A model generated the notes under the pieces. The model had not been told where the DNA came from. It saw nothing but the letters and a program-made list of their open reading frames with translations, and searched no databases. A stretch of DNA of 64,000 nucleotides, taken from Thermoproteota archaeon. GTDB lineage: Archaea > Thermoproteota > Nitrososphaeria > Nitrososphaerales > Nitrosopumilaceae. Position 1 is the first letter of the stretch, and every line of letters begins with the position of its first letter. Position numbers and translations under genes: made by a program. Shown one piece after another: positions 1 to 64,000 of this stretch. Location of the stretch: the NCBI GenBank assembly GCA_003352285.1, contig QQVN01000005.1:348380-412379 (forward strand), in the 5' to 3' direction.

Positions 1-289
1 ATGACTTGCAGGCTTTTAGTCCATCAGCAGTCATTGGGCATTTTACAACAACATTGTCACCGTACTTTCTTAGTTTATGTCCCTCATCCATCATTCCTTG
101 AAAATCTGTACTAACAACTTCAAGAGAGACATCACCTTTGATTATTCTAGTAATCTCATCCATTGCTTTTTTAGGATCTCCACCTTCCTTGGATAACAAG
201 CTAGGATTGGTAGTAATGCCATCCAATAGTCCCATGTCATTATATTTACGAATTGATTCTAAATTTGCAGTATCCAGAAAAATTTTCAT
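1..289 (-). CDS. tal: Transaldolase / fructose-6-phosphate aldolase family (3' end cut by window edge)
   Basis: Transfers dihydroxyacetone units between sugar phosphates in the non-oxidative pentose-phosphate pathway. Only the first 96 codons are inside the window. They begin MKIFLDTANLESIRK and contain GITTNPSLLSKEGG, the family signature, and VVVKCPMTADG, in which K83 sits at the Schiff-base lysine position of the short (about 220 aa) class. The ATG overlaps the stop codon of the upstream transketolase-C gene (ATGA), so it is translationally coupled as the third gene of a minus-strand operon. Transaldolase and F6P aldolase cannot be separated on this fragment. Confidence 0.9.
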   Translation of the reverse strand, partial: MKIFLDTANLESIRKYNDMGLLDGITTNPSLLSKEGGDPKKAMDEITRIIKGDVSLEVVSTDFQGMMDEGHKLRKYGDNVVVKCPMTADGLKACKS

Positions 290-1254
290 TTGTTTCTCCT
301 GATTTCTTTGACAGTATTTGCTATATTAAAAGATGTGATGCCATGTTTCTCTAATAATAGTGGTATTTCTTCATCTCTACATGATTCTCCAAATTTGTCT
401 TGTGCACCAATTCTTTTGATTTTAACAGGATATCTTTCTGAAACAACTTCGGATACTGCTGAACCTAAACCACCAAAAATATTATGCTCTTCACAAGTAA
501 CAATTGAGCCGGTTTCCCTTGCTGCCTTTTCTAGTAAATCAGCATCAATAGGTTTTATCGAGAAGAGATCCAAAACTCTACATGAAATACCATCATGTTG
601 GAGTTTTTCAGCTGCTTCTAATGCCATTTTTACTGTGATTCCACAAGCTGCAATAGTACAATCAGAGCCATCACGTAAAGTAATTCCCTTACCAATTTGA
701 AATTCTTGAGACTCTGAATGAACAACAGGAGTTTTTGAGCGAGCTAGTCGCATATAGAATGGACCATACTGTTGAGACATAATTCGTGTAAGATTTGAAA
801 CAGCAATGGTATCAGCAGGAATGAATACACGCATGTTAGGAATAACTCGCATAATTGCGATGTCTTCTATTTGTTGATGAGAGCCTCCGTCAGCGCCTAC
901 CGAAAGTCCCCCATGTGAAACGACTAGTTTCACATTTAGTCCTTTTTTGTCCCCACGTGTAGGATATGCAATAGCATTACGAATTTGATCAACAGCTCTA
1001 CCAGGAACAAAAATTGCATATGTACTTGCAAAGGAGATTTTTCCAGAGATTGCAAGTCCAGCAGCAACTGAAACTAAATTTGCCTCAGCTATTCCAACAT
1101 TAAAAAATCTATTTGGAAATTCTTTGCCAAAATCTGCAGTTTTCAAAGAATCAGTTGTGTCAGCACCTAACACGACAACATTAGGGTTAGTTTTGCCAAT
1201 TTCGATAATTGTCTTACCATATTCAGTACGCATGTCAGTCATCTGAACACTCAT
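286..1254 (-). CDS. tktB: Transketolase, C-terminal subunit
   Basis: The 322-aa protein carries the pyrimidine-binding and C-terminal domains of transketolase, which in archaea is split into two polypeptides. Visible marks are FFNVGIAEANLVSVAAGLA, whose Glu activates the thiamine diphosphate ring, and VSHGGLSVGADGGSHQQ, typical of the Pyr domain. It works with the N-terminal half encoded immediately upstream; the two genes overlap by 4 nt (ATGA), and the transaldolase start overlaps the end of this gene. The three genes form one pentose-phosphate operon. Confidence 0.95.
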   Translation of the reverse strand: MSVQMTDMRTEYGKTIIEIGKTNPNVVVLGADTTDSLKTADFGKEFPNRFFNVGIAEANLVSVAAGLAISGKISFASTYAIFVPGRAVDQIRNAIAYPTRGDKKGLNVKLVVSHGGLSVGADGGSHQQIEDIAIMRVIPNMRVFIPADTIAVSNLTRIMSQQYGPFYMRLARSKTPVVHSESQEFQIGKGITLRDGSDCTIAACGITVKMALEAAEKLQHDGISCRVLDLFSIKPIDADLLEKAARETGSIVTCEEHNIFGGLGSAVSEVVSERYPVKIKRIGAQDKFGESCRDEEIPLLLEKHGITSFNIANTVKEIRRNK

Positions 1255-2936
1255 AGGAAGCCTGCCTCCGTTGCAATTTTCATTAACTGTTGTTTCTTTT
1301 CTCCAATTTTATGAAGATCTATCCATTTTTTGACAAGGTCTGTTCCACCTAGGTCATTTGCTTTTTTTAGTAAAAGTTTTCTTCTTGCTAGTAATGTTGC
1401 ATTTCTAAATTCTGTTATAACTCCACGAACATCTTGTTGCCCAATTATTGCACTGCCACCTACAAAAACTCGAGCGCCATCATTAAAACAGGAGCCAATA
1501 TTGTCTAAAGTGACGCCACCATCAGCCTCAATATAGCCTTGAAAATTATTTTGTTGTAAAACAGAGTTGATTTGATTCATTTTTTCATGGGTTGATTCAA
1601 TATACTTTTGACCTGATTTTCCGGGTACAACAGACATGACTATTAGTTGATCTAGTGTAGGTAGAAATTTGTAAGACCAATTTGGAATATGAGTATCTGG
1701 GTTAATGGCAAGTCCAACTCCAACTTGATTTTGTTTTAGATAATCATAAATTTCACCAAAACTTGATTCATCACATACTTCTGCATGAACAGTGATAATA
1801 TCACTACCAGCATCAACATAATTTTTGATTTGTTTTCCTGGATCATTAATCATCAAATGAGTGTCAAAAGGAATCACCGTTAATGGACGCAGTTCTTTAA
1901 TTTTTGTATAATCAAAGGTCTTGTTTGGTACAAATTGTCCATCCATGACATCTAGGTGAATGTAATCAGCTCTGCCATGAATGCATCTTTTCACTTCGTT
2001 TTCTAAATTAGACATATCTCCTGCAATAATTGATGGTGCTATCATAAATTGACAATCGAGTTCTGTATCAATTATTGGTGCAATGTCAGGATCTGCTGCT
2101 TTGCCATGCCATTGCGGGTTATCCTCCATATGCTCTACACCTTTTCCTTTGATAGTTCTTGCAATGATAATTGAGGGCAATCCTTTGGTTGAAGTTGCTT
2201 TTTTTATCGCATTGTCAATTTGTTCAATACGGTGTCCATCAATCTCAATAACATTCCATCCAAATGAACGCCATTTATCACCGGTTTTCCATCTTGATGC
2301 ATCTTTCCACATCTCAGAAAGGTTATCACCAACTAATTCTTCATCAAGTGGCATAACTTTTTCTGTGTAAGAATCCTGTTGGATAAAATTACGATCTAAA
2401 ATGGCAGTCAGATTATCAACCTTGTATTTTGAACCAGTCATTGCAGCCTCCCATACTTGTCCTTCATCTGTTTCCCCATCACCCATAATTGTAAAAATCC
2501 TAGTATCCTTTCCATCAATTTTAGCAGCCATTGCTGATCCAATCGAAAATGACAGTCCTATTCCTAAAGAACCACCACAAAATTCTACGCCAGGGCATTT
2601 TAAGTCAGGATGTCCCTGTAGTTTGCTTCCAAATTTTCTTAGAGTCAGTAATTCAGATTCATCGAAATATCCTGCTACAGCCAAATTAGAGAATAAACCA
2701 GGTGCTGCGTGACCTTTTGATAAAATCAGTTTATCTCGTTCTTCCCATTGTGGGTTTTTTGGATCATGACGTAAATACTTGAATAAAATCACACCTACAA
2801 TTTCTGCCATAGAGAAAGAACCTCCTGGATGTCCTGAACCAGCAGCAGTTGTACCTTGAATGACAAGTTTTCGGGCCTTTCTAACGTTTTTTTTGATTTG
2901 ATAATAATTTAGGCCCATACTTGGTTCGATTTTCAT
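1251..2936 (-). CDS. Transketolase N-terminal subunit fused to ribulose-phosphate 3-epimerase
   Basis: A 561-aa two-enzyme protein. Residues 1 to about 290 are the thiamine-diphosphate-binding half of transketolase (SGHPGGS, GDGETDEGQ at 152-160, N183). Residues about 298 to 512 are a complete ribulose-phosphate 3-epimerase: it starts MIAPSIIAGDMSN and shows the metal-ligand regions IHLDVMDGQFVPN, FDTHLMI and GYIEADGGV. About 50 charged residues follow. In the epimerase, the usual NPG of the phosphate loop reads VVPG (MSVVPGKSGQ). Both activities act on the same pentose phosphates, so the fusion plausibly channels xylulose/ribulose 5-phosphate. First gene of the operon with tktB and tal. Confidence 0.93.
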   Translation of the reverse strand: MKIEPSMGLNYYQIKKNVRKARKLVIQGTTAAGSGHPGGSFSMAEIVGVILFKYLRHDPKNPQWEERDKLILSKGHAAPGLFSNLAVAGYFDESELLTLRKFGSKLQGHPDLKCPGVEFCGGSLGIGLSFSIGSAMAAKIDGKDTRIFTIMGDGETDEGQVWEAAMTGSKYKVDNLTAILDRNFIQQDSYTEKVMPLDEELVGDNLSEMWKDASRWKTGDKWRSFGWNVIEIDGHRIEQIDNAIKKATSTKGLPSIIIARTIKGKGVEHMEDNPQWHGKAADPDIAPIIDTELDCQFMIAPSIIAGDMSNLENEVKRCIHGRADYIHLDVMDGQFVPNKTFDYTKIKELRPLTVIPFDTHLMINDPGKQIKNYVDAGSDIITVHAEVCDESSFGEIYDYLKQNQVGVGLAINPDTHIPNWSYKFLPTLDQLIVMSVVPGKSGQKYIESTHEKMNQINSVLQQNNFQGYIEADGGVTLDNIGSCFNDGARVFVGGSAIIGQQDVRGVITEFRNATLLARRKLLLKKANDLGGTDLVKKWIDLHKIGEKKQQLMKIATEAGFL

Positions 2937-3041
2937 TCAAATTGAATAAAAATCTACTTCTACAAACAGTAGTCTTTGGATATATCATAGACTCTGTTTT
3001 GAGAAATTAAAGATCATCTTCGAAATAGGATAATTCAGGTT

Positions 3042-3344
3042 TCATGTTGGCTGACATTTTCCATTATTTGGCTTCCAACTTTTACCCTTTAGTGATTTGC
3101 ACTTGTTCTTACTTATTCGTCTTCCAATTATTTCGCCTTTGCATTCGAGTAATTCATAACATGTACCTAATTTTTCAATAATTTTCTTTTTAGGTTGTGG
3201 ATGGACGGAGGATGTAGTAGAAACAGTTGTGTTAATACGTCTTAATGATCTAGATGGAGAAATTTTTGATGCTTTAGCAATTTTGGATCGTTTTGATATA
3301 CTTGGCTTGTTAATTTTTGGAATTGTTGGTCGTTTTGATGACAT
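3042..3344 (-). CDS. Small basic hypothetical protein
   Basis: 100 aa, not recognised. The N-terminal half is Ser/Lys/Arg-rich and low-complexity (KINKPSISKRSKIAKASKI). The C-terminal half is more structured and contains three cysteines (GTCYELLECKGE and NGKCQPT), which could bind metal or form a disulfide. No signal peptide or membrane segment. It is divergent from the lysine-rich histone-H1-like gene at 3487 and shares the 142-bp AT-rich spacer with it. The basic N-terminus suggests nucleic-acid binding, but this is inference. Confidence 0.6.
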   Translation of the reverse strand: MSSKRPTIPKINKPSISKRSKIAKASKISPSRSLRRINTTVSTTSSVHPQPKKKIIEKLGTCYELLECKGEIIGRRISKNKCKSLKGKSWKPNNGKCQPT

Positions 3345-3486
3345 AGTATTTCTACATTATCGAATTATTAAAATTATAATAATAGAAAAGATGATCGCAG
3401 AATTTTTTTTAACTAAAAATAATTAACTAAAGCTCAGCTTGTATTCTTGTTTCTAGTTTAAAGAGTTAACAAAATTCCATAGTTTA

Positions 3487-3693
3487 ATGGCAAGTGCTAA
3501 AAGAACTGTAAAAAAAGCAGCTCGTAAAGTAAAACGTACAGCTAAGAAAGCAGCAAAGACTACAAAAAGAAAAACAAAGAAGACTGCTGCAAAAGCAAAA
3601 CGTACAGCTAAGAAAGCAGCAAAGACTACAAAAAGAAAAACAAAGAAGACTGCTGCAAAAGCAAAACGTAGGGTAAAAAAGGCTAAAAAATAG
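3487..3693 (+). CDS. Lys/Ala-rich histone H1-like protein with internal tandem repeat
   Basis: 68 aa made only of M, A, S, K, R, T and V, with no acidic residue. It resembles the C-terminal tail of histone H1 and the bacterial AlgP/HctB-type lysine-rich proteins, so DNA or RNA binding and compaction is the likely role. Two 22-aa copies of KRTAKKAAKTTKRKTKKTAA+KA follow each other, encoded by an exact 66-bp duplication (3531-3596, 3597-3662). A TATA-like stretch near 3455-3465 places transcription start close to the ATG, so the mRNA is probably leaderless. Strong expression would be expected of a nucleoid protein; not shown here. Confidence 0.75.
   Translation: MASAKRTVKKAARKVKRTAKKAAKTTKRKTKKTAAKAKRTAKKAAKTTKRKTKKTAAKAKRRVKKAKK
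3531..3662 (+). repeat. Exact 66-bp tandem duplication inside the H1-like gene
   Basis: Two head-to-tail 66-bp units, 3531-3596 and 3597-3662, with no differences; the next 8 bases (to 3670) begin a third copy. The unit is 22 codons, so the frame is kept. The lack of silent differences points to a recent duplication or ongoing repeat-number exchange. Confidence 0.9.
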
Positions 3694-3714
3694 TCAAATT
3701 TCTGACTAAGCCTT

Positions 3715-3745
3715 AACTCTCTTTTTTCAAACCTATTTTTGTATT
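3715..3745 (+). terminator. Probable T-rich terminator after the H1-like gene
   Basis: Two T-runs (TTTTTT near 3721 and TTTTT near 3737) begin about 27 nt after the stop codon. Archaeal RNA polymerase commonly ends at such T-runs without a hairpin. Position-based call only. Confidence 0.4.
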
Positions 3746-3818
3746 ATATGGGACTGGAATCAAAATTCATCAAGAAGTTTTGGTCAAAATTTTAATGTAA
3801 ACATGGTGTTATTTCCAT

Positions 3819-4196
3819 ATGGAATTAGAGAAAATTATTCCCTTAGTTCTTTATGATAATGAGTGCTACTTATGTACAAAATTTGCAAAAGTTATCAGTA
3901 AATTATCTCAGAATAAAATTTTGATTGTGGGGCACTATACAACAATTGGAGAAGAAATAAGGAAAGATATTCTTGATGCAAGTGCGTTAGATATGTTTTG
4001 GTTTATTGATGCCAAAATGGCATATGGTGGAAGAGCTGGAATATTTCCATTAATCAAGACAATAATTTTACCCGGTGCAAAGAATCACTCATTTCAAAGT
4101 ATTATGGAGTCATGTGATGCAGAATGTAAAACAATCAAAGCAGTTTTTGTTAGATCTGCAAGCTTGTTTACAAATAGTAAAAAGATCAAAATCTAA
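3819..4196 (+). CDS. DCC1-like thiol-disulfide oxidoreductase family protein (DUF393)
   Basis: 125 aa beginning with a beta strand that leads into LVLYDNECYLCTKFA. This matches the DxxCxxC motif of the DUF393/DCC family of small thioredoxin-fold proteins and would be the redox-active site. No signal peptide, so cytoplasmic. It is followed 26 bp later by the aminopeptidase gene and may be cotranscribed. The substrate is unknown; the C-terminal part (SCDAECKTIKAVFVRSASLF) has two more cysteines that are not part of the usual motif. Confidence 0.75.
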   Translation: MELEKIIPLVLYDNECYLCTKFAKVISKLSQNKILIVGHYTTIGEEIRKDILDASALDMFWFIDAKMAYGGRAGIFPLIKTIILPGAKNHSFQSIMESCDAECKTIKAVFVRSASLFTNSKKIKI

Positions 4197-4222
4197 ATAT
4201 TAACATCTTTTCTACAGCATTC

Positions 4223-5704
4223 ATGAAGATCATTCAAGACACTACAAATCCGTTAAAGAAGAAAACTTTGGTTTTATGTGCATACGTAACAGAAAAAACA
4301 AATCAAGTATTTGGTCTTGAAGGAATAAATCCAAAAATCAAAAACGCCATAACAGAATCATTAAACGAAATAGAAGGCAAATTAGGGAAAATTTCAATAA
4401 TTAATACATATGATTTAATTCCCGCAAAAAGAATTCTTCTAGTTGGAATAGGTACAAAAGAAAAAATTTCAAATGATACTTTTAGATTTGCTTCTGGAAA
4501 AATAGCTCAAAAAATCAAAGATATGAAAGTAAAGGACTTTGCAATTATAGTTCCACAACAAATGCAACTAAAACAAACTTCAATAATTTCACAAATTATT
4601 GAAGGAGTAAGACTATCATTATTTTCATTTGATAAATATAAAAAAGAAAAAATTAATTTTTCGACCAATCTTACAATTATTGCTCCCAATTCAAAAGATA
4701 TTCCTAAAGTGATCAAAAGAGCACAAATAATTTCAGACGGGGTAATTTTTACAAAAGAAATTGCAAATCTTCCACCTAACGAATGTACTCCAATAACACT
4801 TGCTAATTTTGCTAAAGATTTAGCAAACAAGAACAAGATGAAATGTAGAATTTTTGATAAATCTCAACTAAAAAGAGGCGGATTTGGTGGAATTACTGCT
4901 GTTGGTCAAGGAAGTAAAAATGAACCAAGATTAATCATCTTAGAACATAACAAAGGTGGAAACAAAAAACCAATTGTTATCGTTGGAAAAGCAGTCACTT
5001 TTGATACAGGTGGAATTTCATTGAAACCAGGTGAAAAAATGGATGAGATGAAATTTGATAAATGTGGTGGTTGTACAGTTCTAGGAATTATGAAAGCTGT
5101 TTCAGAGCTTCAATTACCAATGAATGTTGTAGGTATTGTTCCATCAGTAGAAAATATGCCAAGTGGAGAATCGTATAGGCCTGGAGACATCATAAAACTT
5201 TACAGTGGAAAAACTGCTGAAATTTTAAACACAGATGCAGAGGGACGTTTGATTCTTGCAGATGCACTCTCATATGGAGAAAAAATTTACAAGCCAAAGA
5301 CAATCATTGATTTTGCTACGCTAACTGGGGCTTGCATAGTTGCATTAGGAACAAATGTTGCAGGCATGGTATCTAATAATGAAAATCTTGTAAAAGAAAT
5401 GACATCAGCTTCAAATGAAACGTATGAAGAAGTATGGCATCTACCATTAAATGAAGATTATATGAACATGATAAAATCAGATGTAGCTGATATGAAAAAT
5501 GTTGGAATTGGAAGGGCGGCAGGAACTATCACTGCAGCTGCATTTTTACAAAATGCCGTTGAAAAAACTCCTTGGGTGCATTTTGATATTGCAGGAGTTG
5601 CTTGGACACAAACAGGGACAAAAGAAAAACCATACAATCCAAAAGGCGCAACAGGATTTGGAGTTAGACTGATTTTAGAATATCTAAGAAAGAATACTCA
5701 GTAA
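4223..5704 (+). CDS. pepA: Leucyl aminopeptidase (peptidase family M17)
   Basis: 493-aa cytosolic metallo-aminopeptidase that trims N-terminal residues from peptides, using two metal ions in a hexamer. The catalytic C-terminal domain is complete: VGKAVTFDTGGISLKPG carries the metal-binding and catalytic Lys region, KFDKCGGCTVLG follows, and NTDAEGRLILADAL is the M17 signature with the catalytic Arg. The N-terminal macro-like domain covers about residues 1-170. Length is normal. The 3' end overlaps the convergent zinc-finger gene by 7 bp. Confidence 0.95.
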   Translation: MKIIQDTTNPLKKKTLVLCAYVTEKTNQVFGLEGINPKIKNAITESLNEIEGKLGKISIINTYDLIPAKRILLVGIGTKEKISNDTFRFASGKIAQKIKDMKVKDFAIIVPQQMQLKQTSIISQIIEGVRLSLFSFDKYKKEKINFSTNLTIIAPNSKDIPKVIKRAQIISDGVIFTKEIANLPPNECTPITLANFAKDLANKNKMKCRIFDKSQLKRGGFGGITAVGQGSKNEPRLIILEHNKGGNKKPIVIVGKAVTFDTGGISLKPGEKMDEMKFDKCGGCTVLGIMKAVSELQLPMNVVGIVPSVENMPSGESYRPGDIIKLYSGKTAEILNTDAEGRLILADALSYGEKIYKPKTIIDFATLTGACIVALGTNVAGMVSNNENLVKEMTSASNETYEEVWHLPLNEDYMNMIKSDVADMKNVGIGRAAGTITAAAFLQNAVEKTPWVHFDIAGVAWTQTGTKEKPYNPKGATGFGVRLILEYLRKNTQ

Positions 5705-5826
5705 CCCCTACTGTTTCTATCAGGAGTACCAACATTTGGATTTCGCCAACCATGTTTTTCCATCATGTGGTTTAGAAGGCGTATATCATTATCCATGTCT
5801 GCCCCACAAACGCTACATTTTGGCAT
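5698..5826 (-). CDS. C2H2-type zinc-finger mini-protein
   Basis: 42 aa: MPKCSVCGADMDNDIRLL followed by NHMMEKHGW, giving a C-x2-C-x12-H-x4-H finger with a short polar tail. I start it at the ATG at 5824-5826, because the upstream in-frame extension runs straight through the 5S rRNA gene. It lies 46 nt downstream of the 5S 3' end in the same direction and could be read from the 5S promoter. The role is unknown; nucleic-acid or protein binding is likely. Confidence 0.65.
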   Translation of the reverse strand: MPKCSVCGADMDNDIRLLNHMMEKHGWRNPNVGTPDRNSRGY

Positions 5827-5872
5827 AAATGAATCAGAATATTGCCGGTTTATAGTGCTATTGAATGAAAAT

Positions 5873-5985
5873 GCCAGCACTGCTGCTTCCCAAGAGCTCT
5901 CGCATCTTAGTAACACAACAGCGACGTCAGGTTTGACTTCCAAGTTCGGAATGAGGTTGGGTCGCACCCTAACGCTATGGCCGGC
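5873..5985 (-). rRNA. rrf: 5S ribosomal RNA
   Basis: On the minus strand the 5' end GCCGGC pairs with the 3' end GCTGGC (one G-U pair) to close helix I. Between them are the hallmarks of 5S RNA: GGGTGCGACCCAACC, then CATTCCGAACTTGGAAGT (the conserved loop A/helix III region), and GATGCGAGAGCTCTTGGGA for the helix IV/loop E arm. Length is about 113-119 nt depending on exact ends. It stands alone with no 16S or 23S nearby. Confidence 0.92.
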
Positions 5986-6085
5986 TTGAATCATGCTTGG
6001 TCCAAGTTATCTATTAAGGTAACGACTTGAATCAAAGTAAACTCTTACAAAAGAGGTATAAATCTAAGAAAAATTAGATAGCAGA

Positions 6086-7870
6086 ATGACTCATCGCGTA
6101 GCCGTACTTGATAAAGAATTATGCCAGCCAAAAAAATGTGGTCTGGAATGCATCAAGTATTGTCCTGTGAATAAATCTGGAGCAGATTGCATCATACTAA
6201 ATGAGGAAGAAAAAAAGGCTCAGATTGATGAAAATATTTGCAATGGGTGTGGCATTTGTGTTAAAGTATGTCCGTTTGATGCCATTACAATAGTAAACCT
6301 AGCATCAGAGTTAGCGACAGATAAAGTTCACCAATATGGAATGAACTCTTTTAGATTGTACAAACTTCCAACTCCAAAGAAAGGGGAAGTTGTAGGCTTG
6401 CTTGGCAGAAATGGTATGGGAAAAAGCACTGTTGTGAATATCCTGTCAGGAAATTTAAAACCAAATCTTGGAAGGTATGAAAATCCCCCAGAGTGGGATG
6501 AAATTTTAAAATATTATAGTGGTACAGAGTTAAAATCTCATTTTGAGAAAATTAAGGAAAATAAAATTAGAGCATCCATAAAACCACAACAAGTACAACA
6601 AATAGCTCAGGCATTTAATGGAACAGGAAGAGAATTACTTGCAAGATATGATGAGCGTGGAGTAGCAAATGATCTTATCAAAGATCTTGGATTAGAGAAT
6701 GCAGTAGATCATGACATTAAAGAATTAAGTGGTGGTGAACTTCAAAGAATTGCAGTAGGAGTTGCAGCTGCCAAGGATGCGGAATTTTACTTTTTTGATG
6801 AGCCATCATCATACAACGACGTCTTTCAGAGAGCAGGAGTAGCAAGAGTCATTCATAGTTTAGCAAAAATTGGAAAAAGTGTAATGGTTGTTGAACATGA
6901 TTTAACACTCTTAGATTATCTTAGTGACTATATTGAAGTTCTATATGGTGAGCCAGCAGCATACGGTATCGTTTCAAGTGTGTTATCAACAAAAGTGGGA
7001 ATAAACGTATTCTTAGATGGTTATCTTCCAACTGAAAATGTTCGATTTAGGGATAAAAAATTCTCTTTTGATGTATCGTCATCTAGTGACGAATTCTTAG
7101 ATGCTGATGATGTCATTTCATATCCAAAGCTTGTAAAAAAATATCCCGCATTTGGAGTCACCGTAGAACCTGGAAGAGTACGAAAGGGAGAAATTTTAGG
7201 AATAATGGGTGCAAATGCATTAGGAAAAACTACTTTCATGAAGATGATTGCAGGAGTAGAAAAACCCGATGATGGTGAAATTACTAAAAAAATTAAGATA
7301 GCATACAAACCTCAATACCTCCAAAATGATATTGATGTTGAAGTGATATCAGTTTTAGATAAGGCAAATGGAGGACAGATTGAAGGCAGTCAGGAAGAAG
7401 AGCAGATTGTTGATCCTCTAAAAATCAAAAAACTCTACAATAAATCAGTCAGGAATCTTTCAGGTGGAGAACTACAAAAAGTGGCAGTAGCATCTTGCCT
7501 CCTGCAAAAAGTAGACCTTTACGCATTAGATGAGCCATCTGCGTTCTTAGATGTAGAGGATAGAATAGCAGTTGCAAAGTTTCTTCAAAAATTTGTTCGC
7601 TCCTATGGCAAATCAGCGATTGTAATTGATCATGATCTACAGTTAATGGATTTAGTTTCAGATACCATGGTAATATTTGAAGGAGAGTCTGGAAAGGAAG
7701 GTCATGCAACTGAACCCATGTCAAAATCAAACGCCATGAATCGTTTCCTAAAATCATTAGACATCTCCTTTAGAAGGGATGAAACATCAATGAGGCCTAG
7801 AGTTAACAAATCAGAGAGTAGATTAGATAAGCAACAAAAACAGACTGGTAATTTCTATTATAGAAAATGA
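6086..7870 (+). CDS. ABCE1/Rli1 ribosome-recycling ATPase
   Basis: 594 aa. It splits terminated ribosomes into subunits together with aRF1 or Pelota. The order is an N-terminal domain with eight cysteines for two [4Fe-4S] clusters (CQPKKCGLECIKYCP, CNGCGICVKVCP, residues 13-65), ABC domain 1 (GRNGMGKST, LSGGELQRIA, FFDEPSS) and ABC domain 2 (GANALGKTT, LSGGELQKVA, ALDEPSAFLD). The C-terminus is slightly extended and basic. It overlaps the downstream Trm5-like gene by 4 nt (ATGA), linking recycling and tRNA modification in one transcript. Confidence 0.97.
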   Translation: MTHRVAVLDKELCQPKKCGLECIKYCPVNKSGADCIILNEEEKKAQIDENICNGCGICVKVCPFDAITIVNLASELATDKVHQYGMNSFRLYKLPTPKKGEVVGLLGRNGMGKSTVVNILSGNLKPNLGRYENPPEWDEILKYYSGTELKSHFEKIKENKIRASIKPQQVQQIAQAFNGTGRELLARYDERGVANDLIKDLGLENAVDHDIKELSGGELQRIAVGVAAAKDAEFYFFDEPSSYNDVFQRAGVARVIHSLAKIGKSVMVVEHDLTLLDYLSDYIEVLYGEPAAYGIVSSVLSTKVGINVFLDGYLPTENVRFRDKKFSFDVSSSSDEFLDADDVISYPKLVKKYPAFGVTVEPGRVRKGEILGIMGANALGKTTFMKMIAGVEKPDDGEITKKIKIAYKPQYLQNDIDVEVISVLDKANGGQIEGSQEEEQIVDPLKIKKLYNKSVRNLSGGELQKVAVASCLLQKVDLYALDEPSAFLDVEDRIAVAKFLQKFVRSYGKSAIVIDHDLQLMDLVSDTMVIFEGESGKEGHATEPMSKSNAMNRFLKSLDISFRRDETSMRPRVNKSESRLDKQQKQTGNFYYRK

Positions 7871-8706
7871 CCAAGATGCTAAAAAAAGCATTGGAAGGTC
7901 ATTTGACTGAAGATGAAAGTAAGCAGCTTTTTTCAGCATTTGATCAGATAGGTGACATTATTGTCGTAAGAATTCCAGAATCGTTATTATCAAAAAAGAA
8001 GATCATCGGTCAAACTCTGTTAAATGAGGTAAAGACAGCAAGATCGGTTTATTATCAGTCATCAGACGTCAAAGGAGACTTTCGTACAAGGGAATTAGAG
8101 CTATTAGTAGGACTTGAAGATACTCAAACAGAGTACAAAGAATTTGGATGTAGGTTTATTGTCGATGTAGAAAAAGCATTTTTTTCGCCTAGATTATCTA
8201 CAGAGAGAGAAAGAATTGCTAGTTTAGTAACGGATGGAGAAACAGTAATCAATCTTTTTGCAGGAGTCGGAATGTTTTCAATATTAGCTGCAAAAAAGAA
8301 AAAATGTACAGTGTTTAGTATTGACATTAATCCTGTTGCATCGGAATTGTGTGAAAAAAACATTGCAATAAACAAACTAAAAGGTGCAGTAATCTCAATT
8401 AATGGAGATGCATCAAAAGTTGTTAAAAATAATCTAGAAGAAAAGGCAGACAGGACATTAATGTTGTTGCCAGAAAGATCAGATGAATTTTTAGATACAG
8501 CTATTTCAGTAACAAAAGATAGAGGTATTATTCACTATTATTCTCACATTCATAGTGAAACAAAAGCTGAAGCTTCAAAACTTTCAGAAGAGCATTTTCT
8601 TAACGTGTGTCCATTAAAAGCAGACATACTAAATTCAAAAATTGTCAGAGCGGTTGGGCCTAGATTCTATCAAACTGTAGTTGATGCACGAATTTACAAA
8701 AATTAA
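7867..8706 (+). CDS. trm5: tRNA (guanine37-N1)-methyltransferase, Trm5 family
   Basis: 279-aa SAM-dependent enzyme that makes m1G37 next to the anticodon and protects the reading frame. The class I methyltransferase core shows VINLFAGVGMFSI (motif I) and FSIDINPVASELCEKN (motif II). LLPERSDEFLDTA replaces the MNLPxxxxEFLDxA catalytic stretch typical of Trm5. The N-terminal D2/D3-type region (residues 20-110) is present; no extra D1 domain. Its ATG overlaps the ABCE1 stop. Confidence 0.88.
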   Translation: MTKMLKKALEGHLTEDESKQLFSAFDQIGDIIVVRIPESLLSKKKIIGQTLLNEVKTARSVYYQSSDVKGDFRTRELELLVGLEDTQTEYKEFGCRFIVDVEKAFFSPRLSTERERIASLVTDGETVINLFAGVGMFSILAAKKKKCTVFSIDINPVASELCEKNIAINKLKGAVISINGDASKVVKNNLEEKADRTLMLLPERSDEFLDTAISVTKDRGIIHYYSHIHSETKAEASKLSEEHFLNVCPLKADILNSKIVRAVGPRFYQTVVDARIYKN

Positions 8707-8924
8707 TCATCATCAGATGCAATTGATGATGGAGATGGTTTTGTTGTTGCCATAGTGTATCCAATCCAGGAAATCACACCGAGGACACCGCCTGCAATCA
8801 TCAATACAGAAAGTTGTAAAACTATAGGACTCCATTCAGATAACATTAGGAGATATGCATAAAGGAAAAAACCTCCTATACAAGAGACAAATATCAAAAT
8901 TCCAGTTGTTTTCCTTTTATCCAT
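8703..8924 (-). CDS. Small two-helix membrane protein
   Basis: 73 aa, not recognised. Two hydrophobic segments (about residues 8-28 and 36-58) and a Ser/Asp-rich C-terminal tail ending DDD. Its stop codon overlaps the stop of the convergent trm5. No cysteine pair or known motif; the function cannot be inferred. Confidence 0.6.
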   Translation of the reverse strand: MDKRKTTGILIFVSCIGGFFLYAYLLMLSEWSPIVLQLSVLMIAGGVLGVISWIGYTMATTKPSPSSIASDDD

Positions 8925-8962
8925 GCGGTTGAAAAATTTTGTTAGTTAATTATTGTTTTGAA

Positions 8963-9463
8963 CTAGTAGTTGAATTCTATGGCCATCATGTATGCGTCCT
9001 CCCCATCTCGATAGTAAGATTTCAGACGCTGTTTGATAAAGAACCCTAGTTTTTCATACAAAGTTACTGCTTCATTGTTACTACATCTAACCTCAAGGTA
9101 GAGTTCATCACATTTTTTGGATTTGACACCATTCATGGATTCTTCAACAAGGGCATTTCCAATTCCCTTTCTTCTATGTTCATGCAAGACTGCAATCGAT
9201 ACAACATGTCCTTTTTTCACAAAACCCAATTTTTTAAAATTTGAAAATCCATACTCTGTTTTACACATGATATAGCCAACTATTTTTCCGGAAATTTCAG
9301 CTACAAGAAATGCCTCTGGAAGCTCTGCAAGTAGGCTTTCGTAAAAATAATCTGAATAATGTTCTGGTAATGTTTTTAGATTAATTTCCATCACAGGAAT
9401 AAGATCTCGAGGCTCTGCTCGTCTCACACTACATTCTCCAATCTGACGTAAAATTACTTGCAT
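8963..9463 (-). CDS. rimI: RimI/Ard1-like N-terminal acetyltransferase (GNAT)
   Basis: 166 aa. GNAT fold with the acetyl-CoA P-loop RRKGIGNALVEESM (Q/RxxGxG/A type) and the C-terminal NNEAVTLYEKLGF motif of RimI/NAT proteins. Archaeal members acetylate the N-termini of many cytosolic proteins. Single gene, 38 bp after the membrane-protein gene on the same strand. Its start faces the M50 protease promoter. Confidence 0.85.
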   Translation of the reverse strand: MQVILRQIGECSVRRAEPRDLIPVMEINLKTLPEHYSDYFYESLLAELPEAFLVAEISGKIVGYIMCKTEYGFSNFKKLGFVKKGHVVSIAVLHEHRRKGIGNALVEESMNGVKSKKCDELYLEVRCSNNEAVTLYEKLGFFIKQRLKSYYRDGEDAYMMAIEFNY

Positions 9464-9537
9464 GTCGATACTTCTAGTGTCAGTTATTTAATTTTAAAGC
9501 AGTAAAGCCATTAATGTGTAGAAAATGTGGCATAATT

Positions 9538-10638
9538 ATGAGTGAGCCAACTATAGAAGAGGTTGTAGATTTAGTCTCCTCAAAATTTGATGTTATCGAA
9601 TTTGAGCAAGGACTAGACGCCTTGGGATTTAAGATTAATCAAGACTCCGATCTTAAAGAGCGATTCCTTGATCTTGCATTGAAACTTGAATCTTTGAATT
9701 TGATTGGAAAAATAGAATCGGGCGATGATGGTATGTACGTAATCGTTAGGAGAATGCCTCCGAAAAAAAAGAGAAAGTGGTTATCATCATCATGGATGCC
9801 AAGAATTCTCTTTGCAATAGTAGTAAGTTTTGTAATGATTGATGGATACTATAGGACTGCTGGGGCAAATTCCATTATCAATATTGGTGATCCTATTGAA
9901 ATGGCAGGAATTTACACGCTATCACTTTTAGGAATTTTAGGAATTCATGAATTAGGTCATCTAGTTGCCGCGAGATTACACAAGCTAAAAACAACTTGGC
10001 CTTACTTTATTCCAGGAATACCAGTGTTAGGTTTTATCCCTACTTTTGGCGCAGTAATTCAATCAAGAGGTCTTACAATTAATCGAGAGATTTTATTTGA
10101 TGTTGCAATCGCAGGGCCAATAGCTGGACTAGTCATAACAATCATTGTCACAATTTATGGTGCATATACAGCTCCTGTGATTGACAGTGTAATTGCAGAA
10201 CAATTGTTTGAGGATGCAAGATTAATCGAATGGAGTCAAGGAGAGCCACTCTTTATGACAGGAGCATTGGCGTTGTTTGGCAAGGGCGGAGACACTCATG
10301 AAGTACTCATGACACCAGTGCTTTTTGCAGCATGGATTGGATTTCTTATCACGTTTCTAAATTTGCTACCCGCATGGCAGTTAGATGGGGGACACATGGC
10401 AAGAACTTTGCTAAAAGAAAAATGGCATAGATATGCAACATATGCAAGTATGGGAGTGCTTGTGTTACTAGGATATTGGTTTATGGCAATGTTCATTTTA
10501 ATTCTGAGTTCTAGAAATCCTAGTGCACAAATTCTAGAAGAGGTCACACCGCTAACAAGAAATAGAAAAATTGCATATATTATAATTGTAATATTGGCAA
10601 TATTTTGTGCTCCTATACCAAATGGAATATTATCTTAA
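9538..10638 (+). CDS. Site-2-type membrane metalloprotease (peptidase family M50)
   Basis: Multi-spanning membrane protein with HELGHLVAARL (zinc motif HExxH) and NLLPAWQLDGGHM (the NPxPxxDG-type third ligand), so it should cut within the membrane, for example in regulated release of membrane-bound factors. A cytosolic domain of about 80 residues precedes the first helix. I prefer the ATG at 9538 (MSEPTIEEVV, 366 aa) over the in-frame ATG at 9514, because a TATA-like stretch at about 9488-9500 would put transcription start near 9520. The 3' end overlaps the convergent gene by 9 bp. The substrate is unknown. Confidence 0.88.
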   Translation: MSEPTIEEVVDLVSSKFDVIEFEQGLDALGFKINQDSDLKERFLDLALKLESLNLIGKIESGDDGMYVIVRRMPPKKKRKWLSSSWMPRILFAIVVSFVMIDGYYRTAGANSIINIGDPIEMAGIYTLSLLGILGIHELGHLVAARLHKLKTTWPYFIPGIPVLGFIPTFGAVIQSRGLTINREILFDVAIAGPIAGLVITIIVTIYGAYTAPVIDSVIAEQLFEDARLIEWSQGEPLFMTGALALFGKGGDTHEVLMTPVLFAAWIGFLITFLNLLPAWQLDGGHMARTLLKEKWHRYATYASMGVLVLLGYWFMAMFILILSSRNPSAQILEEVTPLTRNRKIAYIIIVILAIFCAPIPNGILS

Positions 10639-11712
10639 TAGGAGTCGTGCACCATCAGAGACAACTACTACCTTTTGTCTTGCACCCTGAGTTTTTAGAA
10701 CATAATCCATTCCATGTTTAATTCCAGAAAGAGAAATCATGTTAAGCTTCTTTGCATAAAACTCAGGAAGTATTGAAACTAATGCAACCTGAAATCTTTT
10801 TTGAATTTCATTTAGAAATAGTAAATCCTCCATTCCATTGATGTATTTTGATGGATTTCGAATTTGATCTAAACTCAACCTATCCTCAATATATTGCTGG
10901 ATAGCATCTGAACCAATCCCCATCTTACACTCTGCAACAAGAACTGCCAATCCATTATCCTTAATGGCGTCACTACAATTCCATAAAGAGTTTAAAGATT
11001 TTCCAAGGGTATCATTACTTGCGTCTTTGCCTGTGCTGATAAACATAGTCTTGTGTTTTCCCACATCTTTGATTGCAATAGATTCAAAGGTTTTCGTCAG
11101 AGAAATGGTTGATGAGGGATGACCAACTGCAATGTCAACTATTCCCTTTGAGTTTGCCAGTATCTCAATTCCTATAATCTCAAAGTTATCAACAAATTTT
11201 TTTGCTTCCTCTAGGCTTTCAGTGGCCTGACAAGGAGTAGGTAGGTTCCCCTTTCTTTTTGCATATGCTGAAAGCATGTTTTCAGTTCCAAATCGTTTGA
11301 GCAATCTAGTCGCAATTGTTTCAAATCCAAATAGTCCATCCATTTCTAACTCACTTAAAAATACCAAATTTGAGTTAGTCAAGCTTGATTCTTCAAATTC
11401 TGATATGATGCTGCCTTCTGGAAGACCTTGTTTTACAAGATTTAGAATTTTTCTATCAGATAAAATTCTTGGAATAGGCCTTGATTTTTGTTCACATGAA
11501 GAAAACAAGATGGAGATGATTTTTTGAACTGCTTTTGAGTGGTGTAACACCACTAACTCAATTGGTTTAGTTGTGTCTAACGAATTTAATTTTTCAGCAA
11601 TCTGAGTATCTTCAAGTATTTTGCCATCAGAATCAATATTTTCTTCTAAATTCTCTGCCCTGATGTCCAAAACGACATCAGTAATTCCATAATTTAACCA
11701 GATTTCAGGCAT
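10630..11712 (-). CDS. LarA-like (DUF2088-related) protein, function uncertain
   Basis: About 360 aa starting MPEIWLNYGITDVVLDI (ATG at 11710-11712; six upstream residues are possible). The first strand-turn-strand resembles the N-terminus of nickel-dependent lactate racemase LarA, and NGLAVLVAECKMGIGSD resembles the LarA C-terminal EC-x-G-x-G segment. The catalytic DxTRPTP-type stretch is not visible; VVLHHSKAVQKII stands in its place. It is therefore either a diverged relative with another activity or only structurally similar. It faces pyrE across a 50-bp divergent promoter region. Confidence 0.5.
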   Translation of the reverse strand: MPEIWLNYGITDVVLDIRAENLEENIDSDGKILEDTQIAEKLNSLDTTKPIELVVLHHSKAVQKIISILFSSCEQKSRPIPRILSDRKILNLVKQGLPEGSIISEFEESSLTNSNLVFLSELEMDGLFGFETIATRLLKRFGTENMLSAYAKRKGNLPTPCQATESLEEAKKFVDNFEIIGIEILANSKGIVDIAVGHPSSTISLTKTFESIAIKDVGKHKTMFISTGKDASNDTLGKSLNSLWNCSDAIKDNGLAVLVAECKMGIGSDAIQQYIEDRLSLDQIRNPSKYINGMEDLLFLNEIQKRFQVALVSILPEFYAKKLNMISLSGIKHGMDYVLKTQGARQKVVVVSDGARLLLR

Positions 11713-11762
11713 AATACATTGAAAAAACAAACCAAAATAAATCCAGTGTAGTTAATTTTGGT

Positions 11763-12371
11763 ATGGAATTTGTAAAAGAGTTTGCAACATTTTTGTTCCA
11801 AAAAGGCTCGATCAAGTTTGGAGATTTTACCCTAGCCAGTGGAAAAAAGAGCTCATACTATATTGATTTGAGAGTAGTTCCAAGTTTCCCTCATCAATTC
11901 AGAAAGATGGTCAAATATCTCCAAAATCAAATAATAGAAAAGACAGGATTGGAGAACTTTGATTCTTTAGTTTCAGTCCCAACTGGAGGATTAATTATTG
12001 CGTCTGCATTAGCGATTGAGACAGTAAAACCGTTAATCTATGTAAGAACCAAACCCAAGGATTATGGTACTTCAAAATCTGTTGAAGGATATTTTGAGAA
12101 AGGTATGAAAGTATTGATGATTGATGACGTTGCCACTACTGGCGGTTCTGTGATAAATGGAATTAAATCATTAAAACAAGAAGGATTAGAGATTTCAGAT
12201 ACATATGTGATTATTAATAGAATGGAAGGCGCCACTGAGGCTTTACGTGATGAAGGAGTTAAAATGCATCAATTAACAGACATTATGGAAATCACTAAAA
12301 TTCTTTATGAGCAAAAAATGATTTCGGAAGAAATTTTAGATAAGGTAAAGATGCAGACAGGAACAAATTGA
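11763..12371 (+). CDS. pyrE: Orotate phosphoribosyltransferase
   Basis: 202-aa cytosolic enzyme of pyrimidine synthesis: orotate + PRPP gives OMP. The PRPP-binding motif VLMIDDVATTGGSV is intact, as is the SGKKSSYYIDLRV stretch that binds orotate in OPRTases. Length is normal for a monofunctional archaeal PyrE. Starts at ATG 11763, probably on a short or leaderless mRNA. Confidence 0.95.
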   Translation: MEFVKEFATFLFQKGSIKFGDFTLASGKKSSYYIDLRVVPSFPHQFRKMVKYLQNQIIEKTGLENFDSLVSVPTGGLIIASALAIETVKPLIYVRTKPKDYGTSKSVEGYFEKGMKVLMIDDVATTGGSVINGIKSLKQEGLEISDTYVIINRMEGATEALRDEGVKMHQLTDIMEITKILYEQKMISEEILDKVKMQTGTN

Positions 12372-12481
12372 TTGGCAGCTCAGTCAAATGCCTTTACATC
12401 ATGATTCAGATATAACTCTGATTCTTCATTGCGGCCGTACAAATTACCTATGAGTTATTTTTAAAACTAATTGAAAAAACA

Positions 12482-12555
12482 TGGGCCCGAAGGGCTTCGA
12501 TCCCTTGGCTCACCGGTTATGAGCCGGTTACTCTACCAAGCTGAGTTACGGGCCC
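12482..12555 (-). tRNA. tRNA with CAT anticodon (Met elongator or Ile2)
   Basis: 74-nt cloverleaf on the minus strand: acceptor GGGCCCG/CGGGCCC, anticodon stem ACCGG/CCGGT around CTCATAA, T-stem AAGGG/CCCTT and discriminator A. It is not the initiator, because it has G1-C72 and no triple G-C in the anticodon stem. The acceptor closely resembles archaeal tRNA-Ile, so an agmatidine-modified Ile2 is a real alternative to Met. The T-loop starts with A (ATCGAAG) instead of T54, which is unusual outside initiators. No CCA is encoded. Confidence 0.88.
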
Positions 12556-12599
12556 CACGCAAATGAGGTTTTATCCTTGGTATAAAATGTTATAGAGAT

Positions 12600-13235
12600 T
12601 TAGCAATATGCTTCATAACAACTATCAAGCAACAAATTTTGTGCAGATATTGATTTGTCTGCAATTTGTAGTAATTTTTCTTGATCAGTTGTTGAATTCT
12701 CCAAGATATTTCTCCATGATGCTGCGTGTCGGATATCTGCTTCTGTATGAAGTTTAAAGTATTCAATTGCCTGAGCGCTTGTAATTCCATAAAATTCTGC
12801 CAATCCTTCTAATTTTGTTTGACTGATTTTTGGAATTTCTTTTTCAAAAGCATACATTGCACATGCACCACTCTCAAATGAATTCATCAGAGATGATAAT
12901 TGTGAAACAGCTTGTCTAGTTTTTTCCAATCCATTATATTGTTGCAATTCATTTTTTGGGACACCTAGAGAATCTGCAAATTCTATCCAGGGTTGGATGT
13001 GTTCGGATTCTTCTTTTTGGTTAGCAGAAAGCTCAGCAACAAGGGAATCAGGTGCTTGATGTATAATTGGTGTCATGAAATTTGGGACTTCTTTTACTAG
13101 TTGAAAATATTCTTTTGAATATCCAGTAAGTGATTCTATACTTAATTTTCCATCTGACCACATTTGGTAAAATGGGTGTTTTAGTAAACTTCTTTCTTCT
13201 ATCTTTTCATCAATTTTTTGAATTAGTTGATTCAT
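12600..13235 (-). CDS. CADD/TenA/PqqC-like protein (haem-oxygenase-like fold)
   Basis: 211 aa, all-helical. It contains the third-helix metal motif H163-x3-D167-x2-H170 (LHTEADIRHA), a Glu in YAFEKEIPKI (E131), and Glu/His around KEESEHIQPW (H79). This is the pattern of the di-metal CADD subgroup, which includes the chlamydial and Nitrosomonas proteins that make p-aminobenzoate from their own tyrosine. Tyr in HPFYQMW (Y23) could correspond to the sacrificial Tyr. The spacing of the first-helix Glu/His differs from the usual E-x6-H, so TenA-like thiamin salvage is not excluded. Confidence 0.65.
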   Translation of the reverse strand: MNQLIQKIDEKIEERSLLKHPFYQMWSDGKLSIESLTGYSKEYFQLVKEVPNFMTPIIHQAPDSLVAELSANQKEESEHIQPWIEFADSLGVPKNELQQYNGLEKTRQAVSQLSSLMNSFESGACAMYAFEKEIPKISQTKLEGLAEFYGITSAQAIEYFKLHTEADIRHAASWRNILENSTTDQEKLLQIADKSISAQNLLLDSCYEAYC

Positions 13236-13316
13236 ATCTCATATCCAAATTCTCCGTTAAAAAAGTCTTTTTCGTTTCCAAAGGATTTTAAATAAAGAAT
13301 GACCCGATGCAAACGT

Positions 13317-13407
13317 GCTCCTGTGGTGTAGTCCGGTCAAGCATACCGCCCTTTCAAGGCGGTGATCCCGGGTCCAAAATCATTTGATGGAAATCCCGGC
13401 GGGAGCA
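13317..13407 (+). tRNA. tRNA-Glu (TTC) with a short intron in the T-loop
   Basis: Acceptor GCTCCTG/CGGGAGC, anticodon stem ACCGCC/GGCGGT around CTTTCAA (anticodon TTC), discriminator A at 13407 followed by an encoded CCA (13408-13410). Between the T-stem strands CCGGG (13368-13372) and CCCGG (13395-13399) there are 22 nt instead of 7. Removing about 15 nt leaves the loop TCCAAAT. Confidence 0.93.
13376..13394 (+). other. tRNA intron region, T-loop (about 15 nt within this span)
   Basis: TCC (13373-13375) pairs with GGA (13389-13391), and ATCA pairs with TGAT (13379-13382/13385-13388) around TT. A-rich 3-nt bulges on either side give a small bulge-helix-bulge with a 3-bp central helix, the target of archaeal tRNA splicing endonuclease. 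A-runs leave the exact cut sites ambiguous; 13378-13392 is one solution. Confidence 0.8.
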
Positions 13408-13453
13408 CCAAGATTTAATTAGTAATTGAAAAGAATTTTGGATAGAGCTGTAT

Positions 13454-14305
13454 TTGGATAGAAAGAATATAGAAATTAATCCTCTTTTGGAAACTTATGG
13501 TCGTTATATCAAGAAAATTGATGAAGTTCTAGAAGCTGAATTGAATCTCTATAGCGAATCAGAGTTCATAGAACCATTAAAGTACTCAATTCATGGAGGC
13601 AAGAGAATTAGGCCAATAATTTTGGTTTTGGCTGCAGAAAGTGTAGGAACAGTTGATGAAAATACCTATACTGCTTCATGTGCAGTCGAATTTCTCCATA
13701 CAGAATCCGTCATTCACGATGACATTATTGATGATGAAACCCTAAGAAGGCAAAAAGATCCATTCCACATAAAATATGGATACAACACTAGTATTCTTAC
13801 AGGCGATTTTGTTTTAGGATTAATTCTTAATATTTCATCAAAAATTAACAATCCAAGGATAACAAAAGATCTTGCCACCACTGCAATGTTGATGAGTGAG
13901 GGCGAAATGATTGAGGGTCAGCTAGAAGCAAGTGAAGATGTAACCTTTGATGATTATCTAAAGGTGATAGAATATAAAACAGCTACTGCATTTGAGGTAG
14001 CGGCTAGAATTGGCGCCATCATAGGAAAAGGTTCTGAAGAAGAAATAGAAGCACTAACAGAATATGGAAAGAATATCGGAATTGCTTATCAAATAAGAGA
14101 TGATTTACTTGATTGGAAGAACGAAGACAAATTATTTAATTTGCTAATTAAAAAGAGTCACGATCCAAGAGATGTTTTTAATCGAATGGAAGATTTGCTA
14201 AAAAGTTATTCTGAGAAAGCTAGAGTAGGATTAAGAAAGATTCCAGATAATGATGCAAAGAGTAATCTTGAGCAACTAATTGCATTCACTAGTTTTAAGG
14301 CGTAA
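13454..14305 (+). CDS. idsA: Polyprenyl diphosphate synthase (geranylgeranyl-PP synthase-like)
   Basis: 283-aa head-to-tail prenyltransferase making C20 (or longer) isoprenoid diphosphates for archaeal membrane lipids. The first aspartate-rich motif is HDDIIDD, preceded by HGGKRIRP. The second is RDDLLDW. Start is a TTG at 13454 with no better ATG nearby. Somewhat shorter than typical 320-aa enzymes, losing the far C-terminus. It converges with nuoN, overlapping by 11 bp. Product chain length cannot be stated from motifs alone. Confidence 0.9.
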   Translation: MDRKNIEINPLLETYGRYIKKIDEVLEAELNLYSESEFIEPLKYSIHGGKRIRPIILVLAAESVGTVDENTYTASCAVEFLHTESVIHDDIIDDETLRRQKDPFHIKYGYNTSILTGDFVLGLILNISSKINNPRITKDLATTAMLMSEGEMIEGQLEASEDVTFDDYLKVIEYKTATAFEVAARIGAIIGKGSEEEIEALTEYGKNIGIAYQIRDDLLDWKNEDKLFNLLIKKSHDPRDVFNRMEDLLKSYSEKARVGLRKIPDNDAKSNLEQLIAFTSFKA

Positions 14306-15779
14306 TACCTAAACTTAGTGATGGGGCAGCACTTTCTGCAAAGTTGATTATTGGATCTGGATAGACACCAATTCCAACCATGAATATTATTGAGAATATC
14401 ATTACTGCAATGATTGACTTTGGTTCTTTGACTCTCTTTTGTGTCTCACCCTCAAAGTACATCTTTCTCATAATCCAACCATAGTATGCCAAAGATAGTG
14501 CACTGTTTAGCACTCCAGCTATAGCTAACCATGGGGCCCACCATACAACTGTACCAGCATCTAGTGCAGAGCCAAATAACATTAGTTTACTCCAAAAACC
14601 ATTTAGTGGTGGAACACCTGCAAGTGCAAATAGTGAGATTACAAGACCCAATGATGTGATAGGCATTCTTCTACCAAGTCCTTTGATCTTATCCAAATGA
14701 GTTACAGCAAGAGTCGTAACAATTCCTGCAACTGCAATAAACGCTGCACCTTTCATAACAGAATGATTAAGAATATGGAATAAAGAGCCAGAAAGTCCTA
14801 TCTGTGAGAACGGTGCAACTGCCAATCCAATCAAAATGTAGCCTGCATGAGCAATACTGGAATATGCAAGCATTCTTGAAAGATTCTTTTGCATTATAGC
14901 AGCAATGTTTCCTATTGTCATTGTCATTACTGCGATGATTCCAAGTGCAAGAGTCCAATCAAGATTTAATGCCACAGTTCCCATCACAATTACTCGAATC
15001 GCTGCGGCAAATCCAGCCTTCTTTGTACCGGCTGCAAGTAATGCAGTAATTGTTGGAGGTGCTCCTTCGTATGTATCTGGCAGCCACATGTGGAATGGAA
15101 CTAATCCCATCTTGAATCCAAATCCTGCTATGAACATACCTATAGCAAGTAATGCAAGAGGTAGCAATTCTGGATCTACTGTAGCAAATCCTTGCATTAC
15201 TTCGCTGATGTTAGTAGAACCAGTGATTCCATAAGCCAAAGATATACCGTAAACGATTATTGCTGATGACAAAGCACCAAACAAAAAGTACTTGAGTGCA
15301 GCTTCGTTTGAGCTTGGGTTCTTTTTCATAAATCCTGCTAAAATGTATGTTGGAATGCTCATTAGCTCCCATGCAACAAATAACATTACCAAGTCAGTTG
15401 CATAAGCAACAAGAACCATACCAATTGCAGAGAGTAAAATCAGTGAATAGTAAACAGCAGAATGACTCTGCTTTCTCATGTAATTAAAAGAGCCAACTGT
15501 AGTCATTATTGCTACAATTAACATTGCAATTGCAAAGAGACCACCAAATGTGTCATCAACTAAAACACCTGAAGAAAACATTGCAGCAGAGAGAGTCTTC
15601 TCACTGACTAGTTGATAGATGACATAGCCGATGGATGCAATTAGGGCACCAAATGCAATTACAGCATAAAATGAATTGCTTCCCTTTTCTTTTCTAGCTA
15701 TGCTAATTACTGGAAGAATTACACCTATGGTACCAAGTATTGCAATTATTATCATTGGTGTTGAAGTAATTTCGATCAT
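14295..15779 (-). CDS. nuoN: Complex I subunit N (antiporter-like)
   Basis: 494-aa multi-spanning membrane subunit, one of three antiporter-like proton pumps of complex I. Conserved marks include ELMSIPTYILAGF, FKMGLVPFHMWLPDTYEGAP and the broken-helix region HILNHSVMKGAAF. Last gene of the nuo operon, 11 bp after nuoL, and it overlaps the 3' end of the convergent prenyl synthase. Confidence 0.96.
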   Translation of the reverse strand: MIEITSTPMIIIAILGTIGVILPVISIARKEKGSNSFYAVIAFGALIASIGYVIYQLVSEKTLSAAMFSSGVLVDDTFGGLFAIAMLIVAIMTTVGSFNYMRKQSHSAVYYSLILLSAIGMVLVAYATDLVMLFVAWELMSIPTYILAGFMKKNPSSNEAALKYFLFGALSSAIIVYGISLAYGITGSTNISEVMQGFATVDPELLPLALLAIGMFIAGFGFKMGLVPFHMWLPDTYEGAPPTITALLAAGTKKAGFAAAIRVIVMGTVALNLDWTLALGIIAVMTMTIGNIAAIMQKNLSRMLAYSSIAHAGYILIGLAVAPFSQIGLSGSLFHILNHSVMKGAAFIAVAGIVTTLAVTHLDKIKGLGRRMPITSLGLVISLFALAGVPPLNGFWSKLMLFGSALDAGTVVWWAPWLAIAGVLNSALSLAYYGWIMRKMYFEGETQKRVKEPKSIIAVMIFSIIFMVGIGVYPDPIINFAESAAPSLSLGITP

Positions 15780-15790
15780 CCATTAATCAC

Positions 15791-17860
15791 CTAAATCAAC
15801 AATATCAGAACTACGAAGAGTAGTCCTGCTCCAAATACGAATAGATATGATTGTGCAACACCAGTTTGAGTTCCCTGAACTACTTTTGCGCCCCATCCTA
15901 CTGCTTTTTGTAATCCTACATTCATGCCATAGTCAATTGCTGTCTTCTCAAAGTAGCGGAATACACCACGTGCTAGCCATAATGGTGCTACAACAAAGCA
16001 CCAATAGATAATTGCATTAAGATACCATCTGTTTAACATAACTTTGTGAATTCCATAGAAGAAGAGATTAGAGTTTACAAATTTGACAGGATCAACCCAT
16101 CTACCAATATAGAATATGTATCCAAGTCCAATTCCTATGGCAAATGCTACCAATGATGCACCCAATGCAACGGGGTTAAGTCCCTGTAGGAATTCAGGCA
16201 ATATTGAATGCTCATCTGCATGATGTAAGGAATGAATTCCAAATGAATGCTCCAAATACTCTGCAAATAATTCGTGTATTCCACCTTCTACTGACAATCC
16301 AATAATTCCTATTCCAATAGTCAAGACTGCAAGAATACCATATGGTACCCACATTGACAATGGAGCTTCATGAATGTGATGTCCTTCGGATTCCATCTTT
16401 TCAACGTGCTTGCTCTTTGGACCAAAGAAGACCATTCCAATCATTCTTGTTGTGTAAAATGCTGTAATGATAGCAGTAAGTACTGCAATTGCAAATATTG
16501 GCAAGGCCCATTCGTTTCCTGATTCATACACTGATGCAAAGATTGCATCTTTACTCCAGAAACCTGTTGTGATAAATGGAGCTCCCATCAGACCAAGTCC
16601 TGCTGCCCACATAAACGCATAAGTCTTTTTCATGTGTTTTCGCAGACCACCCATATCTGTCATAAATCGTGAGCCAACAATATGCAGTAACGAACCGGCT
16701 GCCATGAAGAGCGAAGCCTTAAACATTGCATGAGATATCAAGTGGAAAAATCCTGCAGTATAACCATCAACAAATTGTTCAGATAAACCTGCAATGCCTA
16801 ATGCCATCATCATATATCCGATTTGAGAACCTGTAGAATATGCAAGAACCTTCTTAATTTCTGGATTGACCATACCTTGAGTGGCAAGCAATAATGCAGT
16901 TATAGCACCAACCCATGCAATAATTTCAAAGAACTGATCTGCTAGAATTCCTGCTGCACCTAATGCAAAGAATAATGGTCCTAATCTTGCTACAAGGAAT
17001 ACGCCTGCCTTTACCATCGTTGCTGCGTGAATTAGAGCAGAAACAGCAGTAGGGCCAGTCATTGCTTCAAGTAGCCATTCATTTAGTGGGAATTGTGCAG
17101 ATTTTCCTATCGCTCCACCAAATAGCAACACTGCTGCAGGTATAAGCAATCCTTGGGCAGACATTGTAGTTGCCCATGTAGTATCTTCTAGTAATTCTCT
17201 AAATCCAAATGTTCCAGCAAATGCAAATATCAAAAGCATTCCAGCAATCATCATCACATCACCAACTTTGGTCATGATGAAAGCCTTCATCCCTGCATGA
17301 GTTGGAGAATAATAATCAAGTAAACCTAGAACAGTACGTCCTTCTTTTCCAACATAGTCTTTCTTTTTATCACGATACCAAAAGCTAATCAATGCATATG
17401 ATGCAAGTCCTACACCTTCCCAACCAAAGAATACCTGTAACAAGTTATCAGAAAGAACAATCAGCTGCATCGAACCAATAAAGAACATCATCCAGAACCA
17501 GAATCTTACAATATCTTTATCGCCTTTCATGTAACCAGTGCTGTAAATCATGATAAGGAAAGATATCCAACCAACAACGTTTGCCATGATAATTGCAATT
17601 GGATCAGCTAAGACTCCAGCTTTAATTCCAATTGCATTTATCCAGTTAATCTGATCATGCACCTCATGAGCTTCTAATGCAATTGGAAGCAAAGATGCTG
17701 CAGATAATGCACTCATTAGGGCAAATGCAACTGCAACATAACCCGTTGCTCGTTTAGAGGCTTTACCAACACCTGGAATAATCATTGCTGCAGCAAATGG
17801 CAGTATCCAGATTAGCCAAGCAGCATACTGACCAATATCAAATCCCATCATGTCAGCCAT
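15791..17860 (-). CDS. nuoL: Complex I subunit L (antiporter-like)
   Basis: 689-aa distal proton-pumping subunit of the membrane arm with about 16 helices. It shows FFGWEGVGLASYALISFWY, KSAQFPLNEWLLEAMTGPT and LIHAATMVKAGVFLV, which are typical of NuoL. The C-terminal third contains a His-rich loop (GIHSLHHADEH) before the long lateral helix region. Placed 3 bp after nuoM; the gene order M-L-N is reversed relative to bacterial L-M-N, as in other archaeal operons. Confidence 0.96.
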   Translation of the reverse strand: MADMMGFDIGQYAAWLIWILPFAAAMIIPGVGKASKRATGYVAVAFALMSALSAASLLPIALEAHEVHDQINWINAIGIKAGVLADPIAIIMANVVGWISFLIMIYSTGYMKGDKDIVRFWFWMMFFIGSMQLIVLSDNLLQVFFGWEGVGLASYALISFWYRDKKKDYVGKEGRTVLGLLDYYSPTHAGMKAFIMTKVGDVMMIAGMLLIFAFAGTFGFRELLEDTTWATTMSAQGLLIPAAVLLFGGAIGKSAQFPLNEWLLEAMTGPTAVSALIHAATMVKAGVFLVARLGPLFFALGAAGILADQFFEIIAWVGAITALLLATQGMVNPEIKKVLAYSTGSQIGYMMMALGIAGLSEQFVDGYTAGFFHLISHAMFKASLFMAAGSLLHIVGSRFMTDMGGLRKHMKKTYAFMWAAGLGLMGAPFITTGFWSKDAIFASVYESGNEWALPIFAIAVLTAIITAFYTTRMIGMVFFGPKSKHVEKMESEGHHIHEAPLSMWVPYGILAVLTIGIGIIGLSVEGGIHELFAEYLEHSFGIHSLHHADEHSILPEFLQGLNPVALGASLVAFAIGIGLGYIFYIGRWVDPVKFVNSNLFFYGIHKVMLNRWYLNAIIYWCFVVAPLWLARGVFRYFEKTAIDYGMNVGLQKAVGWGAKVVQGTQTGVAQSYLFVFGAGLLFVVLILLI

Positions 17861-17863
17861 ACT

Positions 17864-19423
17864 CTAAGCCCCCAACACTCCACTCATGTATGGAACAATT
17901 GTTTCCAAAAAGATATCAGGATAAAGTCCAACTACAATTGTAAATCCTGCTAACACCATCATTGGTGCAAGCATATACCAACTTCCATCTTTTACATTAG
18001 AAAGATTTTCAGGTAGTTTTCCAAAGAATACTCGTTTTAGCATCCAAAGAATGTATGACATTGTTAATGCGGTTGCAACAAGACCTAGTCCAAATGTTAC
18101 GTATCGTAGTGTAGAGCCTTCTTCAATTGCAGTCTCTAGTGCTCCATAGAACATTATCCACTCACCCATGAATCCACTTGTTGGTGGAACACCCATTATT
18201 GTAAGGGCTCCAATTACTGCACATACTGCAGTGATTGGCATCTTGCCTGCAAGTCCACCTAACTTTGAGATGCTTCGGGTGCCAACTTTTACTATAATTA
18301 TTCCAGCTGTCATGAAGAGGATTCCTTTTCCTAATGCGTGTGTAATGTACATCATCTCAGCTCCGGACATTCCCAAAACAGAGTAAGAGCCTATTCCAAA
18401 GAGAAGATATCCCATCTGGCTGATGCTAGAATATGCAAATAATCTTTTGAGATCATCTTGCATTAATGCCATTGCGCCACCATAGATCATTGTAACCAAT
18501 CCCCAAACGTGGAACCAGATTGCCAAATCTGCAAATGTCATTGGCAGGAATTCAACAATTAATCTAAAGATACCATATGCACCAATTCCAATCATTACTG
18601 GCGATAAGAGAGCACTGATTGGAGTAGGAGCTGCACCGTGAACCCAGGGTAACCAAATATGGAACATGAATGCTGCAAGTTTTACTCCAAGTCCAATTGC
18701 TATTGCTACTGCAGACAATAACAGTACATCTTGAGGAATTTCTGATTCGCGAATATCTGCAAAGTCAAAGCTTCCAATTGAAAGACCAATCATCAAAAAT
18801 CCTAAAAGAAGAACTACTGCACCAACATGGGTCCAGAATAGAAACATTAAAGCTATTTTTCGTCTTGGGCCATCACCCCAAAAAGCAATCAAAAAGAAAC
18901 CAGGAATCAGCATTACCTCAAAGAAGATGTAAAATTCAATGAGGTTTGTTGCAAGGATTGTTCCAAGCATTCCCATTGCAAATACAAGAAATAGTGCAAA
19001 GTAGATTCCAGATTGTTTGTTGATATGTGAGTTTAATTCTGAAGAGTCAACCAGTGTTGTTGTCTGTCCAGAGCCTTCAGCTGCAGCCTCTTTGTTATTT
19101 TCTTCAAATTGTTCTTTGAATTTGTGAACCATGTATGGTTTTGAGTACAAAGCCAAGATGGTACTGAGAACATAGATCATTATTGCAAATGGTGATGCTA
19201 GACCATCAAGGACAAATCCAAATTCGCCAAATAGTTCGGTCCACTGATAATGCTCTTCATATGTTCCGTTGAGTGCAGTCAAAATTACGAGAGCAGTACA
19301 GTAGAGTAATACTCCAAATGTAAACCATGTTGCTGCGTTTGGTCCCGCGTTTCTACCTATAATGTAGGCTACTGGTGAGAGTAATAGAGGCAAGAATACT
19401 GCCTGCATTAATGCAAATTCCAT
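17864..19423 (-). CDS. nuoM: Complex I subunit M (antiporter-like)
   Basis: 519-aa antiporter-like membrane subunit. Conserved FEVMLIPGFFLIAFWG, KLAAFMFHIWLPWVHGAAP and ALGKGILFMTAG. A hydrophilic insert of about 35 residues (KEQFEENNKEAAAEG onward, near residue 100) lies between helices and is rich in Glu and Ser/Thr. The stop codon of nuoK overlaps the start by 1 nt. Confidence 0.96.
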   Translation of the reverse strand: MEFALMQAVFLPLLLSPVAYIIGRNAGPNAATWFTFGVLLYCTALVILTALNGTYEEHYQWTELFGEFGFVLDGLASPFAIMIYVLSTILALYSKPYMVHKFKEQFEENNKEAAAEGSGQTTTLVDSSELNSHINKQSGIYFALFLVFAMGMLGTILATNLIEFYIFFEVMLIPGFFLIAFWGDGPRRKIALMFLFWTHVGAVVLLLGFLMIGLSIGSFDFADIRESEIPQDVLLLSAVAIAIGLGVKLAAFMFHIWLPWVHGAAPTPISALLSPVMIGIGAYGIFRLIVEFLPMTFADLAIWFHVWGLVTMIYGGAMALMQDDLKRLFAYSSISQMGYLLFGIGSYSVLGMSGAEMMYITHALGKGILFMTAGIIIVKVGTRSISKLGGLAGKMPITAVCAVIGALTIMGVPPTSGFMGEWIMFYGALETAIEEGSTLRYVTFGLGLVATALTMSYILWMLKRVFFGKLPENLSNVKDGSWYMLAPMMVLAGFTIVVGLYPDIFLETIVPYMSGVLGA

Positions 19424-19728
19424 TATCCCTTCAAGCTCCTAAATTCAGCAATGTCGACATTCTTGTACATTCTGTAAGCAACAATAATCAATGATAAACC
19501 GACTGCCACTTCTGCTGCAGCAATTGCAATTGAAAACAATGCTAAAGTTTGTCCACCGCTATGAGGTAGGAATCTAGCAAATGCTACCAAGTTAAGATTT
19601 GCAGCATTAATGACGATTTCAACTGCAAATAACATTCTCAAAGCATTTCGTTTTACGGATAATCCATAGATACCAATGCCCAAAAGAGCGATTGAGACAA
19701 TTACAAAATCAATTAGTTCGTTGCTCAT
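19423..19728 (-). CDS. nuoK: Complex I subunit K
   Basis: 101-aa three-helix membrane subunit. The buried glutamates needed for proton transfer are visible in LFAVEIVINAANL and IAAAEVAVGLSLI. It overlaps nuoJ by 20 bp, in keeping with tight translational coupling. Confidence 0.95.
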   Translation of the reverse strand: MSNELIDFVIVSIALLGIGIYGLSVKRNALRMLFAVEIVINAANLNLVAFARFLPHSGGQTLALFSIAIAAAEVAVGLSLIIVAYRMYKNVDIAEFRSLKG

Positions 19729-20230
19729 CTGAAATATCCTCCCGTCTAGCTAAAACCAATGCGCCCGTTACAGCACCCGATAAGATTAATGCCATTGCAA
19801 TAAGTGCAGGCCAATAGTAAGTAAGAAAATCAGTACCAATCTCTCTAAAGTCTACTGGGGGTTCATCTGTAGTAATACTCTTTATACCAGAATCCATGAT
19901 GACAGCACCTAATGCAGTCATGAAGACTAGCATTAATGCAATTCCAGCAAATTTTCTTCTTGGGTCTTCAATTTTTTTGAAGATTAATTCTCTTCTCACA
20001 AGCATAACTGTGAACAAAATCAATACTGCAATAGAGCCAACATAAACTGCAAGTTGGAACATTGCTACAAATGGTGAATCAAGTAGCAAAAAGAATCCAG
20101 CTACACCACCTAGTGTACCCATTAATGCAATTGAGCCATAAATTAAAGATCTTAATTCTAATGCTGCAATTGCAGAGCCAATTGTTAGAACAGATAATGC
20201 TAGAAACGCAGCATCAGCCATGAGTTGCAC
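19709..20230 (-). CDS. nuoJ: Complex I subunit J
   Basis: 173-aa membrane subunit with five hydrophobic segments. The pi-bulge helix region reads FQLAVYVGSIAVLILFTVML, typical of NuoJ/ND6. It overlaps nuoI upstream by 17 bp and nuoK downstream by 20 bp. Confidence 0.95.
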   Translation of the reverse strand: MQLMADAAFLALSVLTIGSAIAALELRSLIYGSIALMGTLGGVAGFFLLLDSPFVAMFQLAVYVGSIAVLILFTVMLVRRELIFKKIEDPRRKFAGIALMLVFMTALGAVIMDSGIKSITTDEPPVDFREIGTDFLTYYWPALIAMALILSGAVTGALVLARREDISDEQRTN

Positions 20231-20711
20231 CTCTATCAGTAATTATTATTTCAGCATCTTGTTGAACATCAGGTTTTACCTGTAGTTGAGCTGGTGTGTA
20301 TATCAGTCCCTCTTTGGAATAAGATGATAACTCATAATCATTAGTCATGTATAATGCATAAAATGGACAAGCATCAACACACAATCCACAGAATACACAT
20401 TTTCCGTAATCAATTTGTGGCATGATTGCTTTTTTGTTTTGTTTCCACTCTTCTGGAACTTTTACCATTGCAATTGCTTCAGCAACACCTTCGCATGCTA
20501 TAGAACAGAGCTGGCAACCAGTACAATGGTCATGAAATAGCATGTGTCTTCCTTTGAGACCTGCAATACCAACACCCGTTGTTGGATCAAATTGATAACC
20601 GTCACCTACGAATTTGAGTTTTTGTTCAGGGTATCTTAGTGTGAAACGCTTTACAGCTAAATGCTTTATTCCTGAATTTAGTGCTTTGATAATTCCACTA
20701 GCAGTTCCCAT
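20214..20711 (-). CDS. nuoI: Complex I subunit I, 2x[4Fe-4S]
   Basis: 165-aa ferredoxin-like subunit holding clusters N6a and N6b: CTGCQLCSIACE and CVFCGLCVDACPF. Because NuoEFG are absent from this operon, NuoI would be the outermost cluster-bearing subunit and the likely docking point for a soluble electron donor such as a ferredoxin. The second site has Pro after the fourth Cys; the first has Glu-Gly. Confidence 0.95.
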   Translation of the reverse strand: MGTASGIIKALNSGIKHLAVKRFTLRYPEQKLKFVGDGYQFDPTTGVGIAGLKGRHMLFHDHCTGCQLCSIACEGVAEAIAMVKVPEEWKQNKKAIMPQIDYGKCVFCGLCVDACPFYALYMTNDYELSSYSKEGLIYTPAQLQVKPDVQQDAEIIITDRGATHG

Positions 20712-22012
20712 TACAAAATTCCCCCAGGACCAAATACTCCAGCATAAAGCAAGGTGAGTGCTATAAAGATGTTAACGAATGCAAGACCAATTAATTTGTA
20801 CCAACCAATTTTCAATAACATATCAATTCTAATTCTTGGGAACACACCTCTTGGGAGTAATATGAAAAAGATTACAGATACTGTTTTAATTACAAACCAC
20901 AAAACGCCATTAAGCATTTCTTGTGAAAATACTGGCAAACCAGGAATCTTTGCAGTGATTGGACCTGCAGTTATACCCTCAGTGATTATTTCTTCTGGGA
21001 AGGGAGGCCAGATCATAGGTCCATGCCATCCACCTAGGAAGATCACTACAAACAATGCAGCAAATGCATATAATTTCAAGTAAGAACCAAGTTGAACTAG
21101 TCCATACATCATTCCAGAAAATTCAGTTAACCATCCAGCAACAATTTCACTTTCTGCTTCTGGAAGATCAAAAGGAATTCTTTCTAGCTCAGCTAGAGCA
21201 CATATGAAAAATACAATTGCACCAACTGGCAAAAAGATAATCCAAGGGAATGAAGACTGGGATTCAATAATCTCTGTAAGATTTAGAGTTCCTGTAAGAA
21301 TAACAACGCCAAGTAATGATAAGATTAATGGAATTTCAAATGAAACCATTTGGTGAAGTGCTCTAATTCCACCAATGAATGGGAACTTGCTGTTTGCAGA
21401 CCAAGCAGATAAGATTGTAATTATTGGGAAGAAACCAATTACGGCAAATACTGCAATTAGACCAATGTCTACATCTGCAACAACCCATCCTCCAGGAGCT
21501 ACTGGGATTAATGCAACGAATGCAGCAGCTGCGCCCACAAACAAAAGTGGTGCTGCAATAAAGATTGGCTTATCGGACTTTGCAGGAATGATAATTTCTT
21601 TTGAGATTAACTTTAGGCCGTCTGCCATTAATTGTAATATTCCCTCGACTTTTCCACAGTAAAATGGTCCAACTCTGAGCTGGAGTTTTGCTAGCATTTT
21701 TCTTTCAACAAAAATTGTGCCAGCTGCTAATAGTGCAGCAAAACCAAATCCAGGAAATGCAGCAATTCTAAAAATGTCTGTAAACATTAGTGCTTTGATT
21801 AGGGGCAAGGTACGAGACGGATCTGCTAGCCATGTAAGTGCCAGGAAGGGGTTTACAAGTTCTCCATTAACTATTGGTAGGTCAATGTAAAACAACATAA
21901 TTTGGACAAGAGGAAGTCCAACCAGAGTCAACAGTACAATTATCCAAAATACGTTATCAAGAACGTACTTTAGAAAATATCCCAGCCGGAATTTTGGTGC
22001 AATAATTGACAT
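20711..22012 (-). CDS. nuoH: Complex I subunit H (quinone-site membrane subunit)
   Basis: 433-aa membrane subunit linking the quinone pocket to the pumps. Conserved ERKMLAKLQLRVGPFYCGK, ELERIPFDLPEAESEIVAGW and RGVFPRIRIDMLLKIGW. It is about 80-100 residues longer than the E. coli protein, mainly at the N-terminus and in the C-terminal loop (GWHGPMIWPPFPEE). Starts 1 bp after nuoD ends. Confidence 0.95.
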   Translation of the reverse strand: MSIIAPKFRLGYFLKYVLDNVFWIIVLLTLVGLPLVQIMLFYIDLPIVNGELVNPFLALTWLADPSRTLPLIKALMFTDIFRIAAFPGFGFAALLAAGTIFVERKMLAKLQLRVGPFYCGKVEGILQLMADGLKLISKEIIIPAKSDKPIFIAAPLLFVGAAAAFVALIPVAPGGWVVADVDIGLIAVFAVIGFFPIITILSAWSANSKFPFIGGIRALHQMVSFEIPLILSLLGVVILTGTLNLTEIIESQSSFPWIIFLPVGAIVFFICALAELERIPFDLPEAESEIVAGWLTEFSGMMYGLVQLGSYLKLYAFAALFVVIFLGGWHGPMIWPPFPEEIITEGITAGPITAKIPGLPVFSQEMLNGVLWFVIKTVSVIFFILLPRGVFPRIRIDMLLKIGWYKLIGLAFVNIFIALTLLYAGVFGPGGIL

Positions 22013-23146
22013 TTATCGGTCAGCCTCCACTGGCCAATAGTTTAAACTCCAATAAACTGCTGGCATGTTACCGAGTTTTTCACCTTTGAGAAGATGTGGC
22101 ATACAAATGAGATTTCTAAAGGAACCAACACTGAGTTTTAATCTGTATGGTTCTGGTTTGTTATTTGAAACAATGTGACAGCCAAGAGAACCTCTGCCGG
22201 ATTCTACTCGTCTGTAAACAGATTCATCTCCACCTTTTGGATTTGGTTTCAGTTTTACACGTACAGAACCGGACTTTGGCATTTTAGCTAATGCATCACG
22301 AATTATTCTACAGCTCTCAAGCATGTCAAGCCATGGAACTTTTGATCTTGCATAAGAGTCACCTTCTTTGAGTACATTTGTTTGAAAATCAAGTTCCTCA
22401 TATGCATCGTATGGTTCTTTCTTTCTAATATCAAAGTCAACACCACTTGCACGCAATACAGAGCCTGTTGTTCCAAGTCGAATAGCATCTTCACGAGATA
22501 AAATTCCTGCATCCTGTGTTCTTGCAATTAAGATTGGATTATCATAAAAGATTGGACCATATTCACGAATTCTCTTTTCAAAATAATTTACTTGTCTAAG
22601 ACAAACATCTTCAAAGTTTGCTGGTAAGTCATTTCTTGTACCACCTGGAACAAAATATGCGTGTGTAACTCTAGCACCTGTCATTTTTTCAAGCAAGTCG
22701 ATTAAAAGTTCACGATCACCTGCAGGCCACATAAACATTGTAGAATGTCCTAGGAATATTCCATAGATTGCCAACCAGTATAATGTGTAGACACATCGGT
22801 TTAGCTCAGATGCAATAACTCTAACATACTTTGCACGTTCTGGAACTTCAATTCCTAAAAGGTCCTCAACACCCAAACAATATGGATACAGTACATTACA
22901 TGAATCATGAATTACTGGTCTTTCAAGATGAGGAATGTTTGTAATGTAATTTCTATACTCTGCCATCTTTTCTTCTCCTCTATGGACATATCCAGGATCA
23001 GGATCACATGATACAATATAGTCACCATCAATTTTGATTATCAATCGCATGTGGCCAGAACCAGGATGTTGTGGTCCAACATTGAGAGTCATAATTCTCT
23101 CATCTACGCTTTCGACTGCTAAACCTGGAGGTAGTTGTTTACTCAT
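22013..23146 (-). CDS. nuoD: Complex I 49-kDa subunit D
   Basis: 377-aa hydrophilic subunit forming the quinone pocket with NuoB. NVGPQHPGSGHMRLIIKI carries the quinone-site His, and GYVHRGEEKMAE and MTGARVTHAYFVPGG are family-typical. It lacks all four NiFe cysteines of the hydrogenase ancestor. Separate from nuoC (not fused). Confidence 0.96.
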   Translation of the reverse strand: MSKQLPPGLAVESVDERIMTLNVGPQHPGSGHMRLIIKIDGDYIVSCDPDPGYVHRGEEKMAEYRNYITNIPHLERPVIHDSCNVLYPYCLGVEDLLGIEVPERAKYVRVIASELNRCVYTLYWLAIYGIFLGHSTMFMWPAGDRELLIDLLEKMTGARVTHAYFVPGGTRNDLPANFEDVCLRQVNYFEKRIREYGPIFYDNPILIARTQDAGILSREDAIRLGTTGSVLRASGVDFDIRKKEPYDAYEELDFQTNVLKEGDSYARSKVPWLDMLESCRIIRDALAKMPKSGSVRVKLKPNPKGGDESVYRRVESGRGSLGCHIVSNNKPEPYRLKLSVGSFRNLICMPHLLKGEKLGNMPAVYWSLNYWPVEADR

Positions 23147-23148
23147 CT

Positions 23149-23709
23149 CTATCTTCCCTTTATCCTAAAGTCCTTTCTTAATGGAGGTAAATCTGCCCAA
23201 TCTTCTGGGAGAAGTAATCTGCGATTATCTGGATGATCTTCAAAGAAAACACCTAACATCTCAAAGCATTCTCTTTCATGAAATTCTACGCTGTAAAATA
23301 CATCTCTAAGACTTGGTAACCTAGTGGAATCCTTACCAGGACTTGGTTTGTCTTCTCTTGGAGCTCTTGTAGATAGAGCTAAGATTTGTTTTGCTAAAGT
23401 AGGATCAGTATAGGAACCTAGATGGTAAACTACTTCTATTTCTTTATCAGCAGGATAATCTACACCGCTTACAGATTCTGCATGATCAAAATTTAATTCA
23501 TCGCGAATGAACTGTGCAACTTCTTTAACATTTTCTTTGCTTGCTTTGACGCCAATTCTATTTGGTTTTACAAAAGTAATTTCTGCCTTGTCATTGAATT
23601 TTTTTGTAATCTTATCAGCAATTCCTTTTTCAAATTTTGGAAGCTCTGGTTCTTTCTTTGCTACTTCCTTTTTTTCATCAGCGGCAGCTGGTTTTGTTTC
23701 AGTACTCAT
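23149..23709 (-). CDS. nuoC: Complex I 30-kDa subunit C
   Basis: 186 aa. The conserved C-terminal block is FYSVEFHERECFEMLGVFFEDHPDNRRLLLPEDW (read as ERECFEMLGV and PDNRRLLLPEDW). A Lys/Glu/Ala-rich, probably disordered N-terminus of about 30 residues (AAADEKKEVAKKEPE) precedes the domain. Overlaps nuoB by 1 nt. Confidence 0.94.
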   Translation of the reverse strand: MSTETKPAAADEKKEVAKKEPELPKFEKGIADKITKKFNDKAEITFVKPNRIGVKASKENVKEVAQFIRDELNFDHAESVSGVDYPADKEIEVVYHLGSYTDPTLAKQILALSTRAPREDKPSPGKDSTRLPSLRDVFYSVEFHERECFEMLGVFFEDHPDNRRLLLPEDWADLPPLRKDFRIKGR

Positions 23710-24233
23710 TAGACAGTCTTCCTAGCCTTCATTCTCTTAATTTTCTCCTGTAGGAGCATACATCCTTGTATAAGAGTTTCAGGTCTAGGTGGACATCCTG
23801 GAACATACACATCTACAGGTAACACACCGTCTATGCCAGGAAGTACGTTGTAGGAATCAAAATAGAGTCCTCCGGTGATTGCACATGCACCCATTGCAAT
23901 TACATACTTTGGTTCTGGCATTTGATCATATACAAGACGTAGTCTTGGAGCCATCTTTCTTGTGATTGTTCCTTGTACAACAACAAGATCACATTGTCTA
24001 AGGGAACCAAATGCTTCAATGATGCCAAATCTTTCAACATCGTATCTTGGTCCTGATGCTGCACCAAATTCTACACTGCAACAGGCCGTTTCGATGTGAA
24101 CTGGCCATAATGACCAAATTCTTGACCAATTGAGTGCATAACCTAGTGGTTGATCAACTGCCTTTTCTAAAATATCTCCCAACTTGCCAACAAACACATT
24201 AGCGGTTTGTGGAGTCACAAGATCTTTTAGCAT
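23709..24233 (-). CDS. nuoB: Complex I subunit B, [4Fe-4S] N2
   Basis: 174-aa subunit that ligates cluster N2, the last iron-sulfur centre before quinone. Ligand segments are ETACCSVEFGA, MGACAITGG and VPGCPPRPE. Located 42 bp after nuoA, the largest gap within the operon. Confidence 0.96.
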   Translation of the reverse strand: MLKDLVTPQTANVFVGKLGDILEKAVDQPLGYALNWSRIWSLWPVHIETACCSVEFGAASGPRYDVERFGIIEAFGSLRQCDLVVVQGTITRKMAPRLRLVYDQMPEPKYVIAMGACAITGGLYFDSYNVLPGIDGVLPVDVYVPGCPPRPETLIQGCMLLQEKIKRMKARKTV

Positions 24234-24275
24234 TTTATTTCCTGTCCTCCATTATACTCGGATTATAACTTGCGA

Positions 24276-24650
24276 TTACCAAATGTTTCGTCTCCCTGAT
24301 TGATACAGTGCAAATGCCATTGCTGCAAACATAATTGCTAAGAATCCAATAATTGGAAGAGTGGCGGCTTTTGGAAGATTCAGAATTGTGCTTCCCCATG
24401 CATAAAGAAAGATTGCCATAACATCAAAGACAACGAACATGAGAATGTATGCATAATATTGCATCATAAAATGAGTACGACCTTCGCCCTTTGGAACTTG
24501 ACCACATTCCATTGGCAAAAACTTTACAGGATTGCTCAATCTTCTGGGTGCAATCATTCTTGAAATTAAAAGTGCGGGAGCTGTTGCAGCTACTGCAAAC
24601 CCAAACATCATCAATATAGTACTATAGTTAGCCGCTACTTCCCCTACCAA
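24276..24650 (-). CDS. nuoA: Complex I subunit A
   Basis: 124-aa three-helix subunit. The loop with the quinone-gating Cys reads MECGQVPKGEGR, followed by MQYYAYILMFVVFDVMAIF. Start is a TTG at 24648-24650; a TATA-like stretch at about 24678-24688 (minus strand CTTTTTATACC) places transcription start within a few bases of it, so this is the leaderless first gene of the 11-gene nuo operon. Confidence 0.92.
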   Translation of the reverse strand: MVGEVAANYSTILMMFGFAVAATAPALLISRMIAPRRLSNPVKFLPMECGQVPKGEGRTHFMMQYYAYILMFVVFDVMAIFLYAWGSTILNLPKAATLPIIGFLAIMFAAMAFALYQSGRRNIW

Positions 24651-24768
24651 AGTAGCTTTGAAACCCTGAAGATGGTATAAAAAGCTATGCTCGGTTTTTG
24701 GATCGCAGATTTTTCTTTAAGTAAATTTTTTGCAAAGTCCTTAATATGACTAGATCTGTTTTTGAAAT

Positions 24769-25239
24769 ATGGCCCTCAATGTAGGTGACAAGGCTCCAGC
24801 TTTTGAGCTTGTAGATACAGAACTAAAAATGAGAAAGCTTGACGAATTCAAAGGGAAAAAAGTCATTTTATCATTCTTTGTAGCTGCAAGTTCTCCAGTA
24901 TGTGAGACTGAAATGTGTACTTTTAGAGATTCATGGAAAGAAATTTCTAATCTTGGCGCACAGGTAGTAGCCATTAGTAACGACGGACCTTTTGCAAACA
25001 AAGCATTTGCAAAACAACACAACATTAACTTTCCCGTACTTGGTGACTATACCAGTAAGACCATTAGAGCTTACGATGTTCTAATGCCAGATCTCCTTCA
25101 TGTTAAAGACTACAATGCAGCAAAGCGTTCTGTCTTTATCGTAATGGAAGACGGTACGATTGGTTACAAGTGGGTTTCTGAAGATCCATTAAAGGAACCA
25201 AACTATAACGAAATCAAAGAATTTCTAAAATCAAACTAA
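24769..25239 (+). CDS. Peroxiredoxin (AhpC/TSA, Bcp/AhpE-like)
   Basis: 156-aa thiol peroxidase that reduces H2O2 and organic peroxides. Thioredoxin fold with FFVAASSPVCETEMCTFRDS: the first Cys is the expected peroxidatic residue and the second, five residues later, is a possible resolving partner as in Bcp. In the usual PxxxTxxC motif the Pro is replaced by Val and the Thr by Ser. Divergent from nuoA across 118 bp, so respiratory-chain and peroxide-defence genes share a promoter region. Confidence 0.88.
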   Translation: MALNVGDKAPAFELVDTELKMRKLDEFKGKKVILSFFVAASSPVCETEMCTFRDSWKEISNLGAQVVAISNDGPFANKAFAKQHNINFPVLGDYTSKTIRAYDVLMPDLLHVKDYNAAKRSVFIVMEDGTIGYKWVSEDPLKEPNYNEIKEFLKSN

Positions 25240-25252
25240 TTTTTCTTTTTTA

Positions 25253-25768
25253 TTATTCGATTTCTGCGATGACATCATTTTTTGCAACAGAGTTGCCTTT
25301 CTTTACTTTGATCAATTTTACAACTCCATCCTTGTGAGATTTTATGCCAACTTGCATCTTCATTGATTCTAAAGTACAGATTGTATCACCTTTTTTCACT
25401 GATGCACCTTCTTCAACTGCAATTGAGACAACCTTACCAGGAATTTGGCTGTGTAATGCCAATTTGGAATCACCTGCTCCTGCACCACCAGAGTTTTTGT
25501 AAACTATTTTATCCAAATTGATGTGTTTGTTGACTATCATTGGTACTCCATCAACAACCATGTTTAGCTCCGCAGTGGAGGTCTGGAGGTATTTGACTGT
25601 ATGATATTGTTGGTCTAAGACAAATTCTATTCCTTTAGAATCCATTTGCAAGATTTTGATATTTCTGTCATCCCCGTTAATTTTGATTGTATACTCATTA
25701 TTTCCATGATTTTGGAGAATTTCTCCGTTGAAGACTTGTTCAATATCTTTGATTTTGAATTCCATCAT
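25253..25768 (-). CDS. Biotin carboxyl carrier subunit of acetyl/propionyl-CoA carboxylase
   Basis: 171 aa. The C-terminal biotinyl domain carries CTLESMKMQVG, whose Lys in the MKM motif is the biotin attachment site; the two half-domains flank it (GKVVSIAVEEGASVKKGD and KVKKGNSVAKNDVIAEIE). The N-terminal about 90 residues are a beta-rich assembly region. Third gene of the carboxylase operon, with 8 bp before it. Confidence 0.93.
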   Translation of the reverse strand: MMEFKIKDIEQVFNGEILQNHGNNEYTIKINGDDRNIKILQMDSKGIEFVLDQQYHTVKYLQTSTAELNMVVDGVPMIVNKHINLDKIVYKNSGGAGAGDSKLALHSQIPGKVVSIAVEEGASVKKGDTICTLESMKMQVGIKSHKDGVVKLIKVKKGNSVAKNDVIAEIE

Positions 25769-25776
25769 TAGCTCAC

Positions 25777-27261
25777 CTATAATCTACTCTTCCATGTGGA
25801 ATTAGCATCAGTAGAATCTTTCACTCTGCTCTTAAAGTATTCCGAGTGGATTATTGCTGCAGCAAGTGCTGCTTCTTTATTTTTTTCTTTATCAGCCTTG
25901 ATGTCTTCTGTTAATCTATCAATAATTCCATATCTTTTCAAAAAGTCAGTAGAGAGTTCACCCTTCTTGTATTCTTCCGTTCTAAGAATTGTTTTGTATA
26001 ATGGAATTGAAGTTTCTACTCCTTGAATGTAGAAATCATCTAATGCAGTAAGCATTCGTCGTCTTGATTCATCAAATGTTGGTCCCCATGTACATAATTT
26101 TGCCATCAATGAATCATAAAATGGTGATACAGTACAACCAGAATACAAGTAAGTGTCACAACGAACGTTTGGTCCAGATGGAATGTTTACTTCAGGTACA
26201 GGTCCAGTTGATGGTGCAAAATCCAAAAATGTATCTTCTGCATTAATTCTACATTCAATTGCATAACCATTCATTTTTAGATCTTTTTGTTTGAATGGAA
26301 GTGGTTCTCCGTTTGCAATATCAATTTGCAGCTTTACAAAGTCTAGTCCTGAAACCATTTCGCTAATTGGATGCTCTACTTGAAGTCTGGCGTTGATTTC
26401 AATAAAATAAAATTCTCCATTATCTGCTCGTAAAAATTCAGCAGTACCAAGATTTGTATAATCTACTGCTTCTGCTGCCTTTACTACAAGTTCACCAACT
26501 CTTTCTCTTGTTTTTTGGTCTACAACAGGAGAAGGTGTTTGTTCAATTAGTTTTTGATTTCTTCTTTGGATAGAGCACTCTCGCTCAAAGAGATGTACTG
26601 CATTCCCATGCTTGTCTCTGCACATTTGATACTCAATGTGACGGGTTTTTTCTAGGAATTTTTCAACAATTATAGCAGATTTTCCAACGGCTGCAATTGA
26701 TTCTGAAGTTACTGTTTCAAATCCCTCTCGTAATTCTTTATCATTAGTTACTAATCTAATTCCTCTACCTCCTCCACCATAAACTGATTTCAAAAGTACA
26801 GGGTAGCCAATTTCATTTGCAATCTTTTCAGCTTCAGCTGCATCTTTTACTAGACCAGGACTACCTGGAACAGTTGGAACCTTAGCTTTGAGCATTGCAG
26901 CTTTGCATTCCATCTTATCACCACAGAGATTCATAGAATCTGCTGAGGGTCCAATGAAGTTGATTTTATTATTCTCACATAATCTTGCAAAGTCATCATT
27001 TTCTGAAAGGAATCCATAACCTGGATGAACTGCATCTGCTCCAGATGATTGAATTACTTCCATTATCTTTTCTTGATTAAGATAACTCTCCTTTGGAGCT
27101 GCTTTACCGATATGATATGATTCTGTTGCTTTTTTAACATGTAGAGAGTTTGTATCCTCATCAGAATAAACTGCTACAGTTTTAATTCCAAGTGCTTTAC
27201 ATGTTCGAATTACACGTAAGGCAATTTCTCCTCGGTTTGCGATAAGGACTTTTTCAATCAT
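25777..27261 (-). CDS. accC: Biotin carboxylase subunit of acetyl/propionyl-CoA carboxylase
   Basis: 494-aa ATP-grasp enzyme that carboxylates biotin with bicarbonate. Marks: ANRGEIALRVIRTCK at the N-terminus, the glycine loop KSVYGGGGRGIRLV, QRRNQKLIEQTPSP, and EINARLQVEHPISEMVSG with metal ligands and catalytic Arg. In ammonia-oxidising archaea this complex carboxylates both acetyl-CoA and propionyl-CoA in the 3-hydroxypropionate/4-hydroxybutyrate CO2-fixation cycle; that role is inferred from family and context. Confidence 0.95.
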   Translation of the reverse strand: MIEKVLIANRGEIALRVIRTCKALGIKTVAVYSDEDTNSLHVKKATESYHIGKAAPKESYLNQEKIMEVIQSSGADAVHPGYGFLSENDDFARLCENNKINFIGPSADSMNLCGDKMECKAAMLKAKVPTVPGSPGLVKDAAEAEKIANEIGYPVLLKSVYGGGGRGIRLVTNDKELREGFETVTSESIAAVGKSAIIVEKFLEKTRHIEYQMCRDKHGNAVHLFERECSIQRRNQKLIEQTPSPVVDQKTRERVGELVVKAAEAVDYTNLGTAEFLRADNGEFYFIEINARLQVEHPISEMVSGLDFVKLQIDIANGEPLPFKQKDLKMNGYAIECRINAEDTFLDFAPSTGPVPEVNIPSGPNVRCDTYLYSGCTVSPFYDSLMAKLCTWGPTFDESRRRMLTALDDFYIQGVETSIPLYKTILRTEEYKKGELSTDFLKRYGIIDRLTEDIKADKEKNKEAALAAAIIHSEYFKSRVKDSTDANSTWKSRL

Positions 27262-27267
27262 TTTTAC

Positions 27268-28815
27268 TCACAAATTGATATTTCCATGTTTTCTTGGAGG
27301 TTGTTTGTCTCGCTTGTTAGCAAGCATTTCAAGTGCTTTTATTATCATAGGTCTTGTTTGGGAAGGATCAATAACAGTATCTACGGAACCATTTGCTGCA
27401 GCAACGTATGGGTTATCAAATTTTTCTGCAAAATCATCGGTTAATTGCTTTTTTAATTCATCAGGATTCTTTGCGGCATCAAGATCTTTTTTATTCATAA
27501 TTCTAACAGCAGCTTCTGCACCAAGAACTGCAATCCTAGCAGTAGGCCATGCATAGTTTACATCTGTGCGAAGATTTTTGCTTGCCATTGCAATGTATGC
27601 GCCACCATATGCTTTTCCAATAACCAAAGTAATCTTTGGAACTGTTGCCTCACAATATGAAAAGAGTAGTTTACTTCCATGACGAATAATTCCGTTATGC
27701 TCTTGATTAGAACCTGGCATATATCCTGGTGTATCTACCAAAGTAATTATCGGAATGTTAAATGCATCACAAAATCTTATGAATCGTGCTGCTTTATTTG
27801 ATGAATCAATATCTAGTGCTCCTGCTAGATTGAGTGGTTGATTTGCAACAATGCCAACTGTTCTTCCATTCATTCTTGCATATCCAACAATAATGTTCGG
27901 TGCAAATAATTCGTGGATTTCAAAAAATTCTCTGTTATCAACAATTGAAAAGATAATTTCTTTCATGTCGTATGGTTGCAATTGATTTTCTGGAACTAAA
28001 TTGATTAAATTATGATCAGTTCTGTTAGGATCATCATCAGTTTTTACAATTGGTGGTTCTTGGGTATAATTTTGTGGAATATAAGATAGTAATTTTTTGA
28101 TATAATCCATGCATTCGTATTCATGTTTAGCTACAAAGTGTGCAACACCGCTTTTAGAACCATGAGTCATTGCACCACCTAACTCTTCATATGATATCTC
28201 TTCTCCAAGTACAGTCTTTACAACATCTGGACCTGTAACGTACATGTTACCAATTTTTTCAACCATAATAACAAAGTCAGTCATTGCAGGAGAGTATACT
28301 GCACCACCAGCAGAAGGACCAACACTAGCAGTAATCTGTGGAACTACGCCTGATGCAAGTTCATTATGATAAAAGATGTCTGCAAACCCATCAAGACTAA
28401 GAATTCCTTCTTGGATTCTAGCGCCACCAGAATCTGCTATACCAACAATAGGACATCCTGTTCGAATTGCATGATCCATAAGTTTTGTAATTTTTTTAGC
28501 ACCCATTTGGCTTAATGTTCCACCGAGTACTGTAAAGTCATATGCAAAAACAAAGACTTGTCTTCCATTTACTGTTCCATATCCTCCAACAACTCCATCA
28601 CCAAAAAACTTCTTCTTTTGCATATCAAATTCATGATAATGATGAGTTGTTAATGCATCAACTTCAGTAAAACTTCCTTCATCAAGTAAGAGATCTATTC
28701 TTTCTCTAGCTGTTAACTTTCCTTTTTCATGCTGTGCTAAAATTCTGTCTTGTCCACCACTTTGGGCAGCCTGCTTGTTTTTTTTCAAAAATTTATCTAT
28801 TTTTTCAGAATGCAT
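27268..28815 (-). CDS. pccB: Carboxyltransferase subunit of acetyl/propionyl-CoA carboxylase
   Basis: 515-aa crotonase-fold enzyme that moves the carboxyl group from biotin to acetyl-CoA or propionyl-CoA. Both oxyanion loops are visible: VGIADSGGARIQEG with SVGPSAGGAVYSPA in the N-half, and LVDTPGYMPGSNQE with GKAYGGAYIAMASK in the C-half. First gene of the three-gene operon, with 6 bp to the biotin carboxylase gene. Substrate preference cannot be read safely from this alone. Confidence 0.95.
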   Translation of the reverse strand: MHSEKIDKFLKKNKQAAQSGGQDRILAQHEKGKLTARERIDLLLDEGSFTEVDALTTHHYHEFDMQKKKFFGDGVVGGYGTVNGRQVFVFAYDFTVLGGTLSQMGAKKITKLMDHAIRTGCPIVGIADSGGARIQEGILSLDGFADIFYHNELASGVVPQITASVGPSAGGAVYSPAMTDFVIMVEKIGNMYVTGPDVVKTVLGEEISYEELGGAMTHGSKSGVAHFVAKHEYECMDYIKKLLSYIPQNYTQEPPIVKTDDDPNRTDHNLINLVPENQLQPYDMKEIIFSIVDNREFFEIHELFAPNIIVGYARMNGRTVGIVANQPLNLAGALDIDSSNKAARFIRFCDAFNIPIITLVDTPGYMPGSNQEHNGIIRHGSKLLFSYCEATVPKITLVIGKAYGGAYIAMASKNLRTDVNYAWPTARIAVLGAEAAVRIMNKKDLDAAKNPDELKKQLTDDFAEKFDNPYVAAANGSVDTVIDPSQTRPMIIKALEMLANKRDKQPPRKHGNINL

Positions 28816-28861
28816 AGCCGGCGATCTGTGAAAACTTTTTACCTATATTATTTTGTCGGAT

Positions 28862-29281
28862 CTACTCTCTTAATTTGTCTCGTCCGCCTTTTGCGGTTCT
28901 AAAGACATTCATCCCAATGTGGAAATTCTCATAGAGATGGTCTAATTTTTTGAGATCAACTTCTGCCTTTGCAATTTGTTGTGGTGTTGCATCAGAATTG
29001 TTTTTTAAAGAAGATAATCGTCTTTGTGCTTCTTCACGAATCTCTTTGATTCCATTTTCATAGTTTGATGTTCCACCATACTCTGGACTTAGAATGTATT
29101 CAGGCTTGTAGGGAGGAATCTGATCTGATGGCGTCTCTACTTTTTTGGCTATTTCGGCAATCTCCTCAGGAGTGTATTCTTTTGGTTTTGGTGGCTCTTC
29201 TTTTGCCTCAACTGCTGTTTCGGGAGTTTTTGCAGTATCTTTTTTCTCTTCAGTAGCAGTTTTTTCCTTTTCGTCAGCCAA
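28862..29281 (-). CDS. Charged hypothetical protein
   Basis: 139 aa, not recognised, with a TTG start. Residues 1-45 are low-complexity Lys/Glu/Ala/Thr/Pro (probably disordered). The rest contains TPSDQIPPYKPEYILSPEYG and a helical charged region (GIKEIREEAQRRLSSLK). No membrane segment or metal motif. It precedes pccB on the same strand by 46 bp and could be its upstream operon neighbour. Confidence 0.5.
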   Translation of the reverse strand: MADEKEKTATEEKKDTAKTPETAVEAKEEPPKPKEYTPEEIAEIAKKVETPSDQIPPYKPEYILSPEYGGTSNYENGIKEIREEAQRRLSSLKNNSDATPQQIAKAEVDLKKLDHLYENFHIGMNVFRTAKGGRDKLRE

Positions 29282-29429
29282 TATGCTGTTACCTAACAGG
29301 GGGTAAATTTTAAGTTTTGATTAAAGAGTGGATCAATACAAGGAATACCAGAATATTTCGTGATTATCTTCCATAGAAATTCAGTTTTTGATGATTTGTA
29401 ATATAAAAACACCTACTTGTAAGATGTCC

Positions 29430-29499
29430 AAGTGCTAATTATTTTGAGAAAAATGCTAGTGGTAATATGAAAATTTAGTTTTCGGCTTCATATACTATT
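29430..29499 (+). promoter_or_regulatory. Promoter of the DUF1722 gene with CTAGTGGTAA motif
   Basis: CTAGTGGTAA at 29456-29465 is centred 55.5 bp before the ATG at 29516, and a TATA-like TATACTATT at 29490-29499 lies between them. A weaker copy, AAGTGCTAAT, sits at 29430-29439. The same 10-mer or its S-variant recurs at three neighbouring promoters. Confidence 0.65.
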
Positions 29500-29515
29500 T
29501 TCTTGCTCTTCTTCT

Positions 29516-30004
29516 ATGTTGAAAGAGATACCATCCCCCAAAGTAGATAATCTGTCACTTGTCGACATTCATCAGTTTGTTTATGAAAGATTTTTTGAAG
29601 CAAAAAACCACAGTGATTTGAATGAGCTAATACGATTCCATACAAACAACAAGTATTTGTTTATGGCACATAGTCCAAACCAGCTAAATAAGCTTGGTAA
29701 TTTAGTTGCAAACAAAAGCAGAGATAATCCTAAAGAGGTCTTTGAAAAATACTATCTCATTATGAGAAGTCTTTTACAAAAAAATCCTACAAATAGATCA
29801 CATCTTAATACAATTTATCATATAGTTGGACACTTTTCAAAAGATCTTACAAGGGAACAAAAAAATGAATTTTCAAAGATGGTAGAAAATCTGAAGAGAG
29901 ATGAAAAAGAATTAAGAAATATTCTATTAACATTAAAAAATTGGACTATGAAATTTGACAAGAGGTATTTGATTAGACAGACATATTTTTTGTTATTTAC
30001 ATAA
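29516..30004 (+). CDS. DUF1722 (YbgA-like) protein
   Basis: 162 aa. It matches the DUF1722/YbgA family: LIRFHTNNKYLFMAHSPNQ, LNTIYHIVGHFSKDLT and RDEKELRNILLTLKNW, ending YLIRQTYFLLF near the family's Q-T-Y end. In bacteria DUF1722 is often fused to DUF523 or sits with DNA photolyase and light-induced genes; its biochemical role is not established. Here it stands alone without DUF523. The start ATG at 29516 fits a leaderless transcript. An upstream motif is shared with three nearby genes. Confidence 0.8.
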   Translation: MLKEIPSPKVDNLSLVDIHQFVYERFFEAKNHSDLNELIRFHTNNKYLFMAHSPNQLNKLGNLVANKSRDNPKEVFEKYYLIMRSLLQKNPTNRSHLNTIYHIVGHFSKDLTREQKNEFSKMVENLKRDEKELRNILLTLKNWTMKFDKRYLIRQTYFLLFT

Positions 30005-30006
30005 TA

Positions 30007-30043
30007 TTACCACTAGAGGAAAATTAGATTCATGCTTTTATTC
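30007..30043 (+). promoter_or_regulatory. Promoter of the 112-aa gene with TTACCACTAG motif
   Basis: TTACCACTAG at 30007-30016 is the exact reverse complement of the site before the DUF1722 gene, and is centred 52.5 bp before the ATG at 30064. A TATA-like CTTTTATTC at about 30035-30043 is at the spacing expected for a leaderless start. Confidence 0.62.
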
Positions 30044-30063
30044 AATTGTGAATACTATCTAGT

Positions 30064-30402
30064 ATGCAACAAACAGAAAATAAACCAATTATAATTAAGA
30101 TAAAAAAATTAGATATCAATCAAAGTTACTTTTTTGGAATTGCGTTGATAAACGAAAAAGAATACAAAATTAATGTTCAGGGACATTGGAAAGAGAAATT
30201 AATTAAATTGCCAGTTTCATACCCAAAACAAGAACGTGTTTTAATCAGGTTCTCCGGTGAGAATGGTGTATTTATTGAAGATGTTGTCTCTCATAAAGGC
30301 AATTCAGAGTGGATAGAGATAGATTCTGATGAAATTCTTCATTATATTGGAGATCATCAGGATGAGCTTGATACAATTGAAGTGTACTTGAAAGAATCAT
30401 AA
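30064..30402 (+). CDS. Hypothetical protein in the CTAGTG motif group
   Basis: 112 aa, not recognised. Predicted mostly beta (KPIIIKIKKLDI, SYFFGIALINEKEYKINV, RVLIRFSGENGVFIEDVV) with an acidic C-terminus. No cysteines, membrane segment or signal peptide, so a small cytosolic protein. It has its own promoter with the shared 10-bp motif. Its stop overlaps the end of the convergent small membrane gene (30397). Confidence 0.6.
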   Translation: MQQTENKPIIIKIKKLDINQSYFFGIALINEKEYKINVQGHWKEKLIKLPVSYPKQERVLIRFSGENGVFIEDVVSHKGNSEWIEIDSDEILHYIGDHQDELDTIEVYLKES

Positions 30403-30621
30403 TTTTTCGATGTAATCTGCTTTTTTGTGTGCAAGAAAGATCATAAAAACCCCGAATCCAATTACGCCAATTGAAATCTTCTCAGCAGTGATTTCTTGGG
30501 AAGTGTAAAAGTCAGTCACAAAGTCAGGCCCCCAAACAATTAGATTTTGGATAGGAACTATTATTGCGGTAATAATGAAAAGAACTCCAAATGCACTAAA
30601 GACATTTTTTGCAAACTTCAT
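30397..30621 (-). CDS. Small two-helix membrane protein, B12-sensor operon
   Basis: 74 aa with two membrane segments (about residues 9-31 and 50-65) and a short basic C-terminus. No known motif. Its ATG overlaps the stop of the B12-binding protein gene (ATGA), so it is cotranslated with that protein and may work with it. Confidence 0.65.
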   Translation of the reverse strand: MKFAKNVFSAFGVLFIITAIIVPIQNLIVWGPDFVTDFYTSQEITAEKISIGVIGFGVFMIFLAHKKADYIEKL

Positions 30622-31463
30622 TTCATTGCTTGCTTGATAATACGAGGAATCTTTTCAAGCGGTTGATTTTGAATTATCTCTCCATCAAATTTGTAGTCCT
30701 TTCCTTCAACTGCTTGTCCTCCTACTAATACAGGTACCTTATATTGTGAATTAATTTTACTAACCAAGCGCTGTCCAGATTTTATGTTGTCCTCAAGTGT
30801 TATGGAAACAAAGACTGCATGTGGCTTTTTGTCACTGATAAAACTTAGGACAGATTCTGTTGGAGCAGATGGAGATATGTTGTAAACATGATATCCCTTG
30901 CTTTGTAAGAATGATTGAATGACATTACATCCAAGATTATGTTCTTCACCTGATGGAGTACAGACAAGAATTTTGTCTTTCTTCTTTATTACAGAATTTC
31001 TTTCTGTAATAATGCTAACAAGCTCTTTTGCAATGTTGCTTGATACATGCTCTGTGGCAACGCTTAATTCGTTTGATTCCCATAAATCTCCAATCTTATA
31101 CATTACGGGTTTGAGAATTGAATCATAAAAAACGTTGAGAGTGTTTGTTTTTTCAAATGATTCAAAGATGTCAAGACATCTATCAAGATCACCTTTGGTT
31201 AATGCGTTGAACAGTTCTTTTTTGACTTTATCAATGAGCTTTTGATTTTTTTCTACGTTTTCTCCTGAATGTGTTGTCAGAAAAGAAAGGATTTTTGGAT
31301 CTTTGCGGTAATCTTCAGGAACATCATTTAATTTTACAAGTGATGCTTTGCCAAGATACTTGATAATCTCTTGTCGTGAAGTATTCTTTTTAGAATCCCA
31401 TTTGCTTTTGACAAGATAAAGATACTTGTCTCCTTTTACTGTTTTAGCTCTAACATACACCAT
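30618..31463 (-). CDS. B12-binding sensor-like protein with W-x9-EH motif (CarH-like, no MerR domain)
   Basis: 281 aa in three parts. Residues 1-60 resemble the beta-rich N-terminal domain seen in some IS1634-type transposases (KYLYLVKSKW, then RQEIIKYLGK). Residues about 75-165 are a four-helix cobalamin cap with GDLWESNELSVATEH, an exact W-x9-EH, the signature that shields the upper ligand in CarH/LitR photoreceptors. Residues about 170-281 are a Rossmann cobalamin domain with GEEHNLG, giving the lower-ligand His, and VPVLVGGQAV. There is no MerR helix-turn-helix, so any DNA contact would come from the N-terminal domain or a partner. Corrinoid methyl transfer is the main alternative. Confidence 0.72.
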   Translation of the reverse strand: MVYVRAKTVKGDKYLYLVKSKWDSKKNTSRQEIIKYLGKASLVKLNDVPEDYRKDPKILSFLTTHSGENVEKNQKLIDKVKKELFNALTKGDLDRCLDIFESFEKTNTLNVFYDSILKPVMYKIGDLWESNELSVATEHVSSNIAKELVSIITERNSVIKKKDKILVCTPSGEEHNLGCNVIQSFLQSKGYHVYNISPSAPTESVLSFISDKKPHAVFVSITLEDNIKSGQRLVSKINSQYKVPVLVGGQAVEGKDYKFDGEIIQNQPLEKIPRIIKQAMK

Positions 31464-31464
31464 G

Positions 31465-31650
31465 CTAATCCCTCTTCCTTCCTCGTGGTTTTGTACGCAG
31501 GACTGCCTTACAGCAAGGACACCTCACATCAGGAATTGAGAAAAAGAAGCCACAGAAGGTGCATCGCTTATGACCTTTTTCATAACGCATTCCATTTGGA
31601 AGTGATTCTGCTTGAAGTATTTGGCATACTCCCTTGCATGAGCGTCCCAT
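31465..31650 (-). CDS. Small Cys-rich zinc protein (CKGxC ... LRTKPRGR family), copy 1
   Basis: 61 aa with six or more cysteines: SCKGVC, then KRCTFCGFFF and VRCPCCKAVLRTKPRGR. This suggests one or two zinc sites; the basic tail suggests nucleic-acid contact. A close paralogue lies at 38383-38580. It ends 1 bp before the B12-sensor gene and is probably the first gene of that operon. Confidence 0.72.
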   Translation of the reverse strand: MGRSCKGVCQILQAESLPNGMRYEKGHKRCTFCGFFFSIPDVRCPCCKAVLRTKPRGRKRD

Positions 31651-31735
31651 CTATTGCTCACTCCCGAATTGTGGGTTTGATTTTTTATTTTTTAATTTCA
31701 TCATAATCATATTTTTCACCATAAAAAATTTGGAA

Positions 31736-32632
31736 TCATCCCAAATCTAATGGGATGTTCATACTTCCCCATGGCTCATTGATTCTAAAAGAATAACTCT
31801 TTGATGAATCATATTCGAAAGTTGTTCCTCCATAACCAATGTTTGGTCCAAAGAGCATTGTGAATTCTTTTGCTTCACCTGGTTTCAAAACAATTTGACC
31901 GTTGGTAAAGTCCATTCCAGAATACTTGTATGCTTTTGAGCCATCTGTAACATCATAGCTACATATTGCGGGGCCTGTACATGAGAGTGCGACGTTATCA
32001 CTTGATCCTGTATTTTCTGCTAGCATTTTAACAGTTAAGAGTGCTTGACCAGAGGAGCTTATTTCAAACTCGACTCCAGGATAATAGAAAGTGACAGGTC
32101 CAACATTATATGGAGTTGAATTTTCTTTGTATTCAATCAAAGTTAATTTTTCTTTAACTTCTTTTTCACAATCTAATCTCTTGTATGCCTTTGTAATTTC
32201 CTGACATGCTTCAAGCTCTGCTTGCAATGCAGCGACTTTAGAATTATCAGAAGATTCTACTGAAGCGCTCTTTACTGTATCCTCAGCCATTGAATCGGTT
32301 TGTACAGAGATAATTCCAATCTTCATTAAATGCTGTAATCCATTTACAAATTCATCATCACTAACCAAACCGTCTGACCACCATGCTGCACTGGTTTTTA
32401 CCCAGTCAGGTACGACATCAGATTTCTCACCAGATACACTTGTTGTAGGAACAACTAGAATTCCTTCCTTTATCAAGAATTGAATTCCTTGTACAAAATC
32501 AGAATCTCCGATTTGTCCATCCGCCCACCAACCTGCATTGGTCTTAATCCATGCTGGTACTTCTGCGCTTGCACTTTGTGCAAGTGGTAGTAGTACCAAA
32601 ACAGTAGCAATAACAGCGATTTTTGTTTTCAT
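31736..32632 (-). CDS. Secreted protein with two W-rich repeats
   Basis: 298 aa from the ATG at 32630-32632. A signal peptide (KIAVIATVLVLLPLAQSASA) is followed by two 38-residue repeats, VPAWIKTNAGWWADGQI... (about 25-62) and VPDWVKTSAAWWSDGLV... (about 73-110). These are the PxWxKxxAxWWxDGxxxDxxFvxGxqxL repeats common in secreted thaumarchaeal proteins. A beta-rich C-terminal domain follows with GPVTFYYPGVEF and a Cys pair (LSCTGPAICSYD). Likely anchored at or released from the cell surface; function unknown. Three copies of the local promoter motif surround its start. Confidence 0.72.
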   Translation of the reverse strand: MKTKIAVIATVLVLLPLAQSASAEVPAWIKTNAGWWADGQIGDSDFVQGIQFLIKEGILVVPTTSVSGEKSDVVPDWVKTSAAWWSDGLVSDDEFVNGLQHLMKIGIISVQTDSMAEDTVKSASVESSDNSKVAALQAELEACQEITKAYKRLDCEKEVKEKLTLIEYKENSTPYNVGPVTFYYPGVEFEISSSGQALLTVKMLAENTGSSDNVALSCTGPAICSYDVTDGSKAYKYSGMDFTNGQIVLKPGEAKEFTMLFGPNIGYGGTTFEYDSSKSYSFRINEPWGSMNIPLDLG

Positions 32633-32690
32633 TAGCACTAGTTTGCTCTTATAGTATATAACTAGTGCTAAATTGATCACCTAGTGGTAA
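32632..32690 (-). promoter_or_regulatory. Promoter of the secreted-protein gene with three motif copies
   Basis: On the plus strand TTAGCACTAG (32632-32641) touches the start codon, CTAGTGCTAA (32662-32671) lies just upstream of the TATA-like TATATACTATAAG, and CTAGTGGTAA (32681-32690) is centred 53.5 bp before the ATG. The first two form a perfect 12-bp inverted repeat (32632-32643/32660-32671) with a 16-bp spacer holding the TATA box, an arrangement expected for repression. Confidence 0.72.
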
Positions 32691-32709
32691 AAAAACGGTC
32701 ACTAGAAAA

Positions 32710-32803
32710 GCGAGGAATGATAATGACTCGGTGTGACAGGTTAATGCTCGAGGGGGATTCTTGCATTCTAGGAACCAATTTGTCACGCATGCTCGTTCCT
32801 CGC
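32710..32803. ncRNA. Candidate structured RNA or long imperfect hairpin (94 nt)
   Basis: Nested pairings: GCGAGGAATGA (32710-32720) with TCGTTCCTCGC (32793-32803), 11 pairs; GTGTGACA (32731-32738) with TGTCACGC (32781-32788), 8 pairs; GGTT/AACC and AATGC/GCATT inside, leaving a 15-nt loop. Two pairs are G-U if read on the plus strand but A-C if read on the minus strand, which favours a plus-strand RNA. A TATA-like element at about 32822-32835 sits correctly for a minus-strand start at 32803, so the strand is unresolved. No protein-coding frame is convincing. Confidence 0.5.
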
Positions 32804-32854
32804 AACTAACATTGGTTCGATTTAGTATTTTAAGAAAACATGCTCTGTACGGAT

Positions 32855-32891
32855 TTAGCACTAGAAGAAAATTCATTTTGAGATTAAATAC
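32855..32891 (+). promoter_or_regulatory. Promoter of the FAD oxidoreductase with TTAGCACTAG motif
   Basis: TTAGCACTAG at 32855-32864, centred 53.5 bp before the ATG at 32913. A TATA-like GATTAAATAC at about 32882-32891 fits a leaderless start. Confidence 0.65.
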
Positions 32892-32912
32892 AATAATTCA
32901 AAAAAAATTTCA

Positions 32913-34280
32913 ATGAAAGATGAAGTAATAATTATTGGTGCAGGTGTAAGTGGATTATCATCTGCGGCATTATTGGTAAAAGAAAAAATTCCAGTCAGAA
33001 TATTTGAAAAATCTCCTAAAGTTGGTGGTAGAACAACATCTACTAGTTACAAGGGACATATTTTGGATAATGGATTTCATATTATGCCATTTTACAAAAC
33101 GTCGGCAGTTTACAAAGTATTAGAAGAGATAGGAATAGTTTCTGATTTAAAATTATCAATTGTCGATGATATTACTTTTTTTCAAGAAAAAAAATTTCAT
33201 AAATATCCAAAAGGTATTTTGGATTTTTTTCAATTATCAATTGTTCCAATGAAGAGTAGACTAAAGCTGTTAAGGATACTTTTGCCAATGGCATTCACTT
33301 CGATGGAAAAAGCTCAAGAGTTAGATTCAAAATCATTAACTGAAATTACAAAAGCGATGGATGAGAAAACAAGATCTTTTTTTGATGCAGTGTGTATGTT
33401 AGCTTTTGCTGATACACCTGATCATGTATCACTTGGGGAATTTGTACGAACAATAATCAGGGCTAATCCGTTTAAGGGCGGAACAAGTGAGTTTGGTTAT
33501 CCATCAGAAGGTGGATATGACAAAATTTCAAAGATATTAGAGGAGTATGTCAAAAATAATGGTGGAATAGTGAACCTATCTACCCCAATAAAAAAAATTG
33601 TAATACAAAATAATTATGTAAAGGGAGTCGTACTAGAAAGTGGAGAGTTTTTCCCATCAAACTGTGTGATAGTCTCTAATCCAGCATACATTGCCGTAAA
33701 GAAATTCTTTGATGATGAAGTTTTTGATAAAAAATTCTTATCCAAAGTTGAAAAACTAAACAAGACAACATCAGTAATTGAGGTACATTTTTGTCTCTCA
33801 AAAAAGATTGATTCTAGACAGATTGTTTTTCCTGTAGGAAGCAGCTATACTGCAAAAGGTGTTTTTTTTATCACAAACATTGCACCATCTGTATCTCCTA
33901 AAGGAGAGCATCTAGTCATGGCAGGCACTCCTGTTCCATCTGAATATACCGACAATCCACAAATGATTAGAGAAGTGGTAGACAGAATGAAGGCAGATAT
34001 TTCTCAGATTTATCCTGATTTTAAGGAAAATCTCCTTTGGGAGAAACCAATGGCATGGAAATTAGTTGAAGCAGTTGTAAAAGAACCGGGATTAGTCTGG
34101 AAACAAAAGATGCCGCATAACATAGAGGGAATCAAGGGATTATTCTTTGTGGGAGATTCAACCATTAGCTATGGAATAGGTACTGACTCTGCAGCACATA
34201 GTTCTATGTTATGTCATCCAAAGATAATCAATCATTTGAAAGAAAAATCAGAGCAAGAGATTCAGATTAAACAAAATTAA
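32913..34280 (+). CDS. Phytoene-desaturase-like FAD oxidoreductase (COG1233)
   Basis: 455 aa. The N-terminal dinucleotide-binding motif is IIIGAGVSGLSSAALL, followed by FEKSPKVGGRTTS. The C-terminal FAD motif GLFFVGDSTISYGIGTDSAAHS is also present. The family includes carotenoid desaturases/isomerases and related isoprenoid oxidoreductases. No phytoene synthase or cyclase lies beside it, so a carotenoid substrate is only a guess. The gene has its own promoter with the motif shared by the DUF1722 and secreted-protein genes. Confidence 0.82.
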   Translation: MKDEVIIIGAGVSGLSSAALLVKEKIPVRIFEKSPKVGGRTTSTSYKGHILDNGFHIMPFYKTSAVYKVLEEIGIVSDLKLSIVDDITFFQEKKFHKYPKGILDFFQLSIVPMKSRLKLLRILLPMAFTSMEKAQELDSKSLTEITKAMDEKTRSFFDAVCMLAFADTPDHVSLGEFVRTIIRANPFKGGTSEFGYPSEGGYDKISKILEEYVKNNGGIVNLSTPIKKIVIQNNYVKGVVLESGEFFPSNCVIVSNPAYIAVKKFFDDEVFDKKFLSKVEKLNKTTSVIEVHFCLSKKIDSRQIVFPVGSSYTAKGVFFITNIAPSVSPKGEHLVMAGTPVPSEYTDNPQMIREVVDRMKADISQIYPDFKENLLWEKPMAWKLVEAVVKEPGLVWKQKMPHNIEGIKGLFFVGDSTISYGIGTDSAAHSSMLCHPKIINHLKEKSEQEIQIKQN

Positions 34281-34296
34281 GTTCCAAAAAATTTTC

Positions 34297-34608
34297 TTAG
34301 TGATTTAGTATATGGAATTGTTTTTTTATTGATTCTTGATAATTATCAAAAGAGTTTTTTTGATCAAAACACTTTTTGCAGATACATATTTGTGAAACTT
34401 TTTCTAGATCACAGTTTTCAATAAACTCGCATTGTTGACATCCTGCAGGCCCACCACAAACTCCACACTTTAGTTCCTTAACTTCAGCACACTTTTCATG
34501 CTTTACGCCCAATCCTTTTGCCCACAATCCAATTTCATTAATCTGAATTTTTTCATTACATACTATACATGTCCCAGGAAATTTCATGGGAATTTTTCTC
34601 CAGCTCAT
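34297..34608 (-). CDS. Cys-rich zinc-binding hypothetical protein
   Basis: 103 aa. Cysteines come in pairs: GTCIVCNEKI, LKCGVCGGPAGCQQCEF and ICICKKCF, enough for two to three zinc sites. No other recognisable motif. The ATG overlaps the rfcL stop (ATGA), so it is made together with the clamp-loader large subunit; a link to replication is possible but unproven. Confidence 0.65.
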   Translation of the reverse strand: MSWRKIPMKFPGTCIVCNEKIQINEIGLWAKGLGVKHEKCAEVKELKCGVCGGPAGCQQCEFIENCDLEKVSQICICKKCFDQKNSFDNYQESIKKQFHILNH

Positions 34609-35765
34609 TTTATTAGCTCCATCTCTTTTTCAACGAGTTCACCAAAACTTTCCTCTAGAGGAAAGTTAAATTGTTTATTCTTTAGACAGAATAACAAATA
34701 CGGTAGGTAAAACGTACCAAATGTACTACGTGAAATGTGCATCTGTTTTGCCATTACAGTTGCAAATGCCTTGATGTTTTTACCATCCCAACGTAATCGA
34801 TTCAAAAGGGGCCAGGATAAATTGAATTTGTTATAACGAATGGATGTATCTTTTTTGTATAATTTAATCAGAATAGCATCAAGATAACGCAGTAATCTCC
34901 ATTCTTGGTTCTTCATTATTTTTCCATATAGGATGTCAGCCTCAGATACTACCTGAAGCATGTTTTGCATGTCATCATTTGAAATCCTGCTAGTCACAAT
35001 ACTAGAATAGAATGCAATAATCTTCTCTCGTGGGTCTATCTGCATAGAATACAAAACAATTCTTGCCTCATCTAGTGTGTTTGATTTGAAAAACGCATTG
35101 ATTCCATCTTCAATATTTAATGTCTCAAATGACTTTTCAGTGGACGGATTAAACCCAGTAACCATAGACTGAGTCATATTTATCATGGAGCGGATATCCC
35201 CGCGTGATTCATCGATGACTTTAATCACAGAGCCTGGGGAGATTTTTGCACCTTCTTTTTTTATTATATTTTCAAGATAGAGGCGTAAGAGTCTAGGCGG
35301 AATTGGTCTAAACACGATAGATTTTGTCACTTTTTTGATGCTCTTCATCTTATCAGAAGAATCAGAATTTGCTGCAAGTATCATTGGAACTGTCGGTTCT
35401 TTTAGAATGTTGATCAATGCTTCTGTACCACCGTAATCTGAGCGGCCGTGAATTCCGTCAACTTCGTCAACAAAGATCATTGGAGTACCCAAGACACTGA
35501 CGTTCCCAAGTACAGGACTAAGAATATCATTAATCTGAGCTTTGCTTCTGACATCACTTGCATTGAGACCAATCATGTCATAACCAAATTGTTTTGCAGA
35601 CAAATTTGCAATCGTTGTTTTACCGATTCCCGGCGGTCCCACTAACAAGAGGGGTTTTGTTCCCTTTTTCCATTTTGCAAACCACTCTACAATTGCTGCG
35701 CGTGCCTCTTCATTTCCAACCATTTCAGAAATGCTTTGAGGTCTATGTTTTTCTGACCACATCAA
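34605..35765 (-). CDS. rfcL: Replication factor C large subunit (clamp loader)
   Basis: 386-aa AAA+ ATPase that loads PCNA with RfcS. Walker A is VGPPGIGKTTIANL, Walker B is FVDEVDGIHG, and sensor 1 follows in ILAANSDSSDK. The C-terminal collar domain is shorter than in many archaea and no PIP box is obvious at the end. Its partner RfcS is encoded at 59750. Follows the 371-aa unknown by 6 bp. Confidence 0.94.
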   Translation of the reverse strand: MMWSEKHRPQSISEMVGNEEARAAIVEWFAKWKKGTKPLLLVGPPGIGKTTIANLSAKQFGYDMIGLNASDVRSKAQINDILSPVLGNVSVLGTPMIFVDEVDGIHGRSDYGGTEALINILKEPTVPMILAANSDSSDKMKSIKKVTKSIVFRPIPPRLLRLYLENIIKKEGAKISPGSVIKVIDESRGDIRSMINMTQSMVTGFNPSTEKSFETLNIEDGINAFFKSNTLDEARIVLYSMQIDPREKIIAFYSSIVTSRISNDDMQNMLQVVSEADILYGKIMKNQEWRLLRYLDAILIKLYKKDTSIRYNKFNLSWPLLNRLRWDGKNIKAFATVMAKQMHISRSTFGTFYLPYLLFCLKNKQFNFPLEESFGELVEKEMELIK

Positions 35766-35771
35766 TTTGAA

Positions 35772-36887
35772 TCACTTTGGAAGTTTTGATTCAAAGTCAG
35801 ACCACATGTTGGCTTTTTGTAACTTGTTATACCAAAATTGGTTATAGTGCTCAACAGTTAGGAATAAGAACTCTAGAAATTCTTTGTAAGAGAATCCTTC
35901 TGGGAGTAATTCCAATGCTAATCTTGCATCCTGCAAATACAGATTACTTTTTTCCAGAGTTAATTCAAATCCTTTTTTTACATTACCGGAAAGTAGGGAA
36001 TAATAAAGTGGCCAAGATGGTATCTTAACAAATCCATTTTTGATAGAATCTTCAATCTCATTTCCACATCCTACTCCTTCGGCAGCTCTTGCCATACCCA
36101 AGTAGAAGATTTCACCAAGAGGTCTTTGAGCTAGTGCCATGTTTCTTCCTGCAGTGCCCATGACTGCTCGATATTTTTTGTAGCACTGATTCATTTCTTC
36201 TTCAGTGATTTCAGTTGGTTTTGATTTGAGTTTTGTATCAATATACTGGCCTATTCTTGCATCCTTGAATCCCTCTTCAAATTCTTTGAGAACAGTATCG
36301 CCACCCTTTGCTATTTTGTCTCGGGCAAGTTTGAGTATGTATGGATTCATTAGCTTGTAATCATCAAGATAGTCAAGATCCTCATCCTTGTCTACTATTC
36401 TATCCATTGGCTCACTAAGGTCTATTGCAATGATATGTCCGTCAACCAAGTTTTCACGCATTTGAGGATCTGATGTTCCAGCATAGTCAGCTGCTGCATC
36501 ATACAGTGCGTTAAAGACAGGAAATGTCATCTTTACAAAATTTGAGTTTAGTATTCTCATCACTCGATCCTGTAAGACGTCAGAACTTTCGAGTTTTGAT
36601 TTAATTGGATCAATCTCTGAGCTTTTTAGAATAATCTCAGTTGAGCCTACCTCGTTTCCAAACGCTTGTTGTGTAGAATTTGGATTTGAATCAGATTTTA
36701 TCTCTTTAAGAAGATCACTTGCAAATCTTTTTGCAAAGTTTGGAAATTCGTTTTCAGTCTCCTCCTTGTATTGATTGAATAGTTTGAATCCTTTTGATTT
36801 GAATAATCCCTGCTTGATAATTTGTTTGCCAGGCTTTGTACTCATTAGAGCTTCTTTGCTTACTACAGATTGATCTTTTCCACTCAC
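35772..36887 (-). CDS. Conserved-looking hypothetical protein upstream of rfcL
   Basis: 371 aa, not recognised. Soluble, mainly helical, with an acidic middle section (PMDRIVDKDEDLDYLDDYK) and no cysteine clusters or P-loop. Length and lack of low complexity suggest a real folded protein. First gene of the operon with rfcL and the zinc protein. Confidence 0.65.
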   Translation of the reverse strand: MSGKDQSVVSKEALMSTKPGKQIIKQGLFKSKGFKLFNQYKEETENEFPNFAKRFASDLLKEIKSDSNPNSTQQAFGNEVGSTEIILKSSEIDPIKSKLESSDVLQDRVMRILNSNFVKMTFPVFNALYDAAADYAGTSDPQMRENLVDGHIIAIDLSEPMDRIVDKDEDLDYLDDYKLMNPYILKLARDKIAKGGDTVLKEFEEGFKDARIGQYIDTKLKSKPTEITEEEMNQCYKKYRAVMGTAGRNMALAQRPLGEIFYLGMARAAEGVGCGNEIEDSIKNGFVKIPSWPLYYSLLSGNVKKGFELTLEKSNLYLQDARLALELLPEGFSYKEFLEFLFLTVEHYNQFWYNKLQKANMWSDFESKLPK

Positions 36888-36964
36888 GTACCAAAGGCGA
36901 TTTTATTGTTATTTATGCTTTCAATGTCTCTTTCACTTAAATTACGATTTCAGACAGATCGGTT

Positions 36965-37762
36965 ATGGAAGTAATTGATGTAATCAAGGAAGCATCAAGA
37001 CGAGTTTATGAAAATGTTAAGGACTTGGCAGGAACAGATGATGCTGCAGGAGATTTTGGAAGAGGTGCAGGAGGAGATATCTCAAGAAACATCGATGTAA
37101 CCGCCGAAAAAACAGTGCTTGATTATCTAAGCGAGATTAATTTTGAATGCATTGTGTTAGGTGAAGAATGCGGACGAGTTGAATTATCAGACAAGCCAAA
37201 AGGGTTCATTATAATGGATGCAATTGATGGTTCTGCAAATGCAGTACGAGGAGTACCATTCTTTTGTTGCTCACTTGCATTTGCAAAGGAGGATAGGCTT
37301 AGCTCCATTACCGATGGTGCAGTCACTGACCTCACAAATGGAAACATGTATTGGGCATCAAAGGGAAAGGGTGCATTCCTAAATGAAAATAAGATCAAAG
37401 TTCACGGAGAGGAGCCAGTTTACAGAATTGTTGGAGTAAACGCATCAGGGGCTGATGCAAAGCTGTTAGAAAAATTGCAACCAATCTTTGAGAAACACAA
37501 TCACATCAGACATCTAGGTGCAAATGCACTAGAGATGGCACTCTTTGCAAGAGGCTTGATGGATGTATTTATCGATTTGAGAAATAAGATTAGAATTCAG
37601 GATATAGCTGCAGGATATCTGATTGTAAAGGAGGCAGGGGGATTATTATTGGATGAAAATCTTAAACCACTTGATTCGGATTTAAGCTACAAGACAAGAT
37701 TGTCATTTGTCGCAGCATCAAATCAAAAGATGCTAGATGAAATAATGTCTCAAATGAAGTAA
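36965..37762 (+). CDS. Inositol monophosphatase / fructose-1,6-bisphosphatase family (archaeal type)
   Basis: 265-aa Mg-dependent phosphatase. The metal site shows VLGEECGR and IIMDAIDGSANAVRG (DxxDGSxN motif). The second conserved block is QDIAAGYLIVKEAGG, where D replaces the usual W-D context. Archaeal members often act on both inositol-1-phosphate and FBP; which one applies here is unclear. Promoter region 36888-36964 is shared with the divergent rfcL operon. Confidence 0.85.
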   Translation: MEVIDVIKEASRRVYENVKDLAGTDDAAGDFGRGAGGDISRNIDVTAEKTVLDYLSEINFECIVLGEECGRVELSDKPKGFIIMDAIDGSANAVRGVPFFCCSLAFAKEDRLSSITDGAVTDLTNGNMYWASKGKGAFLNENKIKVHGEEPVYRIVGVNASGADAKLLEKLQPIFEKHNHIRHLGANALEMALFARGLMDVFIDLRNKIRIQDIAAGYLIVKEAGGLLLDENLKPLDSDLSYKTRLSFVAASNQKMLDEIMSQMK

Positions 37763-37797
37763 TCAATGAACTATTTGTTAAAGAAAAATGAAAAAAA

Positions 37798-38103
37798 TTA
37801 TTGTCCAGTGGGATTCATCAAAGCTGCTCTTTCTTTGAGTTTTTGGTCAACAGGTGCCATGATATAGTCACCTGCTTTTGCGTCACACTGACCAATATTT
37901 ACAGCATATCCGTCCGGAGTTTCAGCAATACAACCTGCGTCAGTAACTGCAATGATCTCTACTCTTTCTATAATCTCAGCTGGGCTAACATACCACATCA
38001 GATAAGCAAATAGAGATATCCCAATTGCAGCCAGCACACCAGATATTATAAGATATGTTGTAACGCTTGATGATTTTTTTTCTTTAGTTGGTATAGCAGA
38101 CAT
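37798..38103 (-). CDS. Single-helix membrane protein, hypothetical
   Basis: 101 aa: a short cytosolic start, one membrane helix (about residues 17-38) and a roughly 60-residue outer domain with two cysteines (DAGCIAETPDG and IGQCDAKAGDY), possibly a disulfide. Not recognised. The small beta-rich outer domain resembles accessory subunits of respiratory complexes in general design, but this is only a resemblance. Confidence 0.6.
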   Translation of the reverse strand: MSAIPTKEKKSSSVTTYLIISGVLAAIGISLFAYLMWYVSPAEIIERVEIIAVTDAGCIAETPDGYAVNIGQCDAKAGDYIMAPVDQKLKERAALMNPTGQ

Positions 38104-38194
38104 TGAAATAATTAGGTAAAATTTGGATAAAAATACGCAATAGGTTTTCCACTGTTGATTTCCAAAATTGATAATCGTGAAAGGAAATTGTACC

Positions 38195-38218
38195 CGGTAA
38201 TAATATCAGATATTACCG
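38195..38218 (+). promoter_or_regulatory. 24-bp dyad over the promoter of the small zinc-protein operon
   Basis: CGGTAATA, 8-bp spacer, TATTACCG: a perfect 8-bp inverted repeat, with a second nested palindrome AATATC-A-GATATT. It ends 10 bp before the ATG at 38229 and covers the TATA-like position (about 38199-38207) for a leaderless start, so it is a likely repressor operator. Confidence 0.65.
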
Positions 38219-38228
38219 TATATTACAC

Positions 38229-38381
38229 ATGAAACAATATCTTGTCAGTTTTGATTTTTCAAAAAATAGGCATCTGAATAGACTTGTTAGAATTTGCCTA
38301 AGATGTGGGAGCTCAAATACTTGCGTTAATCAATATGGAATTTTTTGTAGAAACTGCGGATTTTTGTGGGATTACGAGTAA
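38229..38381 (+). CDS. 50-aa zinc-ribbon mini-protein
   Basis: Short open frame from ATG 38229 to TAA 38379-38381. Residues about 22-43 read RICLRCGSS, then FCRNCGFLWDYE at the end, forming a CxxC-x(15)-CxxC zinc ribbon of the transcription-factor or rubredoxin-like kind. It ends 1 bp before the ATG of the next zinc protein and has its own dyad-bearing promoter. Not in the set of longer frames, but ribbon spacing, promoter placement and coupling support a real gene. Confidence 0.68.
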   Translation: MKQYLVSFDFSKNRHLNRLVRICLRCGSSNTCVNQYGIFCRNCGFLWDYE

Positions 38382-38382
38382 A

Positions 38383-38580
38383 ATGGCTGCAACATGTAAA
38401 GGAATGTGTGAAGAGTACAAGAGTCAAGGAATTACCATGAAGGAAAAATATCAACACGGTCAGAAACGATGTACATACTGTGGTTTGTTTTTGACATGTA
38501 AGGGACATAGATGTCCGTGTTGCAAAACTATCTTACGAACAAAACCTAGAGGTAGATCTTCAAGTAATAACAGAATTTAG
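38383..38580 (+). CDS. Small Cys-rich zinc protein (CKGxC ... LRTKPRGR family), copy 2
   Basis: 65 aa from ATG 38383 (MAATCKGMCEEYKSQG). The core KRCTYCGLF, HRCPCCKTILRTKPRGR matches the 61-aa protein at 31465-31650 closely, so the two are paralogues. A longer in-frame start at 38305 is rejected because it overlaps the upstream zinc-ribbon gene in another frame. Probably zinc-bound and nucleic-acid-associated. Confidence 0.72.
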   Translation: MAATCKGMCEEYKSQGITMKEKYQHGQKRCTYCGLFLTCKGHRCPCCKTILRTKPRGRSSSNNRI

Positions 38581-38587
38581 TAAAAAT

Positions 38588-38941
38588 TTACCAGTATGCA
38601 CTGTTTGTAAATCCAATATTATCAATAATCTGTACATTTAGCTCCTCTAACCCAAATACAACATAGGTAGCCTTTACTTTACATTGATAGAGAAAGTATT
38701 TTTTTCCATCATCGGTAACTACAGAACCTGTTACCTTTAGAATTTTTTTATCAGTAAGATCATTGACTCGTCTATATGCGGTAGTCATGGGAATATCAAG
38801 TTCTTTGACAATATCAATTACAGATCTAGGTTGTTCAATTGTATAGTTCATTATATTTCGAGAATAATCATCAGCTAATGCATCAAGTAAAGCAGTTTTA
38901 AGAGGAGAATCACTTGGTAATGTTCTGATTTCGTCTGCCAT
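38588..38941 (-). CDS. Winged-helix transcriptional regulator (ArsR-like)
   Basis: 117 aa. The helix-turn-helix is PRSVIDIVKELDIPMTTAYRRVNDL, read as VIDIVKELDIPMTTAYRRV, with a wing from KILKVTGSVVTDDGKKYF. One Cys (YQCKVKATYVVF) precedes a short C-terminal dimer region. It is divergent from the DUF302 gene across about 100 bp and probably regulates itself or that gene. The ligand is unknown. Confidence 0.8.
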   Translation of the reverse strand: MADEIRTLPSDSPLKTALLDALADDYSRNIMNYTIEQPRSVIDIVKELDIPMTTAYRRVNDLTDKKILKVTGSVVTDDGKKYFLYQCKVKATYVVFGLEELNVQIIDNIGFTNSAYW

Positions 38942-39045
38942 GCATGTTTAATGATAAACTGATTAAAAAATTAAGAGGCAAGCAATTTTCATATTTAATT
39001 TCCATTGATGAAAATTATCTCCCTTGTTATATTGAATATTGTATA

Positions 39046-39441
39046 ATGAAAAGTATGAGTTTTAGTCATACTGTATCTACAGCAAAAACAATAGAGAGTG
39101 CAATACAAAGTCTTACTCAAAACCTAAAGGAGATTGGGTTTGGAGTACTTGGTTCTCTAAATTTTAAGAAAATATTGGAAGAAAAGGGCTTAGAGTTCAA
39201 AGAGAATTATGAATTGTTAGAGGTATGTAACCCAAAATTAGCAAAACAGGTTTTAGATTCAAATCCAGAATTGGGTCTTTTGTTACCCTGCACAATAGCA
39301 GTTTACCAAAAGAAAGGAAGAAATTTTATCAGTCTTGCAAAACCTTCAGCCTTACTTGGTTTAGTTTCAGAAAATAATATGCAATTTTTGGGAAATGAGA
39401 TTGAGAAAAATCTGATTGATATAATTGAAAAATCAAAATAA
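39046..39441 (+). CDS. DUF302 family protein
   Basis: About 131 aa using the ATG at 39046 (MKSMSFSHTV); an ATG at 39055 and a longer in-frame start at 38944 are alternatives. Family marks: AIQSLTQNLKEIGFGVL, LLEVCNPKLAKQVL and GLLLPCTIAVYQ. DUF302 proteins are small alpha/beta proteins of unsettled function, often near redox or metal genes. I prefer the shorter start because a TATA-like TTATATT at about 39028 precedes it and the family begins there. Confidence 0.8.
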   Translation: MKSMSFSHTVSTAKTIESAIQSLTQNLKEIGFGVLGSLNFKKILEEKGLEFKENYELLEVCNPKLAKQVLDSNPELGLLLPCTIAVYQKKGRNFISLAKPSALLGLVSENNMQFLGNEIEKNLIDIIEKSK

Positions 39442-39456
39442 TGTCTAGATAATTCA

Positions 39457-39972
39457 CTAATTTGCAGCAGGTTCTGGTGTTGCTGCCATAGTACCAAGAA
39501 TCTTGTCAATCTCGTTTATTGCAAGCTTATCACGGCCAATTAATTCAAATTTTTGAAGAATAGTTTCAAACTTTGTCTCTTCTTGGACTTGTTCATCTAC
39601 GAACCATTGTAGAAATGTAAACGTACTGTGATCTTTTTCTTTTTGTGCCAACTCTACAATTTTATTTATTGATGCAGTAACTGCCTGTTCATTTTTTAAT
39701 GCTATTTTGCATATCCCCTCAATTGATTTGAAATCCTTTGGTGGTTGTTTTACTGCTGGAATTACTACTGTAACACCAAGATCATTTAGAAATTTTATAA
39801 TCTTGAGCATATGCATGCGCTCTTCATCTGACTGAGCATAAAACAGACCGGCAGTTCCTTCATACCCAGTAATTTGAGACCAAGATGCCATTGACAGATA
39901 GTAATTTGATGCAAATGCCTCCATAGCAATTTGATCATTTAGTGCTTTTGTCATCTTGGCAGAAAGTTTCAT
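39457..39972 (-). CDS. ftn: Ferritin
   Basis: 171-aa four-helix iron-storage subunit that assembles into a 24-mer shell. Ferroxidase ligands are visible: E in QIAMEAFAS, EExxH in SDEERMHML, E in KNEQAVTAS and Q in VDEQVQEE. Pro/Ala-rich C-terminal tail. It converges with the DUF302 gene. Iron handling fits the Fe-S-rich respiratory chain of this organism. Confidence 0.93.
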   Translation of the reverse strand: MKLSAKMTKALNDQIAMEAFASNYYLSMASWSQITGYEGTAGLFYAQSDEERMHMLKIIKFLNDLGVTVVIPAVKQPPKDFKSIEGICKIALKNEQAVTASINKIVELAQKEKDHSTFTFLQWFVDEQVQEETKFETILQKFELIGRDKLAINEIDKILGTMAATPEPAAN

Positions 39973-40036
39973 GTTATAATTTCACACATGATGATTAAAA
40001 ATCCTTCTCAAGATATTATTTAGAAAAAACTTATGG

Positions 40037-40111
40037 CGCCCTCGGCGGGATTTGAACACGCGTCTCAGCCGTGACAGGGCCGAATTCTAGACCGGGCTAT
40101 ACTACAAGGGC
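40037..40111 (-). tRNA. tRNA-Asp (GTC)
   Basis: Minus strand: acceptor GCCCTTG/CGAGGGC, anticodon stem CGGCC/GGCTG around CTGTCAC (anticodon GTC), T-loop TTCAAAT, discriminator G, and an encoded CCA (40034-40036). The T-stem GCGTG/CCCGC has one T-C mismatch (positions 52-62). Confidence 0.93.
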
Positions 40112-40206
40112 GCAGTAATTCAAAACAAATTTGCCAGTTTAAAACTTTCCTTCAGATCAAAATTTGTTGTAAAAGACTAAATTATACACGCCGGGCAGTG
40201 TTGTGG

Positions 40207-40280
40207 GGGTCTGTAGCGCAGCCAGGTAGCGCACCGGACTTTTAATCCGGTTGTCGTGGGTCCGAATCCCACCAGACCCG
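40207..40280 (+). tRNA. tRNA-Lys (TTT)
   Basis: Acceptor GGGTCTG/CAGACCC, anticodon stem CCGGA/TCCGG around CTTTTAA (anticodon TTT), T-arm GTGGG TCCGAAT CCCAC, discriminator G. All stems pair fully. No CCA is encoded. Confidence 0.95.
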
Positions 40281-40344
40281 CTACTAAATATGCCAAAAAT
40301 TCCTTCATTGATTATAAAATCAAGTCAAAATCAAGATTCAAGAA

Positions 40345-40797
40345 TTATGGCATCATCATTTGGTTTCCAGACATAGTATTGTTCTTTCCCATCATCATGT
40401 GTTCAGTTGACATTGTTCCATTCTTACTCATCATACCCATCATGTGTTGCTTCATCTGAGGATTGCTATTCATCATCTCTGCCATCTTTTCCATATGGTT
40501 TGGATCATTCATCATTTGTTGCATATGGCTTTTATCATTCATCATGGTCTGATGAAATTTTTGCATAGTACTTTCGTCACTCATCATCGCTTGCATCCAA
40601 CCATCCATTACCTGTGGATTCTGCATCATTTGTTGATGCCATTGGTTCATTGTTTGAGGATCATTCATCATTTGTTGCATATGTTGAGAACTCATAACAG
40701 GCATAGTTTGAGATGGTTGTATCGCGGCGTATCCAATACCAATTCCTGCAAAGAACACACCTATTGTGATTCCAATCCAGATGCCTCTACTAGTCAT
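40345..40797 (-). CDS. Membrane-anchored Met/His-rich protein (probable copper binding)
   Basis: 150 aa with one N-terminal membrane helix or signal anchor (GIWIGITIGVFFAGIGIGYA). The rest has 36 Met in the whole protein and about 7 His, in roughly 14-residue repeats such as HMQQMMNDPQTM and HMEKMAEMMNSNPQM. Met/His clusters of this kind bind Cu(I)/Cu(II) outside the cell membrane. Ammonia-oxidising archaea depend on copper enzymes, so copper storage or delivery is plausible, but metal binding is inferred. Confidence 0.75.
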   Translation of the reverse strand: MTSRGIWIGITIGVFFAGIGIGYAAIQPSQTMPVMSSQHMQQMMNDPQTMNQWHQQMMQNPQVMDGWMQAMMSDESTMQKFHQTMMNDKSHMQQMMNDPNHMEKMAEMMNSNPQMKQHMMGMMSKNGTMSTEHMMMGKNNTMSGNQMMMP

Positions 40798-40885
40798 TTT
40801 CAGTATTATTCCTATTTTAGAGTATTATAATGGAGGGATAATTATCTAGGATGATTTTCACTTGTGAAAATTGTTTCTTTGTAAA

Positions 40886-42346
40886 TTATTTTGTCAGTTC
40901 TTTTACTTTTGAGGATAATGCATCCAGTGAATTTGTGACATCGTTGTCTCGTTTTATAGTACCGCCCCGGTATGCATGAATCTTTGTCAATCTATTTTCA
41001 ATCATTCTCTTTTGTTCTGAAAATCCTGATGAGCCCTGGGATTTTCTCTCCTTGAGTGATGATGCAATGGTAGTACTCTTGATGATTTCAGTTACAACTT
41101 TAGAGTCAACTCCTGTTCCATGAATTGATTTTGTTATCTCAGATGGCGTGAGTTTTGATAATTGTTTTTTTGATTGGTATGCTGTTTGTACCAGCTGTCC
41201 TGCAATCTTGTGAGTTGTCCTAAACGGAACACCGCTTTGAACTAGTTTTTCTGCAATGTCTAGTGCAATAAGATAACCACTATCTGCAGCCTTTTTCATG
41301 TTCTTTTCATTAACAGATAGTGTCAACAGCATGGATTTCATTACAATTAAGGCACTGATTGAAATTTTTGATGTCTTCCATATTGATGATTTTATCTGCT
41401 GTAGGTCACGTCCGTAACCTGTTGCCAATCCCTTTACAGTGGACAAAATTGCCATCAAGTAACCAATTATTTCAGCTGTCTTTCCACGGGTAAGCTCCAA
41501 GATGTCAGGATTCTTTTTTTGTGGCATAACACTTGATGGAGAAGTAAACTCGTCGGATAATTCTATGAATGAAAATTCAGATGTTGACCAAATTACAAAG
41601 TCCTCAGCAATCTTGCTAAGGTTTGTCATTAGAATTGCGATTGCAGAGACATATTCTGCTACAAAATCCCTAGTGCTGGTAGCATCAATAGAGTTCTCAA
41701 CTATTCCCTTAAAGCCCAACATCTTTGCGGTGCTTTGCCTATCAATTGGGATGCTAGTGCCACCAACAGGTCCTGCACCCAATGGGCTCTCATTTACTCG
41801 TCCATATGTGACGTATAGTCGGTCTAAATCACGAAATAATGCATCGGCATGTGCCAATAGATAATGCGAGAATGTTCCTACCTGAGCTTGCTGCAAGTGA
41901 GTATAAAGCGGCATGATTGTTTTGTCATGTTTTTGTGCAAGAGACACTAGAGCTTCAATTGTATCTAGCAAGCAATTGCACAAGATGTTAATGTCATCTC
42001 GAATCTTCATTCGAATATCAAGTGAGACCTGATCATTGCGAGATCGTGCAGTGTGCATCTTTCCACCGCTTGCAATTCCTGCCTTTTTGATTACTAGTGA
42101 TTCAATTAGTTCATGAATGTCTTCAGAATCAGATTGTGTGTCAAATTTTTCTTTCTTGAGTTCCTCAAGTGCTGATAAAATTTTCTTGATATCATTTTTT
42201 GAAATAATATTATTCTCATACAGCATTATTGCGTGTGCTTGACTGCCCAAGATATCATACAATGCAATCTCAGTATCATCTGATATTGATGAAACATAAT
42301 CAAGAGTTATTTTGTTGAGGTCATTTCCTAGACGTGACCGATACAT
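40886..42346 (-). CDS. argH: Argininosuccinate lyase
   Basis: 486 aa from ATG 42344-42346 (MYRSRLGNDLNKITLDYVSS). Last step of arginine synthesis, releasing fumarate. The superfamily signature SSVMPQKKNPDILEL is intact, as is MHTARSRNDQVSLDIR. The longer upstream frame (to 42580) is rejected because it covers the divergent DUF59 gene and is unlike other ArgH N-termini. Confidence 0.93.
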   Translation of the reverse strand: MYRSRLGNDLNKITLDYVSSISDDTEIALYDILGSQAHAIMLYENNIISKNDIKKILSALEELKKEKFDTQSDSEDIHELIESLVIKKAGIASGGKMHTARSRNDQVSLDIRMKIRDDINILCNCLLDTIEALVSLAQKHDKTIMPLYTHLQQAQVGTFSHYLLAHADALFRDLDRLYVTYGRVNESPLGAGPVGGTSIPIDRQSTAKMLGFKGIVENSIDATSTRDFVAEYVSAIAILMTNLSKIAEDFVIWSTSEFSFIELSDEFTSPSSVMPQKKNPDILELTRGKTAEIIGYLMAILSTVKGLATGYGRDLQQIKSSIWKTSKISISALIVMKSMLLTLSVNEKNMKKAADSGYLIALDIAEKLVQSGVPFRTTHKIAGQLVQTAYQSKKQLSKLTPSEITKSIHGTGVDSKVVTEIIKSTTIASSLKERKSQGSSGFSEQKRMIENRLTKIHAYRGGTIKRDNDVTNSLDALSSKVKELTK

Positions 42347-42395
42347 CACGATTATTTCTAGAATGGTTATATATAGCATAGACGATTTGCCGTTC

Positions 42396-42719
42396 ATGTC
42401 ACAAGACGTCAAACAACTTCGTGTGAAAATTTTTGATGAACTATCAAAGATCGTAGATCCTGAAATCAACACATCAATTACTGATTTAGAATTGATTGAT
42501 GAAGTAGACATTAATGAAAAAAATGTTAAAGTGGATTTGCATCTGACTAGTCCATTTTGTCCAGCAGTGTTTGGATTCAAGATCTGCCAAGATATTCATG
42601 ATAATCTGCTAAAGGTAGATGGAATTGATGATGTCAAGGTAAATGTCTCAAATCACTTTATGGCAGAGCAGATTAACAATCAGGTAAATAACAGCCCAAA
42701 TCCAAAAAAGCAGGGCTAG
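42396..42719 (+). CDS. DUF59/MIP18-like Fe-S assembly protein (SufT/PaaD family)
   Basis: 107 aa from ATG 42396. It shows IVDPEINTSITDLELI and LTSPFCPAVFGFKICQDI; DUF59 proteins use a conserved Cys (TxxxCP) in iron-sulfur cluster assembly or transfer. TATA-like TTATATATA at about 42366-42375 supports this start over upstream in-frame ATGs. It converges with sdhB, 1 bp apart, fitting a role beside an Fe-S enzyme. Confidence 0.85.
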   Translation: MSQDVKQLRVKIFDELSKIVDPEINTSITDLELIDEVDINEKNVKVDLHLTSPFCPAVFGFKICQDIHDNLLKVDGIDDVKVNVSNHFMAEQINNQVNNSPNPKKQG

Positions 42720-43481
42720 TTAACGATTAAAGCCTAAGAGATATCCTCGAAGTAGTTGAATTCCCATAGCAGGGTCAACTCCCTTTGGACAGACCTGGCT
42801 GCAAGATCCGGCAAAATGACATCTCCATATACCATGTGATTCATCAATAACTTTTAGTCTGTCATCCTTTCCTTTGTCACGATTATCTGCAACGTATCGG
42901 TATGCTTGTGCCAATGCTTGTGGGCCAACAAAGGATGAATCCATAGTCATTGTTGGACATGCAGAGTTACACAGGCCACATTTTATGCAGCCAGCAAACT
43001 GGATGAATTTTTCAAGCTCTTCTGGTGTTTGAATGTGTTCTTTAGTTCTGTCAGTAACTTCTGTCTCATCGTTAATCATAAACGGCTTTACTTTTTTGTG
43101 GTTTGCAAACATTCTATCAAAGCCAACTGTAAGATCTCGAATTATTGGAAAGTTATTCATCGGCTCTACTGTTACAACATTAGAGTTTAGCTCACTAATT
43201 TTTGTAAAGCATGCCAATCTTGGTTTTCCATTAATAACCATTCCACATGAACCACATGTTGCCTGTCTGCAGGAATATCGCACAGCAATAGAATGATCAA
43301 AATGTTGCTTTGCCTCAAGAATTGCTTCAAGGACTGTAGTCCATTTCTGAACAGGTATCTGAAAGTCCATGAATTTTTTCTCACCATCGACATTTGGATT
43401 AATTCTTGCAACACGCAGTGTGATTGTCTGAGAAGGAGATACATTACTAGATGATTGTTCAGTAGCTAATTCTGTTGCCAT
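42720..43481 (-). CDS. sdhB: Succinate dehydrogenase iron-sulfur subunit
   Basis: 253 aa carrying electrons from FAD to quinone. [2Fe-2S] motif: YSCRQATCGSCGMVINGK and C further on; second cluster: CIKCGLCNSACP; third: GSCSQVCPKGVDP. Length and order are standard. Last gene of the sdhA-C-D-B operon. Confidence 0.95.
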   Translation of the reverse strand: MATELATEQSSSNVSPSQTITLRVARINPNVDGEKKFMDFQIPVQKWTTVLEAILEAKQHFDHSIAVRYSCRQATCGSCGMVINGKPRLACFTKISELNSNVVTVEPMNNFPIIRDLTVGFDRMFANHKKVKPFMINDETEVTDRTKEHIQTPEELEKFIQFAGCIKCGLCNSACPTMTMDSSFVGPQALAQAYRYVADNRDKGKDDRLKVIDESHGIWRCHFAGSCSQVCPKGVDPAMGIQLLRGYLLGFNR

Positions 43482-43838
43482 TTACACCATCCCCATGCTC
43501 GTCATAAATATAGTTCGTGAACCATATGCAATTACTGCAATCATTGCAGCTATACACCCATACGATACTGCTTTCTCATATGACGGTCCTTGTTTAAACT
43601 CCAGCAATATAACCCGCAATCCATTGAATCCATGAATGGATAATAGTATCAAGATTATCTCAAGCATTCCAGCATATGGTAGGAACTGGTAATTTGCAAT
43701 TACACTCTCATACTCTAGTGATTGAGAGAAGTCTTGTGTTAGTCTAAACAAAATATGCACTGCGACAAGAGCAACTGCTCCAAGTGCAGTTCCATAGTGA
43801 ATTTTCATAATTGTGCTTTCTCTCATTTTATTCACCAA
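43482..43838 (-). CDS. sdhD: Succinate dehydrogenase membrane anchor (SdhD-like)
   Basis: 118 aa, three membrane helices. It contains IHGFNGLRVILLEF, matching the H-x3-GLR motif of haem-b-binding SDH anchors. It overlaps the preceding SdhC-like gene by 11 bp and abuts sdhB. Assignment as C or D is by order only. Confidence 0.82.
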   Translation of the reverse strand: MVNKMRESTIMKIHYGTALGAVALVAVHILFRLTQDFSQSLEYESVIANYQFLPYAGMLEIILILLSIHGFNGLRVILLEFKQGPSYEKAVSYGCIAAMIAVIAYGSRTIFMTSMGMV

Positions 43839-44277
43839 ACATTACGGTCATTCCGTACATCATTGCTATTGCAGCCAATACTATTGCAGAGTAGATTCCA
43901 ATTTTGTGTCGATAGTTTTGAGAACGTGGAGTGTATGGATAGTCAGCTCTACCTGGAGTTCCAACGCCAATACCACCATGTCCTAGCATTACACGAATTC
44001 CGTTTACAGTATGAAAGACACACATTCCAATTACAATGGTAAGAACGATGTGACCCTCTGTGGTCTGTGTCATGGCAAGGACTTCTGCCCAACCGGCCTT
44101 TCCTTTTAGAATATTACTTGTTTCATAAATGTGAGCAACAAAATATGCCAACAGTCCCAATCCTGTCAAGCGCATTAACCAATATGCAAAGCGCTCAATC
44201 CCGTATCTTCCGGGATTTGCCATTCCCTTGATTCCTTCTTTGTTCTCGTTTACTTTGTTTTCATCTACTTTTGGCAT
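43828..44277 (-). CDS. sdhC: Succinate dehydrogenase membrane anchor (SdhC-like)
   Basis: 149 aa. A charged N-terminus (VDENKVNENKEG) precedes three helices. CVFHTVNGIRVMLGHGG gives a second H-x3-GIR haem-type motif, so each anchor provides one candidate axial His. Located directly after sdhA. Confidence 0.85.
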   Translation of the reverse strand: MPKVDENKVNENKEGIKGMANPGRYGIERFAYWLMRLTGLGLLAYFVAHIYETSNILKGKAGWAEVLAMTQTTEGHIVLTIVIGMCVFHTVNGIRVMLGHGGIGVGTPGRADYPYTPRSQNYRHKIGIYSAIVLAAIAMMYGMTVMFGE

Positions 44278-45990
44278 TCAGTATTTCCTCTCCACTGGTT
44301 GGTAATTAGTAATTGTTACAGGATGAGTCTTCATTATTGGCTCTTTTGGATCATAGTATGCCAAAGTGTGATGTAAGAATTTTGTATCGTCACGTTTTGG
44401 ATAATCAGTTCTTGCATGAGCTCCTCTTGATTCTTTTCTGTTGATTGCCCCAATCAGTACAACTTCTGCCACTCTAAACATAGAATCTAGCTCCATTACA
44501 TTTGTAAAGTTTGTATTGTATTCTTTGGCTTTATCATCAACATGTTTCCAGGTTTCTTCACGTAGTTTTCTAAGCTTCCTCAAACCATCAACGAGTTTTT
44601 CTTCAGTTCTGTATACGTATGCTTTTTCATTCATCATATCAGTAAGCTCCTGTCTAATCTCGTATGGATTTGCATCTCCATTTCCGCGAAATATTCCATC
44701 ATAGATTCTCTTCTCTTCTGCAGTAACTAGATGATGTGGCCATGGTGTAGAAGGAACTCCTTTTTTGATGTATTCAGCAGCAAGTGAGCCTGTGATGTTT
44801 CCCCATACAATGCATTCTGATGTGGAGTTTGCGCCTAATCTGTTTGAGCCATGAACGCTGTTACATGCAGCCTCACCAGCAGCCCAAACGCCTTGTAATT
44901 CTGTGGCACCATCAATGTCAGTGTGAATTCCACCCATCATATAGTGACATACTGGTCTAACATCCATAATCTCTTGGGCAGGATCAATACCGGAGAACTT
45001 GATTGAAATCTCTCTGATTCCTCCAAGTTTTTCTTTGATTACTTCATCACCCAAATGACGCAGGTCAAGCTTCATACAGTCAACACCTGTCTCATGTTTG
45101 AATCCTCTGCCTTCGTTAATTTCAGTAATCATAGAACGAGAAACAATATCTCTTGGTGCAAGCTCCATCTTGTTTGCTGCATATTTTTTCATGAATCGCT
45201 CACCCTTGTTATTTAGAAGGTAACCACCTTCACCTCTTGCTCCCTCTGTGATTAGAATTCCAGATGGTAAGATTCCAGTTGGGTGGAACTGAACAAACTC
45301 CATGTCTTTGAGTGCCATTCCTGCACGAAATGCCATGTCTAGTCCATCAGGTGTTGAAGAGTGAGCATATGTTGAAAAGCTGTACAGTCTTCCTGCACCG
45401 CCAGTTGCAATGATTAGTGCTTTAGCTTTAATTGAATAAAATGTTCCAGACTTTAGATCAATTGCAGTAATTCCTAGAAATCTCTGACCATCGTGAATTA
45501 TTGAAGTTGCAAACCATTCATTGAGATATTCAATATTATCAAATCTCTGACATGTATCATAGAGTGTCTGCATCTCAAAAAATCCAACTTTATCAGATGC
45601 ATAAGTTGCTCTTGGAAAACTATATCCACCAAATGCTCTTTGATCAATTCTTCCGTCCTTTCTTCTAGACCAAGGCATTCCCCAGTGTTCTAGCTGGTAA
45701 ACTTGTTTTGGCATTTCACGACAAAGTCTTTCAGCGACATCTTGGTCTGCTAAAAAGTCACTTCCCTTTACCGTATCATAAATGTGAGATTCAATAGAGT
45801 CACCTTCTTCTTCAAACAGTACTGCAGCTGTACCACCCTCTGCAGAGACTGAATGTGAACGCATAACCTGAACTTTAGATACCATTGCAATTTTGATATC
45901 AGGACTTTTTTGTGCAGCTGAAATTCCAGCACGCAATCCAGCCAATCCGGAGCCACAGATAATCAAATCATATTCGATTGACTCGACCAT
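44278..45990 (-). CDS. sdhA: Succinate dehydrogenase flavoprotein subunit
   Basis: 570 aa. FAD-binding IICGSGLAGLRAGI; the flavin-attachment region reads MRSHSVSAEGGTAAV, with His beside the family's covalent-FAD position; active-site HPTG and REEGARGEGGYLLN-type segment (TEGARGEGGYLLN); RTDYPKRDD near the end. It oxidises succinate and links the carbon cycle to quinone reduction. First gene of the operon; promoter region 45991-46084 is shared with the PadR gene. Confidence 0.95.
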   Translation of the reverse strand: MVESIEYDLIICGSGLAGLRAGISAAQKSPDIKIAMVSKVQVMRSHSVSAEGGTAAVLFEEEGDSIESHIYDTVKGSDFLADQDVAERLCREMPKQVYQLEHWGMPWSRRKDGRIDQRAFGGYSFPRATYASDKVGFFEMQTLYDTCQRFDNIEYLNEWFATSIIHDGQRFLGITAIDLKSGTFYSIKAKALIIATGGAGRLYSFSTYAHSSTPDGLDMAFRAGMALKDMEFVQFHPTGILPSGILITEGARGEGGYLLNNKGERFMKKYAANKMELAPRDIVSRSMITEINEGRGFKHETGVDCMKLDLRHLGDEVIKEKLGGIREISIKFSGIDPAQEIMDVRPVCHYMMGGIHTDIDGATELQGVWAAGEAACNSVHGSNRLGANSTSECIVWGNITGSLAAEYIKKGVPSTPWPHHLVTAEEKRIYDGIFRGNGDANPYEIRQELTDMMNEKAYVYRTEEKLVDGLRKLRKLREETWKHVDDKAKEYNTNFTNVMELDSMFRVAEVVLIGAINRKESRGAHARTDYPKRDDTKFLHHTLAYYDPKEPIMKTHPVTITNYQPVERKY

Positions 45991-46062
45991 TTTCAGTCAG
46001 ACTACCATGAGGGTGGTTAAATATGTAGTATAGAATCCCCTTGATCCGAATAATTAATATAT

Positions 46063-46086
46063 ATCGCTAGCGATATCACTAGTGAT
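46063..46086 (+). promoter_or_regulatory. Two adjacent 12-bp perfect palindromes at the PadR gene start
   Basis: ATCGCTAGCGAT (46063-46074) is followed with no gap by ATCACTAGTGAT (46075-46086), consensus ATCRCTAGYGAT. They lie between a TATA-like run (about 46050-46062) and the start codon and overlap the ATG, an ideal place for autorepression by the PadR protein. Confidence 0.75.
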
Positions 46087-46594
46087 GATTTCAGACTGGT
46101 TTCAAAGGGTAGGCAGTTCGGTACCCAGAGGATTTTCAAGATACTACATCTTGGAGCTCTTAAAATCAAAACCATATTCTGGCAAAGAGATTATCGATCA
46201 TGCTTCTGAGCAAAGCCAAGGCATATGGAAACCATCTCCAGGATTGATCTATCCATTACTTGGCAGGCTACTAGATGAGGGATTAATCGATGAAACAAAG
46301 GATGGCAAGTATCAGATTACATCAAAGGGAAAATCAACAGCAGAAGATGTCGAGAAGATTCATGATGTTGTAAGAAAACAACTTGACGTATTGTTTAGAC
46401 TAGGAAACATTGGACGCTTTGTAGCCATGGATACTTTGGAGAAGATCTACAGCATGGGCTCATTATTGAGCTCAAATGCCGAAAACATGACAAAGCAAGA
46501 GACTGAAAAATATAGAAAGTTCCTCCAGTCAGAGCTTGAAAAATTAGATGAAAAATCAGCCAAAAAGAAAGGCAAAGAGTTCAAGGTAGAATAG
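46085..46594 (+). CDS. PadR family transcriptional regulator
   Basis: 169 aa from ATG 46085 (a GTG one codon earlier is possible). The winged-helix domain reads RYYILELLKSKPYSGKEI, then PGLIYPLLGRLLDEGLI, typical of PadR. A helical C-terminal half (residues about 95-170) should form the dimer. Two tandem palindromes sit on its start. Its target, besides itself, may be the divergent sdh operon 95 bp away. Confidence 0.87.
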   Translation: MISDWFQRVGSSVPRGFSRYYILELLKSKPYSGKEIIDHASEQSQGIWKPSPGLIYPLLGRLLDEGLIDETKDGKYQITSKGKSTAEDVEKIHDVVRKQLDVLFRLGNIGRFVAMDTLEKIYSMGSLLSSNAENMTKQETEKYRKFLQSELEKLDEKSAKKKGKEFKVE

Positions 46595-46634
46595 AAAATT
46601 CAGCATTTATTATTAGTCAAGTTTTAAGAGTTTC

Positions 46635-46886
46635 ATGATAGAGTCAGATGATGCCTCAAAGGTTTTAGAGACAGTTGCCAAAAACCTGATAGGAGTATCA
46701 AGAGATAAGGCAAATTTCCAAAAACTTCCAGATTCCTTTTGGGGTTACTTTGCAAGAGGACATGACAAGAAAGGAAAATTTGGTGTAATAGTAACTTATT
46801 CAGAAAAGGGTACTGATGTAGATGAGTTGATTGCAATGTATGAAAAGTGGGTTTCTCAAAACAAATCAGATGAATTAAAATCATAA
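46635..46886 (+). CDS. Hypothetical 83-aa protein
   Basis: Small acidic-to-neutral soluble protein, not recognised. FWGYFARGHDKKGKFGVIVTYSEKG suggests a short beta hairpin between two helices. Located 40 bp after the PadR gene and 25 bp before the next gene, so probably in the same transcript. Confidence 0.6.
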   Translation: MIESDDASKVLETVAKNLIGVSRDKANFQKLPDSFWGYFARGHDKKGKFGVIVTYSEKGTDVDELIAMYEKWVSQNKSDELKS

Positions 46887-46911
46887 ATAATTCACCGCCA
46901 AATCTTCCTCA

Positions 46912-47778
46912 TTGAAAAAATTCAAGGCCATTCTAAAAAAGAAAGGACCGCTTGTAATTCCAGGTGTCTATGATGCAATAGGTGCAAAGATAGCGCAAAA
47001 GGTTGGGTTTGATGCAATGTTCCAAACTGGATATGGCACCTCTGCAACTCTATTTGGTATGCCTGATTATGGCTTTATTGGAGCCACCGAAACTGTGGAT
47101 AATGCAAGGAGAATCTGTAGAGCGGTTTCTACTCCGGTAATTGTAGACGTAGATACAGGATATGGTAATGCCCTCAGCGTATGGAAACTAGTCAAGGAAA
47201 TTGAGAGTGCAGGTGCATCTGGAATTTTTCTAGAGGATCAGAGATGGCCAAAAAGATGTGGACATATGCAAGGAAAGGAAGTAGTGCCGTATGAAGAGTA
47301 TGCAGAAAAACTAGGTGCTGCGTTAGATGCAAGAAGCAGTAAGGATTTTGTTATTGTTGCAAGAACTGACGCAAGAGCAACTCAAGGATTGGATGCTGCA
47401 ATAGAGCGTGGATTAAAAAATAAAAAATTAGGAGCAGACATTATTTTTGTTGAAGCTCCACAATCAATTGAGGAGATGAAGATTATTGGCAAATCCATTA
47501 AAGCTCCACTTGTTGCAAATATGATTGAAGGTGGAGCAACACCAATTAGTTCTGCATCAGATTTGTACAAGATGGGATTTAAGATAATTCTGTATCCGCT
47601 TTCTGTTTTGTTTGCAAATACATTTTCGACAATGAATGTTCTCAAGGAATTAAAGAAGACAGGTGGAACTAAAAAAATTCAAAAGCAACTTGTAGACTTT
47701 GAAGAGTTTAACAATTTAGTAGAGTTATCAAAGTTTAGAAAGCTAGAAAAGAAGTACGGATATTCAAAAAGAGAATAA
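46912..47778 (+). CDS. Isocitrate lyase / PEP mutase superfamily enzyme
   Basis: 288-aa TIM-barrel with a TTG start. VDVDTGYGNALSV binds Mg, and EDQRWPKRCGHMQGKE contains the KRCGH signature with the catalytic Cys of lyases, so it probably splits a C-C bond in an (iso)citrate-like or methylisocitrate-like acid rather than being a mutase. Much shorter than true glyoxylate-cycle isocitrate lyase, closest in design to PrpB-type enzymes. The substrate is unresolved. Confidence 0.82.
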   Translation: MKKFKAILKKKGPLVIPGVYDAIGAKIAQKVGFDAMFQTGYGTSATLFGMPDYGFIGATETVDNARRICRAVSTPVIVDVDTGYGNALSVWKLVKEIESAGASGIFLEDQRWPKRCGHMQGKEVVPYEEYAEKLGAALDARSSKDFVIVARTDARATQGLDAAIERGLKNKKLGADIIFVEAPQSIEEMKIIGKSIKAPLVANMIEGGATPISSASDLYKMGFKIILYPLSVLFANTFSTMNVLKELKKTGGTKKIQKQLVDFEEFNNLVELSKFRKLEKKYGYSKRE

Positions 47779-47799
47779 AAAATGTCAAGTAAAGCGCAT

Positions 47800-48087
47800 T
47801 TAGGATGCGTTTCTCTTTACTTCAATTTCTATTGTTGATACGTTTCTTTGTTTGCCGTCTTGTGACTCTAATGATTCAGAGCCAATCTTGATTTCACCAA
47901 TAGAGTATCCAGCGTTTTCGGTTTTTCGTGAGATGATTTGTGCTACGTCAACTGCACGTCCGATGCTGAGACCTCTTGCCTTGATGTGTACGGAAGGTAA
48001 GTTTGCCAATTGAATTAGCGTAGAAGTAACATACGCCATCAAAGGTTTCTTACCAATGAATATGGTGTCTCTTGCTTCGTTTGACAT
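47800..48087 (-). CDS. alba: Alba chromatin protein
   Basis: 95 aa. It shows IFIGKKPLMAYVTSTLIQL with the DNA-binding Lys pair near positions 13-14, and VHIKARGLSIGRAVDVAQII. Alba coats DNA and RNA as dimers and is regulated by acetylation in some archaea. It converges with the ICL-like gene and diverges from the HEAT-repeat gene. Confidence 0.93.
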   Translation of the reverse strand: MSNEARDTIFIGKKPLMAYVTSTLIQLANLPSVHIKARGLSIGRAVDVAQIISRKTENAGYSIGEIKIGSESLESQDGKQRNVSTIEIEVKRNAS

Positions 48088-48195
48088 AGGCCTTGAGATT
48101 ACTCAGGATAATTTAAATCTAAGATCAGCGAATTTGAATATTGGGGGAATTTTTTTGAAAAAATCCAAAATTCAAGATATGGAGAGCGATAATTT

Positions 48196-48747
48196 ATGGT
48201 AAATAATGCGGAAATTACAAAAATTTTAGATTCTGATTCAAAAGATTTGAAAATTCAAACTCTAGAGTCACTTTCTGAAGCAAAAGACCCAGAAATTATC
48301 AGAAAAATTATCACAAAATTAGATGATCCGGATATTCAGGTTAGAGGGGAGGCATTTAGCGCCCTTGTTCTAAATGAAAATGACATCTCAGAATTTTTAA
48401 TTCAAAGTCTTGATTCTGAGAGCAGATATGTAAGAGGTTTTTCTGCATTAATTTTGGCAAATAGAAATGAGAAAAATTGTATCGAGTCAATCATCAAACT
48501 TACAGAAGATCAGAGCTCCATGGTTCGCGAGTGTGCATTAGGAGCATTAGGATTTCTAAAAGCAGAAAAGGCAAAAGATGTCATTCACAGATGTTTCTTT
48601 GATTCAAGCATTGAAGTGAAAAAAAGTGCGCTAAAGGCTGCAATCGACATTGGAGAAACAGTTCACAAAGAAGAGATAGATAAAATTTCTAAAGAAAAAG
48701 ATGCAGAGCTTGAAAAGCTAATAGTCTTAGCTCAAAAGAAATCATAA
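48196..48747 (+). CDS. HEAT-repeat protein
   Basis: 183 aa made of about five helical HEAT/PBS-lyase-type repeats (for example PEIIRKIITKLDDPDIQVR and SSMVRECALGALGFLKA). Such repeats form a curved protein-binding surface; the partner is not indicated by the context. Starts at ATG 48196 after a 108-bp spacer shared with alba. Ends 1 bp before the 3' end of the convergent tRNA-Ala. Confidence 0.8.
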   Translation: MVNNAEITKILDSDSKDLKIQTLESLSEAKDPEIIRKIITKLDDPDIQVRGEAFSALVLNENDISEFLIQSLDSESRYVRGFSALILANRNEKNCIESIIKLTEDQSSMVRECALGALGFLKAEKAKDVIHRCFFDSSIEVKKSALKAAIDIGETVHKEEIDKISKEKDAELEKLIVLAQKKS

Positions 48748-48748
48748 G

Positions 48749-48822
48749 TGGACCGGGAGGGATTTGAACCCTCGATCTCACCCATGCCAAGGGCGTATCC
48801 TACCAGTCTAGACGACCGGCCC
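48749..48822 (-). tRNA. tRNA-Ala (GGC)
   Basis: Minus strand: acceptor GGGCCGG/CCGGTCC including the G3-T70 pair that identifies alanine tRNA; anticodon stem CGCCC/GGGTG around TTGGCAT (anticodon GGC); T-arm GAGGG TTCAAAT CCCTC; discriminator A. No CCA is encoded. Confidence 0.94.
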
Positions 48823-48952
48823 AAAGTGATCAGCAAGAATCTGCGATCGAATAAGATTTTTTGGATTGGTTATTAACGTTTTAGATGTTAGGCCAATTTC
48901 CCAACATCCTAACATAAGATATTTAACCACTGGAGATCACGATCAATACTGC

Positions 48953-49795
48953 ATGGTTGTAGAAAATAAGGCCACGATTACATATATTCAATTACTAAAA
49001 GAAGATCTTGCAATATTCAGACTAGTTCCAAACGATGGGGTAGTTCCAGATTACCACGCAGGTCAGTTCATTACAATTGGAATGAATGTTCCAAGTGAGG
49101 GCAAAGTCATCAGAAGAGCATACTCTATTGCATCACATCCTGAAAACAAAAAATACATTGAACTTGTTATCAGATGGGTAAGAAAACCACTTCCTGGAAG
49201 ATTAACCACTCAATTGTTTAATGCAAAAGAAGGAGATGAAGTAACTTGGATTAAACCAACTGGTGCAGCACTATCAATTAATGAAACACTTCCAAACGGT
49301 AACAAAGACAACAGAAGAATCGTATGTATTGGTGGTGGTACAGGTATTGCACCATTTGTTAGTTTTGCACAACATCTCCATGATGTAGGAGACAAACGAG
49401 AAATTGTTGTATTACACGGTGCCAGTTATGTTGATGAGCTCAGCTACAAAGAACTTTTCACTAATCTAGAATACGAAAGCCTCGACAAAGGCAAGGACAA
49501 ATGGAATTTTACTTATCGCGCAACTATCAGTAGACCACAAGACTGGTTTAACAGATCATGGGGCGGACAAACTGGAAGAGTTGAGACATTTCTGAGACCA
49601 CGTGAAGACGGAATGTCACCACTTGAAGAATTAGTTGGCGAGAAGATTACAAAAGACAACACAATGTTTTACATTTGTGGTTGGCAAGGAACAATTGATG
49701 GTGTAATGGACTTCTTAAAACCAAAGAACTTTGTTACGCAAAGAGAAAAGCGAGCTGACGGAAGCTTCGAAGTAAAGTTCGAATCATACGGATAG
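48953..49795 (+). CDS. Ferredoxin/flavodoxin-NADP reductase-like flavoprotein
   Basis: 280 aa from ATG 48953 (MVVENKATITYIQLLK). FAD-binding RRAYSIASHPENK (RxYS motif) and the NADP-binding GGGTGIAPFVSFAQH and YICGWQGTIDGVMDF are complete. It should move electrons between ferredoxin and NADP(H). A TATA-like ATATTTAA at about 48919-48926 supports this start; the in-frame TTG at 48866 is less likely. With no NuoEFG, a ferredoxin-NADPH link matters for feeding or draining the redox pool. Confidence 0.85.
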   Translation: MVVENKATITYIQLLKEDLAIFRLVPNDGVVPDYHAGQFITIGMNVPSEGKVIRRAYSIASHPENKKYIELVIRWVRKPLPGRLTTQLFNAKEGDEVTWIKPTGAALSINETLPNGNKDNRRIVCIGGGTGIAPFVSFAQHLHDVGDKREIVVLHGASYVDELSYKELFTNLEYESLDKGKDKWNFTYRATISRPQDWFNRSWGGQTGRVETFLRPREDGMSPLEELVGEKITKDNTMFYICGWQGTIDGVMDFLKPKNFVTQREKRADGSFEVKFESYG

Positions 49796-49843
49796 CAGTA
49801 GATTTTTTTAAAGAAATAATATCATGCACTAGAATTTACCTAC

Positions 49844-49917
49844 GGGGACGTAGGTTAGCTTGGTAGACTGCCAGCCTCGGGCGCTGGAGATCATGGGTTC
49901 AACTCCCATCGTCCCCA
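49844..49917 (+). tRNA. tRNA-Pro (CGG)
   Basis: Acceptor GGGGACG/CGTCCCC, anticodon stem CCAGC/GCTGG around CTCGGGC (anticodon CGG), T-arm ATGGG TTCAACT CCCAT, discriminator A. All arms pair. Confidence 0.94.
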
Positions 49918-49965
49918 TGTTACAAATTCAATCATTGAAATAGGACAAATGAAATCATAGTCTGA

Positions 49966-50568
49966 TTGGCAACTGCATTATACCTTGCACATTTGAATCC
50001 AGTAACAAACGCTCATGTTGAAATTATTAATGATCTAAAATCACAAGCTGACAAAATAATTGTAATGCCGGTTATTTTCATGAAAGAAGATTCTGAAATT
50101 AATAGTAAGAGTTTTCCATTTGGTTTTGAAATACGAAAAAAAATGATAGAATCAGTTTTTGGTGATTCAGTTGAGGTATCACGAAATTATACATTCTTTG
50201 CACCATTCTCAAAATACATGCCACCTCTTTTATCACCAAACTCTTGGAAGCTTCGAAAACAGATTCTAAAAGGAATAGAGGATGATTATTTTACATACAC
50301 TGGAGACAAAGCAGAGGGATACATGCTCAAGATGTATCGATTAAGACCAAAGGTTGGTACCAGAAAATCAATCTCAGCTGCATCAGTCAAAGAAAAGATG
50401 TATGATTCAGTAGAAAGGGCAGATTCTGGATGGAAGAATGATGTACCTGAATCTGTTGCAAAAATTATTCAAGAAAATTGGAGCATAATAGAGAAATTTG
50501 CGAAATTGGAGGATTCTACCACACGCGTACTGGGAATGAAGTTTCCTAAAGAAGGCTGGTCAAAATAA
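49966..50568 (+). CDS. Nucleotidyltransferase-like protein (NMNAT/cytidylyltransferase fold)
   Basis: 200 aa with a TTG start. The N-terminus ALYLAHLNPVTNAHVEII aligns with the nucleotide-binding GxFxPxHxGH region, but the first His is replaced (T-N-A-H), and KSISAASVKEKM matches the ISxTxxR-type C-terminal motif without the Arg. The activity may therefore be altered. NMN adenylyltransferase (NAD synthesis) is the best-known archaeal relative. Follows tRNA-Pro. Confidence 0.62.
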   Translation: MATALYLAHLNPVTNAHVEIINDLKSQADKIIVMPVIFMKEDSEINSKSFPFGFEIRKKMIESVFGDSVEVSRNYTFFAPFSKYMPPLLSPNSWKLRKQILKGIEDDYFTYTGDKAEGYMLKMYRLRPKVGTRKSISAASVKEKMYDSVERADSGWKNDVPESVAKIIQENWSIIEKFAKLEDSTTRVLGMKFPKEGWSK

Positions 50569-50573
50569 TGTCC

Positions 50574-50777
50574 TTACTTTGATTTTTTTGATTTTTTCCA
50601 TCTATCCATATTAAACATGGCAAAGCTAAGCATGAAAAAAATAATCATTGCTATTCCAGTCACATATGCATAGTTGAATTCATCCCCAGGATGATTCTGT
50701 TCATGATAATAGTTTATTCCAAATGTTGCAATTAACAAAAAAAGTCCAACAAATGAAAATTTCCTATGAGTTTCCAA
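50574..50777 (-). CDS. Small two-helix membrane protein
   Basis: 67 aa with two hydrophobic segments (about residues 8-21 and 36-54) and a basic C-terminus (MDRWKKSKKSK). Not recognised. It converges with the nucleotidyltransferase gene, 5 bp apart. Confidence 0.55.
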   Translation of the reverse strand: METHRKFSFVGLFLLIATFGINYYHEQNHPGDEFNYAYVTGIAMIIFFMLSFAMFNMDRWKKSKKSK

Positions 50778-50875
50778 GAATTACTATTTTTTTATTAGGT
50801 ATATGAACTAAGAATTCTTTATTTTCCAAATTATTTATGGAAATAGATTAATTATGACCAAATCCTCGAATTGAT

Positions 50876-51796
50876 GTGAAATTTTCTAATTCAAAATTTG
50901 TTTGGTTTGATGGAAAGTTAGTCTCCATAGATAAAGCAAAAGTTCCTGTCACAACACATGCAATTCATTATGGAACATCAGTATTTGAAGGAATTAGAGC
51001 ATATTGGAATTCAGAAAACCTGTTTATTTTTAGACTAGATGAGCATGTAAAACGATTTAGAAATTCTGGTAAATTTTATTCCATGTCCTTGAATTATTCT
51101 GATGGAGAGATCAAAAAAGCAATCATCAATTTATGCAAAAAAAACAAGATGAAAAAATCCTGCTATATTAGACCGTTTTACTTTATTGGTCAGTATGGAA
51201 TCAATTTGCATGTTACAAAAAATGCACCAACACACCTTGCAATCTTTATGTTTCCATTTGGAGATCTGTTTAACAAAAACGGCATTACCGCTGGCGTGTC
51301 ATCAAAGAGAAAATTCTCTGATGCATCAACTCCAACTCAAGCAAAGATGGGAGGAAACTATCTAAACTCAATCATCGCAACACAAGAAGCAAAGAAAAAA
51401 GGATTCGATGAGGCGATTCTTCTAGATTTGGAAGGAAATGTAAGTGAGGCACCTGGAGAAAATATCTTCATAGTTAAACGAGAAAAGATGTACACTCCAC
51501 CAATTAGTTCATCAGCCCTTAATGGAATTACCAGAGATGCAGTTCTAAAAATTGCAAAAGATAGTGGTTACAAAGCATCAATCAAGAAATTCAACAGGAA
51601 TGAATTGATCAAGGCAGATGAGATTTTCCTTACAGGAACTGCAGCAGAGATAACACCAATAATCAAAATTGATCGAAAAAAAGTGGGAAACGGCAAAGTA
51701 GGACCCATCACAAAAGCCATAATGTCAGAATATACGGATATTGTAATGAATAGAAAGAAGAAATATTCACACTGGTTAACGGCGGTATACCAATGA
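50876..51796 (+). CDS. ilvE: Branched-chain amino acid aminotransferase
   Basis: 306-aa PLP enzyme (fold type IV) for the last step of Val/Leu/Ile synthesis. GTSVFEGIRAYW, the PLP-lysine region KMGGNYLNSIIATQEAK and EAPGENIFIVKREK are family-typical. GTG start. It overlaps the downstream dehydrogenase gene by 4 nt (ATGA), joining amino acid and sugar genes in one operon; D-amino-acid transaminase is the less likely alternative. Confidence 0.92.
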   Translation: MKFSNSKFVWFDGKLVSIDKAKVPVTTHAIHYGTSVFEGIRAYWNSENLFIFRLDEHVKRFRNSGKFYSMSLNYSDGEIKKAIINLCKKNKMKKSCYIRPFYFIGQYGINLHVTKNAPTHLAIFMFPFGDLFNKNGITAGVSSKRKFSDASTPTQAKMGGNYLNSIIATQEAKKKGFDEAILLDLEGNVSEAPGENIFIVKREKMYTPPISSSALNGITRDAVLKIAKDSGYKASIKKFNRNELIKADEIFLTGTAAEITPIIKIDRKKVGNGKVGPITKAIMSEYTDIVMNRKKKYSHWLTAVYQ

Positions 51797-52728
51797 GAGT
51801 TGCACAAATTGGAACCGGAGGATGGGGCAAAAACCATGCGAGAATTCTCTCACAGTTAGGCGTTCTTGTTGCAATTTGTGATGCCGACAAGCAGAGATGC
51901 AAGGAGTTTGGAGAAAGATACTCTGTTAACCAATACGACTCTGTTGACTCATTGTTATCTTCAGAAGATTTTGATGCAGCTGTAATCTGTACACCTACAT
52001 CAACACATGCAAAGATTGCCACGCAATTGATTCAAGCAAAAAAACATGTTTTCGTTGAAAAACCCATGACGTATCTCTCAGAAGAAGGCGAAGATCTCAT
52101 GAAACTTGCTGAAAAAAATAAAGTTCTTCTCACCTGCGGGTACATTGAGAGATTCAATCCAGCAGTAGGAATTGTGAAAGATTTTGTTAAATCAAAAAAA
52201 TACGGAGAATTAGTTATGCTAGAATTTCATAGAGAAAATAGGATGCCCTTGCATATCAAAGATGTAGGAATTATCTACGATACATCTGTTCATGATATTG
52301 ACACTGCCATGTGGCTTTTTGATGATACCCCTGAAGTAATTTTTGCAAGAGCAGGAAAGATAAGACACGAGCATGAAGATTTTGCTTCAATAATGCTTGG
52401 ATTCAAAGACAATAAAGTTGCAATAATATCATCAAACTGGATTACACCAACCAGAGTCAGAACTTTCAATGCAGTATGTACTGATGCAATAATTTCATCA
52501 GACTTTATCACACAAGAAGTAAAGATTGAAACAAATAATGATACAGAAATTCCTCGCAATGAAAAAAAGGAGCCGCTGTTACTCGAGCTTCAAACATTTT
52601 TGGGAGCAATTGAAGGGAAAAACGAGTTATTAGTAAAAGCACAGCATGCTGTTAACGTTACAAAGATTGCAGAAGCGGCACTTTTATCTAGTCAGAAAGG
52701 AACCCCGATTTATCTCGATTTAAAATGA
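51793..52728 (+). CDS. Gfo/Idh/MocA oxidoreductase (WlbA-like)
   Basis: 311 aa. Rossmann motif AQIGTGGWGKNHARIL, then HVFVEKPMTYLSEEG with the conserved EKP, and CGYIERFNPAVG. Related enzymes oxidise UDP-GlcNAcA-type sugars (WlbA/WbpB). The hexapeptide acyltransferase two genes on matches WlbB/WbpD, so a role in making an acetylated amino-sugar for surface glycans is likely but inferred. Overlaps ilvE and the Trm112-like gene (both ATGA). Confidence 0.83.
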   Translation: MRVAQIGTGGWGKNHARILSQLGVLVAICDADKQRCKEFGERYSVNQYDSVDSLLSSEDFDAAVICTPTSTHAKIATQLIQAKKHVFVEKPMTYLSEEGEDLMKLAEKNKVLLTCGYIERFNPAVGIVKDFVKSKKYGELVMLEFHRENRMPLHIKDVGIIYDTSVHDIDTAMWLFDDTPEVIFARAGKIRHEHEDFASIMLGFKDNKVAIISSNWITPTRVRTFNAVCTDAIISSDFITQEVKIETNNDTEIPRNEKKEPLLLELQTFLGAIEGKNELLVKAQHAVNVTKIAEAALLSSQKGTPIYLDLK

Positions 52729-52994
52729 AAAAAAGTATGCTGGATATCTTAGCATGTCCAATTGACAAACATTTTCCACTTGAACTGCTAGAGTGTAAAT
52801 CAAAAACAGAGATAGTTGAGGAAGGAGTATTGTACTGCACAAAATGCTCGAGATTCTATCCAATTATAGAAGAGATTCCAATAATGTTACCTGATGAATT
52901 ACGTGACAAAAAACAAGATATGGAATTTTTGAAAAATAATAAGGATAAACTTCCTGAAAAAATAATTAAGCAGGCATCACCATGGCACTTGTGA
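52725..52994 (+). CDS. Trm112-like protein
   Basis: 89 aa starting [22 protein letters not shown], followed by [22 protein letters not shown], the Trm112/UPF0434 zinc fold (here CP...CTKC with the fourth ligand unclear). Archaeal Trm112 stabilises several methyltransferases for tRNA, rRNA and release factors. Its place inside a sugar operon is likely coincidental or reflects shared expression. Confidence 0.85.
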
Positions 52995-53001
52995 AGCGTT
53001 T

Positions 53002-53478
53002 TTGGTAACAAATCATATTTCTCAAAAAGCAAAGATTGGAAAAAATGTAAGCATCTGGCATTTTTCGTATATTGGAGACAATGTAGAGATTGGAGACAAT
53101 GTCAAGATTGGTTCCCTTGCACATATTGACTATAACGTAAAGATTGGAGAAAATACAAAGATCGAAGGACTTGCTTACATTCCGCCTTTATCACGAATTG
53201 GAAAGAATGTGTTTATCGGACCAAATGCTGCATTAACAAATGATCCATACCCAATGTGTGATAAAATGATTGGAGTTACTATTGAAGATGGTGCAATAAT
53301 TGGTGCACGTGCCGTGATTAAGGCAGGTGTCACGGTAGGAAAGAATAGTGTTGTTGCAATGGGAGCAGTAGTAACCAAGGATGTTCCTCCAAATTCAGTA
53401 GTTGTTGGAGTTCCAGCTAAAGTAAAGTACTCTAGAGAAGAGTATGATAAAAAACAAAAAGATTGGTTGGAATCTTAG
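53002..53478 (+). CDS. Hexapeptide-repeat acyltransferase (WlbB/WbpD-like)
   Basis: 158 aa, TTG start. Left-handed beta-helix repeats ([19 protein letters not shown], then [12 protein letters not shown]) end with [15 protein letters not shown]. Such trimers acetylate the amino group of nucleotide sugars. Together with the Gfo/Idh enzyme it outlines a UDP-2,3-diamino-uronic-type pathway, although the DegT aminotransferase step is not in this window. Confidence 0.87.
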
Positions 53479-53640
53479 TTAATGTAGTTTTTCAAGTTTA
53501 TCGAGTCGCTTTTCAATTTCGATTAGCTTGTTGATGATAATGATGTGTGTCTTTTTTGCATCAATTCCAACTGGGCTATCAGGACTAGTAATTGCTTGTC
53601 CGATTTCTTTTTTTGCGTTCTCATCAACTTCTAAATTCAT
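53479..53640 (-). CDS. 53-aa coiled-coil mini-protein
   Basis: A short frame from ATG 53638-53640 to TAA 53479-53481, coding MNLEVDENAKKEIGQAI... and ending NKLIEIEKRLDKLEKLH. The last 20 residues form a heptad pattern. It abuts the convergent acyltransferase stop without a gap. Codon use is normal for the region and no other gene explains this stretch. Function unknown. Confidence 0.6.
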   Translation of the reverse strand: MNLEVDENAKKEIGQAITSPDSPVGIDAKKTHIIIINKLIEIEKRLDKLEKLH

Positions 53641-53688
53641 TTCTCATCTGTAAATGCCCACATTCTAGACATATACTTTTGCAAAGAT

Positions 53689-53919
53689 TTAGCTACTGAT
53701 CTGTTTTTGAAATATCCATTTTTTGAATTTTGATAAAACATAAACCCACAGTACAACAAGAATTATTGCAACAATTGCCTTTATTCCAGAAGATATTACT
53801 TGGTTTAATTCCCCATATCCAGATATCGATATAGGTCCAAGAACTGTGATCACTATTCCTCCTCCAATTAATAACAAAACCCACATTGCAAAGATAAAGA
53901 TGTAAAGTGATTTATTCAA
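53689..53919 (-). CDS. Small two-helix membrane protein
   Basis: 76 aa with hydrophobic segments at about residues 7-29 and 45-63 and a basic C-terminus (KFKKWIFQKQ). Not recognised. Its ATG overlaps the stop of the GlcNAc-1-P transferase gene (ATGA), so it may be an accessory subunit. Confidence 0.62.
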   Translation of the reverse strand: MNKSLYIFIFAMWVLLLIGGGIVITVLGPISISGYGELNQVISSGIKAIVAIILVVLWVYVLSKFKKWIFQKQISS

Positions 53920-54908
53920 AATTTGATCACCGTCAAAAAGGCGCTTATCACTGCCAGAATGCCTGAAAAAATTGCCAGTTTGAATATTTCATAGCCAACT
54001 TGCTTCTCAGATAATGGCTTGTCCCCAAGAATTAGTCGAACCAGTGTAACTGGAGCATCCTTTTCAGTAGTTGCCTTGAGTTTAAAATCATCAGTATGTG
54101 TAACAGGTTTTGCTTTTATCTGTCTGTGCTCGACAATTCTCTTCATGCTGGAGAGAAACAAAAATGAGTTAATTACAGCTGGTAGCAAAGCAATTGCTGC
54201 TATAATTTCAACTCCACCTACAATTGCAATTGCACCATACATTGCACCAAGTGTCAGTGCTCCTGAATCACCTGGAAAAATTTTACTTGGAACTTTATGA
54301 TACCTGTAAAATGCAAGTGAGACAAAACCTAACGGCAAACTAATCAAGGCTACCTCATAGTTTTGAACTATTACCAACGAGATTGTTAAAGCAAAGCTTG
54401 CAATGGTCATAAAACCACTAGCAACTCCGTTTAACACATCAATTGAGTTGATTGTGTTTCCTGTAATGGGAATCATTACAATTACTACTGCAAGGTATAG
54501 TGCAGGAATTACAGCATCACCAAAAATTGGAAAAGATAGATTTGAATCATATGCACCAAAGAGAATTATCGGTACTGCAGAAACTGCAAGTGCAATGGGT
54601 TTAAACCACCCACCCATTACCTTTCTATCATCAATCATTCCGACAACAAAGGCCATGCTAGTTGTAGCAATTACTGCAAGAATTTCATTCATTTGTAAGA
54701 ATGCATACAGTGTAAATTCTGCTGCAAGAATTCCTGCAATGAGTGCAGGACCACCGGGTCTAACCACCATTATTTCGCCAGGTTTGTTAAAGTCTTTTAC
54801 AGTCATCTTACGCTTTTCAAGGGCTTTGATTAAAAATGGAGTCACTACAAAAACCGTAAAGAAAGCAACTACCGATGTAATTATTCCTGGAATTATTAGC
54901 TCAGACAA
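53916..54908 (-). CDS. UDP-GlcNAc-1-phosphate transferase family (GT4, MraY/WecA/Alg7-like)
   Basis: 330-aa membrane enzyme with about 10 helices. FVVGMIDDRKVMGGW holds the Asp pair, NSIDVLNGVASG and KIFPGDSGALTLGA are the substrate and Mg motifs. It starts lipid-linked glycan assembly for protein N-glycosylation by attaching a sugar phosphate to dolichyl/polyprenyl phosphate. The ATG lies just after the hel308 gene end with no gap. Confidence 0.9.
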   Translation of the reverse strand: MSELIIPGIITSVVAFFTVFVVTPFLIKALEKRKMTVKDFNKPGEIMVVRPGGPALIAGILAAEFTLYAFLQMNEILAVIATTSMAFVVGMIDDRKVMGGWFKPIALAVSAVPIILFGAYDSNLSFPIFGDAVIPALYLAVVIVMIPITGNTINSIDVLNGVASGFMTIASFALTISLVIVQNYEVALISLPLGFVSLAFYRYHKVPSKIFPGDSGALTLGAMYGAIAIVGGVEIIAAIALLPAVINSFLFLSSMKRIVEHRQIKAKPVTHTDDFKLKATTEKDAPVTLVRLILGDKPLSEKQVGYEIFKLAIFSGILAVISAFLTVIKF

Positions 54909-57035
54909 TTATCTACCTTTCCGTAATTGAGACTTTATGTTATCTGCAAGTGTTGAACCAATTTTATCAATCTCTGCCAATTTTTTAACAGGAATTGCAG
55001 CCAAATCATCAAGGTTTTTGATTCCAGTATTGTATAGTTTTCTTGCACGAATTCTTCCAATACCCTTGATCTTTACAAGGTCAAGAAGCTCCTCACGAAT
55101 TCCATAGACAATACGCTTTCGAAGTGAATCTAATTCATCAAGTAAATCCGGACGCTCCATCTGCTTTGCAAGCTCCCTCAAGCAATACACTAACCAGTTT
55201 GATGTCTCAACCATTCTGTGCATATCTCCTGATTCAATCTTTAGATTATCAGATAATGAGACCTCCGAAGATTCTGTTATCCATGATTGTAGGGCCAATA
55301 AACTTCGGTTGCAGTCATACTCAGATATTGGTTCCAATAATTCAGAGGAATGATTTTCAATCATAAGACTAGCAGTCTCATAGTCCTTGTTTCGCAATGC
55401 AAATTTTGGGAAAAACTCTTCACTGTTTGATACAAGATGTAAAAATCCAAACGTATGATTTCTTTCTTCTGAAACATTTTCTAATGCTTTTCTAAAGTAG
55501 GATGCAGTTAATGGGTCAATGTACAGCTTGGAAACTTTTTTTCCAAAATCAGTTGCAGCATATCTATCACCTTTTTTAATTAAAAATCCCTCGTGAAGTA
55601 GATATCTTGTTGCAATATCAATTCCAAATTTCATTGTAGACTTTCTTGATTGTAATCCCCCTAATGTTTGCAAAAAGAATTCAAGAATCTCTTCCTTTTT
55701 AATTCCTGGAGTTGTAACAACTACGCTAAGCAGATGAATTCGTAAAGCCTTATCATCTGTAATCTTTGATTCTATTGGTTCAGGTTCTCCACGAATGTAA
55801 TACTCGATTAATTCATCAGTGTTTGATTTTCCAACGATTATTGCTTCACCAAACTCATCATATTGAGGCCTACCTGCTCGTCCACAAAGCTGTTTGTATT
55901 CTAAAACGCTAATTGGCTTGTTTGCTCCAATCTTTGCATTATATCTTGCAATGTTTGATATTACAACTCGTCGTGCAGGAAGATTTACTCCTGCTGCAAG
56001 AGTGGGAGTTGAGGAAAGTAATTTGATTCGTCCACTACGAAATTCATTTTCAATTATCTCTCTACAATTTTGATTTAATCCTGCATGGTGAAATGCAACT
56101 CCCTTCTTGACTAACTCAGCTAGAGTCTTTACTAGTGCAGTGTTTTCATTATTGCTCAGTATTTTTTTTGATGTCTCCTCTAGAATTTTTTTCTCAGATT
56201 CTTGCAGATACCGCGAAATAATTTCAGATGCTTTGGCAGCCAATGATGCAGATCTGGTTCTAGTTTCAGCAAATACCAAGGATTGGCCTCCATCCTTTAC
56301 AGATGCTGCACCCAAGTCAATAGGTGCACCACGAATGGTTGATTCTACCTCAAAAAATCTCCCATCACCCATAGTCACACTTCCTCCATCATAGACTCCT
56401 TCAGATAGTGGAACTGGTCTCCATGAATTTTCAACTAGAGTGCATCCAAGCCATTTTGCAATCTCATCAGCATTAGTTATGGTAGCACTGAGACCTACAA
56501 TCTGGGGTTTGTTCTCTAAAAGTTTGAGTTTTGTTAGAACCATTTCTAGTGTAGGTCCTCTGTCCTGGTCCCCAATCAAATGGACTTCGTCAGCAATAAC
56601 TAAACCAACATCATCAATCCATTCAGCACCATGTCTAACTAGTGAGTCCATCTTTTCATTTGTTAGAACCAAGATGTTTCCTTTCTCTAGATTTTGATCA
56701 ACTGATTCAAAATCTCCAGTGGAGATCATCACCTTTGTTTTACCCATGTTTGAAATCTTTTCAATTTTTTTAAACTCGTTAAATTTTTCAGAAGCAAGTG
56801 CACGAAGTGGGCTCAGGTAGATTATTTTTCCATTATTCTCAAGCAGATATTTTATCATTGCAAGTGTTGCAATCAGAGTTTTTCCACTGGCAGTTGGTGC
56901 AGAAACTAGAATGCTCTTTCCATCTAAGAGACCTGCCTTGATCGTATCTGATTGGGGAGGGTAAAGCTCCTTGAATCCTTGTTCCTTGAAAAAATCAATT
57001 ATTGGTTTTGGAAAATCTAGCTCTGATATCTTCAT
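54909..57035 (-). CDS. hel308: Hel308 DNA helicase (Ski2-like superfamily 2)
   Basis: 708-aa 3'-5' helicase acting at stalled forks. Motif I SAPTASGKT, motif II ADEVHLIGD, motif III VGLSATITN, motif VI QLCGRAGRPQYDEFG. The ratchet and a C-terminal helix-hairpin-helix (LVKIKGIGRIRARKLYNTG) are present. It overlaps mcm by 4 nt, so fork unwinding and fork repair helicases are coexpressed. Confidence 0.95.
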   Translation of the reverse strand: MKISELDFPKPIIDFFKEQGFKELYPPQSDTIKAGLLDGKSILVSAPTASGKTLIATLAMIKYLLENNGKIIYLSPLRALASEKFNEFKKIEKISNMGKTKVMISTGDFESVDQNLEKGNILVLTNEKMDSLVRHGAEWIDDVGLVIADEVHLIGDQDRGPTLEMVLTKLKLLENKPQIVGLSATITNADEIAKWLGCTLVENSWRPVPLSEGVYDGGSVTMGDGRFFEVESTIRGAPIDLGAASVKDGGQSLVFAETRTRSASLAAKASEIISRYLQESEKKILEETSKKILSNNENTALVKTLAELVKKGVAFHHAGLNQNCREIIENEFRSGRIKLLSSTPTLAAGVNLPARRVVISNIARYNAKIGANKPISVLEYKQLCGRAGRPQYDEFGEAIIVGKSNTDELIEYYIRGEPEPIESKITDDKALRIHLLSVVVTTPGIKKEEILEFFLQTLGGLQSRKSTMKFGIDIATRYLLHEGFLIKKGDRYAATDFGKKVSKLYIDPLTASYFRKALENVSEERNHTFGFLHLVSNSEEFFPKFALRNKDYETASLMIENHSSELLEPISEYDCNRSLLALQSWITESSEVSLSDNLKIESGDMHRMVETSNWLVYCLRELAKQMERPDLLDELDSLRKRIVYGIREELLDLVKIKGIGRIRARKLYNTGIKNLDDLAAIPVKKLAEIDKIGSTLADNIKSQLRKGR

Positions 57036-59116
57036 ACTCGGTTATAGTGACCGGGTTTTGATTCATAAATAGATGCTTCGCGAAGCATTCTTCTAATGTA
57101 GTTTCTTGCTTCCTCCTCGGTAAATTTACCTGATTTTTCAAGCTCCTTTACAAAGAGTTTTTCTTCTACTGCTGTCTTGTTTTCGCCTTCCAAGGATTTT
57201 AGAACATCCATGAAGAGTTGCATCTTTGATACTTCACTTCTTGGTCTTCCTTGTAACACACCTAGATCAACTTTACCGGTGTTTACATCTACCCCAGCAT
57301 CTTGAAGCATGCTTTGAATTAGGAAGATTGCTCTTTCTGCATCTTCGCCGTCGGCTTGATCTTTCATTAATAGTCTAGCTCGTGCAGTAGTCAAACGAAT
57401 TAGTCCCTCAAGCTGTCTTGGGGTAACAGTAATCATCTCTTCAGAGTCAACATTTCTCATCTTCATATAGTACTCTAGAATCTTTTCTTCAGCATCTTTA
57501 GTTAAAACAGGATCAACTCGCTTAGAGTATGCAAGATATTTTGTCAGGATATCAACATCAATCAGAGAGCGATTCTCAACACCTGTAGGAGTGTGAAGAT
57601 CAATGATATGTTGTGCAATGGTACGATCCCTTTCTTTTGATGGAATGTCTCGTACGACAAATATCAGATCAAATCTTGTCAAAAGAGGAATTGGGAGATT
57701 TACATTTTCAGTGATATTTTTGAATGGATCATATTTTCCATACATTGGGTTTGCAGCTGCAAGAATTGAAGTTCTAGCATTTAGTGTTGCAACGATTCCT
57801 CCTTTTGCAATGCTTGCAGATTGTTGTTCCATGACTTCATGTAGTGCACTGCGGTCCTCAGGTTTCATCTTATCAAACTCATCAATGCATACTAGTCCTT
57901 GGTCTCCAAGTACAACTGCTCCTGCCTCTAACATCATAATTCCACTCTTGTCTCTAACAACTGCTGCAGTAAGACCTGCTGCAGTAGAACCTCTACCGGA
58001 GGTGTAAAGACCTCTTGGTGCAATTCTAGCACAGAATTTTAGCATCTCACTTTTTGCAGTACCTGGATCTCCGACCAAAAATACGTTAATGTCACCACGA
58101 ATCTTACTTCCATCACCTAGTAGTCTTTGAGTAGAGCCAACTACTAGAAGCAAGATTGCTTCTTTGATAAGCATCTGACCCTGAATGTGGGGGGCAAAAG
58201 AGTCCACTAGTCTTTGATAGATATCAGGATTTCTTGCCAAAGATTTGATAATTTTTTCTTCTTCTGGTGAAATCTCTTCTCTTTCTGATTTTCTAGAGGT
58301 CTTTGAGCCACGGCCTCCAAGAAATTCAATGTTGTTACCATCAATTCTTAATCTATACAAACCACTGTTTACCTTGCTTACTCCAGCAATTGGTTCTTGC
58401 TCAATTCTAACAATTCCAGTAAGGATGATTCTATCACCAGGTCTTGCGTTATCAACCAGGTCTTGCTTTATTGCCACATCAATATAGTGAGGAAGCTGAC
58501 CAGGTGGAAGGTCTTCAGGAAGTTCTTGTAATCTTAAGATTTGAAAGTCTATGAATTTGCTAGTTTCAGGTTCAATGTCAAGTTCTCTATGTGTACACTT
58601 GGGGTCACTGCATTTGTTTGGAGTATTAACACTCATTCCTTTTAGTAGAATGATTTGTGTAAGGTGACCATCTGGACATTTGTAGATTAATTCTCTTGCA
58701 AGTGGCTTTACTTCGGAGGACCTAACTACCATTCCTGAGACACTTGTCATTCTGTTAATTACTTCGGCATTGATTTGTCTAAGGCTACGCTGAACTGGAT
58801 AGTTTACAATACGTGCCCTAATGTCATCTTTTATCTTTTCAGCATATTTTGAAAATCTTTCTTGAAGTATTTCCTTTATTGCGCGAGCAAATGCAGATAG
58901 AATTTGATCTGGATGCTCATTGAACCTTGAATCAATTTCTGGAAAAGAGACAAGATCGTTGTAATCAATTACGATAAATTTGGAATTCTTTGGCATCATG
59001 CCATCAATCTGTTCTACATACTTGAAAGAGCCAGATTTGTCTTTGAATTGTACAAGAAATGACTTTACCATGTCTGCTAGTGCAGATTCTGTCATCTGTT
59101 GAGTTTCCATCGTCAA
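57032..59116 (-). CDS. mcm: Replicative MCM helicase
   Basis: 694 aa. N-terminal domain with a zinc site (KCPDGHLTQIIL and CSDPKCTHRELD), then the AAA+ core: Walker A VGDPGTAKSEML, Walker B VCIDEFDKM, sensor 1 AAANPMYGKYD, arginine finger LLTRFDLIFVV. A C-terminal winged helix ends the chain (EARNYIRRMLREASIYE). It overlaps the GINS gene by 4 nt. Central engine of the archaeal CMG complex. Confidence 0.97.
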   Translation of the reverse strand: MTMETQQMTESALADMVKSFLVQFKDKSGSFKYVEQIDGMMPKNSKFIVIDYNDLVSFPEIDSRFNEHPDQILSAFARAIKEILQERFSKYAEKIKDDIRARIVNYPVQRSLRQINAEVINRMTSVSGMVVRSSEVKPLARELIYKCPDGHLTQIILLKGMSVNTPNKCSDPKCTHRELDIEPETSKFIDFQILRLQELPEDLPPGQLPHYIDVAIKQDLVDNARPGDRIILTGIVRIEQEPIAGVSKVNSGLYRLRIDGNNIEFLGGRGSKTSRKSEREEISPEEEKIIKSLARNPDIYQRLVDSFAPHIQGQMLIKEAILLLVVGSTQRLLGDGSKIRGDINVFLVGDPGTAKSEMLKFCARIAPRGLYTSGRGSTAAGLTAAVVRDKSGIMMLEAGAVVLGDQGLVCIDEFDKMKPEDRSALHEVMEQQSASIAKGGIVATLNARTSILAAANPMYGKYDPFKNITENVNLPIPLLTRFDLIFVVRDIPSKERDRTIAQHIIDLHTPTGVENRSLIDVDILTKYLAYSKRVDPVLTKDAEEKILEYYMKMRNVDSEEMITVTPRQLEGLIRLTTARARLLMKDQADGEDAERAIFLIQSMLQDAGVDVNTGKVDLGVLQGRPRSEVSKMQLFMDVLKSLEGENKTAVEEKLFVKELEKSGKFTEEEARNYIRRMLREASIYESKPGHYNRV

Positions 59117-59628
59117 TTCAAATCACCTAAAATTTGTTTTGTGAATTCTTCGCTGATATTATGCAGGTTATTATAGAATTCCCTCTCCTCGACTGTCATC
59201 TTTTTTGCAAGATCAGCAGTCAGCTTAGAAGAATCTGCCAAATGAATAATTTTTCCGTGTCTTTTTCTAACAAGTGTGTTTAGCATACTTTGAACTTTGT
59301 CAAAGTCTGATTCGTTTAGTCTTTTCATGTATGCCTTTAGCTTTATGTAAAAATGTGGTTCTAGTGTAGAAATCTCAAATGCTCCCTGAACATTTTCTTT
59401 AACAATTGCTTGTTTTAGCTCAACTACCATGTCAGTATCTTGAATTTGGCCTAGCTTCTCTTTCTCCAACACAGATGCAACCCATCGTGGAATGTTGAGC
59501 ATCTCGCCTTGATTTCCAGTAACGTTTACTCCAGCCACATCAAGTTTTAGATCTTGCAATAGGCTGACCTTTACGTCCTCTAGCTCAAAGGAGGTCCTGT
59601 GCACCTTTTCAAGGGATGCTGTGTTCAT
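59113..59628 (-). CDS. GINS complex subunit (Gins23-like)
   Basis: 171 aa. A small N-terminal beta domain is followed by the alpha domain (NIPRWVASVLEKEKLGQI, then HFYIKLKAYMKRL), the B-A order of Gins23/Psf2-Psf3. It bridges MCM and GAN/RecJ in the archaeal helicase complex. First gene of gins-mcm-hel308-glcNAc transferase. Confidence 0.88.
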   Translation of the reverse strand: MNTASLEKVHRTSFELEDVKVSLLQDLKLDVAGVNVTGNQGEMLNIPRWVASVLEKEKLGQIQDTDMVVELKQAIVKENVQGAFEISTLEPHFYIKLKAYMKRLNESDFDKVQSMLNTLVRKRHGKIIHLADSSKLTADLAKKMTVEEREFYNNLHNISEEFTKQILGDLN

Positions 59629-59630
59629 GA

Positions 59631-59706
59631 GATCAATTTATCCCGGTTTGAACTTGATGTATCGGATCGATCAATTCTGTTTACCAAAAGGTCAGATCAA
59701 TTGATC
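59631..59706. promoter_or_regulatory. Cluster of GATCAATT repeats between the GINS-MCM operon and rfcS
   Basis: GATCAATT occurs at 59631-59638, 59669-59676 and 59695-59702, with its complement AATTGATC at 59699-59706. The last two make the perfect palindrome GATCAATTGATC. GATCGATC (59665-59672) and AGATCGATG at the rfcS start add further GATC cores. A TATA-like GTATAAATC at about 59709-59717 serves rfcS. Confidence 0.6.
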
Positions 59707-59749
59707 CTGTATAAATCGTTTTTATGCGGGTAAGAAAATCATCAGATCG

Positions 59750-60709
59750 ATGGCTAGTTCTCATTTTATGTGGGTGGAAAAATACAGGCCAACAAAGCTA
59801 TCTGAGATAGTAGATCAAAAAGAGATCATCGGTAGTCTTACTTCTCTTTTAAAAAATCAAGATGAGATGCCACATTTGCTATTTTCAGGATCTGCAGGTA
59901 TTGGCAAGACCACTGCAGCAGTCTGTATATCACGACAAATTTTGGGAGAGCATTGGAAGGATTACACACTTGAGCTAAATGCCTCAGATGAGCGCGGCAT
60001 AAACATGGTAAGAGATAGGGTTAAAAAATTCTCAAGATTTGCAGGATTGGATTCTCAGATCCCATTTAAGATAATTATCTTGGATGAGGCAGACGAGATG
60101 ACATCAGATGCCCAGACTGCATTGCGCAGAATCATTGAAGATACTGCAAAATATTGTAGATTTATTCTAATTGCAAATAATATCTCAAAGATTATTGCAC
60201 CGATTCAAAGTAGGTGTGCAGTATTCAAATTTACATCAATTCCAGAAAAAGACGTAATTGATCATCTAAAGGTTATAGCAAAGAAAGAAAAGCTAAAGGC
60301 AGACGAAAAGGGTCTAAAGGCAATTTGTGATTATGCAGAAGGAGACATGAGACATTCAATTAACTTGTTGCAGGCAGCTGCTAGTTTGGGTGATATTACT
60401 GAGGAGCATGTAAAGGGTGCTGCTGGACTTTCAAAGACAAAAGATGTCAGTGACATTCTAAAGCTTGCATTGGATGGAAAGATTTCAGAGGCAAGAGACA
60501 AGATGGTAGAGCTTGTGAAAGTATATGGCATGTCAGAATCAGATTTTCTAAAGTACATTAACGCTGCAGTCTTTAAGACAAAGAATGACAATCTAGGTGA
60601 AATTCTTGAGGTAATTGCAAAATATGATTATCGATTACTTATGGGATCTAATCCAGAGATCCAATTGTCAGCACTTTTGGCTGAGCTTAGCAAGTTTGGA
60701 AAAAAGTAA
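59750..60709 (+). CDS. rfcS: Replication factor C small subunit
   Basis: 319-aa AAA+ ATPase of the clamp loader. Walker A SGSAGIGKTTAAV (residues about 47-59), Walker B IILDEADEMTSDAQTALRR, arginine finger region SRCAVFKF, collar domain at the C-end. Works with RfcL encoded at 34605. It is divergent from the GINS-MCM operon, sharing a 121-bp promoter region, so fork proteins are grouped. Confidence 0.96.
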   Translation: MASSHFMWVEKYRPTKLSEIVDQKEIIGSLTSLLKNQDEMPHLLFSGSAGIGKTTAAVCISRQILGEHWKDYTLELNASDERGINMVRDRVKKFSRFAGLDSQIPFKIIILDEADEMTSDAQTALRRIIEDTAKYCRFILIANNISKIIAPIQSRCAVFKFTSIPEKDVIDHLKVIAKKEKLKADEKGLKAICDYAEGDMRHSINLLQAAASLGDITEEHVKGAAGLSKTKDVSDILKLALDGKISEARDKMVELVKVYGMSESDFLKYINAAVFKTKNDNLGEILEVIAKYDYRLLMGSNPEIQLSALLAELSKFGKK

Positions 60710-60710
60710 G

Positions 60711-60794
60711 CGCAGAGAGAGGGATTTGAACCCCCGGGTGATTGCTCACACAGGCTCTCAAGGCCCGCGCCCTACCGAGCTAGGCGACCTCTGC
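60711..60794 (-). tRNA. tRNA-Ser (TGA)
   Basis: 84 nt with the long variable arm of class II tRNAs. Acceptor GCAGAGG/TCTCTGC, anticodon stem CGGGC/GCCTG around CTTGAGA (anticodon TGA), T-arm GGGGG TTCAAAT CCCTC, discriminator G as in serine tRNAs. The 3' end is 1 bp after the rfcS stop codon on the other strand. Confidence 0.92.
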
Positions 60795-60880
60795 GAACTT
60801 CGATGATAACAACTGATTAAAATTTGTTAAGAACGCATAACGTAACAGTAGATCAAAAAGAAAGAAAGAAAGATGTTGTT

Positions 60881-61417
60881 TTAGTCGTGTGCGTGTGGAT
60901 TAGCAGTTCCTGCTTCCATCTTGACGAAGGTTCCAGCTGCTTTCTCATGTGCTTCCAAGTTAGATTGATCAACTTTGATAGCTTGAGGAGGACAGACTGA
61001 GACGCAAGCCATACACCAGATACAATCATGTTCTCTGATTGGATCTGCTTTGTCAGTGTAATCCTTACGTTCTTCTTTTACAGAACTTCCAGTACCCTCA
61101 AAAGTTTCACCAATGACTTTGTTGGCTGGAATATCTTTTTCAGTTCTGTACCATTGGAAAACTTGTACTGGGCAGGCTTCGATGCAAGCACCGTCTGCTA
61201 CACAAGAATCCCAATCGACTGCGACCATTGTTCCGCTGACACCTAGTGGCTGAAATTTTTCACCACGGGCCTTGTAAGCTGCTTGAACTTCCTCGTTAGA
61301 TGAAGTTTCTGCGTCGCCTCTACCTGGACCCCACATGAAGTGAAAGTGTTCACCGTCTGCGTGATTAATTTTTCCGATTGGCTTTAGACCTTCTGGAAAA
61401 TTTTCTGCAATTGGCAT
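60881..61417 (-). CDS. Zinc-containing-type ferredoxin (2x[4Fe-4S])
   Basis: 178 aa. The C-terminal ferredoxin core has [19 protein letters not shown] and [16 protein letters not shown]. The N-terminal extension is His-rich ([15 protein letters not shown]), as in Sulfolobus/Thermoplasma zinc ferredoxins where three His and one Asp bind zinc. An extra insert between the cluster motifs ([18 protein letters not shown]) lengthens it. A likely soluble electron carrier for the EFG-less complex I and other ferredoxin enzymes. Confidence 0.9.
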
Positions 61418-61471
61418 GATACACTTTTTGTCAAATAATATTTAAACCTAGACAAACTTAGTCGCCACTAA

Positions 61472-61491
61472 ATTTTCAGATCGCTGAAAAT
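61472..61491. promoter_or_regulatory. Perfect hairpin/dyad between ferredoxin and eIF6 genes
   Basis: ATTTTCAG-ATCG-CTGAAAAT, an 8-bp inverted repeat with a 4-bp spacer in the 122-bp divergent spacer. It lies upstream of the ferredoxin TATA-like element (about 61438-61446) and could be an operator for either gene. Confidence 0.45.
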
Positions 61492-61539
61492 CAGAAATTA
61501 TAACACCGTTTTTTCCTTACGTTCATATCTTTTTAGAAG

Positions 61540-62217
61540 ATGTCTGATTTGTTGGATATTTACAAATACGATATTTATCGTGGCCCAAACATTGGAATTT
61601 ACACCAAGACAAATGACAGTTTTGTCTTTTTACCAAATGGGTTTACAAAAGAAAAATCAGATACGCTTGCAAAATATTTGAAAACAGAAGTTCTAATCAC
61701 ATCAATTGCAAACACAAGATTGATTGGAATTATGATGGCATTAAACAATAATGGAATTCTTTTACCTAGTACAGCATCAGAGCATGAGCTGCAATTTTTG
61801 AAAAAAGAGACAGGACTTAATGTAGAAATTTTAGATACAAAACATAATGCATTGGGAAACATGATTGCAACAAATGATTCAGGTGCAATTGTTTCACCAT
61901 CTATACCAAAAGAGTCTTTGAAAAAAATTCAAGATGTGTTAGGAGTAGAAGTTTTACAAAAAAGAGTGGCAGGATATCACCAAGTCGGTGCGATGTTGGT
62001 ATCAACTAGTCATGGTGGCATCATTCATCCAGAAACAGATGATGAGGACATTAGAATAATATCAAATGTGTTAAAGACAGAGATAGAGCCTGCAACTATT
62101 AATGGAGGAATTCCATTTGTGGGTTCCGGCGTTCTAGCAAATAACAATTCAGTCGTAGTCGGTTCATTTACCAGTGGGCCTGAAATAATGATGCTCACAA
62201 GAGCATTTCAAAGTTGA
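61540..62217 (+). CDS. eif6: Translation initiation factor 6 (anti-association factor)
   Basis: 225 aa with five pseudo-repeats of the pentein fold: for example NTRLIGIMMALNNNGILLP, then HNALGNMIATNDSGAIVSP, and GVLANNNSVVVGSFTSGPE. It binds the large ribosomal subunit and blocks joining. Normal length. The 3' end overlaps convergent hisS by 10 bp. Confidence 0.95.
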   Translation: MSDLLDIYKYDIYRGPNIGIYTKTNDSFVFLPNGFTKEKSDTLAKYLKTEVLITSIANTRLIGIMMALNNNGILLPSTASEHELQFLKKETGLNVEILDTKHNALGNMIATNDSGAIVSPSIPKESLKKIQDVLGVEVLQKRVAGYHQVGAMLVSTSHGGIIHPETDDEDIRIISNVLKTEIEPATINGGIPFVGSGVLANNNSVVVGSFTSGPEIMMLTRAFQS

Positions 62218-63491
62218 AGAAAAGATTTTGGATTCGATACTAATTCATCTAGATTAATTTTAGATTCATTTCCATCTTTCATATTACGTAGTACAATTTT
62301 TTTCTCTGCAAATTCGGCAGGTGCGACAATAATACTAAACATGGATTCAGATGCTGCATCCATCTGTTTTTTTAGCTGTCGGCCAACAAGATCCACAAGT
62401 GTAGGAATTTTTGCTTGTCGTAGTTTTGATGCAAGATTCATTGCATGAGGGAGCATCTCATCATTTACATATAAAACCGAAACTCTGGGTGGATTTTGTT
62501 TATTTTCAATTCCTTGATCCTTCATAGTGAGAATTATTCTCTCCACACCTCCTGCAACACCAGTTGCACCAATATCATTTCTTCCAAATGCTTCCGTTAA
62601 TGCATCGTATCTTCCTCCACCTGCCAATGCACCAAGATCTGAAGAGTCATCAAATACTTCAAAGACAGTACCGGAGTAATAATCCAGTCCGCGAACTATT
62701 CCAAAATTAATTCTAATATTTGATATCCCTCTATTGTGTAAAGAATTCCACAGTCGCTTAAGATAATCCCATGATTCAATAGAGGAGACGTCTATTTTTT
62801 TCTCAATCTCTTCAGGGTTACCCTTGATACTGGCAAAATCAAGTAGTTTTTGAGTAAATTGATGACCAAGGGATTCTTCGTATTCTTTGATTAGTTCATC
62901 ACGGGATTTTTTTGCTACTTTGTCAATCAGTCTAAAGGAATCAGCAAGAATTTTGTCATCAACAAATGAGGATTTTGTTTGAGGTGTTTTTCTAACAAAA
63001 GATTCTACAAGCTTTCTATGATTAATTTCAATGACAATGTTTTTGAGTCCTAGTTTTTCAAAAAGTCTTGAAGTAAATTCTATTACTTCAGATTCAGATT
63101 CTAAGCTTGGTTTGCCAAATAATTCAATGTTCCATTGGTGAAAGAATCGATATCGTCCTTTTTGGGGTTCATCATAACGCCATACTCCTCCAAAGGAGCC
63201 AAGTTTTGCAGGAAGTTTCAATGATTTTTGTGATGCAACGTACCTTGTCAGTCCCACGGTGAAGTCAAACCGTAATGCAATCTCACGTTCCCCTTTGTCT
63301 TTGAAAAAATAAATCTCTTCACGAATAGCTGGACCAGACTTTGCCTCCAATGTGGAAAGGGATTCGATTGGAGATGGATCCATTAGTGAAAAACCGAAAA
63401 TTTTTGCAGTTTCTATGAATTTTTCTCTTACATATTCTATTTGGGATAGTTCTTCAGGATCAAAGTCCTTCATACCTCGAGGTAGTTCCAA
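62208..63491 (-). CDS. hisS: Histidyl-tRNA synthetase
   Basis: 427-aa class II synthetase. Motif 2 is FGGVWRYDEPQKGRYRFFHQWNIE, read as VWRYDEPQKGRYRFFHQ; the His A motif appears as GLDYYSGTVFEVF; motif 3 ends GGVERIILTM. The C-terminal anticodon-binding domain is present (VLYVNDEMLPHAMNLASKL). Complete. Confidence 0.95.
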   Translation of the reverse strand: MELPRGMKDFDPEELSQIEYVREKFIETAKIFGFSLMDPSPIESLSTLEAKSGPAIREEIYFFKDKGEREIALRFDFTVGLTRYVASQKSLKLPAKLGSFGGVWRYDEPQKGRYRFFHQWNIELFGKPSLESESEVIEFTSRLFEKLGLKNIVIEINHRKLVESFVRKTPQTKSSFVDDKILADSFRLIDKVAKKSRDELIKEYEESLGHQFTQKLLDFASIKGNPEEIEKKIDVSSIESWDYLKRLWNSLHNRGISNIRINFGIVRGLDYYSGTVFEVFDDSSDLGALAGGGRYDALTEAFGRNDIGATGVAGGVERIILTMKDQGIENKQNPPRVSVLYVNDEMLPHAMNLASKLRQAKIPTLVDLVGRQLKKQMDAASESMFSIIVAPAEFAEKKIVLRNMKDGNESKINLDELVSNPKSFLQL

Positions 63492-63548
63492 GTTATCATG
63501 TCATTTCATGATTATGATTTAAGACTTTGCTGTAATGTAATTTTCAAT

Positions 63549-63911
63549 TCATTTGAGAAGATTTAACTCTGCCATGGTAATCTCACCAGATATTCTTACC
63601 TGTAGGTCATTGGCATCATGGAAAGTAATATTCTCATTTGGATTGTCAATTTTTTGCTTAATATCTAATATGTGTTCATCTACTTGACTCTGAATTTCAT
63701 ATAATGCTTTGAGATATTTCTCATCATCAATCTCACCCATGTAATATTGATTCATCTGCTTCTCTAGGCTTCTCTGAAGTTTGTAATTATCATCTGCTAG
63801 TTGTTTTTTTACTTCTAATACTTCATCATATGTGGTAGAGTCATAAAGAAAAACAAACAGCACAGAGCCTACTGCTGTCAGAATTAGTAGCATTAATGAT
63901 ACAGGGATCAT
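63549..63911 (-). CDS. Membrane-anchored coiled-coil hypothetical protein
   Basis: 120 aa. One N-terminal membrane helix (about residues 3-23), then a long heptad-rich helix (VLEVKKQLADDNYKLQRSLE onward to about residue 85), then a short polar end. Not recognised. Located 57 bp upstream of hisS on the same strand. Nothing further is recognisable from 63912 to 64000. Confidence 0.6.
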   Translation of the reverse strand: MIPVSLMLLILTAVGSVLFVFLYDSTTYDEVLEVKKQLADDNYKLQRSLEKQMNQYYMGEIDDEKYLKALYEIQSQVDEHILDIKQKIDNPNENITFHDANDLQVRISGEITMAELNLLK

Positions 63912-64000
63912 TAAACAATTTTTGAGATAAACTCCATTTAAGAAACTAGATGTCCAGAATATACAGAATGGGTTGAGAGGCTAATCTACAATCATTTTCT

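Follow-up and report, generated by a model that had tools for sequence, protein, structure and literature searches.

A conserved promoter element tracking a CarH-like B12-binding protein suggests a photoprotection regulon in Nitrosopumilaceae

CarH and the class I LitR proteins are bacterial MerR-type AdoCbl photoreceptor-repressors, in which a MerR helix-turn-helix is combined with a four-helix and a Rossmann B12-binding domain carrying the W-x9-EH motif and an axial histidine. Their regulons include photolyase, FAD oxidoreductase, SDR and RudS/DUF1722, and the CarH operator is built of contiguous 11-bp direct repeats (nnnnTnnACAn) located on the -35/-10 elements. The class II LitR proteins of Pseudomonas (PplR/PmlR with short LOV) have no Rossmann B12 domain and depend on a LOV protein; phrB, a short-chain dehydrogenase, an FAD-dependent oxidoreductase and the RudS operon belong to their regulons (PMC9758184, PMC11417400). 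RudS/DUF1722 and photolyase have been tied to LitR operons, DUF1722 being a domain that RudS-type tRNA 4-thiouridine desulfidases combine with a second one (PMC11417400). The B12 co-regulators AerR and LAerR sense light without a MerR domain, and AerR acts via CrtJ in purple bacteria. Photocobilins carry an added C-terminal bilin-binding domain. For archaeal B12 photoreceptors, a Nitrosopumilus light response or regulons of ammonia-oxidising archaea (AOA), no prior description was found in the open-access literature searched, although this absence is not proof.

The locus analysed here lies in a window of 64 kb (the whole stretch of DNA under study) and contains the gene of a B12-binding protein, referred to as the B12 sensor, surrounded by copies of the 10-mer CTAGTGSTAA/TTASCACTAG (Table 1). 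The preliminary description had reported six copies, of which four stood 55.5, 52.5, 53.5 and 53.5 bp before start codons with a TATA-like element in between. All six copies and all four distances were confirmed, as was the TATA-like element for each of the four genes, that of DUF1722 being weaker. No seventh exact copy was found across the window, and copies with one mismatch are present at 3491 and 29429. When the window is modelled as a first-order Markov chain, 0.148 copies are expected per 64 kb versus the 6 observed (P(>=6)=1.3e-8). The additional claim that only this region has the motif held for the window and failed for the genome, in which 15 exact copies were counted, with 2 for the reversed-motif control. 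This genome-level work consisted of searches plus chosen stretches, and several copies outside the window lie at the matching start-codon distance before other genes.

Table 1. Motif copies, promoter elements and genes of the locus, in window coordinates
Feature	Position	Strand	Remark
One-mismatch copy CAAGTGCTAA	29429-29438		Upstream of DUF1722
Site CTAGTGGTAA	29456..29465	+	Centre 55.5 bp before DUF1722 ATG
TATA-like element CATATACT	near 29489		DUF1722 promoter; weaker
Stand-alone DUF1722 protein, 162 aa	29516..30004	+	Pfam PF08349 E=5.6e-31
Site TTACCACTAG	30007..30016	-	Faces the 112-aa gene, with its centre 52.5 bp ahead of that ATG
TATA-like element TTTTATT	30036		112-aa gene promoter; +29 from site
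112-aa protein, function unknown	30064..30402	+	Relatives in other genomes also site-bearing
74-aa membrane protein	30397..30621	-	Downstream of B12 sensor, overlaps its stop
B12-sensor protein, 281 aa	30618..31463	-	Proposed regulator
61-aa zinc-ribbon protein	31465..31650	-	Between secreted protein and B12 sensor, same strand
Secreted W-rich-repeat protein, 298 aa counted from ATG	31736..32632	-	Core target in relatives
Site TTAGCACTAG	32632..32641	-	Overlaps first base of secreted-protein start codon; conserved in G001
TATA box TTATATA of secreted-protein gene	32655-32661	-	
Proximal-repeat site	32662..32671	+	Abuts TATA box, 34.5 bp before secreted-protein ATG
Distal-repeat site	32681..32690	+	19 bp from proximal, centre 53.5 bp before ATG at 32632
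Site TTAGCACTAG	32855..32864	-	Centre 53.5 bp before FAD gene
TATA box TTAAATA of FAD gene	32884-32890		+29 from site
FAD-dependent amine-oxidase/CrtI-like protein, 455 aa	32913..34280	+	Pfam PF01593 E=4.9e-27

Since one copy overlaps the secreted-protein ATG and another abuts the TATA box of that gene, this promoter has three sites. The sensor gene of the source genome has no site of its own and is situated downstream of the three-site promoter, with which it likely shares an operon. The DUF1722 site at 55.5 bp recurs in G001, G004 and other genomes.

The full element consists of TTASCACTAG, 19 bp and then the TATA box TTAWATA, with the motif centred 52.5-53.5 bp before the ATG. A second, weaker direct repeat is located 19 bp downstream of the motif and adjoins the TATA box. 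This 19-bp spacing amounts to about two helical turns. The TATA box starts at +29 +-1 relative to the site, and was found in place (+28-30) for 110 of 178 intergenic copies versus 2 of 86 intragenic ones. The distances to the ATG peak at 50-55 bp, 209 of the 272 composite sites being centred 52.5 or 53.5 bp before it. The real element is a promoter in which the site keeps a fixed helical position to the TATA box and the start codon.

Among 151 Nitrosopumilaceae genomes surveyed, 67 contain the B12-sensor gene (B12+) and 84 do not (B12-). The strict promoter pattern was counted 155 times in the B12+ genomes versus 10 times in the B12- genomes, with 0 in all 151 for the reversed control, and within-genus permutation of the association between promoter and sensor gave no match in 20,000 trials. 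Six B12- genomes (G064, G124, G167, G173, G092 and G019) retain 1-4 strict promoters. Some of the six are incomplete; G064, G092 and G019 are 99% complete. The strict pattern is missing from 17 B12+ genomes, mostly of genera with shifted or diverged repeats such as Nitrosopelagicus. Upstream of the start codon of the sensor gene itself, the tandem element is present in 78 of 80 orthologues (shuffles 0.08%). An accumulation of the 10-mer by chance or codon usage can be all but excluded. In its favour, genome G007, without a B12-sensor gene, has 22 copies which all lie within ORFs, and a coding background of the 10-mer therefore exists. Against it stand the intergenic placement, the TATA phasing, the conservation and the zero strict promoters in reversed controls.

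The targets bearing the site include photolyase (via an inferred operon), RudS (PF04463+PF08349)/DUF1722, the pyrimidine-dimer glycosylase Pyr_excise, Dps, the CrtI-like FAD enzyme, SDR and TFB paralogues. The secreted W-rich-repeat protein is represented by 56 target promoters in 54 loci and the FAD/CrtI-like gene by 31 loci with the site, while the TFB paralogues, located in islands, form a minority. Photolyase was found in 29 of 67 B12+ versus 2 of 84 B12- genomes (within-genus permutation 1/20,000); where both are on one contig, it lies <=10.5 kb from the sensor in 21 cases out of 22. UvrB was rejected as a target, since the site that separates it from the adjacent gene (G000:C5:87396) faces the opposite way toward a short ORF with a TATA box at +29; the SIMPL/DUF541 gene at locus L013 was also rejected, as it points away from the site. 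Based on the conserved TATA and start geometry, the coherent targets and the co-occurrence across genera, the regulon is very likely real. Its proposal in the preliminary description, which scattered copies or a lack of conservation in relatives would have refuted, is strongly supported: fixed distance and conservation were both found, and more genes belong to the regulon than were first suggested.

The B12 sensor has a basic beta N-terminal domain (residues 1-65), followed by CarH-like four-helix and Rossmann B12-binding domains (PF02607, E=8.8e-13; PF02310, E=4.3e-12). It carries the motifs W128-x9-E138-H139 and E173-x-H175-x-x-G178; W128, E138, H139, E173 and the axial-ligand histidine H175 are invariant in 26 orthologues. 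The histidine that follows the W-x9-EH tryptophan in many CarH proteins (PMC9304148) is missing. In Foldseek the B12 module resembles photocobilin, the best match (8j2x, E=7.5e-14), and CarH (5c8e and others). Unlike photocobilins, the sensor has no C-terminal bilin-binding domain, its last residue (281) following the Rossmann domain, and it has the basic domain at its N-terminus. Unlike class II LitR, it retains both B12 domains, and photolyase, SDR, the FAD enzyme and RudS, which are putative targets here, also belong to the class II regulons. The B12 module, the W-x9-EH motif and the axial histidine are those of CarH and class I LitR, and sites precede genes of the kinds found in the regulon of those proteins, control of these genes being inferred. 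Both systems also place direct repeats beside core promoter elements, but the archaeal operator, at which binding is inferred, differs from that of CarH in its 10-bp repeats with a 19-bp period beside the TATA box.

The sensor also differs from CarH at the N-terminus. The NCBIfam CarH model covers residues 78-258 only, and no match to a MerR domain was obtained in Pfam or NCBIfam. The AlphaFold model predicts three beta strands at residues 2-39, and residues 1-40 as read from the sequence are strongly basic (11 K/R versus 3 D/E). This domain is the most conserved part of the sensor (76% versus 63% mean column identity). No recognised DNA-binding relative was found in Pfam, NCBIfam, PDB sequences or PDB folds. 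Assignment to a transposase-type or other known domain was unsupported in these databases and in plasmids, phages and viral contigs.

The B12 protein likely controls the regulon, its DNA binding being inferred, because the tandem element precedes its own gene and the element is nearly confined to sensor-bearing genomes. These two independent lines support the W-x9-EH protein, which had been put forward as candidate regulator by inference only. An unlikely alternative is that the protein senses light without contacting DNA and steers a separate reader of CTAGTGSTAA, as AerR does with CrtJ. The lack of a known DNA-binding relative of the N-terminal domain, the existence of B12 co-regulators without helix-turn-helix (AerR, PMC6199135) and a B12 paralogue in G001 (locus L083), adjacent to the site-bearing gene of a helix-turn-helix protein, speak for it. 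Against it are the conservation and basic character of the N-terminal domain, and no partner with a matching presence pattern was found. The family of the operonic zinc-ribbon protein occurs in 149 of 151 genomes and is therefore not diagnostic; this protein was rejected as regulator. The islands inspected showed no CrtJ-like gene close to the sensor. It is very unlikely that a specialised TFB paralogue reads the element as an extended B-recognition element (BRE), the B12 protein being merely one target. TFB paralogues are indeed among the targets and in islands, and the proximal repeat is at the BRE position. However, the distal copy is the strongest and, at 29 bp upstream of the TATA box, is outside known BRE contacts; TFB genes make up only a minority of targets, and the most consistent site precedes the B12 gene.

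Taken as a whole, CTAGTGSTAA is likely (probability of roughly 0.74) the site at which a photoprotection regulon of Nitrosopumilaceae is regulated, with the B12-binding protein next to it as the most likely regulator; this is inferred from sequence, without data on binding, expression or light. Light is the likely signal, the response itself being inferred, because of the CarH-like fold with its invariant W-x9-EH, the association of photolyase with the sensor and the literature (PMC11417400). The same fold, photolyase and literature evidence supports the parallel to CarH/LitR drawn in the preliminary description, light dependence remaining an inference. A response to B12 supply or oxidative stress instead of light appears improbable. 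Dps is a target, and a B12 domain could report the cobalamin level; however, the genes for photolyase, pyrimidine-dimer glycosylase and RudS/DUF1722 deal with light damage, W-x9-EH is a mark of AdoCbl light sensors, and the targets examined included no gene for B12 biosynthesis or transport.

In the proposed mechanism, the basic N-terminal domain would bind the repeats and the CarH-like domain adenosylcobalamin. In darkness, the oligomer carrying B12 would sit on the repeats and hinder TBP/TFB at the proximal repeat, causing repression. Light would cleave the Co-C bond and the oligomer would leave the DNA, after which photolyase, RudS/DUF1722, the FAD enzyme, the TFB paralogues and the sensor itself would be expressed. 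The sign of regulation is inferred, and dark repression can be given only slightly better than even odds. The main alternative keeps the site and the regulator but makes the B12 protein a light-state activator that would act from the distal site, at -53, and contact TFB or the polymerase. We lean slightly against it. In its favour, the helical phasing relative to the TATA box is invariant, and exact copies prefer the distal position (strict TATA offset 29 or 30 in 77 of 92 cases, 10-11 in 6). Many targets have the distal site only; at targets with one site, Dps and TFB among them, the proximal repeat is barely present, which fits simple occlusion less well. On the other hand, it is in the dark, as the AdoCbl form, that CarH-type domains bind DNA (PMC9304148), a state in which activation of photolyase would make no sense, and in Nitrosopelagicus the repeats are shifted to about -40 and -20 and flank the TATA box, as is typical of repression.

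A bolder reading, towards which the balance tips only modestly, is that of an archaeal light-sensing transcription factor, in which a CarH-type B12 photosensor is joined to a novel family of DNA-binding domain and controls a conserved AOA photoprotection regulon. If true, this would be the first photoreceptor-regulon pair for ammonia-oxidising archaea and the first archaeal B12 photoreceptor, and B12 photoregulation would reach the archaea with a DNA-binding domain unlike MerR. Ammonia-oxidising archaea are among the commonest marine microbes and drive ocean nitrification, and their light sensitivity is a long-standing question, for which this analysis supplies a named candidate sensor, operator and promoter architecture that are directly testable. 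The regulon would also offer a genome marker for lineages of lit waters. A tag before light-damage-repair genes that tracks a B12-sensor-like protein suggests an unrecognised archaeal light switch, in which the response to light is inferred.

A scan of the window for CTAGTGSTAA returned exactly six copies, as the preliminary description had claimed, with positions and strands confirmed. That description had also placed the motif at a fixed distance before four start codons, and all four distances were right. Under a first-order Markov model built from the window, 0.148 copies are expected per 64 kb (P(≥6) = 1.3e-8); with the same window-based model, 3.9 copies are expected in the 1.69-Mb genome and 15 were found (P = 1.6e-5). 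The sites of the window precede the genes for DUF1722, a 112-aa protein, the secreted repeat protein and the FAD enzyme. The secreted-protein promoter carries three copies: 53.5 bp upstream, against the TATA box and touching the start codon. An imperfect copy, CAAGTGCTAA, lies 27 bp farther upstream than the DUF1722 site, and similar second copies occur before DUF1722 in two other genomes, G001 and G004.

The promoter layout was derived by aligning intergenic motif copies from relatives. Read toward the gene, on the other strand, the element is TTASCACTAG. In these alignments a TATA box (TTAAATA/TTATATA) begins 29 bp (±1) past the motif's first base, the motif centre lies 52.5-53.5 bp from the start codon, and a weaker second direct repeat follows 18-20 bp downstream of the motif, abutting the TATA box. 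The TATA box stood at this position for 110 of 178 copies between genes and for 2 of 86 copies within genes (Fisher 1e-23), and the start codon was found at 52.5 or 53.5 bp in 209 of 272 composite sites; the minority of forward-oriented copies, e.g. before DUF1722, lie about 2 bp farther from the gene. The element is a promoter component with fixed spacing to TATA box and start codon. From the short distance between these two it is inferred that the transcripts are probably nearly leaderless.

The strict pattern TTASCACTAG-N18..20-TTAWATA was scanned in 151 family genomes and gave 165 sites; the reversed pattern, as control, gave 0 sites in any of the 151. The 67 genomes encoding the sensor, the B12-binding protein proposed as regulator, contained 155 of these sites, and the 84 without it contained 10 (Fisher on presence 1.2e-18). 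When sensor presence was permuted within genera, the observed total was reached in 0 of 20,000 trials, and therefore genus-level shared ancestry does not explain the association. In the sensor-negative genome G007, all 22 bare 10-mer copies lie inside genes. Sites also persist in a small number of genomes where no sensor was detected; some of these are drafts, but three are 99% complete. The strict pattern is absent from 17 sensor-positive genomes, mostly of genera in which the arrangement has shifted or diverged. The whole case for the regulon and its link to the sensor consists of sequence evidence only.

The sensor comprises B12-binding four-helix and Rossmann domains. Structure comparison of its AlphaFold model (mean pLDDT 89.6) gave matches to photocobilin and CarH. 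W128, E138 and H139 (W-x9-EH) and E173/H175 do not vary among 26 orthologues. Residues 1-65, three beta strands and one helix, are better conserved than the remainder (76% versus 63% mean column identity), contain 11 basic versus 3 acidic residues among the first 40, and showed no match in Pfam, NCBIfam, PDB sequences or PDB folds. DNA binding by this region is an inference without binding data. A second B12-sensor paralogue (33% identical) was observed in G001, near a small helix-turn-helix protein gene with a site at 53.5 bp.

Scanning named genomes yielded 80 sensor orthologues, most of them from Nitrosopumilus, Nitrosarchaeum, Nitrosopelagicus and Nitrosotenuis. Tandem repeats (two direct repeats 18-20 bp apart, ≤5 mismatches in 20, within 80 bp before the start codon) precede the gene in 78 of them versus 0.08% of shuffled upstream regions, and autoregulation is inferred from sequence alone. 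In Nitrosopelagicus the pair is displaced by about 14 bp toward the gene and flanks the TATA box; at loci L309, L311, L312, L344 and others of this genus the repeats stand at about -40 and -20, not upstream of the box. The sensor gene has no site of its own in the present genome or in its sister, where it lies downstream of the genes for the secreted protein and the zinc ribbon, on their strand; judging from this gene order, the three-site promoter therefore probably drives it.

A second site-bearing island of this genome, on contig C3, includes photolyase, a 61-aa protein, a zinc-ribbon and TFB operon (site with one mismatch) and Dps. The photolyase gene comes after a 40-residue ORF, which starts 52.5 bp from a forward motif copy, and the two presumably share an operon. 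Predicted targets in relatives include the sensor and the secreted protein, along with the FAD enzyme and TFB paralogues; further ones are an NAD(P)-dependent epimerase/SDR, a TudS-DUF1722 (RudS) protein and a pyrimidine dimer glycosylase of the T4-endonuclease-V type, among others. Target counts are skewed toward sensor-adjacent genes because many loci were taken from around the sensor. Photolyase was present in 29 of 67 sensor-positive versus 2 of 84 sensor-negative genomes, and the latter two (G064, G124) both carry site-bearing promoters. Of the 22 cases with photolyase and sensor on one contig, 21 had them ≤10.5 kb apart. TFB paralogues with small zinc-ribbon proteins were seen as site-bearing operons at two loci, the zinc ribbons being of the same family as the one adjoining the sensor in the window. 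A small membrane protein encoded in the window looks similar, on visual comparison, to a 106-aa family whose members in other genomes bear the site; there is no site at the window copy and a degenerate one at the C3 copy.

One site-bearing promoter in genome G000, with two perfect repeats and a TATA box, has no ORF and drives a conserved structured RNA candidate, also observed at L077, L122, L381, L392, L393 and L394. Two or three hairpins stand in tandem, and every one has the conserved internal loop U[GU]UC/CU[UA]AA; the fold z is -4.6 and covariation is strong (paired cells 96% versus 31-39% when slid); no match was found in Rfam. By covariance model, 89 of the 151 family genomes contain the hairpin module, in many cases singly and between genes; genomes lacking the sensor are among them. 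A light-regulated, protein-binding (sponge) RNA is conceivable.

Coordinates of the features discussed
Feature	Sequence	Position
Motif copies	window	29456, 30007, 32632, 32662, 32681, 32855
Imperfect motif copy	window	29429-29438
DUF1722 gene	window	29516..30004
Sensor gene	window	30618..31463 (-)
Secreted repeat protein gene	window	31736..32632
FAD enzyme gene	window	32913..34280
Small membrane protein, window copy	window	37798-38103
Small membrane protein, C3 copy	L375	1309-1629
TFB/zinc-ribbon operon	L212	12330-13414
TFB/zinc-ribbon operon	L214	16125-17422
Locus with the second sensor paralogue	L083 (G001:C37)	10800-16500
Structured RNA candidate	G000:C5 (L374)	475338-475560 (1839-2060)

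Bacterial LitR/CarH regulons include photolyase, short-chain dehydrogenase, FAD-dependent oxidoreductase and RudS (PMC9758184, PMC11417400), and the list of predicted archaeal targets is nearly the same. In the dark CarH sits on 11-bp tandem repeats that cover core promoter elements, and light releases it (PMC9304148). By analogy, the AdoCbl-bound sensor oligomer would sit on the repeats in the dark, blocking TBP/TFB, and would leave them in light. On sequence grounds alone, without transcription data, such repression is favoured: the proximal repeat overlaps the BRE/TATA region, and the Nitrosopelagicus arrangement points the same way. The opposite sign, activation, remains possible given the strong distal site, the fixed phasing and the single-site targets. 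The archaeal system was checked for a MerR domain and for the 11-bp operator and has neither; it is therefore not a member of the CarH family. The system resembles CarH in its sensor module, its predicted targets and its repeats placed beside the core promoter, yet from outside that family.
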